This document shows, piece after piece, positions 1 to 37,499 of a stretch of DNA of 37,499 nucleotides; position 1 is the first letter of the stretch, and each line of letters starts with the position of its first letter. The notes under the pieces are model-generated. The model was not told the origin of the DNA. It saw only the letters and a program-made list of their open reading frames with translations, and searched no databases. The stretch covers positions 1-37,499 of the forward strand of contig JAIYDW010000142.1 in NCBI GenBank assembly GCA_027487315.1, read 5' to 3'. The position numbers were made by a program, and so were the translations under genes. This DNA comes from Verrucomicrobiaceae bacterium (GTDB lineage Bacteria > Verrucomicrobiota > Verrucomicrobiia > Verrucomicrobiales > Verrucomicrobiaceae).

Positions 1-2
1 AA

Positions 3-125
3 ATTAACGTGCGTGGATTCGATAGCGACGACGCCGTGCTGACCCCGTTTTTGTCGGAACTATACAGCAAGCTACGCATTGATGGCTGGCAAGTAAGCCT
101 CGAAGCGAAGCCGGAGAACAGATGA
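3..125 (+). CDS. C-terminal fragment of a cassette-type gene (5' end outside window)
   Basis: An open frame of about 40 residues runs from the window edge to a TGA at 123-125. It ends in ...AKPENR. I do not recognise the family. Its base composition is balanced, unlike the G-rich phage genes that follow, and resembles the genes at 15436-17011. The last codons AAC AGA TGA belong to the repeat shared with the attC-like site at 17003-17034; the cassette gene ending at 17011 finishes with exactly the same three codons. By that analogy this is the end of an integron cassette gene whose stop is supplied by its attC site. The start codon and most of the protein are missing. Confidence 0.5.
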   Translation: MNVRGFDSDDAVLTPFLSELYSKLRIDGWQVSLEAKPENR

Positions 126-170
126 TTCTAACGAAGTAATTCGCAATAACTTGATGAATACGAATGATGT
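113..170 (+). repeat. attC-like site next to intI
   Basis: Bases 113-119 (GGAGAAC) resemble an R'' box. They are followed by a segment that matches 17003-17034 at 29 of 32 positions (117-148 here). A weak inverted repeat, ATTCG...CGAAT, is centred at about 152. Where the copy at 17055 has the G|TT crossover core, this copy has GTG (169-171), so the core is altered or has been recombined, and intI starts inside the site. It could be the last attC of a cassette array, an attI-like site, or a hybrid prophage junction. A covariance-model score is needed to separate these. Confidence 0.5.
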
Positions 171-1185
171 GATTGAAAAGCGGTTGGCGCGGTTGCGGGT
201 GGTGATGGCTACTTCGAAGGACGCGCGGAGTTTGAATACGGAGCGGAGTTATGTGAGCCATGTGAAGCAGTTTCTTTGGTTTTGTGCCTACTGTCCGCAG
301 GTGAAGTCGGCGGGGCCGGAGGAGTTGGCGCGGCTTTATGTTGAGTCGCGGGCGCGGGGGTGGTCTGAGTCTTCGATGCGGGTGTTTCGCAATGCGCTGG
401 TGTTTTATTATCGGTGGGTGGTGGAGATGCCGTTGGGGGATCTGGGGTCGTGGGCGATGGCGAAGCGGGCGAAGCGTTTGCCAGTGTGGTTGCCAGATCA
501 AGAGATGCGGGCGCTGCTGGGGTGTATGAAGGGGGTGACGAGGTTGATGGCGGAGGTGGATTATGGGTCGGGCTTGCGGAGTCACGAGCTGGCGAGTTTG
601 AGGTGGAAGGATTTGGATTTTGCGGAGAATCAGATTGTGGTGCGGCAGGGGAAGGGGGCGAAGGATCGGGTGACGTTTCTGCCGGCGGCGTGTGTTCCGG
701 CTTTGCTGGAGCATAAGGAGCGGATGCGGGCTTTGTGGGAGATGGATCGGCGGAATGGGCGGGCGGGGGTGGAGGTGCCTTCGGGGAAGTTTGATGGGAG
801 GGAGTGGCCTTGGTTCTGGGTGTGGGCGGCGGCGGGGGAGTCGGTGGATCCGAGGTCGGGGATCGTGCGGCGGCATCATGTGCATCGTTCGACGCTGGGG
901 AAGGCGATCGGGGAGGCGGTGAGGATCTGGGGTGGGGATAAGCGGGTGACGGTGCATGCGCTGCGGCATTCCTTTGCGACGGAGATGCTGATGGATGGGG
1001 TGCCGATCCATGAGCTGAAGGAGCTGATGGGGCATGCGCACATTAGCACGACGGAGATTTATGCGCATTGTCTGCCGAGGCTGACGGCGCGGCGGGGGAG
1101 TCCGATGGATCGGGCGCCGGTGGTGGGCAATGTGGTGCGGTTTCCGGGTGCGGTGGTGATGGGTGATGAGAGGAGGGTGGGGTGA
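154..1185 (+). CDS. intI: Integron integrase IntI (tyrosine recombinase with the IntI-specific extra domain)
   Basis: This enzyme would recombine attC x attI or attC x attC sites to insert and excise gene cassettes. It has 343 residues from ATG 154; a TTG lies at 151. The catalytic set is complete: R142 (YGSGLRSHE), K170 (GKGAKDR), H268 and R271 (HALRHSF), H294 (GHAHIST) and Y303 (TEIYAH). Between the first arginine and HxxR lies the additional domain that separates IntI from XerC/D and phage integrases, at residues about 190-245 with WPWFWV and DPRSGIVRRHH, as in class 1 IntI. The C-terminal RRGSPMD resembles the IntI ending. Its G-rich codon use matches the phage genes, and its stop overlaps the primase start (GTGA at 1182), so it belongs to the phage replication operon. 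An attC-like site lies directly upstream and three cassettes lie 14 kb downstream. Confidence 0.93.
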   Translation: MNTNDVIEKRLARLRVVMATSKDARSLNTERSYVSHVKQFLWFCAYCPQVKSAGPEELARLYVESRARGWSESSMRVFRNALVFYYRWVVEMPLGDLGSWAMAKRAKRLPVWLPDQEMRALLGCMKGVTRLMAEVDYGSGLRSHELASLRWKDLDFAENQIVVRQGKGAKDRVTFLPAACVPALLEHKERMRALWEMDRRNGRAGVEVPSGKFDGREWPWFWVWAAAGESVDPRSGIVRRHHVHRSTLGKAIGEAVRIWGGDKRVTVHALRHSFATEMLMDGVPIHELKELMGHAHISTTEIYAHCLPRLTARRGSPMDRAPVVGNVVRFPGAVVMGDERRVG

Positions 1186-2426
1186 GTATTGGTGCGAGTG
1201 TCGATCTGGCGGATCTGCGGGAGCGGGTGCGTGATGCGACGGATATTGTGCAGTTGGTGGGGCGTGTGGTGAAGCTGCGGAAGGCTGGGGCAAATGTGTG
1301 GAAGGGGTGCTGTCCGTTTCATGCGGAGAAGTCGCCTTCTTTTGTGGTGAATGGTGAGGGTAGGCATGCGGGGAAATATCACTGCTTCGGCTGCGGGGCG
1401 GGTGGGGATGTGTTTGATTTTTTGATTCAGACGCAGGGGATGGGGCATAAGGAGGCGGTGGAGTGGCTGGCGCGGGAGGCGGGGATTTCGGTGGGGGAGA
1501 TGGGGTTTGAAGCGGCGAAAGGGCGGGTGCTGCGGCGTGTGGAAAGGCGGCTTGAGAATGAGGATGTGGTGGAAAAGCCGTCTCTGCCGTCACTGTTTCA
1601 GGCGACGCGGGAGGATTGTGAGGTGATCGCTAAGGGGCGGGGGCTGGATTTGGAGTCGGTGTGGATTGCGGCGCGAGTGCATAAGCGGGTGGCGGTGGTG
1701 CAGTCGTGGCCGATGCGGGAGAAGGGTGGGAGGTGGTGGCGGCGAGATGGGTGGGAGCAGCACCGATGCTGGACGGTGATCGATGAGACGCGGGCGGTGG
1801 CGGAGTTTCGGCGGCTCGATAATGGGCTGCATACTCGGGCGGGTGGTGAGGCGGGGCCGAAGGTGTGGAGCACGGCGGGGAAGAATTGGCCGATCGGGGC
1901 GGGGTCGATCGGTGATAGGCGGCGGGTGCTGCTGGTGGAGGGCGGGCCGGACATGCTGGCGGGGTATCACTTTTTGCGGATGTGGCATACTCAGAAGCGG
2001 CCGCTTTTGCATGAGGTGGCGGTGGTGTGCATGCTGGGGGCGAGTAATCGAATCCGTGAGGATGCGCTGGGTTTTTTCAAGGGTTGTCGGGTGAGGATCA
2101 TGGTGGATGCTGATACGCCGAAGGATGATGAGGTAAAGGCGAAGCGTAAGCTGACGGGGATGGAGGCTGCGATGCGGTGGAGTGATCAGTTGACTGAGGT
2201 GGGAGCTGCGGTGGAGTGTTTTTATGTGGGGGATGTGTTCAAGGCGGAGGATGTGGCGGCGTGGCACGAGGGGGAGAAGCTGGCGGGGGAGATCGAGGTG
2301 GTGGTGCCTGGGTTTGTGCGGGCGGATGGGGCGAAGGTGAAGGATTTGAATGATTTGGCGCGGTGCTCTGAGGAGGTGCTGGGGTGTGATGATGTGCGGC
2401 AGGCGTTCACGGTTTGGGATTTTTGA
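1182..2426 (+). CDS. Phage primase, CHC2 zinc finger plus Toprim
   Basis: This is a DnaG-type primase that would make RNA primers for phage replication (414 residues, GTG start). The N-terminal zinc finger has C44-x2-H47 and C68-x2-C71, within CPFHAEKSPSF and YHCFGCGAGGD. The Toprim-like fold is at about residues 245-330, with LLVEGGPD and RIMVDAD as the acidic metal-binding motifs. It lacks the C-terminal DnaB-interacting region, as expected for a phage primase that works with its own helicase. The GTG start overlaps the intI stop by four bases, which implies translational coupling. The next gene, a P-loop protein, starts six bases after its stop codon. Confidence 0.9.
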   Translation: MSIGASVDLADLRERVRDATDIVQLVGRVVKLRKAGANVWKGCCPFHAEKSPSFVVNGEGRHAGKYHCFGCGAGGDVFDFLIQTQGMGHKEAVEWLAREAGISVGEMGFEAAKGRVLRRVERRLENEDVVEKPSLPSLFQATREDCEVIAKGRGLDLESVWIAARVHKRVAVVQSWPMREKGGRWWRRDGWEQHRCWTVIDETRAVAEFRRLDNGLHTRAGGEAGPKVWSTAGKNWPIGAGSIGDRRRVLLVEGGPDMLAGYHFLRMWHTQKRPLLHEVAVVCMLGASNRIREDALGFFKGCRVRIMVDADTPKDDEVKAKRKLTGMEAAMRWSDQLTEVGAAVECFYVGDVFKAEDVAAWHEGEKLAGEIEVVVPGFVRADGAKVKDLNDLARCSEEVLGCDDVRQAFTVWDF

Positions 2427-2431
2427 TTTCT

Positions 2432-4063
2432 ATGGCTAAAAAACAGGTTTCCAAGAGGAGAGGTAAGGTCGCTAAAAAGGGCGATGGGGCAGCGGCGTTT
2501 GAGTCGGGGGAGGCGGCGGCGCCGAAGGTTTTCGATGAGGAGGCGGTGGCGCAGGATCTGGGGTGCTGGTGGCTGAGTGGGAAAGATGCGTTTTTGATGA
2601 GGGATGATGAGGGGCGGTGGCACCAGTGGGGGCAGCAGGCGCTGATCGATGCGATGCGGGGTTTGACGGGGCGGATGATTGCGATTAAGGCGCGTGAGAA
2701 TGAGATGCTGAGTGAGGCGAAGCGGGTGCTGCTGTGGGTGCGGAAAAATCGGGCGGTGGATGCGGTGATGACGGCGCTTCCTGGGTATCGTCAGGGGATT
2801 TATGATCTGCCTGGTGGCGAGCGGGTGCTGGTGAAGAAGTCGCCGGTGGTGATCGAGCCGGTGCCGGGTGAGTTTCCGACGATTAGGAAGATCGTGGAGG
2901 GCATGCTAGGGAAGGATGAGGGTGATGCGGAGAGCATCGATCAGACGGGGTGGTTTTGGTCGCTGTGTAAGTGCTGGTATCGGGCCTTTGTGACGGGTTC
3001 GCCGGAGGGGTGGAAGCAGAGTCATGCGGTGGTTTTTACGGGCACGCACGGGTGCGGGAAGAATCTGGTGCAGGAGCTGATTCTGACGCCGCTGGTGGGT
3101 GGTCGCTTTGCGGATCCGTTGAAGTTTTTGATGGATGAGGATCAGTTCAATGGGGATATGATGGTGGAGCACTGGATGCTTTCGGAGATTCCTAGCTCAC
3201 AGCGGACGGAGGATCGGGTGAAGTTTGCGGAACGGATCAAGCAGATCGTTGCTAATAGGACGATGCGGGCGCGGTTGATGCGGTCGGAGCCGAGCACGAT
3301 CCAGCCGTTTGTTAGGCTTTCGATTTCGGTGAATGATGATGCGGATACTATGAGATCGCTGCCGGTGGTGAGTGATGGGTATGGGGATAAGATTATTATT
3401 TTTCACTGCCGTAAGAAGCGGTTGCCGATTCTGGGTGATAGTGATTTGAGGTTGGCGAGTGAGCGGGAGGCCGATGAGGATGCGTGGGGTGAGGATGGCG
3501 ATGATTCGTTTGCGAAGGAGTGCGAAATTCGGCGGGTGATTGCGCAGGAGATCCCGGCGTTTTGCCATTGGTTGAAGCATGAGTGGAGAATTCCGGAGGC
3601 GCTGGTGAAGCCGGAGCATGAGCATGATAATCCGAGGCGGTTCGGGTTTAGATCGTTTCACCATCCAGTGATCAAGCAGCAGTTGTTTGATGAGACGAGC
3701 GCGGCGCAGCTTTTGCGTTTGATCGATATGGCGGAGTTTCAGGGTAAGGGGGTAAACGATGTGAGGAAGATGAAGCTGTGGGAGCTGCCTGAGCCGTTTA
3801 ATCATAAGCCTCTGGATATGCAGGCGAGGTGGTGGGGAACAGCGGAGTATTTGCAGCAGCTTTTGACAGGTGAGACGGACCTGGAATGCAACGTGGTTTC
3901 AATGGCAAAGAAGCTGTTCGACAAGAACAAGAGGGAGTCGATGCTGACAAAGCTGGCTTCGGACGAGCATTTGGGCGGGATCGAGGGGCGCGTTTACAAG
4001 GACGAGAAGGATACGAGGACGCGGTTGTGGCGTGGTTGGTGGATTAGCAGGCCGCTGGAGTAG
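2432..4063 (+). CDS. Phage primase-helicase-like P-loop ATPase (DUF5906 type)
   Basis: The protein has 543 residues. The start is ATG 2432, behind the T-rich leader tttttgatttct; a TTG at 2414 is in frame but less likely. A Walker A motif GTHGCGKN lies at about residues 204-211, and an acidic stretch near residues 220-245 (MDEDQFNGDMM...LSEIP) fits the Walker B and sensor region of superfamily 3-like helicases fused to or paired with phage primases. The N-terminus is Lys/Arg-rich. It would unwind DNA at the phage origin together with the CHC2 primase encoded just upstream. The closing residues WWISRPLE are followed by a long non-coding region that may contain the origin. The family name is from memory of DUF5906 proteins; the P-loop itself is direct evidence. 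Confidence 0.8.
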   Translation: MAKKQVSKRRGKVAKKGDGAAAFESGEAAAPKVFDEEAVAQDLGCWWLSGKDAFLMRDDEGRWHQWGQQALIDAMRGLTGRMIAIKARENEMLSEAKRVLLWVRKNRAVDAVMTALPGYRQGIYDLPGGERVLVKKSPVVIEPVPGEFPTIRKIVEGMLGKDEGDAESIDQTGWFWSLCKCWYRAFVTGSPEGWKQSHAVVFTGTHGCGKNLVQELILTPLVGGRFADPLKFLMDEDQFNGDMMVEHWMLSEIPSSQRTEDRVKFAERIKQIVANRTMRARLMRSEPSTIQPFVRLSISVNDDADTMRSLPVVSDGYGDKIIIFHCRKKRLPILGDSDLRLASEREADEDAWGEDGDDSFAKECEIRRVIAQEIPAFCHWLKHEWRIPEALVKPEHEHDNPRRFGFRSFHHPVIKQQLFDETSAAQLLRLIDMAEFQGKGVNDVRKMKLWELPEPFNHKPLDMQARWWGTAEYLQQLLTGETDLECNVVSMAKKLFDKNKRESMLTKLASDEHLGGIEGRVYKDEKDTRTRLWRGWWISRPLE

Positions 4064-4555
4064 CGGAAACTGAGATGGATTGAGCCGAAAACCGGCTTGT
4101 TTGCGGCGGCTGTGCCGCTTGTGTGGCGTCACTGCCGTCACGCTTAGAGCCTAGTATTTGCTTGGGTTGCGCGTGGGTGTGACGGAATGACGGCGGGTTT
4201 TGGGATTTGATTACACAAGCGGCGTTTCTGTGTTGGTATTGATTGAGGGAGATGAAGTGAAGTAAAATATAGTCACTGCCGACACACTAAGAGGGAAAGG
4301 CTTTATGCAAAAGGGATGAACGGGTGACGGTCGAGGTGTCGCGAAGCGTCACGGAGCGACACACTAAAACGAAGCGGGCGAGGATGCGTGGGGGGGCGGG
4401 GTATAAGGAATCTTTTTGTCTGTATGGGGTGGATGCGGTTAAGAAGTCTCGAACGGTTTTTGTTTGAGGGGGTGGGTTAGGGGAAAACGACGCGACAAGG
4501 CGACAATTTGCCGTTGCGGCTGGGACTGTGACGTTTTGACAAACCGGAAAACGAC
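4064..4555. other. 490-bp non-coding region with TGACGG repeats and a hairpin; candidate origin or control region
   Basis: No convincing gene is present. TGACGG occurs at 4180, 4188 and 4325, its reverse complement CCGTCA occurs at 4135, and related GCGTCA occurs at 4126 and 4346. CGACACACTAA occurs twice (starting 4283 and 4358). An inverted repeat GTGTCGC/GCGACAC lies at 4336-4342 and 4356-4362. The region is more AT-rich in places (4250-4290). It sits between the replication genes and the terminase, where an iteron-type origin, a late-gene promoter or a cos site would be expected. I cannot choose among these. Confidence 0.45.
4536..4541 (+). promoter_or_regulatory. TTGACA junction motif before the small terminase
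   Basis: TTGACA begins 20 bases before ATG 4556. It is one of a family of TTGACA motifs found in the gaps between phage genes, usually at exactly -19 from the next start. Confidence 0.45.
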
Positions 4556-5182
4556 ATGAGCACGCGGGGCCATGAGTTGGAGGAGGCGCATCGAAGGTTT
4601 GCGGCTCTGCATTCGTGCTCACTGCGGACGGCTCAAAGGAACAGTAAGCAGCGGTCGGGGAAGTGGTTGGAGTTTTTGGAAAAGGGTGTGGGGATGACGG
4701 CGGCGAAAACGTCAGAGGATCGTGGGGCGGTTGAGGAAGTGGTTTTGCCACCGGCACCGGAATCGGTGAATAAGGCGGTGGGGGAGATGACGCCGGAGGA
4801 GTGGGCGGAAGCGGAGACTTGGAAGCTGCTAAGGGCGAATGCGCAGCGGGCGCAGACTTGTGTGGATCCGCTGGAGCGGTCGGCGGCGATGCGGCATCAT
4901 GCGGAGTTGATTACCAAGTGGCAGGCGGCGCGGCGGCATCGGCAGTTGTCGGAGGAGCGGGCGAGGAAGGTGGTTCCGATTGAGGAGTTTTATTTGGTGA
5001 AAGGGATTGTGGCGCGGGTGGCGGGGTTGATCGCGGCGCTGCCGGAGTTGGCGCCGATGTTGAATCGGGCGAATCCGATGGAGGCGCGGCAGGGGCTGAT
5101 GACTTGGCTGGAAAATCAGTTTAATCCGGCGGTTAAGAATGTGGAGGCGGAGTGTAATCACCGGTTGGCTTCGGCGGCATGA
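4556..5182 (+). CDS. Terminase small subunit (probable)
   Basis: The protein has 208 residues. The N-terminus (about residues 8-35, with SLRTAQRN) resembles the winged helix-turn-helix of Nu1/TerS proteins, which bind the packaging site. The middle is helical and Glu/Arg-rich, and the C-terminus could form an oligomerisation or TerL-binding segment. It lies directly before a GpA-type large terminase, overlapping it by four bases (ATGA at 5179). Position plus the HTH-like segment support the call; overall similarity to a named family was not established. Confidence 0.7.
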   Translation: MSTRGHELEEAHRRFAALHSCSLRTAQRNSKQRSGKWLEFLEKGVGMTAAKTSEDRGAVEEVVLPPAPESVNKAVGEMTPEEWAEAETWKLLRANAQRAQTCVDPLERSAAMRHHAELITKWQAARRHRQLSEERARKVVPIEEFYLVKGIVARVAGLIAALPELAPMLNRANPMEARQGLMTWLENQFNPAVKNVEAECNHRLASAA

Positions 5183-6942
5183 GTTTGGCGAATTCGTTGC
5201 TGGGGTTGTTTCAGGTGGCTAAGCGGCCTGGGGTGGTGGAGTGGTTGCAGCGGGAGATTTCGATTCCGAGAAAGATGGCACCGAAGGCGCCGGGGTTGGT
5301 GAATCTGGATACTCGGCCTTTTGCTCGCTGGATTTTGGAGTGTTGGAATCCGGCGAATGGGATCAATCTTTGCGCGGTGTCGGGGGCGGCGCAGTTTTTC
5401 AAGACGACGACTTTGGTGCTGGGGATGGCGTATCGAATGCGGTGGGAGCCTGTGCCGATGATTGTGGTGGGGCCGTCGGCGAATTGGTGCAAGCGGGAGA
5501 TTTCGGAGCGGCGGTTGCATCCGTTGATCAATGAGAATCCCGCGCTGGCTAGCGAAAAGCCGGTGGATTTGGATCAGTTTCGGTTTATGCACATGGCGAT
5601 GAAGGGGGGGGATATTGTGCTGGCGGGGGCGAATTCGGATACGGAGCTGGCGGGGGGGACGTTTGGGATCGCTATTGTGGAGGAGGCGGCGAAGATTACG
5701 CACACTTCGGGGGAGGAGAGTCCGGAGTCGCATCCGATTCTTTTGACGTTTGAGCGGACGAATGAATATGGGCCGAGTGCGTTTAAGTGGCTGAGTAGCA
5801 CGCCGAATTCACCGGATCATCTGTTTTGGCAGCATGTGGAGCGGGGAGATTTTACGCATCCGGCGCTGATGTGTCCGCATTGTCGAGAGTGGTTCAATAT
5901 GGAGCTGACGGATGATCAGAAATCGGGTTATCGGTCGCTGGTTTGGTCGAAGGATGCTCGGAATGCGGATGGGGTTTGGGACAAGCAAAAGGTGATTGAG
6001 ACGGCGCATTATATTTGCCCGAAGAATGGGTGTGTGATCAAGGATGAGCATCGGGGGGCGATGTTGAAGGGGATGGAGGAGGATCGGAAGAATCCGGCGG
6101 CAGCGAAGAATGAGCGGAGTTTCAGGGTGAACTTCATGCATGATCCGAGGCTGAGGTTTGGGGATATTGCTTCGACTTTTTTGGACATGACGGGGGATTT
6201 GTTTGGAATGCAGAATTTCCTGAATTCGAAGATGGCGACGACTTGGCAGGAGTTTGAGGCGAACATTAAGGAGGAGAATGTTTCAGCGCTGAAGAATGGG
6301 AGTTATCGGAGGGGGGTGATTCCGCACAGGCCGGCGTATGTGCAGGTAATGGCGGATCCTGGGGAGCGGCAGACGCATTGGGAGGTGCAGGCAGTGATGA
6401 AGGATGGGTCGCTTTGGGTGATTGATTGGGGGACGGTGCTGCATTGGACGGATATGCTGCGGCCGGATTGGGTGGCGGCGCGGAGTTATCCGCTGGCTAA
6501 TTCGTCGGAAAAGCTGCATCCGGTGATTGGGTTGATCGATTCGGGGGATTGGACGCATGAGGTGTATAAGTTTTGTCGGGCGTCGAGGCAGACGGGGATT
6601 ACTTGGTTTCCGACGAAGGGCAGTAATAGCCAGCATGGGACTTGGGCGGAGACGACGCCGCCGGAGGATGATCGGTTGAAGCTCTATACTTACGTCGATC
6701 ACACGGCGAAGAATGATTTGTATTTGTCGAGGATTGCGATGCGGGGGAGTCCTGGGCTGCATTTTCCGGCGGATGCGGATGCGGAGTTGATTGGTGGGCA
6801 TGCTGGGCAGCAGTTGATCAAGACGAGCACGGGTCGGCATTGGAAGAAGATCCCTTGGGATCACTATGGGGATTGCACGAAGCTGGGGGTGGTGGGGAGC
6901 TGGGTGATGCATTCGCTGCTGAGTGAGTTGCGGGCGGGGTGA
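5179..6942 (+). CDS. Terminase large subunit, lambda GpA family
   Basis: This is the packaging motor ATPase and nuclease (587 residues). The Walker A-like motif SGAAQFFKTT lies at residues 68-77, in the variant form usual for GpA proteins. The Walker B-like segment is IAIVEEA (164-170). Two Cys pairs (MCPHCREW near 231 and the YICPKNGC region near 276) look structural. The C-terminal nuclease part has the acidic segments VMADPGERQ and IDSGDWTHE. Length is close to lambda gpA (641). The start overlaps the small-subunit stop. It cuts concatemers and drives DNA into proheads through the portal encoded downstream. Confidence 0.92.
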   Translation: MSLANSLLGLFQVAKRPGVVEWLQREISIPRKMAPKAPGLVNLDTRPFARWILECWNPANGINLCAVSGAAQFFKTTTLVLGMAYRMRWEPVPMIVVGPSANWCKREISERRLHPLINENPALASEKPVDLDQFRFMHMAMKGGDIVLAGANSDTELAGGTFGIAIVEEAAKITHTSGEESPESHPILLTFERTNEYGPSAFKWLSSTPNSPDHLFWQHVERGDFTHPALMCPHCREWFNMELTDDQKSGYRSLVWSKDARNADGVWDKQKVIETAHYICPKNGCVIKDEHRGAMLKGMEEDRKNPAAAKNERSFRVNFMHDPRLRFGDIASTFLDMTGDLFGMQNFLNSKMATTWQEFEANIKEENVSALKNGSYRRGVIPHRPAYVQVMADPGERQTHWEVQAVMKDGSLWVIDWGTVLHWTDMLRPDWVAARSYPLANSSEKLHPVIGLIDSGDWTHEVYKFCRASRQTGITWFPTKGSNSQHGTWAETTPPEDDRLKLYTYVDHTAKNDLYLSRIAMRGSPGLHFPADADAELIGGHAGQQLIKTSTGRHWKKIPWDHYGDCTKLGVVGSWVMHSLLSELRAG

Positions 6943-6944
6943 TA

Positions 6945-6950
6945 TTGACA
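6945..6950 (+). promoter_or_regulatory. TTGACA junction motif at -19 of the gpW-position gene
   Basis: TTGACA is followed by 13 bases and the GTG start at 6964, the same spacing as at 8867, 11421, 21381 and 26827. Confidence 0.4.
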
Positions 6951-6963
6951 TGGGCGGTCGGGG

Positions 6964-7290
6964 GTGGCGGCTGACATCCAATCTCTGAAGAATGATTATC
7001 TGTTTGAGGCGGGGTTGCGCTTTACGGATGTGGGTGAGAAGCGGACGTGGCTGGCGGATTTGTATTTGGCTGAGTCGGAGGATCGTTCGGGCGGGGAGGT
7101 GACTTCGACGGCGTTTGAGGGGAGCACGGCGAATGTGCAGTTTCGGGGGAGCACGCCGGAGGAGAGGCGGATGGCTTTGCGCCAGGCGATCGAGCATTTG
7201 GATGCGCTTTTGAATGCGGAGGTGTCGGCGGCTTCGGCGCCGAGGTTGTTTGGAATTCGGTTCACTGATGCGCCTGCGGCGGTGCTTTGA
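6964..7290 (+). CDS. Head-tail joining protein in the gpW position (tentative)
   Basis: The protein has 108 residues and a GTG start. It sits between the large terminase and the portal, the place of gpW in lambda-type head modules. The C-terminal half, with ANVQFRGST followed by a helix EERRMALRQAIEHLDALL, resembles the beta-hairpin plus helix layout of gpW, which plugs the portal after packaging. The N-terminal extension is longer than in gpW (68 residues). The assignment rests mainly on position. Its stop overlaps a TTG six bases before the portal ATG. Confidence 0.5.
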   Translation: MAADIQSLKNDYLFEAGLRFTDVGEKRTWLADLYLAESEDRSGGEVTSTAFEGSTANVQFRGSTPEERRMALRQAIEHLDALLNAEVSAASAPRLFGIRFTDAPAAVL

Positions 7291-7292
7291 TT

Positions 7293-8870
7293 ATGGCGAA
7301 GAAGATTGCAAAGAAACGAGTGACGGGAGTGCGGTCGGTGGCGGCGGCGGAGGTGGTGAATTCGTTGCCGGCAACGACGGGTGGAGTGCGGGTTGCGCCT
7401 TCGCTTTCTTACCAGCGGAGCAAGACGATTGAGCGGATGGCGGTGAGCCGAGATCGGGTGGCGGTTTCGCGGTATTTGCAGGAGGCGCTGCCGTTTGCTT
7501 ACTATGTGACGAATACGCTGCCGGAGGAGGCGGTGGGGCGGGGGATTGGGATTAAGTCGGTGAGCACGAATCCGGAGTTTAAGAAGGCGGCGACGGCTTA
7601 CTTTGCGAAGTGGGCGAATAGTCCGGCGGTGGATCTGCGGAAGAAGTTGGATTTTTATGCGCTTCAGCCTTTGCTGCTTTCGACGATTTTGGGGGATGGG
7701 GAGTTTTTCACGCAGAAGGTGCAGGCGGAGGGTGATGTGCCGAGGTCTTGGCAGTTGAGCGATACGAGCCGGAGGCGGTTGCAGCTTCAGTTGTTTACTC
7801 GGGATCAGTTGGTGAGCGGGGATGGGAAGGCGGGGCCGGGGGAGAAGTGGAATGATGGGCTGCTGCTGAATGCGTTTGATCAGACGGTTGTGTGCCGGGT
7901 GCAGTTGGAGCCGAGGGATGGAAAGGCGCAGTTTTCGGACATTCCGACGGCGCTGATGTTTCACGGGATGAAGCTGACGCGGATCAATCAGGTTCACGGG
8001 CAGCCGTGGCTTTTGGATGGGAAGGATCTGCTGGATACGATCGATATTCAGGCGATTCGGAAGCATGCGGCGAAGGTGAAGGCGGCGTTTCTGGGGGCGA
8101 CGGTGACGGATGATGGGCAGGTGCCGGAGGCTTTGCGGGTGGTGCAAAGTAAAGGTGTGAGTGGGACGCCTGCGGTGGATAATGGGCAGCGGTTTGCTGA
8201 GATTTTTGGTGGGGCGGTGATGATTCCGCTGATGCGGGGGCAGTCGGTAAATTGGTTTAATGCGCCGGAGGCGATGAACTATGGGCAACTGATCGAGGAG
8301 TTGCTTTCGCCTTTTGTGTATCGGTTTGGGTATCCGCCGGAGTATATTTTTAAGCTGGGGGCGTTGGGTGGGACGGCTAACAGGACGGTGTTGGCTAAGG
8401 TTTCGCGGGCGCATCAAAGGCTGCGGAGTTTGCTGCATCCGTTTTTGCAGTGGGTTTGGGAGTGGGTGATTTCGGATGCGGTGCTCAATGGGGAGCTGTC
8501 GCAGTTTGCGGCGGTGGCGGATTGGAATGAGGTGGATTTTGTGGCGGATCCGGATCCTTCGGTGGATTCGGGGCGGGATGAGAAGGCGGAGATGGCGAGG
8601 CTGGAGAATAATGCTTCGACGATGGAGGAATACACGGAGAAGCGGACGGGCGGGAGTGGGTTGGCGGTGAGGCAGGAGCGGATTACGGAAAAGCTGGAGG
8701 ATATGCAGTATGCGATTGCGAAGGCGAAGGAGTTGGGGTTGCCTCCGAGTTTGGCGATGCTGCGGGCGATTCCGCCGAATGAGATGATGGCGATGGCGGG
8801 GCTTTCGAATTCGCTAGGGCTGGATCCGGAGGAGTTGGCGCGGCAGATTGCGGCGGTGGGGGCGGATTGA
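7293..8870 (+). CDS. Portal protein, lambda gpB family
   Basis: This forms the dodecameric DNA-entry vertex (525 residues from ATG 7293). Sequence features match lambda-type portals: an Arg/Lys-rich N-terminus, then ERMAVSRDRVAVSRYLQEALPFAYYVTN, then VGRGIGIKS, and a DGEFF motif in the wing region. The conserved C-terminal region contains the segment YRFGYPPEY followed by a helical tail. Length is close to gpB (533). It is followed after 15 bases by the head protease gene, as in lambda (B-C). Confidence 0.88.
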   Translation: MAKKIAKKRVTGVRSVAAAEVVNSLPATTGGVRVAPSLSYQRSKTIERMAVSRDRVAVSRYLQEALPFAYYVTNTLPEEAVGRGIGIKSVSTNPEFKKAATAYFAKWANSPAVDLRKKLDFYALQPLLLSTILGDGEFFTQKVQAEGDVPRSWQLSDTSRRRLQLQLFTRDQLVSGDGKAGPGEKWNDGLLLNAFDQTVVCRVQLEPRDGKAQFSDIPTALMFHGMKLTRINQVHGQPWLLDGKDLLDTIDIQAIRKHAAKVKAAFLGATVTDDGQVPEALRVVQSKGVSGTPAVDNGQRFAEIFGGAVMIPLMRGQSVNWFNAPEAMNYGQLIEELLSPFVYRFGYPPEYIFKLGALGGTANRTVLAKVSRAHQRLRSLLHPFLQWVWEWVISDAVLNGELSQFAAVADWNEVDFVADPDPSVDSGRDEKAEMARLENNASTMEEYTEKRTGGSGLAVRQERITEKLEDMQYAIAKAKELGLPPSLAMLRAIPPNEMMAMAGLSNSLGLDPEELARQIAAVGAD

Positions 8871-8872
8871 CA
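8867..8872 (+). promoter_or_regulatory. TTGACA junction motif at -19 of the protease gene
   Basis: TTGACA overlaps the portal stop codon (TGA) and is separated by 13 bases from ATG 8886. Confidence 0.4.
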
Positions 8873-8885
8873 GGGGTCCGCTTTC

Positions 8886-9983
8886 ATGCGGCAGAATTGG
8901 TTCAAGATCACTAATCAAGCGGGAGTCGGAGAGATTTCGATTCGGGGCATCGTGGGAATTTCCAACAAGTCCGGCGAGGATTGGTTTGGGAGTTACGAGG
9001 GCGAAGGTGGGACGGTGCGGGAGTTTGAGGAGGAGCTGCGGGCGCTGGATGGGGTGTCGGTGATCAATCTCTACATTTCGAGCGAGGGTGGGTATGTGGC
9101 GGCGGGGTTGGCGATTCACGATATGCTGGCGAGGCATTCGGCGCGGGTGGTGGCTCACATTGATGGTTATGCGTTTTCCATTGCGACGGTGATTGCGATG
9201 GCGGCGGATGAGATTCGGATGCCTTCGAATGCGCTGCTGATGATTCACAATGCGGCGGGGCCGGCGTATGGGGATTACCGGGTGATGGAGCAGGCGGTGG
9301 CGAGTTTGAAGGCGCACAATCAGGCAATCATCCGGGCCTACACGGGCAAGAGCGGGCAGACGGCAGATGTGCTTCAGCCTTTGATGGATGCGACGACGTA
9401 TCTGGACGGTGCGGCGGCGAAGGCGCTGGGGTTGGCGGATGTGGTGACGGATGAGGTGGCGCTGTCTGCGTGTGTGATCGATCCGCGCATGGTGGCGTGT
9501 CTGAACATGGAGCGTGTGCCGGAGAAGTATCGGGGGCGCTTTGACATCCTTTCGAATTCGACGGCTTCAGTTGAGCCGACAATCACCAATTCAAATATCA
9601 TGGATACCCAAACTCCCCCGTCGGCACCTACGCAGCAAGCTGCGGCGGTGGAAATCAATTTGCAAGATGAGGCGACTCGCCAGGCTCTTGTGACTGCGCT
9701 TCAACCGGTGATCGCTGAGGCTGTGAATGCGGCGACGGCTTCTCTTTTGGAGCGGCTGGCTGCGGCTGAGGGTGCGGTGGCTGCGGCTGCTACTGAGGTG
9801 GCGAATCTGCGGACGGCGGCTGGGAATGGGATGCTGAGTGCGGCGGCTTCTGGGACGGCTACGGCTGCGGCGGTGGTTTCGGCTAACGGGAACAAGAACG
9901 AGAAAACTCGGGATGAGTTCGCGGCGCTTTCTCCTCGTGAGAAGTCGGAGTTTATCAAGGCAAAGGGTAAACTGATCGACTGA
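8886..9983 (+). CDS. ClpP-type head maturation protease with C-terminal scaffold region
   Basis: This would cleave scaffold and coat precursors during prohead maturation (365 residues). Residues 1-195 form a ClpP/crotonase-like domain with a probable triad of S98 (GYAFSIAT), H121 (LLMIHNAAG) and D168 or D174 (MDATTYLDG). After residue 235 the protein becomes Ala-rich and helical, with a coiled-coil-like stretch. This is the layout of lambda gpC, where the C-terminal third is also made separately as scaffold Nu3. Codon use changes at the nested start (9600) from G-rich to more balanced, like the coat gene. Confidence 0.85.
   Translation: MRQNWFKITNQAGVGEISIRGIVGISNKSGEDWFGSYEGEGGTVREFEEELRALDGVSVINLYISSEGGYVAAGLAIHDMLARHSARVVAHIDGYAFSIATVIAMAADEIRMPSNALLMIHNAAGPAYGDYRVMEQAVASLKAHNQAIIRAYTGKSGQTADVLQPLMDATTYLDGAAAKALGLADVVTDEVALSACVIDPRMVACLNMERVPEKYRGRFDILSNSTASVEPTITNSNIMDTQTPPSAPTQQAAAVEINLQDEATRQALVTALQPVIAEAVNAATASLLERLAAAEGAVAAAATEVANLRTAAGNGMLSAAASGTATAAAVVSANGNKNEKTRDEFAALSPREKSEFIKAKGKLID
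9600..9983 (+). CDS. Nested scaffold protein from an internal start (Nu3-like, predicted)
   Basis: An in-frame ATG at 9600 within the protease gene follows a locally AT-rich stretch and would give 127 residues: a Pro/Gln-rich start, an Ala-rich helix with LLERLAAAEGAVAAAA, and a Lys-rich end (KSEFIKAKGKLID). Lambda makes its scaffold Nu3 in exactly this way, from an internal start of gene C. The shift in codon use at this point fits separate, higher expression. The internal start is inferred; it has no clear Shine-Dalgarno sequence, but few genes here do. Confidence 0.55.
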   Translation: MDTQTPPSAPTQQAAAVEINLQDEATRQALVTALQPVIAEAVNAATASLLERLAAAEGAVAAAATEVANLRTAAGNGMLSAAASGTATAAAVVSANGNKNEKTRDEFAALSPREKSEFIKAKGKLID

Positions 9984-10027
9984 TTTTTGACAACCTAAAC
10001 TGACTGATTCCTAACTCGAAAAAAAAT

Positions 10028-11341
10028 ATGAAACTGTTTCAAGCGTTCCTTACTTTGTTGGTGGTGGCTGTTGTCGCTGTGTTTGCTGTGACTGGAAAAT
10101 TCTCTGAGGCGTTTGCTTTGGCGGCGGTTTCGGCTGCGGTGCTTTCCGGGTTTTCCGGTGTGCTGCCTGCTGGGGCTTTCGGTGTGAATACGCTGACGGG
10201 GTTGATTCCGGATTTCTACGCGGCGCTTGATGTGGTGTCGCGTGAGTTGACTGGCTTTTTGCCTGCGGCTCAAAGGGATGCTTCGGCGGATCGGTGTTCT
10301 TTGAATGCTACGATGCGATCCTTTGTGACGCCTTCCAATACGGCGGTGGGGAACATTACGCCTGCGATGACGATTCCGGCGACTGCGGCGCAAACGATCG
10401 GTAACGTGCCGTTCACGATTCAGAAGTCCCGCTTTGCGCCTTTTTCCTGGACTGGTGAGGAGCAGCGTGGGGTGGATACCGGGGTTGGGTATTTGACGAT
10501 TCAGCAAGATCAGATTGCGCAGGCGATTCGTTCTTTGGTGAATGAGATGGAAGCGGATTTGGCTTCGGCGGCGGCTTTGGGTTCTTCCCGTGCTTTCGGC
10601 GCTACGGCTGGCACGGCTCCTGTTTTGGCTGACTTTGCTAATGCGCAAAAAATCCTAGATGATAATGGTGCACCTTTGAGTGATCGTCATTGCATCATCG
10701 ACACGACTGCGGCGGTGGCTTTGTCTGGAACTGCAAACTTGTTCCGCGTTAATGAAGCCGGTGATGATACTCTGATTCGTCAAGGCATTCTTGGCAATCT
10801 TTACGGGTTCGATATTCGCAAGTCCGCTCAAGTGGCGCGGCCTACGGCTGGCAGCATGGCAAGTGCGACTTCGACAAATGCGGCTTTCACAGTCGGGCAG
10901 ACGGTGATTCCTTTGGCTGCGGCTGGGACGGGTGTGGTGGCTGCTGGTGACATCATTAGCTTTGCCAATGATCCGAATCGCTATGTGGTGGCGGCGGTGA
11001 GCTTTGCGGGTGCAAACCCTGCTGTGGGTGACACGATCACGCTGGCGGCTCCTGGTTTGCGTGTGGCACAGTCTGCTGCGACTCGTGCGATCACGGTGCT
11101 GGCGACTTCGACTCGCAACATTGCCATGACTCGCAATGCGCTGCTGGTGGGCACTCGTTTGCCTGCGCTGCCTGCTGAGGGTGATATGGCGATTGATCGC
11201 ACGGTGGAAGTGGATCCTCGCACGGGGATTGCTTTCGAGTTGGCGGTTTACCCTGGTTTCCGCATGGTCACTTACCACATTTCTGCGGCCTGGGGTGTGC
11301 GGGTGATGAAGCCGGAGCACATTGCGACGATCATCGGTTAA
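10028..11341 (+). CDS. Major capsid protein, P22 coat-like fold with an unusual hydrophobic N-terminus
   Basis: The main shell protein (437 residues). From about residue 53, NTLTGLIPDFYAALDVVSRELTG and the following regions resemble the P22 gp5 family: an N-arm, then SFVTPSNTAVGNITPAM, then a helical spine with EMEADLASAAALG. A beta-rich insertion at residues about 276-362 corresponds in place to the P22 I-domain. The C-terminus TYHISAAWGVRVMKPEHIATIIG is typical. Residues 4-22 and 29-48 are two very hydrophobic stretches, not expected in a coat protein. Codon use is less G-biased than in neighbours, as for a highly expressed gene. The leader is A-rich (aaaaaaaat), and a strong terminator follows. 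Confidence 0.85.
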   Translation: MKLFQAFLTLLVVAVVAVFAVTGKFSEAFALAAVSAAVLSGFSGVLPAGAFGVNTLTGLIPDFYAALDVVSRELTGFLPAAQRDASADRCSLNATMRSFVTPSNTAVGNITPAMTIPATAAQTIGNVPFTIQKSRFAPFSWTGEEQRGVDTGVGYLTIQQDQIAQAIRSLVNEMEADLASAAALGSSRAFGATAGTAPVLADFANAQKILDDNGAPLSDRHCIIDTTAAVALSGTANLFRVNEAGDDTLIRQGILGNLYGFDIRKSAQVARPTAGSMASATSTNAAFTVGQTVIPLAAAGTGVVAAGDIISFANDPNRYVVAAVSFAGANPAVGDTITLAAPGLRVAQSAATRAITVLATSTRNIAMTRNALLVGTRLPALPAEGDMAIDRTVEVDPRTGIAFELAVYPGFRMVTYHISAAWGVRVMKPEHIATIIG

Positions 11342-11373
11342 AAGTTTCTGCGGTGTCCTCCGCTGAAAAATAG

Positions 11374-11416
11374 AAAACCCTCGTGCGGTTCTGGTTGTCC
11401 GCGCGGGGGTTTTTTG
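11374..11416 (+). terminator. Rho-independent terminator after the coat gene
   Basis: A 13-bp stem (11376-11388 with 11399-11411, two G-U pairs, 10-nt loop) is followed by a run of T. It would stop or attenuate transcription after the coat gene, separating head from tail expression. Confidence 0.88.
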
Positions 11417-11420
11417 TGTT

Positions 11421-11441
11421 TTGACATGGTGGGCGTGGCAT
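11421..11441 (+). promoter_or_regulatory. TTGACA-N9-TGGCAT motif before the first tail-side gene
   Basis: TTGACA is directly downstream of the terminator, with TGGCAT nine bases later. The same TTGACA-N9-TGGCAT occurs at 25801 and 26827. The ATG of the next gene is at -19 spacing and overlaps the second box. A normal -35/-10 pair would need about 17 bases between the boxes, so this is not a standard sigma-70 promoter. Confidence 0.45.
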
Positions 11442-11718
11442 GGATCCGGTGATTGTTGAGACGACTGTGCCAGCCTCTGCGGATTGCGGGGTGCGGTCGT
11501 TTCGGGTGATGTGGGAGGGGCTGAGTGGGGAGGCTGAGACGGCGGTGGATGTGCAGGTGTGCGGGCTGGAAAGTCGGGATTTGACGGGGGAAGCGGTGGA
11601 GATGCTGGAGATCAAGGAGCGGGTGCCGACGAATCAGGAGGTGGGGAAGGCTTTGGTGAATTTGGGGGTGGCGCTTTTGAATCAGGTGGGGGTGCAGTTT
11701 TGTAATCCGGACGATTGA
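11440..11718 (+). CDS. Small phage structural or connector protein, unrecognised
   Basis: A 92-residue protein, acidic, with a beta-rich N-terminal half (VIVETTVPASADCGVRSFRVMW) and a helical C-terminal half (NQEVGKALVNLGVALLNQVG). It is the first gene after the coat terminator, where head-tail connector or decoration proteins usually lie. No specific family is recognised. Confidence 0.6.
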   Translation: MDPVIVETTVPASADCGVRSFRVMWEGLSGEAETAVDVQVCGLESRDLTGEAVEMLEIKERVPTNQEVGKALVNLGVALLNQVGVQFCNPDD

Positions 11719-11725
11719 TTTTTTT

Positions 11726-12079
11726 ATGGCGACTTCTGTAACAGCTAAGACTTTGAAGGCGGCGCATGTGGACCGGGTGAGGGGGCATGCGGGGGTGCGG
11801 AGTCAGGTGGTGGTGGTGGATGGGGTGCGGGTGGTGGGGGCGGTGGTGCATTTGGGGGGATTGCAGCGGCAGCAGGAGGGTGATGGGTCTGGGTTTGTGA
11901 CGGTGCAGCCTTTGAAGCTGGAGATTTTGAAGTCGATCCTGCCGACGGCGCCGGTGGTGCGTGGGGTGGTGGAGGTGGGGGCGCTGCGTTTTGAGGTGGC
12001 TGAGGTGGCGGGTTTTTCGGTGGGGGATGTGGCTTGGGTGGTGAGCTGTGTGCGGGTGGTGCCGTCTTCTGCGGTATGA
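11726..12079 (+). CDS. Phage head-tail region protein, unrecognised
   Basis: 117 residues, rich in Val and Gly, probably all-beta. The start is preceded by gattgattttttt, the T-rich leader typical of this element. Its stop overlaps the next start (ATGA at 12076). The position between coat and tail tube suggests a connector or stopper, but no motif proves it. Confidence 0.6.
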   Translation: MATSVTAKTLKAAHVDRVRGHAGVRSQVVVVDGVRVVGAVVHLGGLQRQQEGDGSGFVTVQPLKLEILKSILPTAPVVRGVVEVGALRFEVAEVAGFSVGDVAWVVSCVRVVPSSAV

Positions 12080-12858
12080 TCACGATCAAGGCGGATCTGC
12101 GGCCGTTGGTGCGGGATTTGAAGAAGTTTCGCGGGGAGTTTGAGCGGACGATTAAGGAGGTGGTGGAGACGGAGGCGCGGGGGTTTGTGAAGGATGCGGT
12201 GGAATCGACTCCGCCATTCCATGCGAAAGTGCATGCGCGGGGGAAGCAGTCGGTGGCGAGGTTTCAGACGGTGACGGGGAATGTGGCGAAGAAGGCGGGG
12301 GAGCGGAAGATCGAGGCGGATATGGATGCCATTTTTCAAGGGGTGAAGCTGCGGGGAAAGCGGACAATTACGAAGGTGTTTGGGAAGCCGATGAAGCGGA
12401 AGGTGGTGGTGACGACGGTGGAGAAACATCCGGATTTGGGGGCGGTGTATGATCAGCGGTTGAAGCGGCGGTTTGATAAGGGTGCGAAGCGGATTTCGCG
12501 GGGGCAAAAGGCGGCGTTTTATGTTTCGAGTGTGAAGCTGGCGGCTTTGAAGTCAGAAAGGAAGAAGCGGGTGGGGAAGCTGGTGGCGGGGTGGGCGCCG
12601 GCGGCGGCGCGGCTGAAGGTGAAGCTGCCGGCGTGGGTGACGCGGCATGCGGCGCGGGGGTCGGTGGTGCTGCGGGTGACTCGGGGGGGCTATACGGTGA
12701 CGATTTCGAATCGGGTGCCGTTTGCGGATCGGGTGAATTTGCAGGCGATTGCGGACAGGGTGCTGGCGGGGCGGAGTCGGAAGCTGGAGGCGCGGTTGCC
12801 GTTTGTGCTGAAGGGGGCGCTGAAGCGGGCGCGGTTGGAGTCGATGGGGGTTTTATGA
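12076..12858 (+). CDS. Basic phage connector/tail protein (HK97 gp10-like position)
   Basis: 260 residues from ATG 12076, which overlaps the previous stop. The protein is strongly basic (many Lys and Arg throughout). The N-terminal helix, with LRDLKKFRGEFERTIK-like heptads, and the length would fit a minor tail or head-tail adaptor of the gp10 type, but I do not recognise it with confidence. A GTG at 12034 would give 14 extra residues; the ATG coupled to the previous stop is preferred. Confidence 0.6.
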   Translation: MITIKADLRPLVRDLKKFRGEFERTIKEVVETEARGFVKDAVESTPPFHAKVHARGKQSVARFQTVTGNVAKKAGERKIEADMDAIFQGVKLRGKRTITKVFGKPMKRKVVVTTVEKHPDLGAVYDQRLKRRFDKGAKRISRGQKAAFYVSSVKLAALKSERKKRVGKLVAGWAPAAARLKVKLPAWVTRHAARGSVVLRVTRGGYTVTISNRVPFADRVNLQAIADRVLAGRSRKLEARLPFVLKGALKRARLESMGVL

Positions 12859-12876
12859 CATGGGGGTTTTGGAGTT

Positions 12877-13326
12877 ATGATTGAGACTTTGGAGAATACT
12901 TTGGCGGGGTTGGTGGCGCGGTATTTGGATACGGCGGAGAGTGTGGCGGCTGGGGTGCCGGAGATTCCGATTCTGGTGGCGGATGCGGGGCAGGAGAAGG
13001 CGCTGCCGTGCCTGGTGGTGGAGGGGGAGGTGCGGGAGGCTACGAGTGCCAGGCGGGCGGTGGTGGTGACGATGCATTTGCACGGGCGTCTTGGGACGGC
13101 TGAGGGGCAGACGACGCGGGTGGTGGCGGCGGGGTGGATGCGGGCGTGTGAGGCGCGGCTGAGGGATGATGAGGCGTGGTATGAGTGGCTGGCGGATGAG
13201 GAGGAGGAGGTGCGGACGGGGTATCGGATTCTGCATCGGATGATTGTGCCGGCGGAGCCGATCGAGCGGGATCAGGCGGGGGATGTGGTGATGCGTTTGG
13301 CGATGGGTTTTGTGTGCTGGGTTTGA
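12877..13326 (+). CDS. Tail terminator-like protein (gpU position)
   Basis: 149 residues. An N-terminal helix (MIETLENTLAGLVARYLD) is followed by a strand-rich core with LPCLVVEGEV and VVVTMHLHG, the usual arrangement of tail terminator or completion proteins, which cap the tail tube at the head end. It lies just upstream of the tube-like gene. The functional call is from fold impression and position only. Confidence 0.5.
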   Translation: MIETLENTLAGLVARYLDTAESVAAGVPEIPILVADAGQEKALPCLVVEGEVREATSARRAVVVTMHLHGRLGTAEGQTTRVVAAGWMRACEARLRDDEAWYEWLADEEEEVRTGYRILHRMIVPAEPIERDQAGDVVMRLAMGFVCWV

Positions 13327-13359
13327 CATGCGCGAGTGAGGGAATCCCCCCTTTTTTTT

Positions 13360-13779
13360 ATGCCTGTTGATCCCATTATTGAATACGGTTTGGCTCCTTC
13401 TTTTGGTCTTGTGAATGAGACGGGGGTGCTGGTGAAGTCGGTGACGTTTACGCCGGAGCGGGATGTGGTGACGCGGAAGGGTTCGAATCGTGCGGTGAAT
13501 TATGAGCGGCATGAGGATCCGCGGCTGGGTATTTCGTTCACGGGGGAGATCATTCCGGCGACTTCGGGTGGGGCGGCTGAGGGTTTGGCGCAGGCGCATC
13601 CTGGGGCGAGTGTGGATTTGGCGAATGCGGCGGATGGGGATAATATTCACGGGTTCGACATTCATGGTGATAATTTGACGGTGGTGCTGAATCCGACTCG
13701 GGAACTTTCGGATAGTGAGGCGCCTTCGGTGACGATTCCGGCGATGTATCGGCCTTTTGTTTCGGGGACGGCGATTTGA
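13360..13779 (+). CDS. Tail tube-like protein
   Basis: 139 residues from ATG 13360, directly after a run of eight T. A longer reading from GTG 13336 is less likely. The protein is beta-rich, with VKSVTFTPERDVVTRKG and SVTIPAMYRPFV, and contains ERHEDPRLGISFTGEII, a pattern seen in tube subunits that build the flexible siphovirus tail. A TTGACA motif at 13323 overlaps the previous stop. Confidence 0.5.
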   Translation: MPVDPIIEYGLAPSFGLVNETGVLVKSVTFTPERDVVTRKGSNRAVNYERHEDPRLGISFTGEIIPATSGGAAEGLAQAHPGASVDLANAADGDNIHGFDIHGDNLTVVLNPTRELSDSEAPSVTIPAMYRPFVSGTAI

Positions 13780-13824
13780 TGAGGAGCGGCTGAGCCGCTG
13801 GTTGGGTTTACTTTTTTCTATCTT

Positions 13825-14586
13825 ATGGCTGAGAAGATCAGTGGTTGGAGCACTTCGAATACACGGCTGGCAAGTGCGTTTGCTGCGCTGGGGTTTGGGG
13901 TTTCGACGCGGATGACGGAGGTGCTGGAGCGGGGGGTGACGAAAGCGCGGTTTTTCATTGAGGAGATGTCGGCGAGGAATGGGATGCGGCGAGATTTGCT
14001 GCGGGCGGGATGGGAGAATGGGGGGCTGGCGAAGGCGGATGCGATGCATCCTTTGTTGATTTCGATGGCGGCGATTGAGAATTATGAGGCGCTGCTGGAT
14101 ATGCAGGCGGTGGGGAGTCGGTGGGTGCTGGTGATGGGTGCGGGTGGGTGGGTGTATAAGCGGGGTGAGGAGGATTCGCGGTTGCGGCTGTGTGGGGAGT
14201 TGATTCGGACGGGGGATTTGCCGCTGGCGGCGGCGCTGGGGGTGATCGGGCTGCCGGTGGTGGATATTCAGGGGGAGCCGGGGGCGCGGCGGTATGTGCT
14301 GCCGGCGTCGCGGGTGGAGGCTGGGGTGCTGAAGGCGGGGGAGCTGATTAAGCGGGAGGTGCCTGGGAAGTGGGATCTGGCACTGGAAAAGTCGATGCCG
14401 GGGCATCCGCTGTGCGTGGGGTATCAGGCGACGTTTTCTCATGCGGCGCTGGTGGCGCACATGAAGCGGCATTTTAAGGCGGTGGTGCTGCGGGCGCCGG
14501 GGAGCCAGCGGCGGGCGATGGTGGGTGAGGGGGCGACGGGGCGGGTGATGGATCAAGTGAGGAAGCATTTTCAGATTCCGGGATAA
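13825..14586 (+). CDS. Tail-region protein, unrecognised
   Basis: 253 residues, mixed alpha/beta, preceded by a T-rich leader. It starts with MAEKISGWSTSNTRLASAFAALGFG and contains a possible Rossmann-like segment (RWVLVMGAGGWVYKRGEE), which may be coincidental. It sits between the tube-like gene and the chaperone pair. No family is recognised, so no function is assigned. Confidence 0.65.
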   Translation: MAEKISGWSTSNTRLASAFAALGFGVSTRMTEVLERGVTKARFFIEEMSARNGMRRDLLRAGWENGGLAKADAMHPLLISMAAIENYEALLDMQAVGSRWVLVMGAGGWVYKRGEEDSRLRLCGELIRTGDLPLAAALGVIGLPVVDIQGEPGARRYVLPASRVEAGVLKAGELIKREVPGKWDLALEKSMPGHPLCVGYQATFSHAALVAHMKRHFKAVVLRAPGSQRRAMVGEGATGRVMDQVRKHFQIPG

Positions 14587-14604
14587 ACGACTGATTTTTT
14601 TTCT

Positions 14605-15072
14605 ATGAGTGAGATAACAACGATTATTGATGATGATGTGGAGGGGCTGGCGATCGAGGCGGCGGCGGAGGTGGAGCGGAAGGCGGCGGCTTTTGGGGTG
14701 CTGGCTTGGCAGGGGGTGGCGCTGGAGCCGTTTTCGTTTTCGCGTGAGATGATGTATCACACGATGACGGCGGTGGCGGGGCTGGCGCCGATGCGGGTGA
14801 TTGCGAAGGGTCCGCAGGGGTTTTTAGCGCATGCGGTGTTTATTCTGTGGCTGTGCCGGACGAAGGGGGAGGCGCTGGAGGCGATGCGGCATGATGCGCG
14901 GGGGATGGTGGCGGCGGCGGAGTCTTGGGGGGCGGTGCATATCGGATCCAATTTGCAGACGGAGGCGATGGATTTGGCGGTGGATATTTTGAGGCAAGCT
15001 GAGAAGACGCGGGCGGTGCATGCGCCGAGGTCAGGTGGTGGAGGCGACTCGGGAAACTTGCACGGCCTTTGA
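14605..15072 (+). CDS. Tail assembly chaperone, gpG-like
   Basis: 155 residues, mainly helical, preceded by a run of T ending in ctATG. It lies just upstream of the tape measure region, where the G protein of siphophages is encoded. Near its end is the heptamer G GGA AAC (15051-15057), in the phase required for -1 frameshifting. The overlapping downstream ORF (15069-15287) is in the -1 frame. The protein would coat the tape measure during tail assembly. Confidence 0.72.
   Translation: MSEITTIIDDDVEGLAIEAAAEVERKAAAFGVLAWQGVALEPFSFSREMMYHTMTAVAGLAPMRVIAKGPQGFLAHAVFILWLCRTKGEALEAMRHDARGMVAAAESWGAVHIGSNLQTEAMDLAVDILRQAEKTRAVHAPRSGGGGDSGNLHGL
15051..15057 (+). promoter_or_regulatory. Slippery site G GGA AAC for -1 frameshifting
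   Basis: The heptamer fits X XXY YYZ and is in phase with the upstream gene (codons GGA AAC). Lambda uses G GGA AAG at the same functional place in G/T. After slipping, reading continues without a stop into the 15069-15287 frame. Confidence 0.75.
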
Positions 15073-15287
15073 CGGAAGCGGCGTATTTGGTGCTTCTTTC
15101 AAGGGCCGTTCCGGGTTTGACTTTTTTTCAGATGCGATGGGAGATTTCTTTGGCGATGGGGTGGGCGTTGATCCATGCGGCGCGGATCGAGGACGGTCAT
15201 GCGATGGTGTGGGAGGATCGGCGGTTGTCGAGGAGGGGGCGGTGGTGGGAGCGGGTTATGAGGCGGTTTGGAGGGGAGTCGCAATGA
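15069..15287 (+). CDS. T-like extension of the chaperone, expressed by -1 frameshift
   Basis: A 72-codon frame with a TTG as possible own start (TTGA overlap with the upstream stop). It is more likely read as the C-terminal part of a frameshift fusion: 151 residues of the upstream gene plus 76 residues gives about 227 (lambda gpGT is 277). Its content (LTFFQMRWEISLAMGWALIHAARIED) is helical, as expected for the T domain that recruits the tape measure to the tube. Its stop overlaps the next ATG at 15284. Confidence 0.65.
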   Translation: MTEAAYLVLLSRAVPGLTFFQMRWEISLAMGWALIHAARIEDGHAMVWEDRRLSRRGRWWERVMRRFGGESQ

Positions 15288-15439
15288 CGCGGGAGCGGAG
15301 TCGGAGGCTTTTGGATCAGATTTCGGTGGGGGAGCGGTTTATGCTGATGTTTGGGCGTGGGGAGTTGAAGCGGGATCCTTTGCGGGTGGTGTGGAAAGGG
15401 AACGCCTCGGATCAGGCGACGGCGAGGAAACCGCTATGA
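15284..15439 (+). CDS. Small phage tail ORF, interrupted by the cassette array
   Basis: 51 residues as it stands, overlapping the previous stop (ATG 15284). The first 38 residues (MTRERSRRLLDQ...RVVWK) have phage-type G-rich codons. The last dozen or so (NASDQATARKPL) are read from cassette-type sequence. If everything between 15399 and 17056 is removed, the frame continues as KGWGEF-stop (43 residues), and that stop falls inside the TTGACA motif at 17068, as at other phage junctions. The present C-terminus is therefore probably not native. The function is unknown; it lies between the chaperones and the tape measure. Confidence 0.6.
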   Translation: MTRERSRRLLDQISVGERFMLMFGRGELKRDPLRVVWKGNASDQATARKPL

Positions 15440-15490
15440 AAAACGCGACAGATAAGCTTCGAGCCGTTGCCTACATACGATTTGTTCGGC
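15397..15490 (+). repeat. Candidate attC-like site at the left edge of the cassette array
   Basis: AAC at 15401-15403 and GTTCGGC at 15484-15490 flank a 10-bp stem, AGGCGACGGC (15414-15423) with GCCGTTGCCT (15463-15472, one G-U pair). The arms are 10 and 11 bases from AAC and GTT. No cassette gene precedes it, so it may be the remnant of a deleted cassette. The start of the ORF at 15436 lies inside it. Confidence 0.4.
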
Positions 15491-15765
15491 GGCTTTGCTG
15501 TGGGTGGAAAGGGCATAACTGGAAAGTCGGCTACTACGCCGACGAATCGAGTTACGCGACATGTGATCGCTGCGGAGAGCGCCGCGAGCCAGTGCAGCGC
15601 ACTGATGGATGCACGCCGGTATGGGACGCGCCGTCTAATGCCTACAAGTGCAAACACTCTGACAACATGGCAGCGAGAGGATGGGGTGGACTATGTCCCG
15701 CGCATCGCAGTCTGCCGAACGATCAAGGCCATGCGGCGGCGAGCAGTGGCCTGAATCCAACTTGA
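15436..15765 (+). CDS. Cassette 1: small cysteine-rich zinc-ribbon-like protein (DUF1660-like N-terminus)
   Basis: 109 residues. The N-terminal half has CCGWKGHNWKVGYY followed by CDRCGERRE (C21, C22, H27, C43, C46), the spacing of small prophage zinc-ribbon proteins of the DUF1660 type (C..GH.W...C.RCG). C59, C72 and C87 follow. ATG 15436 overlaps the previous stop (ATGA). If the cassette begins after G15484, the start codon lies outside the cassette body in the upstream attC-like site, so the protein would depend on the insertion context. Its end (GLNPT) overlaps the attC palindrome. Function unknown; metal binding is inferred from the cysteines. Confidence 0.6.
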   Translation: MKNATDKLRAVAYIRFVRRLCCGWKGHNWKVGYYADESSYATCDRCGERREPVQRTDGCTPVWDAPSNAYKCKHSDNMAARGWGGLCPAHRSLPNDQGHAAASSGLNPT

Positions 15766-15801
15766 GAGCTTATCGCCGTCGCATGCGCTGCCTTGTTCGA
15801 G
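15714..15801 (+). repeat. attC-like site between cassettes 1 and 2
   Basis: R''-like GCCGAAC (15714-15720) and R'-like GTTCGAG (15795-15801) flank a long imperfect stem: 15727-15742 pairs with 15773-15788, 13 of 16 positions Watson-Crick plus one G-U, loop about 30 nt. Spacers of six bases on both sides match the unpaired central spacers of attC sites. The stop codon of the cassette 1 gene is in the loop. Confidence 0.65.
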
Positions 15802-15834
15802 GGCGGCCGACTCTAACCTAAAACCGTTGAAATC

Positions 15835-16305
15835 ATGATACCGCTGAAAAAAGAAGATGCCGGAGAATGGACATACACGCTCCCCGGAATGGACCCAATC
15901 GCCGCCACGGTGTTCTGGGATGACCGTGGATTCACCGCTGTCCGCGTTGACGATGTGCGGCAACTCCCGGTCCACATGATCGATGAGGCCGTGTGGGAGC
16001 GCGTCGAAATGATGACGTGCGAATGGTGCGGAAAAGAGTTCCCCGCCGATGCTCGCGCATGCGTGGAGGCTGGAATCGACGCGTATCACCCGCCGGAAGA
16101 TGGAGAGGAATGGAAAGGCGAGGAACCCACTCAACTTCCACCAGGCCACTTTGCCGGAACCGATCGTGAGCGGCTGAAAACAGAAATGGGACTTGATGAC
16201 GCACAGCTCGATGAACTGCTCAGCACGGGAAAGGTGGAAGGGCTGGGCGCTATTGTCTGCCTCGAATGCCAAGATGCCGGACTGGAGGCCGCCGAAGCGC
16301 AATGA
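15835..16305 (+). CDS. Cassette 2: hypothetical acidic protein with CxxC pairs
   Basis: 156 residues. Two Cys pairs, CEWCGKEF (about residue 62) and CLECQDAG (about residue 142), could hold one zinc ion across a helical acidic middle rich in Glu and Asp. The N-terminus (WTYTLPGMDPIAATVFWDDRGFTAVRVDDVRQLPV) looks beta-rich. No family is recognised. The gene starts 40 bases after the cassette boundary and stops a few bases before the next R''-like box, so it fills its cassette exactly. No promoter is seen in the 40-base leader, so it probably relies on phage late transcription. Confidence 0.75.
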   Translation: MIPLKKEDAGEWTYTLPGMDPIAATVFWDDRGFTAVRVDDVRQLPVHMIDEAVWERVEMMTCEWCGKEFPADARACVEAGIDAYHPPEDGEEWKGEEPTQLPPGHFAGTDRERLKTEMGLDDAQLDELLSTGKVEGLGAIVCLECQDAGLEAAEAQ

Positions 16306-16307
16306 GT

Positions 16308-16403
16308 CCCTCGAACGTGGAGGCCAGACACGGCGAAGAGAAGGCGCAGTAATCACGACAGACACTCTATGAGCCGTTGTTCTGCGCCGTCGTGTTAGCT
16401 GGC
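16308..16403 (+). repeat. attC-like site between cassettes 2 and 3
   Basis: CCCTCGAAC (16308-16316) is the R''-like end of cassette 2, and GTTAGCTGGC (16394-16403) contains the core and the start of cassette 3. Between them GGCGCAG (16343-16349) pairs with CTGCGCC (16382-16388). A second possible pairing is TAATCACGAC (16350-16359) with GTCGTGTTA (16389-16397), with one bulged T. The fold is less symmetric than in the other sites. Confidence 0.6.
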
Positions 16404-16439
16404 TTTTCTCGACCTCCAAAAATAATTTTATATTCGCTC

Positions 16440-16468
16440 TTTACAAACCCAACAGTTGGGTTTATAGA
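16440..16468 (+). promoter_or_regulatory. Cassette-borne promoter with a palindromic spacer
   Basis: TTTACA (16440-16445), a spacer of exactly 17 bases, then TATAGA (16463-16468): a good sigma-70 promoter. The spacer AACCCAACAGTTGGGTT (16446-16462) is a perfect palindrome with one central base and looks like an operator covering the whole spacer. AT-rich DNA lies upstream. The first gene of cassette 3 starts about 28 bases downstream of the likely transcription start. Confidence 0.7.
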
Positions 16469-16502
16469 TACGGGGTCAGCACGAAACTCAACTCAACCAA
16501 AT

Positions 16503-16853
16503 ATGAAAACACACTACCGAGTCCAAGAACTTAAAAGCAACACAAACTCAACGGAATTTCACTGGAGCGAAACCGTAAATTCCGAATTTGGCAATCACTT
16601 CTCGCCAGCGCCTGAAGGGTCCAAGTATCCCTTTGCCCGCACTCGCTCACCTGTGAATGAGGACGGCGGATATGAAACTGAAGACATGGCAAAAGCCAGT
16701 GAGCCGAGAATGCCGTGGAGGTCGGCGGAAAATGACGACCTTGCGGGCAAGCCCGAGATCCAAGGGAAGCGTAAAAAAATCCAAGTCACTCCTCTGCATG
16801 TGGGAGTCGAAAAAGGCCGCGTGTATCGCATCATCAAAATTGACGCCGTATGA
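16503..16853 (+). CDS. Cassette 3, first gene: hypothetical protein
   Basis: 116 residues from ATG 16503; a longer reading from 16377 would start before the cassette boundary and is rejected. The leader is A-rich. The N-terminus is polar (MKTHYRVQELKSNTNSTEFHW), the middle is Glu/Asp-rich, and the end (VGVEKGRVYRIIKIDAV) looks like a beta hairpin. No family is recognised. It has its own promoter at 16440-16468. Its stop overlaps the next start (ATGA at 16850), so the two genes are translationally coupled and probably work together. Confidence 0.65.
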   Translation: MKTHYRVQELKSNTNSTEFHWSETVNSEFGNHFSPAPEGSKYPFARTRSPVNEDGGYETEDMAKASEPRMPWRSAENDDLAGKPEIQGKRKKIQVTPLHVGVEKGRVYRIIKIDAV

Positions 16854-17011
16854 AATGCCCTCACTGCGGAAAGAAGATCAACGTTGGCTCTCTCATGGGG
16901 AGCCAACGATCCAAAGCAAAAAGCGCCGCTGCCAAAGTGAACGGCGCGAAGGGCGGGCGGCCTCGGAAAACTCCGAAGGCCGTGACGCCTTCTGAGCCAG
17001 CTAACAGATGA
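16850..17011 (+). CDS. Cassette 3, second gene: 53-residue zinc-ribbon-like basic protein
   Basis: It begins MKCPHCGKKINVGSLMG, a single CxxC knuckle, followed by a basic tail with KSAAAKVNGAKGGRPRK, a pattern common in short DNA-associated proteins. One Cys pair could bind zinc as a dimer. The ATG overlaps the stop of the first cassette 3 gene. The last codons AAC AGA TGA are part of the attC-like repeat, exactly as in the gene fragment at 3-125. Confidence 0.6.
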   Translation: MKCPHCGKKINVGSLMGSQRSKAKSAAAKVNGAKGGRPRKTPKAVTPSEPANR

Positions 17012-17061
17012 TTCTAACGAAACGATTCGCAATATTGTTGATATTTGCGAAGGAGTTGGGG
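16996..17061 (+). repeat. attC-like site closing the cassette array
   Basis: GCCAGCTAAC (16996-17005) mirrors the start of cassette 3 over ten bases. A hairpin follows: TTCGCAATAT (17026-17035) pairs with ATATTTGCGAA (17041-17051), ten pairs with one bulged base and a 5-nt loop; bulged bases of this kind are a hallmark of attC stems. GTTGGGG (17055-17061) is the core. Bases 17003-17034 match 117-148 at 29 of 32 positions. Confidence 0.68.
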
Positions 17062-17067
17062 TGAGTT

Positions 17068-17073
17068 TTGACA
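17068..17073 (+). promoter_or_regulatory. TTGACA junction motif before the tape measure gene
   Basis: TTGACATGGGCGG follows the cassette array directly and resembles the copy at 6945. The TGA inside it would be the native stop of the interrupted phage ORF that starts at 15284. Confidence 0.4.
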
Positions 17074-17100
17074 TGGGCGGGGCGGTGGGTTGTTTTTTCT

Positions 17101-18876
17101 ATGTCTGCTATTGTCCAGATTGGTTTTGATGGGAAGCCGGTGATGGCGGGCCTGGGGGGGCTTGAGGCGAGACTTGGGGGGTTTGCTAAGAAGGCGGGTG
17201 GGGTGTTTTCGGGGGCGTTTGGTGCGATGGGGAGTGGGCTGCTGGCGGGGATCGGGGTGGGGGCGATTAAGCAGTCGCTCAATGCGTTCGATGATTTGGC
17301 GGATACGTCGCTGCGGTTGAATGAGTCGGTGGAGGTGCTTCAGCGGGTGGGGTTTGCGGCGGAGATTTTGGCGGGGGTGGATCTGGATGGGTTGACGAGT
17401 CAGTTTCTGCGGCTGGAGAAGAGTCTGGGTGAGGTGGGGAATGAGAAGGCTTCGGCGGCGCTGGCGAATCTGGGGATTTCGGCGGAGTCGCTGGCGCGGC
17501 TGCCGCTGGATGAAAAGATTTTGGTTTTGTCGAAGGCGTTCCAGCAGGCGCGGGAGTCGGGGACGGGGTATAACGATATTTTGGCGCTGATGGGGAAGAG
17601 TGCGGGGCAGTTGATTCCGCTGCTTTCGACTTCGGCGGAGGAGATTCGGAATCTGATGGATTCGGCAAATGTGGTGAATGATGCGGGGGTGGCGAATCTG
17701 GCGGCGCTGAATGATCGGGTGGATGCGTTTTTGACGAATACGAAGGCGGGGTTTGGGGCGGTGCTGGCGATCGGGGCGGGGCTGGCGAAGACGGTGGACA
17801 ATTATTTTCAGCCGGGAGCGGATTTGGCGGGGGCGTTTGCGGATGCGTTTGCGGGTGAGGGTGACAATGGGGAGGCGGAGCGGCGCAGGAAGCGGGAGAC
17901 GGCGGCGACGGCGCAAGAGGCGGCGCGGGCGGCGGAGCTGGAGGCGGGGGCGCGGGAGAAGGCGGTGGAGGCGGCGGCGCGGAAGGAGCAGGCGATGGAG
18001 GGGGTGACGGCGCGGCTGCGGGAGCAATATGGGCAGGCGCAGTTCGATGCGCTGCAATCCAATGCGGATCTGGAGGGGCAGATTGCGAATCTGAAGCAGC
18101 TTCAATTAACTCGGGCGGAGGAGCTGCGGCGGGAGATGGAGGCGGGGCCGCTGACGGAGCAGAGGATGCTGGAGTTTGCGACGGCGGATCTGGCTTTGGA
18201 GCAGGAGCGGATGGGGCTGCAAAAGCAGCTGAATAAGCAGCGTGATGATGAGGCGAAGAAGGCGAAGGATGAGGCGGAGGCGCGGGATGAGGCGGTGAAG
18301 GGTCTGATGGTGGAGGCGGAGATTCTGGCGGCGAAGGCTGCGGGGCAGGAGGAGGTGGTGAAGCGGCTGGAGCGGGAGGAGGCGATTCGGGAGCGGGTGA
18401 AGCAGATTGTGGAGCAGACGGGGCTGAGTCAGGATAAGGCGCTGGCGGCGGCGACGAAGTTGCAGGATTTGACGGAGCGGGCGGAGAAGTCTGAAGCGAA
18501 GCGGGGTGAGGATGTGGAGCGGCGGATTCAGGGGTTTTCGGCTGAGAAGATGGGTGGGGCGGAGGATGCGCGGGGGCGGGCGGCGGCGCGGCGGGCGGCT
18601 GGGGATGAGAAGCGGGCGCTGGCGTATAAGCAGAGTTTCGGGGGGCTGGATGAGTTTTATGCGGATCAGAAGGATCCGGGGTTTGCGCGGGCGAAGACGC
18701 CTGCGCTTGATGCGTTTTTTGGGCGGAAGGGTGAGGGGGAGGCTGGGGTTTCAATGCGGCGGGCGGAGGCTGCGGCGCAGGGGGTGAGGTCGGATCCGGC
18801 GGTGGGAATTTTGTCTGATGTGAAGGCGCTGCTGGAGCGGAATGTGGCGGCGGCGGAGGCGATTGCGGTGGCTTAA
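17101..18876 (+). CDS. Tail tape measure protein
   Basis: 591 residues from ATG 17101, preceded by the T-rich leader tgttttttct. The N-terminus is hydrophobic and Gly-rich (VFSGAFGAMGSGLLAGIGVGA), the middle has the conserved helical region of tape measures with LMGKSAGQLIPLLS, and residues about 250-560 are long Ala/Glu/Arg coiled coil. At roughly 0.15 nm per residue the tail would be about 90 nm, short for a siphovirus (inference from the usual length rule). The protein sets tail length and is ejected with the DNA. Confidence 0.88.
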   Translation: MSAIVQIGFDGKPVMAGLGGLEARLGGFAKKAGGVFSGAFGAMGSGLLAGIGVGAIKQSLNAFDDLADTSLRLNESVEVLQRVGFAAEILAGVDLDGLTSQFLRLEKSLGEVGNEKASAALANLGISAESLARLPLDEKILVLSKAFQQARESGTGYNDILALMGKSAGQLIPLLSTSAEEIRNLMDSANVVNDAGVANLAALNDRVDAFLTNTKAGFGAVLAIGAGLAKTVDNYFQPGADLAGAFADAFAGEGDNGEAERRRKRETAATAQEAARAAELEAGAREKAVEAAARKEQAMEGVTARLREQYGQAQFDALQSNADLEGQIANLKQLQLTRAEELRREMEAGPLTEQRMLEFATADLALEQERMGLQKQLNKQRDDEAKKAKDEAEARDEAVKGLMVEAEILAAKAAGQEEVVKRLEREEAIRERVKQIVEQTGLSQDKALAAATKLQDLTERAEKSEAKRGEDVERRIQGFSAEKMGGAEDARGRAAARRAAGDEKRALAYKQSFGGLDEFYADQKDPGFARAKTPALDAFFGRKGEGEAGVSMRRAEAAAQGVRSDPAVGILSDVKALLERNVAAAEAIAVA

Positions 18877-18889
18877 CTTTTTTCTGTGT

Positions 18890-19717
18890 ATGGCGGTTTT
18901 ACCTTTGATCGAATATGGCGAGAGGGATTTGGATTTGCCGGATCGGCGGATTCGGCGGGTGGTTAATGATTTGCAGGAGGTGCAGGGGACGTTTCAGCGG
19001 GATGAGGGGGGGCTGTTTTTGCCGGGGTCGGCTTATCCGGGGGTGTCGGGGTATCTGGTGCAGTCTTCGGTGGAGACGCGGGAGACGGCGGATTGTTTTG
19101 TGTATGATGTGACGGGGGTGGGGGTGCTGGGTGGGGTGGCGAGCTTTGATCGAGTGGAGTCCGAGAATGAGGAGGGGTTTGATGAGGGGTCGATGACGTT
19201 CCTTTCCAATGAGAAATATCATCTCAAAAAGGGGGAGAGTTTGCCGGGGATGCCGGCGATGATTTGCACGAGCGTGCGGCGGCGGCAGCATCCGGTGCAT
19301 GGGGATTTTTGGTATAACGATGGGTCGTATAAGGGGCAGTTGGTGGATTCGGAGGTGAAGGTGCGCTGGGGGAATGCGGGCCGGGAGATGACGAAGGATG
19401 CGATCGCGGTAAATCTGCCGGGTGGGTGGGGGGATCCGAGGAAGAGCAATATTTTGTGGGGGCGGAGTTCGTGTGTGCTGAGCTATGTTTCGCAGAGTGT
19501 GCCGAGGACGGTGGTGCCTTCGCAGTCGGGCGGGGCGCCGCATCCGCAGGCGCCGTTTGTGTTTGATCCGGTGCTTTCTCTGCCGAATGAGGATCTGACT
19601 TGGAACTGGCCTAATGGGTGGACTTTGGCGGATTTGAATGTGGATATTCTGCCGGGGACTTCGATTTGCTTTGTGGTGGAGTCGTGGGTGTATAATGCGC
19701 AGGCGACGTTTAGCTAA
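18890..19717 (+). CDS. Tail-tip region protein (distal tail candidate)
   Basis: 275 residues from ATG 18890 after the leader acttttttctgtgt. It is beta-rich, with many aromatic residues and WYNDGSYKGQLVDSEVKVRWGN and LTWNWPNGWTLADLNVDI, and has no signal peptide. The gene directly after the tape measure usually encodes the distal tail protein that starts the tip complex. No sequence family is recognised. Confidence 0.6.
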   Translation: MAVLPLIEYGERDLDLPDRRIRRVVNDLQEVQGTFQRDEGGLFLPGSAYPGVSGYLVQSSVETRETADCFVYDVTGVGVLGGVASFDRVESENEEGFDEGSMTFLSNEKYHLKKGESLPGMPAMICTSVRRRQHPVHGDFWYNDGSYKGQLVDSEVKVRWGNAGREMTKDAIAVNLPGGWGDPRKSNILWGRSSCVLSYVSQSVPRTVVPSQSGGAPHPQAPFVFDPVLSLPNEDLTWNWPNGWTLADLNVDILPGTSICFVVESWVYNAQATFS

Positions 19718-19719
19718 GT

Positions 19720-20175
19720 ATGGCTGGGATTCTGCGGTGGCGGCGGTTGACGCGGGAGCTGCAAGAGGCGGCGGCGCTGGGGGCGTTTGGCGATGGGCTG
19801 CGGCTGCATGCGGGGGCGGATGGGTCGTTGCAGTTGGTGGAGTCGGTGGAGGTGGTGGACAATGCGTTTGCGCATCGGTTGGAGGGGAATAAGCTGTTTC
19901 CGGTGTTGGCGGATTTTGATGGGGCGCCGGTGACGGTGGGTGATGGGACGAGTGCGGATGATCCGCCGGTGTTTGTGGAGCTGACGGAGGAGCAGATGGT
20001 GGGGCCGACGGTGGGATATGTTTGGGCGGTGCGTCCGTCGCCGGAGGAGGATTTTATTTTGCCGGCGGAGTTTCGGTTGGCGGTGAATCTGCCGACGGTG
20101 GAGAGTGATGCGATGGTGGCGTTTAAGCTGGTGCTGCTGGTGCGGTTTGGGCAGGTGCTGACGCTGGATGATTGA
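19720..20175 (+). CDS. Tail-tip protein, unrecognised
   Basis: 151 residues, starting after a taagt spacer two bases from the previous stop. Basic N-terminal helix, then a beta-rich, acidic remainder with FVELTEEQMVGPTVGYVWAVRPSPEEDF. It belongs to the tip module by position. No motif gives a function. Confidence 0.6.
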   Translation: MAGILRWRRLTRELQEAAALGAFGDGLRLHAGADGSLQLVESVEVVDNAFAHRLEGNKLFPVLADFDGAPVTVGDGTSADDPPVFVELTEEQMVGPTVGYVWAVRPSPEEDFILPAEFRLAVNLPTVESDAMVAFKLVLLVRFGQVLTLDD

Positions 20176-20190
20176 CGTGGGGCTTTTGTG

Positions 20191-20808
20191 ATGCTGGTGA
20201 AGCCGGATGCTTTTGTGAGGGTGGGGAGCGTGCTGGCGCTGCTGAAGAGGCTGAGTGGGCGGGTGAGTCGTGGGCGGGGGTGGAGTGTTTCGGAGCTGGG
20301 GGGTGATCAGTGGCTTTCGCGGGGGCCGAGGTATTTCTTTGCGGGGCAGGCAAGGCGGGGGGCGGGTGGGGTGACGGTGGAGCCGCTGTGGGTGCGGGCG
20401 TTTAATTGGGAGGGCTTTGGGCAGTTTCCGGTGTCGGGGGCGGTGGATGTGCCGGTGCCGGGGGTGCTGGGGGTGCGGGTGGAGTGGGTGGTGGATTGGG
20501 CGGCGGATCCGGTGTTTCCGGAGGTGCTGGCGCGGTATGAGCGGGTGGTTTCGGTGACGCTGGAGGGGGCGGCGGAGGTGATGCCGGCGATGAAGGCGGC
20601 GGTGGATTATACTTTGGTGGGAACGTCGCCGGATGAGGTGGCGACGGTGCTTTCGAGTCAGCCGAGGTCGGTGGCGTGGGTGGCGCTGGCGACGCTGGAT
20701 GCGAATGGAGTGGTGACGCATTTGGAGGGGGCTGGGGGGCTGAGCCGGGGTGTGATGGATGTGCTGATGCCGGTGCCAAATGTGTTTTTCGAGGGGGTGC
20801 CGGTATGA
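20191..20808 (+). CDS. Tail-tip protein, unrecognised
   Basis: 205 residues from ATG 20191; a GTG at 20188 is also in frame. Beta-rich, with VRVEWVVDWAADPVFPEVLARYERVVSVTLEG. Its stop overlaps the next start (ATGA at 20805), so the two products are translationally coupled and probably form one complex. Confidence 0.6.
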   Translation: MLVKPDAFVRVGSVLALLKRLSGRVSRGRGWSVSELGGDQWLSRGPRYFFAGQARRGAGGVTVEPLWVRAFNWEGFGQFPVSGAVDVPVPGVLGVRVEWVVDWAADPVFPEVLARYERVVSVTLEGAAEVMPAMKAAVDYTLVGTSPDEVATVLSSQPRSVAWVALATLDANGVVTHLEGAGGLSRGVMDVLMPVPNVFFEGVPV

Positions 20809-21380
20809 GTGGGGCTTTGACGCGGGCGGCGATGCGGCGGGTGGTGGAAGGGCTGGCGAAGCTGCCAGGGAAAGCGTGGCTGAGTGTGCGGACGTGGGAG
20901 GCGCTGTTGCGTGGGGCGGTGAAGCCTGGTGGGCGGCTGTCACGGGTGGGGCCGAGTGCGCGGGTGGTGCCGAGGGCTGAGGTGATGGATGTGGAGGTGG
21001 TGGATTTTGTGGACTGCTCCAGGCGTGGGGTGGTGGTGGTGCCGGGGGCGGTGGCGGGTGAGGGGCAGCGGTTTTGGGTGCTGCCGCCGAGGGTGGTCTA
21101 TGATGGGGCGGGGGTGGGGCGGCTGGTGCGGCTGGGGGCGGGTGTGGTGTGGCGGGAGGGGCGGCTGGAGTCCGGTGAGGATGAGGTGGTGGGGGTGGTG
21201 GCGTTCTGGACGCCGGGGGGGCTGTGGGCGGATGAGACGCCGCCTGTGTGGCGGGTGCTGCCGCAGGCGGATCCGGACAGGGATTATCCGGTGAGTGAGG
21301 CGGCGGCGGAGCGGGTGGTGCTGGCCTTTGGGGTGGAGGCGGTGCGGCGGTTTGGGCCGGTGTTTTATGCGAGGCTGTGA
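20805..21380 (+). CDS. Tail-tip protein, unrecognised
   Basis: 191 residues from ATG 20805; longer upstream readings are shadows of the previous gene. Mostly beta (VMDVEVVDFVDCSRRGVVVVPGAV, FWVLPPRVVYDGAGVG), with no transmembrane segment. It is the last gene before the adhesin and fibre genes, so a hub or baseplate-like role is possible but not shown. Confidence 0.6.
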   Translation: MSGALTRAAMRRVVEGLAKLPGKAWLSVRTWEALLRGAVKPGGRLSRVGPSARVVPRAEVMDVEVVDFVDCSRRGVVVVPGAVAGEGQRFWVLPPRVVYDGAGVGRLVRLGAGVVWREGRLESGEDEVVGVVAFWTPGGLWADETPPVWRVLPQADPDRDYPVSEAAAERVVLAFGVEAVRRFGPVFYARL

Positions 21381-21386
21381 TTGACA
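21381..21386 (+). promoter_or_regulatory. TTGACA junction motif at -19 of the adhesin gene
   Basis: TTGACA follows the TGA of the previous gene and is separated by 13 bases from GTG 21400. GGGAGG immediately before the start is a possible but very close ribosome-binding site. Confidence 0.4.
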
Positions 21387-21399
21387 GCGGGCTGGGAGG

Positions 21400-22803
21400 G
21401 TGAAGCTTTTTTGGAACCTGGATACGAATCGGCTGGTGACGCAGTTGGGTGGGACGGTGGTGCTTTCGGGGATGGAGTTTAAGAGGCGGGATGGGGTGAG
21501 GCTGGAGATTTTGTTTTTTCGGGGGTCGGCGCTGGGTGGGGTGCTGGCGGAGATGCCGAGCACGATGGAGGTTCGGTTTGCGATCAAGACGGCGATCGGT
21601 GGAGATTTGCTGGTGTTTTCAGCCGATTTTTCTGAGAATGCGAATGGGTGGTGGGTGGCGGAACCGAGTTTTAATACGACGGAGCTGAATGATGCGTTTG
21701 ATACGAATCAGGCTTCGATTGCGGTGGTGGGTGAGTTGACGCGGCGGGAGGATGTGGGGCAGCCGTGGGCTTCGACTCAAACGCTGGCGGTGACGGTGCG
21801 CAATGATTTGATTGTGGGCGATGAGGGGACGCCGAACAATGCGAGCAGTCCGACGGATTATCTGACGGCGGCGCAGAGTGTGGCGCGGTTCTTGAGGTAT
21901 GATGCGGCGCAGAGTTTGACGACGCCGCAGAAGGCGCAGGCGATTTCGAATCTGGGGCTGCCTGCGGCGTTTGGGGTGGTGAATGTGCAGGTGTTTACGG
22001 CGAATGGGACGTGGACGCGGCCGGCGGGGGCTTTGTATGCGCGGGCGTTGGTTGTGGGTGGTGGTGGGGGTGGTGGCTCTGGGCGGCGTGGGGCGGCGGG
22101 GTCTGTGCGCACGGGTGGCGGGGGTGGGGCGGCGGGGAGTGTGGTGCTGCGGGACTTTTTCCTGCTGCCGAATGCGACTGAGGCGGTTGTGGTAGGTGCG
22201 GGGGGCGCAGGTGGGGCGGCGGTGAGTGCGAATTCGACGAATGGGAATAATGGGGGGGCTGGTGGCAATTCGACGTTTATGAGCTGGCAGGCAACGGGTG
22301 GGGCGGGCGGCAGTGGGGGGGGAACTGGAACTTCGATTAATGGCGGGGCGGCGACGGTTTCGAATATGGAGGCGAATGCGATTACGCAGATTTCAGGTGG
22401 TGGCGCGGGAAGCAATAATGTGGGGAGTAATGGGGATGATTTGGGGATGGAGCGGCCGACGGGTGGCGGCGGTGGTGGTGGGATGGAGTCGGGCAATGTG
22501 GCGCGTGCTGGGGGCAATGGTGGCCGGCAGCGGCAGGTGGCGTTTAACTATTTTGGAACGGCGATTGCGGGGGGTGCAGGTGGGGCTGCGGCGGGTGCGG
22601 GTGGGGCGGGGGCTGCGGGGGTGAATTACTTTGGGCTGGGCGGTGGTGGTGGTGGGAGCGCTGGGGGCGCTGGGGGTGCTGGGGGGAACTATGGCGGTGG
22701 TGGCGGGGGTGGGGGTTCGGGGATCGATGCGACGACGGCGAGTGGTGCGGGTGGGGCTGGGGCGGGTGGTTTGGTGGTGGTGGTGACTTTGTGTGCGGTT
22801 TGA
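21400..22803 (+). CDS. Tail fibre/adhesin with a long glycine-rich domain
   Basis: 467 residues, GTG start. Residues 1-195 look like a fibre base (TTPQKAQAISNLGLP is a common fibre motif, about residues 170-185). A strand, VNVQVFTANGTWTRPAG, follows. From about residue 215 to 460 the protein is dominated by glycine runs separated by variable loops (NSTNGNNGG, MEANAITQISGGG, YFGLGGGGGG). Such glycine-rich domains form polyglycine-II sandwiches in T-even gp38-type adhesins, where the loops decide the host receptor. Here the domain ends in hydrophobic LVVVVTLCAV. It is a likely host-range determinant. Similar domains also occur in other secreted proteins. Confidence 0.75.
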   Translation: MKLFWNLDTNRLVTQLGGTVVLSGMEFKRRDGVRLEILFFRGSALGGVLAEMPSTMEVRFAIKTAIGGDLLVFSADFSENANGWWVAEPSFNTTELNDAFDTNQASIAVVGELTRREDVGQPWASTQTLAVTVRNDLIVGDEGTPNNASSPTDYLTAAQSVARFLRYDAAQSLTTPQKAQAISNLGLPAAFGVVNVQVFTANGTWTRPAGALYARALVVGGGGGGGSGRRGAAGSVRTGGGGGAAGSVVLRDFFLLPNATEAVVVGAGGAGGAAVSANSTNGNNGGAGGNSTFMSWQATGGAGGSGGGTGTSINGGAATVSNMEANAITQISGGGAGSNNVGSNGDDLGMERPTGGGGGGGMESGNVARAGGNGGRQRQVAFNYFGTAIAGGAGGAAAGAGGAGAAGVNYFGLGGGGGGSAGGAGGAGGNYGGGGGGGGSGIDATTASGAGGAGAGGLVVVVTLCAV

Positions 22804-22815
22804 TTTTTTTGAGCT

Positions 22816-24624
22816 ATGACTGAGGCGACTTTTTTTGTGGATTTGCAGACGGGGGAGATCCGGTCGAAGATCGTGCGTAGTGTGGCGCCTTCGATTCGGG
22901 TGCGGTTCAATACGTTTTTGAAGTGTGTGATTGGGTTTGTGCGGGATGAGGTGGCGGAGGCGCTGGCGGATGGGACGGGGGTGACGCTGGTGGTGAAGCC
23001 GATGCTGGGGCATACGGCGGCGGCGGTGGCGCTGGATGTGACGGCGACGGTGACGGGGACCGGTGCGGCGAGACGGTATGAGATGCAGGCGCTGGTGACG
23101 GGGGATGTGCTGAGTGGTTTGCTCAATGGGCTGGATGAGGCGGTGTTTTCTTTGCAGGTGGCTTGGGGGACTGAGGGGGCGGCGGGGTATGGGATGAGTG
23201 AGCCGCTGGAGATCGTGATCGTGAATGCGTATGTGAGGCCGGGGGATGAGCTGCCGGATCCGACGGGGGATGCGGCGTGGGAGCTGCTGAAGGATACTTT
23301 TCCGCAGGGGACGCCGGATGAGGTGGAGCGGACGTTGGAGTTTGATGTGGGCGGGGTGACGGATCACGGGGCGCTGACGGGGCTGGGGGATGATGATCAT
23401 CCGCAGTATCTCAATGAGGATCGGGGGGATGCGCGGTATGCGGCTTTAGGGCATGAGCATTCCATCGCTCAGGTTACGGGGTTGGAGGGTGAATTGGATG
23501 GTAAGGTGGCGGATGGGACAAATTTGGCGGCGGGGTTTTCTTTTCCTGGTGTCGGTGGGCTAAGGGTTCGTGATAGTGCTGGAAATCATGCGATGATCAT
23601 TCAGACCGGGGAAGATTTGAGTCAGGATCGAGGTTTGAATTTTTTGTTAAATGATGGGACAAGAAATGTGAGTTTGAGTGGGAATTTGACGGTGCCAGCT
23701 GCTGCGGCGGTGAGTGGGACGAATACGGGGGATGTGACTTTGGCGGGGGCGCCGGGTTATTTGACGATCGTGGGGCAGGTGATCACGCGGGCGTTGATCA
23801 ATCTGGCTTCGCATGTGACGGGGATTTTGCCGAGGGCGAATGGGGGGACGGGGCTGAGTGCGGCGGGGGCGGTGGGGAATGTGCTGACGAGCGATGGGAC
23901 GGACTGGACGAGTGCGGCGCCGGCGGCGGCGTCTTATGCGTCACAACTCCAGGCGCGGCAGGGGTTGAGTTCTACGGTGGCGATTTCCCCGGCTACGATG
24001 TGGGGGGCGATGCAGGAGGCTTTGTTCATTGCGGATTTTTCGCGGTTTATTTCCACTACAAATACGGGGTCTGGGTCGATGTTGACGACGGGTTCTACTC
24101 CCACCCCGCAAACGGGAGCGACTGCGAATAGTTCATCGCGCGGTCAGTGGATCACTCAAGCTAAATCCGGGGCTTCAAGTTGGACGACGGCGGATTTTTC
24201 GCGGCCTTCGGCTTTTGGACTGACTTTGACGGTGGGGAGTAGTGGGACGGTGAGCACGGGGCTTTTTCGTGTTTGGTTTGGGACGGATACGAATGCGGCG
24301 AGCATCGCGGCAAGGGGGTATGGGTTCGAGATCCGGCAGCATCGGGTGTGGATCATCGCGCATAATGGGACGACGCTGGTGACTCAAGATACGGGGGTGG
24401 ATATTTCTTCGACGGCGTTTGTGCTTAATGTGATGCGATGTGTGAATAATGGGGTGGGAAGCATTTCGGTGTTTATGAATAATGCGCAGATTGGGTCTGC
24501 GCTGTCAGGTGGGCCGACTACGGCGGGCATCGGCACATTGAACATTCTGAATCTCAACGGGGCGACGGCGGCGGCGAATGACATCCGCACTTTGGCGGGG
24601 ACTTTCACGGCTAACTTTTTCTGA
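22816..24624 (+). CDS. Tail fibre protein
   Basis: 602 residues. The N-terminal 160 residues would attach to the tip. At about residues 185-215 the motif ALTGLGDDDHPQYL...RYAALGHEH, frequent in phage fibres and collar proteins, is clear. A repetitive beta region follows with GTNTGDVTLAG and RANGGTGLSAAGAVGNVLTSDGT, also typical of fibres. The last 200 residues (FGLTLTVGSSGTVSTGLFRVWFGTD...) look like a lectin-type jelly roll that could bind host sugars. From about 23460 codon use is less G-rich than in the N-terminal part, which hints at exchange of the receptor-binding end. Confidence 0.85.
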   Translation: MTEATFFVDLQTGEIRSKIVRSVAPSIRVRFNTFLKCVIGFVRDEVAEALADGTGVTLVVKPMLGHTAAAVALDVTATVTGTGAARRYEMQALVTGDVLSGLLNGLDEAVFSLQVAWGTEGAAGYGMSEPLEIVIVNAYVRPGDELPDPTGDAAWELLKDTFPQGTPDEVERTLEFDVGGVTDHGALTGLGDDDHPQYLNEDRGDARYAALGHEHSIAQVTGLEGELDGKVADGTNLAAGFSFPGVGGLRVRDSAGNHAMIIQTGEDLSQDRGLNFLLNDGTRNVSLSGNLTVPAAAAVSGTNTGDVTLAGAPGYLTIVGQVITRALINLASHVTGILPRANGGTGLSAAGAVGNVLTSDGTDWTSAAPAAASYASQLQARQGLSSTVAISPATMWGAMQEALFIADFSRFISTTNTGSGSMLTTGSTPTPQTGATANSSSRGQWITQAKSGASSWTTADFSRPSAFGLTLTVGSSGTVSTGLFRVWFGTDTNAASIAARGYGFEIRQHRVWIIAHNGTTLVTQDTGVDISSTAFVLNVMRCVNNGVGSISVFMNNAQIGSALSGGPTTAGIGTLNILNLNGATAAANDIRTLAGTFTANFF

Positions 24625-24625
24625 T

Positions 24626-25006
24626 ATGAACTGGACTCCTGCACAGCTTGAAGCGGCGTTTGGGATGACGGGGGTGGTGCTGGAGAATGATGTGATTGTG
24701 GCGGGGGTGGGCTTGGATCTGGCAGTGGCGAATGCGCGGCTTGAGGTGTGTGTGGCGGCGAAAAAGCTGGAGCCGGATGCGGAGGCGTATCAGGTGCGTG
24801 CGTGGATGATCCGGAGTGGGATTGCGCTGTCTGTTGTGCCGTCGATGATTTCTAATGCGGTGCCTGCGGGGCCGGATCGAGATGAGGCGCTGATGCGGTG
24901 GGAGTTTGCGGTGCGGGTGCCGAAAGATCATCCGCTGGTGGCGGTGGTGGCGAGCGGGCTGGGGGTGTCTGTGGATTCGATCTGGTGGGAGGTGCTGGCG
25001 CTATGA
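24626..25006 (+). CDS. Small phage protein after the fibre, unrecognised
   Basis: 126 residues from ATG 24626, one base after the fibre stop and leader cttttttctgat. Mixed helical/beta, acidic. It could be a fibre assembly chaperone, which often follows the fibre gene, but there is no motif to prove it. Its stop overlaps the next ATG (25003). Confidence 0.6.
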   Translation: MNWTPAQLEAAFGMTGVVLENDVIVAGVGLDLAVANARLEVCVAAKKLEPDAEAYQVRAWMIRSGIALSVVPSMISNAVPAGPDRDEALMRWEFAVRVPKDHPLVAVVASGLGVSVDSIWWEVLAL

Positions 25007-25323
25007 GGCGGGTGCTGCGAGTTTTGTTTGTGATCTGCGCGGGGGTGATTTGCGCTGGGTGCAGTTCTTTGGCGATCTTGCGGCAGCGGTTGGAGTATCG
25101 GGGGTTTTTGGAGGATTGGGGGGTGGAGAAGCCGGGGAGGACTTGGATCTATGTGCCGGTGTTGGCGGTGCTGATGAGCTGCTTTGGGTCGGGGTGTAAT
25201 TTGATGGAGGGGCTGAATCAGTTTGATCCGAATTCCAAGGGGCCGGTGCCGTTTTCTTCGGCTTGGTGGGACCGGCGGGGGGAGAAGAAGAAGTTAAAGG
25301 AGGAGTCGATTTATGAACGTTGA
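25003..25323 (+). CDS. Small lipoprotein, possibly a spanin component
   Basis: 106 residues from ATG 25003. The N-terminus MRRVLRVLFVICAGVICAGCSS is a lipoprotein signal with the lipobox cysteine at about residue 20. A second hydrophobic segment (WIYVPVLAVLMSCFGSGC) lies near residues 47-64. The C-terminus is highly charged (RRGEKKKLKEES). At the start of the lysis region it may help disrupt the outer membrane, as outer-membrane spanins do. This is inferred from topology and position. Confidence 0.6.
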   Translation: MRRVLRVLFVICAGVICAGCSSLAILRQRLEYRGFLEDWGVEKPGRTWIYVPVLAVLMSCFGSGCNLMEGLNQFDPNSKGPVPFSSAWWDRRGEKKKLKEESIYER

Positions 25324-25561
25324 TGAGCTTTTGAATCAGCCGGTTTCAAGGGAGATTTCGGAGGCGGTGTGGGCGGCGGCGACTGCGCAGAAGGAGCGGC
25401 GGCTGCGGGAGATGCCGATGGAGCTGCGGGGGGAGTTTCGGTGGAGCATCGCGGCGGGTTTTCAGTGGTTTCCGGAGTCGCCGGAAGACGGGGATAAGCT
25501 GGTGGAGCGGATGATGGGGAAGCCGTGGGAGGTGGGGTTGAAGGCTACGGTGACGCTATGA
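25313..25561 (+). CDS. Small phage protein with a strong ribosome-binding site
   Basis: 82 residues. AAAGGAGG lies about 10 bases before the ATG, one of the few clear Shine-Dalgarno sequences in the window; it is inside the end of the previous gene. The protein is charged and soluble, with a helix SREISEAVWAAATAQKERRLREMP. Function unknown. Its stop overlaps the next ATG (25558). Confidence 0.65.
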   Translation: MNVDELLNQPVSREISEAVWAAATAQKERRLREMPMELRGEFRWSIAAGFQWFPESPEDGDKLVERMMGKPWEVGLKATVTL

Positions 25562-25809
25562 GGCTGACGTTTGAGGAGTGGGTGAAGGTGCATGGGGAGG
25601 TGGCTGAGGCGGAGTGGTTTCGCGGGGGGTGCAAGGGGACGAAGGGGAGGTATCTGGCGGCGGCGTATCGGGTGTATTGGCTGGAGTGGGAGGAGGATCG
25701 GGAGGTGGTGCAGGTGTTTGCGGTGATCGCGCTTTTGGGGTGTGTGGGGCTGGCTTTTTGGCCGAGGATTTTCCGGTGGGTGATTGGGTGGTTTGAGCCT
25801 TTGACATGA
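25558..25809 (+). CDS. Small membrane protein in the lysis region
   Basis: 83 residues from ATG 25558. The soluble N-terminus is charged, and one transmembrane helix lies near residues 51-70 (VVQVFAVIALLGCVGLAFWP), followed by an aromatic amphipathic end. It could be a holin or antiholin accessory protein. There is one membrane span only and no family is recognised. Confidence 0.6.
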   Translation: MRLTFEEWVKVHGEVAEAEWFRGGCKGTKGRYLAAAYRVYWLEWEEDREVVQVFAVIALLGCVGLAFWPRIFRWVIGWFEPLT

Positions 25810-25821
25810 TGGGTGTGGCAT
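25801..25821 (+). promoter_or_regulatory. TTGACA-N9-TGGCAT motif before the holin-like gene
   Basis: This is nearly the same 21-base stretch as at 11421. At -19 spacing there is an ATT codon (25820) in frame with the ATG at 25829. Confidence 0.45.
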
Positions 25822-25828
25822 TGTTTTT

Positions 25829-26290
25829 ATGAGTGATGCTGCTGATCGTTTGGAGAGATTGGAGATGGCGATCTTTGGCGATGGCGGCAGCAATATGGGG
25901 GTGCTGGCGAAGCTGGGGAAGATCGAGATCGAGCTGGCGCATACGAATCGAACGCTGGAGTCGATCAATGGGCACATTGCGAAGATCGTGTGGATCATCC
26001 TGGGGGCGGTGATCGTGGCGATGATGGGACTGGTGCTGCGGGCGCCTGCTGCGGCTGGCAATAGTGCAAGTATTTCGGTGGGGGCGAGTGAGTCGGTGGT
26101 GGATTCGGGGCGCGGGTATCTGACGGTGGCCGAGGTGGCGGCGAAGGAGGGGAAGGCGGAACGAACGATTTTGGACTGGATCGAGGCGGGGCGTGTGGAG
26201 CCGATGCCGGTGAAGAGTGCGAAGAGTTGGGTGGTTGCGGCTGATTACCGCATTTTGCCGCATTTTGCGGAGGGTGGCGGCGGTGAGTGA
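25829..26290 (+). CDS. XhlA-like membrane protein fused to an excisionase-type HTH domain
   Basis: 153 residues. Residues 1-50 are an amphipathic coiled coil (ADRLERLEMAIFG ... LGKIEIELAHTNRTLESINGHI), and residues 52-72 are one transmembrane helix (IVWIILGAVIVAMMGLVL): together the layout of XhlA-type lysis proteins. After a linker, residues about 95-145 (YLTVAEVAAKEGKAERTILDWIEAGRVEPMP) match the MerR/excisionase helix-turn-helix pattern that ends in a substrate-reading wing. Joining a holin-like and a DNA-binding domain is unusual. The frame is continuous, so it is not an obvious assembly join. Confidence 0.7.
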   Translation: MSDAADRLERLEMAIFGDGGSNMGVLAKLGKIEIELAHTNRTLESINGHIAKIVWIILGAVIVAMMGLVLRAPAAAGNSASISVGASESVVDSGRGYLTVAEVAAKEGKAERTILDWIEAGRVEPMPVKSAKSWVVAADYRILPHFAEGGGGE

Positions 26291-26317
26291 GATTGACACT
26301 AGGGGCTTTTCGAAGAG

Positions 26318-26632
26318 ATGAGCTTTCCGACCTTTGAGCCGTTTAAACGGAAGCGATTTCAAAAACCTAATCTGACTGCGGATCAAATCACTATGAAAAC
26401 AATCGCTGTGTTTTTAACGACTTCGAAGGGCTGGATCGTGCGGCAGGGGCTGAAGTATGCCGGGTTAGGTTTTGCGACTTTTGCGACTTGGGTGCAAGGG
26501 AAGGCGGCGGCGCTGAATTTGCCGCTGGATAAGGTGGAGGCGGTGCTTTCGCCTGCGCAGGCTTTGCTTTCGGCGGTGGTGGTGCTGGGGGTGGAGCTTT
26601 TGCTTTCGTTCGTGGCGCGTAAGAATCCGTGA
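26318..26632 (+). CDS. Small membrane protein, holin candidate
   Basis: 104 residues from ATG 26318, or 79 from ATG 26393; the second has an A-rich leader and may be the true start. Two hydrophobic stretches are visible (LKYAGLGFATFATWV and PAQALLSAVVVLGVELLLSFVA) with a Lys-rich end, a class II holin-like topology. It lies two genes before the probable lysin. Confidence 0.6.
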   Translation: MSFPTFEPFKRKRFQKPNLTADQITMKTIAVFLTTSKGWIVRQGLKYAGLGFATFATWVQGKAAALNLPLDKVEAVLSPAQALLSAVVVLGVELLLSFVARKNP

Positions 26633-26820
26633 CACGGCGTTTCCATTGGGAACGGAAGAGGCAGCGGGTTAAGCGGCGGCTTTATCTGGCTGCCTTGTTT
26701 TTGGTGGGGGTGGGGGTGGTGGGGGCGTTGATTTGTTTGGTGAGTTGTGAGAGTGGCAAGCGAGGTTTTGAGGGGCCGCTGTGGGAGAGAGAGGGTGGGG
26801 TTTTGAATCCTTGGGGTTAA
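26629..26820 (+). CDS. Small lipoprotein-like/membrane protein
   Basis: 63 residues, GTG start overlapping the previous stop. It has a very basic N-terminus (TRRFHWERKRQRVKRRL), one hydrophobic helix, and a possible lipobox ending at Cys 40 (CLVSC), then a short periplasmic tail. With the 25003 gene it may form a spanin-like pair; this is speculative. Confidence 0.5.
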   Translation: MTRRFHWERKRQRVKRRLYLAALFLVGVGVVGALICLVSCESGKRGFEGPLWEREGGVLNPWG

Positions 26821-26826
26821 GTGCTT

Positions 26827-26847
26827 TTGACAGGCGGTCGATGGCAT
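26827..26847 (+). promoter_or_regulatory. TTGACA-N9-TGGCAT motif before the lysin gene
   Basis: Third copy of the TTGACA-N9-TGGCAT arrangement. The ATG (26846) lies 19 bases after the first T. Confidence 0.45.
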
Positions 26848-27436
26848 GAGTCTGCTGCCTCCTGCGAAGCCTAAGTTGTCTGAAAGGGATTTGGATGTGC
26901 TGCTGAAGAAGCACAAGGTTGATCGGGCGCGATGGCCGTTTTTGGTGTTTGGGATTCGGGGTTACTATTCGAGGACGATGGGGCCGACTCGGGGTAATGA
27001 TCGGGGGATTTATGATGATTTGATTGGCCTGGTGACGCCGAATGTGACGGCGTTTTTCAATGGCAATACGGATCCGAGTGCGGTGAGGCGTGGGCGTGGG
27101 ACCGGTGCGGGGAAGGGGATGGCGAGTTTGAAGCCGGGTTTTTGGCCGGTGTATCGCTTTGATCTGCATCGTGGGCAGTATTTGGCGCTGTGCCAGCGGG
27201 CGGGGGCGGTAACGGTGGTGCGTGATGGGTCGCCGGATTACGAGGACACGGGTTGGTTTGGCATTAACATTCATCGCGGCGGGGTGCGTGGGACGAGCAG
27301 TGAGGGCTGCCAAACGGTGCCGCAGCAGGGCGGTCAGTGGGATGCGTTTATTTCGCTGGCGGTCGCTGAGGCTAAGCGGATGTATGGGGCGAAGTGGCGG
27401 ACGACGACGGTGCCGTTTCTTTTGATGGAAGGTTAA
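26846..27436 (+). CDS. Probable phage lysin (peptidoglycan hydrolase of the NIHRG...SSEGCQ type)
   Basis: 196 residues, no signal peptide. The segment GINIHRGG, then TSSEGCQTVPQQGGQWDAF, has the His and Ser-x-Gly-Cys-Gln arrangement seen in a group of phage and L,D-transpeptidase-like cell-wall enzymes. It is placed after the membrane proteins, at the end of the late operon, as lysins are. The bond cut is not predicted. The stop codon TAA overlaps the stop of the integrase on the other strand within TTAA (27433-27436), so the two genes converge with no terminator between them. Confidence 0.65.
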   Translation: MSLLPPAKPKLSERDLDVLLKKHKVDRARWPFLVFGIRGYYSRTMGPTRGNDRGIYDDLIGLVTPNVTAFFNGNTDPSAVRRGRGTGAGKGMASLKPGFWPVYRFDLHRGQYLALCQRAGAVTVVRDGSPDYEDTGWFGINIHRGGVRGTSSEGCQTVPQQGGQWDAFISLAVAEAKRMYGAKWRTTTVPFLLMEG

Positions 27437-28533
27437 CGGCGGCGGCGTGGGAGGCGTGTGCGGCGGGGCTGGGGGGCTTTGATGGGTGGCGGTGTGGGGC
27501 GGTGCCAGGCGGCGTTTATTTCGTTGTCCTGGGGGATGAGGTGGCCGTAGGTAGCTTCGGCGGTTTCGATTTCGTCGCCTAGCCATTTGGCGACTTTGTA
27601 GATAGAGACGCCTTTGGAGACGAGGAGGCTGGCGAAGGTGCGGCGGAGATCGTGGAAGGTGAAGCGGGAGAGGTGGAGTTTTGCGAGGTGGCTTTTGAAG
27701 CGTTTGCGGAAGTCGGCGCGGTAAACGGAGCGGCCGTGTTTTTGTTCGGGGCGAAACATGAAGGGGGCGGGGAGGCTGTAGGTGTCGAGGAGGAAGGTGC
27801 GGAATTCGTCAGTGAGGGGAACGGTGCGGCGTTCGCGATCCTTCGGGGTGAAGGTGGGGGTGGAGTCGATGTGGATGAGGCTGAGGGTCAGATCAAACCA
27901 TGCGGGGATGGCTTCGATGATTTCGAGTTTGCGCATGCCAGCGTGGAGGGCGCAGTAAAGGACGAATTTTAATGAGGGGTCGGTGCAGGTGTCGAGCACG
28001 GCGCGGGCTTCATTCGGGAGGAGGAAGAGGCGGCGCGGCTGGGGGCGGATGCGTGGGGGGGTGATGTCGGCGGTGGGGTCGGTGCCGAGTTTGTTTTGTT
28101 CGATGAGCCAGGCGATCCACCATCGGACTTGTCGAAGGTAGGCGATGGCGGTTTGAGGTTTGGCTTTCAGGTGATGCGCAAACCAGACGGCGCAGGCGCC
28201 GGGGGTGATGTGGCGCGGGGTTTGGGCTGCGGTGGCTGCGGCGAAGCTGCGGAGGACGTAGCGGCGTGAGTCGAGGGTGGCGCGGGTCAAGCCTTCAATG
28301 CGTTTGGCGGTAATGTAGCTTTCGATTTCTGCGGTGCATTCGGCGGCGGCGGCGCGATGCTGGGGGCCGTCGGTGCGTTTGATGGCTTCGGCTTTGGCGA
28401 TGGCTTCGGTGAAGTCGGTGGTGTGGAGGGATTGGCGGAGCTGGGGGGAGCCGGGGAAGGGTGTCCAGCGGAGCCACCATGTCTTTTTTCCTGGGTGCTG
28501 ATAGAGGCCGGGGTATGTGGGTCTGCTGGGCAA
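27433..28533 (-). CDS. int: Phage tyrosine integrase beside tRNA-Pro
   Basis: 366 residues, TTG start at 28533. It has an arm-binding-like N-terminus (YPGLYQHPGKKTWWLRW), a SAM-like core-binding domain, and a catalytic domain with R (HAGMRKLE), K (TPKDRERRTVPL), HxxR (FHDLRRTFAS) and Y (AEATYGHL). The usual third-position His before the tyrosine motif is replaced by Asp (WLGDEIETAE). It lacks the IntI extra domain, so it is a different enzyme from the one at 154-1185. It would integrate the phage at tRNA-Pro, whose 3' end is 88 bases upstream. The Arg/Pro-rich C-terminus is unusual but basic. Confidence 0.9.
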   Translation of the reverse strand: MPSRPTYPGLYQHPGKKTWWLRWTPFPGSPQLRQSLHTTDFTEAIAKAEAIKRTDGPQHRAAAAECTAEIESYITAKRIEGLTRATLDSRRYVLRSFAAATAAQTPRHITPGACAVWFAHHLKAKPQTAIAYLRQVRWWIAWLIEQNKLGTDPTADITPPRIRPQPRRLFLLPNEARAVLDTCTDPSLKFVLYCALHAGMRKLEIIEAIPAWFDLTLSLIHIDSTPTFTPKDRERRTVPLTDEFRTFLLDTYSLPAPFMFRPEQKHGRSVYRADFRKRFKSHLAKLHLSRFTFHDLRRTFASLLVSKGVSIYKVAKWLGDEIETAEATYGHLIPQDNEINAAWHRPTPPPIKAPQPRRTRLPRRRR

Positions 28534-28551
28534 GGTCTGCTAATTAGCGGA

Positions 28552-28569
28552 GAAATAGCAGAAATAGCA
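28552..28569 (+). repeat. Tandem 9-bp repeat, possible integrase arm sites
   Basis: GAAATAGCA is present twice in direct tandem between the integrase start and tRNA-Pro. Such short repeats near an attachment site are often arm-type sites for integrase or excisionase, but two copies are weak evidence. Confidence 0.4.
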
Positions 28570-28621
28570 AGTTAAACGGGAGGCGCGGGAGGCCGGTGCG
28601 GTGGGCTTTGCCCTTGTGATA

Positions 28622-28698
<77 letters not shown>

Positions 28699-28768
28699 AC
28701 CTTTTCGGCACCTGGAGGTGCGCGGGCGGAATAGTGGATGGGAAGAGAAATGAATGCAACTGAGATTG

Positions 28769-28939
28769 TTAGACCGACTCTCGAAATTCTTGTCACCTTG
28801 CACGGCGGCGGAGCGGCCTCATTGGCTGCGTCAGCCGCTTGCCCGCTATTGATTTAATAGCGGGCTGCGCGACTTCCTTGCCACTAAGGCCGCTGCGCTT
28901 GCCGGATCAAAATGACAATCTTTTCGAGAACCGGTCTAA
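28769..28939. repeat. 171-bp fully palindromic element (MITE-like) between two tRNA genes
   Basis: The termini are inverted: TTAGACCG at 28769 and CGGTCTAA ending at 28939, continuing as about 26 bp with a few mismatches (TCTCGAAA and TTGTCA parts matched). Further in, a second arm pairs AGCGGCCTCATTGGC with GCCACTAAGGCCGCT (13 of 15). The centre is a perfect 10-bp hairpin, GCCCGCTATT/AATAGCGGGC (28841-28865, 5-nt loop). No ORF is present. G and C are balanced, unlike the flanks, so it looks like a recent insertion. It could be a MITE, a repetitive extragenic element or a structured RNA. The rest of the gap between the two tRNAs (28699-28768 and 28940-29035) holds no gene. Confidence 0.7.
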
Positions 28940-29035
28940 TCTTGATGAACGAGAATGGAGGGGATGTTGAAAAGCGCTTGCGCAGAGGCGTTGGCCGAGT
29001 ACACTGCGGTTCGCTTCCATTATGGACGGTGACAC

Positions 29036-29110
29036 TCCTGAGTAGCTCAGCGGTAGAGCGGGTGGCTGTTAACCACTAGGTCGTAGGTTCGATCCCTACC
29101 TCAGGAGCCA
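29036..29110 (+). tRNA. tRNA-Asn (anticodon GTT)
   Basis: Acceptor TCCTGAG/CTCAGGA, D arm with AGCTCAGCGGTAGAGC, anticodon loop CTGTTAA (GTT), T arm GTAGG TTCGATC CCTAC, discriminator G and an encoded CCA. A possible promoter, TTGCGC-N16-TACACT, lies about 40-60 bases upstream. Confidence 0.97.
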
Positions 29111-29177
29111 CATTGATTGAAGTCGTGTGGAAGGAGTGCGGCTCTTCTTTGTTGAAGGCTGAGAGGGAGTCGGGTTT

Positions 29178-30284
29178 ATGAGCGAGACGATACTGCAATT
29201 TGGAGCGGGGAATTTTTTGCGGGGGTTTGTGGATTTGTTTGTGGCGGAGTTGAATCGTGGGGTTGGGACTGGGGTGGGGAAGGTGGTGGTGGTGCAGTCG
29301 ATGGGGCGGGGGCAGGCGGAGTTGTTGAATGCGTGCGGGGGGGAGTATCATGTGGCGATCCAGGGGGTGGTGGAGGGTCGGGTGGTGGATGAGGTGGTGA
29401 AGGTGGATTCGATTTCGCGGGCGCTGCATGCGGGGTCGCAGTGGAGCGAGGTGTTGAAGGTTGGGCGGAGTGAGGCGTTGCGGTGGATTGTGTCCAACAC
29501 AACAGAGGCGGGGTTTGTGTTGGATGATCGGGATGGGGCGAGGCCGGTGGAAGGTGAGGCGCCGCATTCGTTTCCGGCGAAGTTGCTGGAGGTCTTGTTG
29601 GTGCGTTATGAGGCGGGGTTGCCTGGGGTGGGGGTGGTGCCGTGTGAGTTGATCGAGCGGAATGGGGAGCGGTTGCGGGAGTTGGTGGTGGAGCAGGCGG
29701 GGAGATGGGGGGTGGAGGCGAGGGTGCTGGAGTGGTTGAGGGAGTCGGTGTGTTGGGTGGAGAGTTTGGTGGATCGGATTGTGCCCGGGCCGCCGATGGC
29801 GCATGCGATGAAGGGGAGTGATCCGTTGCTTTTGAGTGCGGAGCCGTTTGCGTTTTGGGGGGTGAAGGGAGTGGGGGCGTTTTGGGAGCATCCGGCGGTG
29901 CAGTTGACGGGGGATTTGACGCCTTACTATTTGCGGAAGGTGAGGATTTTGAATGGGGCGCATTCGGCGCTGGTGGCTTATGCGCTGCCGCGTGGATTCA
30001 GGACGGTGCGGGAGTGTGTGGAGGATGCGGAGGTGGGGGTGTGGTTGAGGCGGGTGTTGGAGGAGGAGATTGTGCCGGTGATCGCGGATCGGGTGGAGGA
30101 TGCGGAGGGGTTTGTGCGGGCGACGTTGGATCGGTTTCGGAATCCGTTTTTTGAGCATCGGTTGGAGAGCATTGCGCTGAATCACGAGGCGAAGGTGAAG
30201 ACGCGGTTGGTGCCGACGGTGAGGGAGTATCGGGAGCGGTTTGGGAAGTCGGCGCCGTTGTTGAGTGCGATGCTTGGGGTTTGA
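29178..30284 (+). CDS. Mannitol dehydrogenase-superfamily oxidoreductase, tagaturonate reductase (UxaB)-like
   Basis: 368 residues. The N-terminal Rossmann start ILQFGAGNFLRGFVDLFV is characteristic of tagaturonate/fructuronate reductases. The family segments SNTTEAGF, VVPCELIERNGERL, VDRIVPG and LRKVRILNGAHSALV (with the catalytic Lys-x-Arg-Asn region) are all present. UxaB would reduce D-tagaturonate to D-altronate with NADH in galacturonate breakdown. The protein is shorter than E. coli UxaB (483), as are several bacterial relatives, so substrate specificity is not certain. The gene begins 67 bases after tRNA-Asn. Confidence 0.8.
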   Translation: MSETILQFGAGNFLRGFVDLFVAELNRGVGTGVGKVVVVQSMGRGQAELLNACGGEYHVAIQGVVEGRVVDEVVKVDSISRALHAGSQWSEVLKVGRSEALRWIVSNTTEAGFVLDDRDGARPVEGEAPHSFPAKLLEVLLVRYEAGLPGVGVVPCELIERNGERLRELVVEQAGRWGVEARVLEWLRESVCWVESLVDRIVPGPPMAHAMKGSDPLLLSAEPFAFWGVKGVGAFWEHPAVQLTGDLTPYYLRKVRILNGAHSALVAYALPRGFRTVRECVEDAEVGVWLRRVLEEEIVPVIADRVEDAEGFVRATLDRFRNPFFEHRLESIALNHEAKVKTRLVPTVREYRERFGKSAPLLSAMLGV

Positions 30285-30343
30285 CTTCTCTGTTCTCTGT
30301 TCGTGGGGTACGTTGAGGCGTGGAGGGGGGACTTGGGGAAGTG

Positions 30344-30404
30344 GCGGCTTCGCCGCTTTGGGGGCCAGCAGGCTGGCTTGGGGAAAGCGGCAGCGGGCTG
30401 CCGC
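30344..30404. repeat. Cluster of three short hairpins (REP-like)
   Basis: GCGGC-TTC-GCCGC (30344-30356), GCCAG-CAGG-CTGGC (30364-30377) and GCGGCAG-CGGG-CTGCCGC (30387-30404) follow each other in an intergenic gap. The arrangement is like repetitive extragenic palindromes. It could also help end transcription, but there is no T run. Confidence 0.55.
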
Positions 30405-30508
30405 AGTCCAAGAGAGGGCGAGGATGAGGAGAGTTGAACTTTGTAGCCAGATGGGAGGGAGGGGTGAAATTTGTTTTCAGGGGTGTGTGGGGGTGGTAGG
30501 GTTTGGGG

Positions 30509-31411
30509 ATGAGTATGAATTTGATTTCGCGTCGGGCGTATTTGGGTCGGTCGTTGGCTTCGGCGATGAGTGTGTCGGGGGTGGTGGCGATGTTGCAGGG
30601 GCAGGCTTGGGCTCAGGGGGTGGGGAAGGTGCGGCACTCGGTGTGCAAGTGGTGTTACAAGGACATTTCGTTGGAGGTGATGTGCGAGGCGGCGAAGGAG
30701 ATTGGGTTGGAGTCGATCGAGTTGCTGGATCCACCGGATTTCGGGACGCTGAAGAAGCACGGGCTGCACTGTGCGATGGTGAGTTTTCCGACGGCTGAGG
30801 GGCCTGAGGGGAAGAAGATTGGGAGCATCCCACATGGGTTCAATCGGGTGGAGCATCACGATCTGCTGGTGGGGATTTATGAGCCTTTGATGAAGGTTTC
30901 GGCGGAGGCGGGGTTTAAGAATGTGATCTGCTTCAGTGGGAATCGCGATGGGATGGATGAGGAGACGGGATTGCAGAACTGTGTGAAGGGTTTGCAGCGG
31001 TTGATGCCGCTGGCGGAGAAGCTGGGGGTGACGCTGACGATGGAGTTGCTGAACAGCAAGGTGAACCACAAGGATTACATGTGTGATCACAGCGCGTGGG
31101 GTGTGGAGCTTTGCAAGCGGCTGGGCTCAGAGCATTTCAAGCTGCTGTATGACATCTATCACATGCAGATCATGGAGGGAGATGTGATCGCAACGATTGA
31201 GGCGAATCACGCGTTTTTCAGTCACTATCACACGGGTGGGGTGCCGGGGCGGGCGGAGATCGATGAGACGCAGGAGTTGAACTATGCGGCGATCGTGAAG
31301 GCGATCAATGGGACGGGGTATACGGGGTTCCTGGGGCAGGAGTTTATTCCGAAGCGGGCGGATAAGCTGGCTTCGCTGAGGCAGGCGGTTGGGATTTGTT
31401 CGGTGTCCTGA
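30509..31411 (+). CDS. Exported TIM-barrel sugar isomerase-like protein (hydroxypyruvate isomerase family)
   Basis: 300 residues from ATG 30509; ATG 30515 is also possible. The N-terminus has a twin-arginine signal (SRRAYLG...SLASAMSVSGVVAML, then AWA as cleavage site), so the protein is probably exported folded. The mature part is a xylose-isomerase-like TIM barrel: IGLESIELLDPPD, a metal-binding Glu in LTMELLNSK, YDIYHMQIMEGD, SHYHTGGVPGR and the final Glu in GFLGQEFIP. Hydroxypyruvate isomerase family enzymes of this exported type are common in Verrucomicrobia and Planctomycetes and act on unknown sugars. A physiological substrate cannot be named. Confidence 0.82.
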   Translation: MSMNLISRRAYLGRSLASAMSVSGVVAMLQGQAWAQGVGKVRHSVCKWCYKDISLEVMCEAAKEIGLESIELLDPPDFGTLKKHGLHCAMVSFPTAEGPEGKKIGSIPHGFNRVEHHDLLVGIYEPLMKVSAEAGFKNVICFSGNRDGMDEETGLQNCVKGLQRLMPLAEKLGVTLTMELLNSKVNHKDYMCDHSAWGVELCKRLGSEHFKLLYDIYHMQIMEGDVIATIEANHAFFSHYHTGGVPGRAEIDETQELNYAAIVKAINGTGYTGFLGQEFIPKRADKLASLRQAVGICSVS

Positions 31412-31453
31412 CGAGAACGCTGAGGGGCGGGCCTGTGGCGCGTCCCTCCGGAG

Positions 31454-32554
31454 TCAGGCGGAGTGGGCGAGAACTTGTTTGAGGACTTCGATGCAGCGGT
31501 GGTTTTGGGGCATCGTGCCGATGGAGATGCGGACCCATTCGGGGAGTTTATAGGCGGCCATGGCGCGGATGATGACGCCTTGCTGCATCATGGCTTTGAA
31601 GACGGCGTTGCCGTCGCCGACTTTGACGAGGACGAAGTTGGCGAAGCTGGGGACGTATTCGAGGCCCATGGCGGCGAACTGGTCCTGGAGGTAGATGCGG
31701 CCTTCGTCGGTGATGTCTTTGGTTTTGGCCTGGTGATCTTCGTCGAGGAGGCCTGCGAGGGCGGCGGCCTGGGCGAGGGCGTTGGTGTTGAAGGGTTGGC
31801 GGGTGCGCTGGAGGATCTCGATGAGTTCGGGCGGGCCGAGGCCGTAACCGATGCGGAGACCGGCGAGGCCCTGGATTTTGGAGAAGGTGCGGAGGACGAC
31901 GACGTTGCGGCCTGCGCGGACATACTTCAGGGTGTCGGGAGGATTGTCGACGAACTCGTAGTAGGCTTCGTCGAAGACGACGATGACGTGGGGTGGGACC
32001 TTGTCCATGAAGCGGTCGATCTGCTCCTGGGTGACGAGGGTGCCGGTGGGGTTGTTGGGGTTGGCGATGAAGATTTCCTTGGTGTTGGGCGTGATAGCGG
32101 CGGCCATGGCGTCGAGGTCGTGGACGAAACCGGGGTCGGGGACTTCGATGGTTTCGGCGCCGAAGACTTTGGCCATGAGTTTGTAAACGAGGAAGGCGTG
32201 GCCGGCGGTGATGATGTTGTCGCCGGGTTTGAGGAAGGCGTGGCCGATGAATTCGATGACTTCATTGGAGCCGCAGCCGAGGATGACATTGGACATGTCG
32301 AGGCCGAATTTGTCGGCGATGGCGCGGCGAAGTTTCCAGCCGCCGCCGTCGGGGTAGATGTGGGTTTCGCTGACGAGAGCGCGCATGGCTTCCTGGGCTT
32401 TCGGGGAGGGGCCGAGGGGGTTTTCGTTGGAGGCGAGCTTGATGATGGAGGCGGGATCGAGGCCGAGTTCACGGGCGACGTCCTCGATGGGCTTGCCGGG
32501 TTCGTAGGCGACGAGGTCTTGGAGTTGGGGGTTGGCGTGGTTCCAGATGGACAT
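31454..32554 (-). CDS. hisC: Histidinol-phosphate aminotransferase
   Basis: 366 residues, fold type I PLP enzyme of histidine synthesis, converting imidazole acetol phosphate to histidinol phosphate with glutamate. Visible motifs: KLASNENPLGPSP at the N-terminus, YPDGGGWKLRRAIA, NPNNPTG (165-171), VVFDEAYYEF (PLP Asp) and RTFSKIQGLAGLRIGYG with the Schiff-base lysine K226. Length is normal for HisC (about 350-370). It is alone on this strand and diverges from the hydrolase at 32679. Some HisC homologues act on aromatic amino acids, so a tyrosine/phenylalanine role is possible. Confidence 0.92.
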   Translation of the reverse strand: MSIWNHANPQLQDLVAYEPGKPIEDVARELGLDPASIIKLASNENPLGPSPKAQEAMRALVSETHIYPDGGGWKLRRAIADKFGLDMSNVILGCGSNEVIEFIGHAFLKPGDNIITAGHAFLVYKLMAKVFGAETIEVPDPGFVHDLDAMAAAITPNTKEIFIANPNNPTGTLVTQEQIDRFMDKVPPHVIVVFDEAYYEFVDNPPDTLKYVRAGRNVVVLRTFSKIQGLAGLRIGYGLGPPELIEILQRTRQPFNTNALAQAAALAGLLDEDHQAKTKDITDEGRIYLQDQFAAMGLEYVPSFANFVLVKVGDGNAVFKAMMQQGVIIRAMAAYKLPEWVRISIGTMPQNHRCIEVLKQVLAHSA

Positions 32555-32678
32555 TGGATTGCGGATTGCGGATTGTGGAGGGGGAGATTGGCGAGGGGTG
32601 CGGGTGTTATCAATACGCTTTTTGGGGAGGGAAGGGTTGGGGCTTGACTGGGGGGTGGGTTTTTGGTGGGGTGGGGGG

Positions 32679-34742
32679 ATGAGATTGGCTTTGTTTTCTT
32701 TGATGCTGTTTTTGGGTGGGGTTTGGGCGGAGGAGCGGCGGGCGATGCGGGAGTTGTATACGGATTCTTTTCCGATGGATGTGGGGGCTTGGGAGGCGGA
32801 TTGGGAGGGGAAGCGGGAGGCGGTGAAGAGTCGGGTGATGCTGTCGGCGGGGCTTTGGCCGATGCCGGAGAAGACGCCGTTGAAGGCGGTGGTGCATGGT
32901 CGGGTGGAGCGGGAGGATTACACGATTGACCGGGTGTTTTTTGAGAGTTTTCCGGGGCACTTTGTGACGGGGAATTTGTATTTGCCGAAGCCGCTGCCGG
33001 AGAAGGGGATGCCGGGGATTTTGTGTCCGCATGGGCACTGGCCGAAGGGTCGGTTCATGGATGCGGGGGCGGAGTCGGCGGGGACGAAGGAGCAGCTTCA
33101 CAGTGGGGTGGAGACGTTTGTGAGTGGGGCGCGGTCGCCTCTGCAGGCGCGGTGTGTGCATTTGGCGCGGATGGGGTGCGCGGTGTTTCACTGGGACACG
33201 CTGGGGAATGCGGATTCGATCCAGATTGCGGATCATCGGAGCGGGGCGCAGGAGGGGTTAAAGGGTAGTGAGGCTGGTAGGTGGGGGCTTTACAGTGCGA
33301 TGGCGGATTTGCGGTTGCAGACGAACTTTGGGCTGCAGACGTGGAACTCGGTGCGGGCGCTGGATTTCTTGGAGTCGGTGAAGGGTGTGGACAAGGGGCG
33401 GATCGGGGTGACGGGGGCGAGTGGGGGGGCGACGCAGACGATGATGCTGACGGCGATGGATGATCGGGTGAAGGCGGCGTTTCCGTGTGTGATGGTTTCG
33501 ACGGCGATGCAGGGAGGGTGCACGTGTGAGAATGGGCACTATTTGCGGGTTGGGCAGGGCAATGTGGACATTGCGGCGGCGGCGGCTCCGAGGCCGTTGG
33601 GGATGACGACGGCGGATGATTGGACGGTGGCGTTTGATACCCAGGGGTTTCCGGATTTGAAGGCGCTGTATGGGCGGATCGGGAAGCCGGACAACGTGCA
33701 GGCGTTGTTTGCGACGCAGTTCAAGCACAACTACAATCAGGTGTCGCGGGCGGAGATGTATTTGTTTATGAAGCGGCACTTGGGATTGGAGAAGGCGAGC
33801 GTGCAGGAGCGGGATTTTGTTTTGTCATCGGAGGAGGAACTGACGGTGTGGACGGGGGAGCATGCGGCGCCTGCGGGGGACAAGGTGGGGAAGGTTCATG
33901 AGGCGGAGTTGATGAAGGCTTGGGCGGATTTGTCAGATGCGAAGATCAAGCCGTTGCTGGCGCCGAAGGATGAAAATCAGTTGGCGGAGTCGGTGCTGGT
34001 GGTGGGAGAGGCGTGGCGGATGATGGTGGGGCGGGAGATGCCGGAGGAGGAGGCAGTGACGGGGGTGTTTCTGACTTACAGTGGCGGGCTGGTAGTGGGG
34101 GAAGTGAGGAATCAGGTGGCAGGGGAGAAGGTGGAAGTGGCGGGGCGGGTGCCTCGGGAGTGGGGAGGTCGGGTGGTGGTGGATTTGTCGGCCACAGGGG
34201 CGTTTGAGGGGCGGGAGGAGGAGGTGATGGAGGTTCGGCCGAAGCTTTATCTGGCAGGGGCGAAGGAGAATCCGTGTGTGAAGGAGGAGACGAAGAAGGA
34301 GATCGACTCGTGGAAGGCGTGGAGTGGTTACACGTATGGGTACAACTCGCCTTTGCTGATGCGACGGGTCCATGATGTGCTGGCGGTGTTGAGGGCGCTT
34401 CCGAAGCTGGCGGAGTCGGCCAAGTTGACGGGGGGCGTGAAGGAGGTGGTGCTGCGGGGCGAGGGGGAGATGGCGGCGGTGGCGGGATTGGCGGCGATGA
34501 TTGCGGGGCCGGAGGTGGTGCAGGGGTTGGAGGTGAAGCCGGGCGGGTTTCGGTTTGCGAAGCTGACGAGCCAGTGGGACACGGGGTTCGTTCCGGGGGC
34601 GGTGAAGTATGGGGATTTGCCGGCGATTTTGGGGTTATGCGCGCCGATCAGGCTGACGGTGAGCGGGGAGGAACGGATGTCGGAGGTGGAAGCGATGTAT
34701 GGGGCGGCGGGGGCGGTGAACGAGGTGAGTTGGGGGCGTTAG
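32679..34742 (+). CDS. Secreted alpha/beta-hydrolase (acetyl xylan esterase-like)
   Basis: 687 residues from ATG 32679 with a signal peptide (MRLALFSLMLFLGGVWA). The first half is an alpha/beta-hydrolase: GILCPHGHW forms the oxyanion region, and VTGASGGATQT holds the nucleophile Ser in G-x-S-x-G. The Asp and His of the triad probably lie near FDTQGFPDLKALYG and FKHNYNQVSR. The second half (about 380-687) looks like a second, possibly degenerate hydrolase-type domain. Such proteins are abundant in polysaccharide-degrading Verrucomicrobia and remove acetyl or other ester groups. The stop overlaps the stop of the metallopeptidase on the other strand. Confidence 0.82.
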   Translation: MRLALFSLMLFLGGVWAEERRAMRELYTDSFPMDVGAWEADWEGKREAVKSRVMLSAGLWPMPEKTPLKAVVHGRVEREDYTIDRVFFESFPGHFVTGNLYLPKPLPEKGMPGILCPHGHWPKGRFMDAGAESAGTKEQLHSGVETFVSGARSPLQARCVHLARMGCAVFHWDTLGNADSIQIADHRSGAQEGLKGSEAGRWGLYSAMADLRLQTNFGLQTWNSVRALDFLESVKGVDKGRIGVTGASGGATQTMMLTAMDDRVKAAFPCVMVSTAMQGGCTCENGHYLRVGQGNVDIAAAAAPRPLGMTTADDWTVAFDTQGFPDLKALYGRIGKPDNVQALFATQFKHNYNQVSRAEMYLFMKRHLGLEKASVQERDFVLSSEEELTVWTGEHAAPAGDKVGKVHEAELMKAWADLSDAKIKPLLAPKDENQLAESVLVVGEAWRMMVGREMPEEEAVTGVFLTYSGGLVVGEVRNQVAGEKVEVAGRVPREWGGRVVVDLSATGAFEGREEEVMEVRPKLYLAGAKENPCVKEETKKEIDSWKAWSGYTYGYNSPLLMRRVHDVLAVLRALPKLAESAKLTGGVKEVVLRGEGEMAAVAGLAAMIAGPEVVQGLEVKPGGFRFAKLTSQWDTGFVPGAVKYGDLPAILGLCAPIRLTVSGEERMSEVEAMYGAAGAVNEVSWGR

Positions 34743-35317
34743 GCCAAGGCTAGGGTGAACGGATAGGTTTGGCGGTAGAGGCGGAGGCGGCGGGAGAGGG
34801 CGGCGATGAAGCGCCATTTGCGGCGGATGACGGGGGTGTTGAAGCGGGTGGGGAGGCGGCCGCGGTGTTTGAGGTAGAACATGAAGGTCTCGGCGAAGTC
34901 CTCGCTGGTGGCGGTGGAGGCGTAGGTGGAGACGTGGTGGTCGGGGTCGTAGATCCAGGAGAAGTCCCAGCCGTGAGGGCCGCCGAAGGCATCTTTGAAG
35001 CGCTGGGAGCGGAAGGCGGCGCGATGGACGCTGGCGATGGCGTGGGCCCACTCGTGGCGGAGGACGTCGCGGAGGGTGGTGCGTTTTTTGCGGGCGAGGG
35101 CTTCGCGGAGGCGGGCTTTGCTGAAGGAGGCGATGCAGATGGAGCGATCGCCCTCATACCATTGCCAGCCGTGGGCGTTGCCGCGGGGGACGAGCCAGAC
35201 CTGGATGTGGTGGAGGCGATGGGTCCAAAAGCCGAGGGCCATCAGTTCGCGCATGACAGACTGATTGGCGCGGTTGAGTTGATCGAGGGTGACGACGGTG
35301 CGTCGCTTCGTTTTCAT
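34739..35317 (-). CDS. Putative zinc metallopeptidase (HEWAH)
   Basis: 192 residues from the ATG at 35317 on the minus strand, with a good ribosome-binding site (GGAGG about 8 bases upstream). The helix TTLRDVLRHEWAHAIASVHR contains HEXXH, and a downstream Glu in TATSEDFAETFMFYLKHRG is a good third ligand (H-E-x-x-H...E). No signal peptide is seen. Its natural substrate is unknown. The open frame continues upstream to 36688 only as a shadow of the aldehyde dehydrogenase gene. The C-terminus is Arg-rich. Confidence 0.8.
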   Translation of the reverse strand: MKTKRRTVVTLDQLNRANQSVMRELMALGFWTHRLHHIQVWLVPRGNAHGWQWYEGDRSICIASFSKARLREALARKKRTTLRDVLRHEWAHAIASVHRAAFRSQRFKDAFGGPHGWDFSWIYDPDHHVSTYASTATSEDFAETFMFYLKHRGRLPTRFNTPVIRRKWRFIAALSRRLRLYRQTYPFTLALA

Positions 35318-35521
35318 ACGGGATCCTCCGTAATGGTGAACGAGCGCCAACGTGGCTGGGAGGGAAAACTGTGCAACCGGGCAGTTAAAATTTTTTTGGG
35401 GAGCGGGGTGAAGCGCAAACCGCTTGCCGGGGGCGGTGGGCTGTGGAGAGTGGGTGGCTCTGGTGCGGTTTGCGCAACATTTTGGGCCTGCCGGACGTTT
35501 TGTTTTTTCTATCTTTCTACC

Positions 35522-36958
35522 ATGAGCATCCCCCATCTTCCCGCCCTCCGTAAAGGCAAGCCGTATGACAGTCTGGAAAAGAACGAGGTCAAAGACTACA
35601 AGACCGGGGAGGTGAAGGCTGAGGTGAGTCAGGTGAATGCGGGGATTGTGCGGAAGGATTTGGCGAAGATTGGGGAGGCGCGGGAGTCTTTGAAGAAGTT
35701 TAAGGTTTCCGAATTGATTGAGATCAGTGCGAAGGCGGGGGATTTGTTTTTGAATGGGACATTGCCGCTGGGGGATCGGGGGCACACGCAGAGTCCGGAG
35801 GAGTACATTGCGACGCTGTCCCAGACGAGTGGATTGCCGCACGTGATGGTGAAGCGGAACATGGCGAAGCTGCACTTTGCGCTGACGCACATGGAGATGA
35901 TTTTGAATGGGTTGTCGCGCGGGTTGGACATGAGTGTGATCGACAACGGATTTGGCGAGCAGGCGGGGTGTCCAGTGTCGTATTTTCCGACGACGAAGTG
36001 TTTGGGGTTGGTGATGCCGAGCAATTCGCCAGCGGTGAACAGTTTGTGGTTGCCGTCGATTGCGTTGAAGACGCCGGTGTTCATCAAGCCGGGCAAGGAT
36101 GAGCCGTGGACGCCGTTCCGATTGATTCAGGCGTTCATTGCGGCGGGTGCGCCGGCGGAGGCGTTTGGGTTTTATCCGACGGACCATGAGGGATCGGGTG
36201 AGGTGGTGAAGTTGAGCGGGCGGAGTCTGGTGTTTGGGGATGTGGGGACGGTGAAGCAGTATGAGAACAATCCGGCGGTGCAGGTGCACGGGCCGGGGTG
36301 GTCGAAGATCATCATTGGGGAGGATCAGATTGAGAATTGGAGAGAGCATCTGGATGTGATGGTGGCGTCGATTTCGGACAATGGCGGGCGGTCCTGCATC
36401 AATGCGTCGGCGGTGATTGTGCCGAAGTATGGGAAGGAAATTGCGGAGGCGCTTGCGGAGCGGCTCGGGCCATTTGAGCCAATGCCGTCGGATGATGAGA
36501 ATGCGAAGTTGTCGGGTTTTGCGAACGCGAAGATGGCGGACTACATTGATGCGGCGATTGATGCGGATTTGAAGGTGCCTGGTGCGGAAGATGTGACGGC
36601 GAAGTATCGCAACGGGCCGCGCAAGGTCGAGTTTGAAGGCGGGACGTTCTTGAAGGCGACGATTGTGCGGTGTGACTCGTTTGATCATCCGCTGGCGAAC
36701 CGGGAGTTCCTTTGTCCGTATGCGAGTGTGGTGGAGTGTCCGCAGAAGGATGTGCTGTCGAAGATTGGGTATTCGCTGATTGTGACAGCAATCACGAAGG
36801 ATCCGGTGTTTTCGGAGGCGCTGCTGGAGTGCGGGGACATTGACCGGCTGAATCTGGGGCCGCTTTCGACGATGAAGATCTCATGGGATCAGCCGCATGA
36901 GGGGAACATGTTTGAGTTCTTGTACAAGCGCCGGTCGATTGACCGGTCCTGGAACTGA
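35522..36958 (+). CDS. Aldehyde dehydrogenase
   Basis: 478 residues from ATG 35522, which is preceded by a T-rich leader (tgttttttctatctttctacc), so the host uses the same kind of leader as the prophage. Motifs: GLVMPSNSPAVNSLWLPSIALKTPVFIKPG (NAD site), VFGDVGTVKQYENNPAVQVHGPG, and catalytic C292 in DNGGRSCINAS. The glutamate that usually activates the cysteine is not obvious. It would oxidise an aldehyde to an acid (or acyl-CoA). The iron alcohol dehydrogenase starts 42 bases downstream, so the two probably handle one alcohol/aldehyde pair, for example a product of sugar breakdown. Substrate not determined. Confidence 0.85.
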   Translation: MSIPHLPALRKGKPYDSLEKNEVKDYKTGEVKAEVSQVNAGIVRKDLAKIGEARESLKKFKVSELIEISAKAGDLFLNGTLPLGDRGHTQSPEEYIATLSQTSGLPHVMVKRNMAKLHFALTHMEMILNGLSRGLDMSVIDNGFGEQAGCPVSYFPTTKCLGLVMPSNSPAVNSLWLPSIALKTPVFIKPGKDEPWTPFRLIQAFIAAGAPAEAFGFYPTDHEGSGEVVKLSGRSLVFGDVGTVKQYENNPAVQVHGPGWSKIIIGEDQIENWREHLDVMVASISDNGGRSCINASAVIVPKYGKEIAEALAERLGPFEPMPSDDENAKLSGFANAKMADYIDAAIDADLKVPGAEDVTAKYRNGPRKVEFEGGTFLKATIVRCDSFDHPLANREFLCPYASVVECPQKDVLSKIGYSLIVTAITKDPVFSEALLECGDIDRLNLGPLSTMKISWDQPHEGNMFEFLYKRRSIDRSWN

Positions 36959-36999
36959 AACGAGTCCGCGTTCTGATTCGACTTCCTCACACTGCCTTC

Positions 37000-37499
37000 A
37001 TGTCGCTCATGCCTTTTGATCATCAGCCGCGGACGCGGCTTGTGTTTGGACCCGGGACGTTGGCGCGGGTGGGGGAGTTGGCGAAGGAGTATGGCGGGAA
37101 GCGGGTGCTGCTGGTGAGTGATCCGGGGATTGTGAAGGCGGGATACACGACACGGGCGGCGAGTTTTTTGGTGGCGGCGGGATTGGAGACGCGGGTGTTT
37201 GGGGCGGTGCGGGAGAATCCGAGCACGAAGGATGTGGAGGGGTGTGTGGCGGTGGCGAAGGAGTTCGGGGCGGATTTCATCATCGGGTTGGGTGGGGGTT
37301 CGAGCATGGACACGGCGAAGGGGTGCAACTTCATTTTAACGAATGGGGGGCAGATGCAGGATTACTGGGGCGTGGGGAAGGCGAAGAAGAAGATGCTGCC
37401 GATGCTTTGCATCCCGACGACGGCGGGGACGGGGAGTGAGTGCCAGAGTTTTGCGCTGATCTCGGATGCCAAGACGCATGTGAAGATGGCGTGCGGGGA
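37000..37499 (+). CDS. Iron-containing alcohol dehydrogenase, N-terminal part (runs out of window)
   Basis: 166 residues are visible, from ATG 37000; ATG 37009 is also in frame. RTRLVFGPGTLARVGELAKEYGGKRVLLVSDPG is the typical start. IIGLGGGSSMDTAKG is the NAD(P)-binding motif, and IPTTAGTGSE is the conserved loop of the Fe-ADH family. The metal ligands are beyond the window. It would interconvert an alcohol and an aldehyde with NAD(P)H, and it is likely cotranscribed with the aldehyde dehydrogenase. The protein is probably about 380-390 residues when complete. Confidence 0.88.
   Translation, partial: MSLMPFDHQPRTRLVFGPGTLARVGELAKEYGGKRVLLVSDPGIVKAGYTTRAASFLVAAGLETRVFGAVRENPSTKDVEGCVAVAKEFGADFIIGLGGGSSMDTAKGCNFILTNGGQMQDYWGVGKAKKKMLPMLCIPTTAGTGSECQSFALISDAKTHVKMACG

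Follow-up and report, generated by a model that had tools for sequence, protein, structure and literature searches.

When an integron integrase (IntI) is encoded in a phage genome, the question arises whether the phage merely carries an integron stolen from a bacterium or collects genes with an integron of its own. This question is raised by the first genes of the window, the whole stretch of DNA analysed here, which is one entire contig (C206, 37,499 bp) of a 5.9 Mb Verrucomicrobiaceae draft genome in 256 contigs and which starts inside a gene cassette. Judging from sequence comparisons, the locus very probably represents a phage-resident integron, with its own IntI and with single cassettes inserted at the G^TT of two phage attI copies.

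The integrase gene and its prophage

The initial annotation had proposed a full-length intI at 154–1185 (plus strand) within a prophage, and both parts of this proposal hold. The open reading frame starts with ATG and encodes 343 amino acids, whose best NCBIfam match is the integron integrase family TIGR02249 (227.7 bits; next non-IntI family, 127). Alignment with IntI1 revealed the catalytic residues R, K, H, R, H and Y together with the IntI-specific insert and its RRHH motif, both of which had been read correctly from the sequence. The IntI-type recombinase of an integron, extra domain included, is present, although its score lies below the curated TIGR02249 cut-off of 265. In a phylogenetic tree, the protein falls inside IntI with the Xer proteins set apart (support 100/97), which rules out a Xer recombinase or an ordinary phage integrase. 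We also considered it as the phage integrase acting at a tRNA site; it has the IntI insert, and that role belongs to an ordinary prophage tyrosine integrase at 27433–28533 (minus strand; PF00589, with TIGR02249 absent from its matches) beside tRNA-Pro. The host genome has two IntIs of its own (contigs C139 and C7), to which the window IntI is only about 40–45% identical. A C-terminal IntI remnant (58% identical), which the tree places as the sister of the window IntI, was found in the early region of another phage (L018 2039–2422, IMGVR_UViG_3300048584_000025). Moreover, a contig of a same-genus genome opens with the 3′ part of a closely related intI (L023 1–141, or G002:C209:1–144; 88% DNA identity), after which comes an oppositely oriented gene for a different recombinase-like protein, and a close IntI may thus occur in another element.

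The TGA of intI overlaps the GTG start of a CHC2-type zinc-finger primase gene at 1182–2426 (plus strand; PF01807, 5e-28), as the initial annotation had stated, and a gene for a DUF5906 replication helicase-like protein (PF19263) follows at 2432–4063 on the same strand. Further downstream, family matches identify a GpA-type terminase, a lambda-type portal, a ClpP-like protease and a P22-type coat protein, and then tail genes. The codon usage of intI is phage-like, as had also been noted: its distance to the phage core genes is 0.19, within the 0.11–0.30 of the core genes themselves, whereas the cassette ORFs lie at 0.52–0.58.

The prophage is real. Its left part lies on contig C244, where 47 bp (C244:8602–8648, attL) are identical to the attR core in tRNA-Pro at 28621–28667 of the window (minus strand), and a relative phage carries the att core joined as attP. 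The gap between C244 and C206 corresponds to the cassette array 5′ of intI. The relative phage, MAG contig JARXAL010000003.1 (35,186 bp, circularly permuted; C252 of genome G001 and record L019, hereafter C252), encodes an IntI that is 93% identical to that of the window, and intI as well as the genes from about 4.4 kb onward share 80–93% DNA identity between the two phages. In between, the primase/helicase pair of C252 shows no detectable DNA similarity to that of the window and comes from different families (PF08273 primase), and the boundary of this swap is exactly the end of intI (window 1182–4063 versus C252 11029–14054). Since intI is kept while its neighbour has been exchanged, the overlap of intI and primase gene is not an accident of assembly; the same junction recurs in this independent assembly despite the non-homologous primase, and the closest relatives of the IntI are all viral, so that the gene is resident, as the initial annotation had supposed. 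Besides C252, the phage early region has another relative (71%) in the same genome as the window (G000:C116:33469–34852), near a tyrosine recombinase gene at 29682, which probably belongs to another prophage.

attI sites and cassettes

The initial annotation had placed cassettes elsewhere in the phage, where we find three attC sites at 15396–16400. Beyond this, cassettes also lie directly upstream of intI, at the contig end, next to an attI at 117–148. The attI block, AACAGATGATTCTAACGAA-NNN-ATTCGCAATA, is located 37 nt upstream of intI (attI-1, 117–148) and again before a tape-measure-like gene (attI-2, 17003–17034), both in minus orientation; it is common to these sites and both sites of C252, and each of the two phages has exactly two copies. 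The crossover reads AA^CAGATGATTCTAACGAA... on the plus strand (AA^C) and G^TT on the minus strand. In 68 family genomes, host chromosome included, the motif was found nowhere else with up to two mismatches; at three, the maximum allowed, there were two further matches. The exact motif had no match in IMG/VR, where relatives carry a diverged motif that was found only via the IntI profile search.

Comparison of the two phages provides an empty and a filled allele of attI-2. In C252 the site is uninterrupted, with GGAAGGAG (in longer context GTGTGGAAGGAG) running directly into AACAGATGATT. In the window it holds 1.6 kb: GGAAAGGG is followed by AACGCCTC at the left junction, and the insert ends in CCAGCT before AACAGATGATT (in longer context, GTGTGGAAAGGG followed by AACGCCTCGG at the left and GAGCCAGCT followed by AACAGATGATT at the right). 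On the minus strand the empty site reads CATCTG^TT, the attI crossover, and the filled site ends ...GAGGCG^TTCCC; the junction is exactly G^TT, seen on this strand only. The alternative that the shared 32-bp block is the last attC of each array was rejected, as the empty C252 allele shows an attI. At the sequence level, an attI adjoining intI with cassette entry at G^TT is thus indicated by the empty and filled attI-2, by attI-1 beside intI and by comparable motifs in related viruses.

The left end of the insert matches a repeat of about 90 nt with well over 100 copies in 28 of the 57 genomes searched, including the chromosomal arrays of the host. These chromosomal repeats are attC sites, with GGCGAAC...GTTCGCC arms, bulges on one arm and a folding z of −2.6. 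A covariance model built from the chromosomal copies only detected exactly three window attCs, each on the minus strand and with the polarity that attI predicts: attC-C at 15396–15490 (E 8e-18), which belongs to the family of the host chromosomal attCs, attC-B at 15713–15801 (E 2.5e-4) and attC-A at 16309–16400 (E 1.2e-7). Plus-strand polarity, which ORF direction had first suggested, was rejected, since the minus strand scored 72 versus 11 and 24 versus 15 bits and only this strand has the G^TT. Folding alone was significant for the chromosomal consensus and attC-B and non-significant for attC-C and attC-A, and generic repeat finding was uninformative for attCs because of the G-rich codon usage.

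When a cassette is free and circular, the bases that immediately follow the G must complement the R″ box of its own attC. This R″/R′ rule holds for all three cassettes and defines their junctions: cassette A (16317–17004; TTAGCTGGC/GCCAGCTAAC, a 10-nt partner), cassette B (15721–16316; TTCGAGGG/CCCTCGAAC) and cassette C (15404–15720; TTCGGC/GCCGAAC). It also holds along the C252 array 5′ of intI, where one attC is supported by the model and the other cassettes rest on the rule. Moreover, R″ matches of at least 7 nt were present in 12 of 14 independent viral arrays, compared to 6–16% of other GTT sites (p about 1e-8), and matches at the control GTT positions were far shorter. Cassettes with an attC bearing R″/R′ and L″/L′ arms are therefore documented by the three model hits together with this rule.

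Cassette A carries plus-strand ORFs at 16503–16853 and 16850–17011, the latter zinc-ribbon-like and ending NR* in attI-2. Cassette B has an ORF with CxxC motifs at 15835–16305 (plus strand), whose protein was without relatives among family genomes, phage records and IMG/VR, and cassette C has one at 15436–15765 (plus strand) with 52% identical homologues in two viral contigs. The array showed no match to PLSDB plasmids. An origin from the host cassette pool is suggested for cassette C only, the attC of which is closest in sequence to the host type. Beside attI-1, positions 1–118 (plus strand) hold the 3′ end of a cassette ORF (...KPENR*), with frame 3 open to the TGA at 123–125; this first array continues past the contig end toward C244, and its left edge is C244:1–85, directly after a ParB-like gene.

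Cassette gene direction and viral relatives

The polarity of attI and attC is minus, and the independently supported cassette ORFs read plus, i.e. toward attI and co-directional with the phage operon. Methyltransferase genes that precede intI in related phages also read plus. Furthermore, the four ORFs that enter the four attI copies of the window and C252 all end in ...NR* at AAC AGA TGA within attI. ORF length by itself (17 plus, 5 minus, 9 undecided) does not settle the gene strand of some short cassettes; our call relies on the family-supported ORFs, the homologues of cassette C and the four NR*-ending ORFs. In contrast, ORFs in the chromosomal arrays have the standard direction in all 27 decided intervals. 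From sequence, the cassettes that the phage retains thus appear to have their gene reversed with respect to attC and aligned with the phage operon. Most definitions of an integron treat the promoter Pc as usual and not as strictly required. Near attI no sigma-70 promoter was recognised, and the supported ORFs point toward attI instead of away from it; gene direction and Pc are the respect in which the phage integron is a variant. In the usual account, the orientation of insertion places cassette genes under the integron promoter (PMC3607928).

Searching IMG/VR with an IntI profile yielded at least 490 confirmed relatives; records in this database may be incomplete or wrongly classified, and an estimated completeness of 90% was reached by none of the 15 that were queried. 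In a tree of the best 80 relatives together with chromosomal IntIs, mostly of Verrucomicrobiota, the window IntI belongs to a viral-only clade of 25 members (SH-aLRT 96), and the two host IntIs fall outside. About 20 viral clade members have an attI-like AACAG.TGATTA 33–65 nt before intI, with variable 5′ neighbour sequence, and the attC model matches many members; almost all of these matches flank intI and are on the minus strand. Two of the records, L123 and L124, are 98.7–100% identical on both sides of different methyltransferase cassettes, and the change begins exactly at AAC; the L124 contig has a diverged second attI copy, and another record (L128) has a second attI that is exact over 24 nt with an attC beside it. 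In several members the intI stop and the start of the next gene share a 4-nt overlap, and the neighbours of viral intI include genes for portal, head protease, major head protein, DnaB, primase and terminase-like proteins. Additional arrays are present at other positions of these viral contigs. In related phages we also observed attCs on the other strand far from intI (L201 57–1218, also G097; L203 903–1362, also G099; G102:C1:21944), possibly further attI platforms.

Taken together, these data likely reflect a widespread phage lineage in which a single IntI, produced along with the replication genes, acts on two attI platforms in different operons and reversed cassette genes are expressed by phage transcription. 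The phage would produce its own IntI from the early, or replication, operon, and synthesis along with replication proteins could time IntI activity to the stage at which part of the phage DNA is single-stranded and attC bottom strands can fold. Cassettes would enter either attI, just upstream of intI or between late genes before the tape-measure gene; incoming attCs would keep their standard polarity relative to attI while the cassette genes are carried reversed, and phage promoters, instead of an integron Pc, would read them. That IntI is active is suggested by the comparison of alleles and relatives, and we infer that the phage IntI, rather than a host IntI, carried out the insertions.

Alternative explanations and known integrons

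Several other explanations have to be weighed against a phage-resident integron. The insertions might be the work of the host IntIs on C139 and C7, with the phage IntI inert or otherwise employed. Two such enzymes exist and could in principle act on phage attCs, one of which is close to the host attC family, but an attI is usually recognised specifically by its cognate IntI, the viral members examined have an attI-like motif right beside intI, and the phage IntI retains its full catalytic set, which makes this explanation unlikely. Very unlikely is a host chromosomal integron captured by chance and now a passenger, as in Vibrio and Shewanella prophages. Such captures are documented (Qi et al. 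2023, PMC9892861) and the same attC type occurs in the host family. However, a captured integron should have an IntI and attI nearly identical to those of the host, whereas the phage IntI, only distantly similar to the host enzymes, has phage-like codon usage and belongs to the viral-only clade, its attI is duplicated and absent from the rest of the host genome, and the layout recurs in many phage contigs.

The location of intI in the replication operon, the presence of a separate ordinary integrase and the methyltransferase genes upstream of intI in several phages would also fit an IntI recruited for phage genome resolution or methyltransferase gene switching, with the cassette-like DNA as a by-product. 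This is highly improbable, as both sites hold cassettes of unrelated content with individual attCs. An assembly or binning artefact that joins an integron to a phage might come to mind for one contig of a 256-contig draft that begins within a cassette; it is extremely improbable given an independent assembly with the same order at 92–93% identity, the repeated layout in IMG/VR phages and the agreement of attL and attR.

The proposed phage-resident integron differs in several respects from the closest known systems. The initial annotation regarded the arrangement as undescribed, which does not apply to integrons in phage genomes as such: a screen of 10,705 phage genomes turned up three integrons, a solitary intI (all four in temperate phages) and 17 attC clusters (Qi et al. 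2023, PMC9892861). Its authors describe the integrase-bearing cases as acquisitions by phages of host or class 1 integrons (PMC9892861). The integrons of Vibrio Va_90-11-286_p16, Shewanella M16-3 and P1 L-II likewise have IntI, attI and attC cassettes within a phage genome; M16-3, a cryptic prophage whose IntI is 95% identical to that of S. oneidensis, also has two attI-headed arrays, and methyltransferase cassettes were noted in phage CALINs (PMC9892861). Unlike these host or class 1 fragments, the window phage has an IntI of a separate phage lineage in an early operon, a phage-specific attI and reversed ORFs. With the sedentary chromosomal integrons of Verrucomicrobiaceae, including those on C72 and C139 of its own genome, it shares the attC family and the G^TT chemistry, whereas their IntIs are about 40% identical, their ORFs have the canonical direction and they lack the phage attI motif. 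As in Treponema-type atypical integrons, intI and cassette genes point the same way; in Treponema, however, intI is transcribed toward attI and the cassettes are canonical (PMC3607928), whereas in the window intI lies on the canonical side of attI and the cassette genes are reversed relative to attC. Virus Rctr41k (KX853513) similarly encodes an IntI in an early operon overlapping a neighbour gene (L050 4680–5678, annotated as xerD; 383 bits, above the family cut-off), which belongs to another IntI lineage; this genome has a weak attC match at 8415.

Phage-captured integrons were already known; the open-access papers searched contained no description of a phage IntI lineage that is resident and combines two attI platforms with reversed cassette genes. 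Overall, some phages appear, on present sequence comparisons, to collect genes by an integron rather than merely carry a stolen bacterial one. Phages would then be integron users as well as carriers and could rapidly swap accessory genes such as methyltransferases, both from one phage genome to another and with the cassette pools of hosts, which would provide a route for cassette movement between bacteria. Where integrons evolved would also become a question, and it could be tested whether the strict orientation of cassette genes is set by IntI chemistry or by the promoter that reads them.
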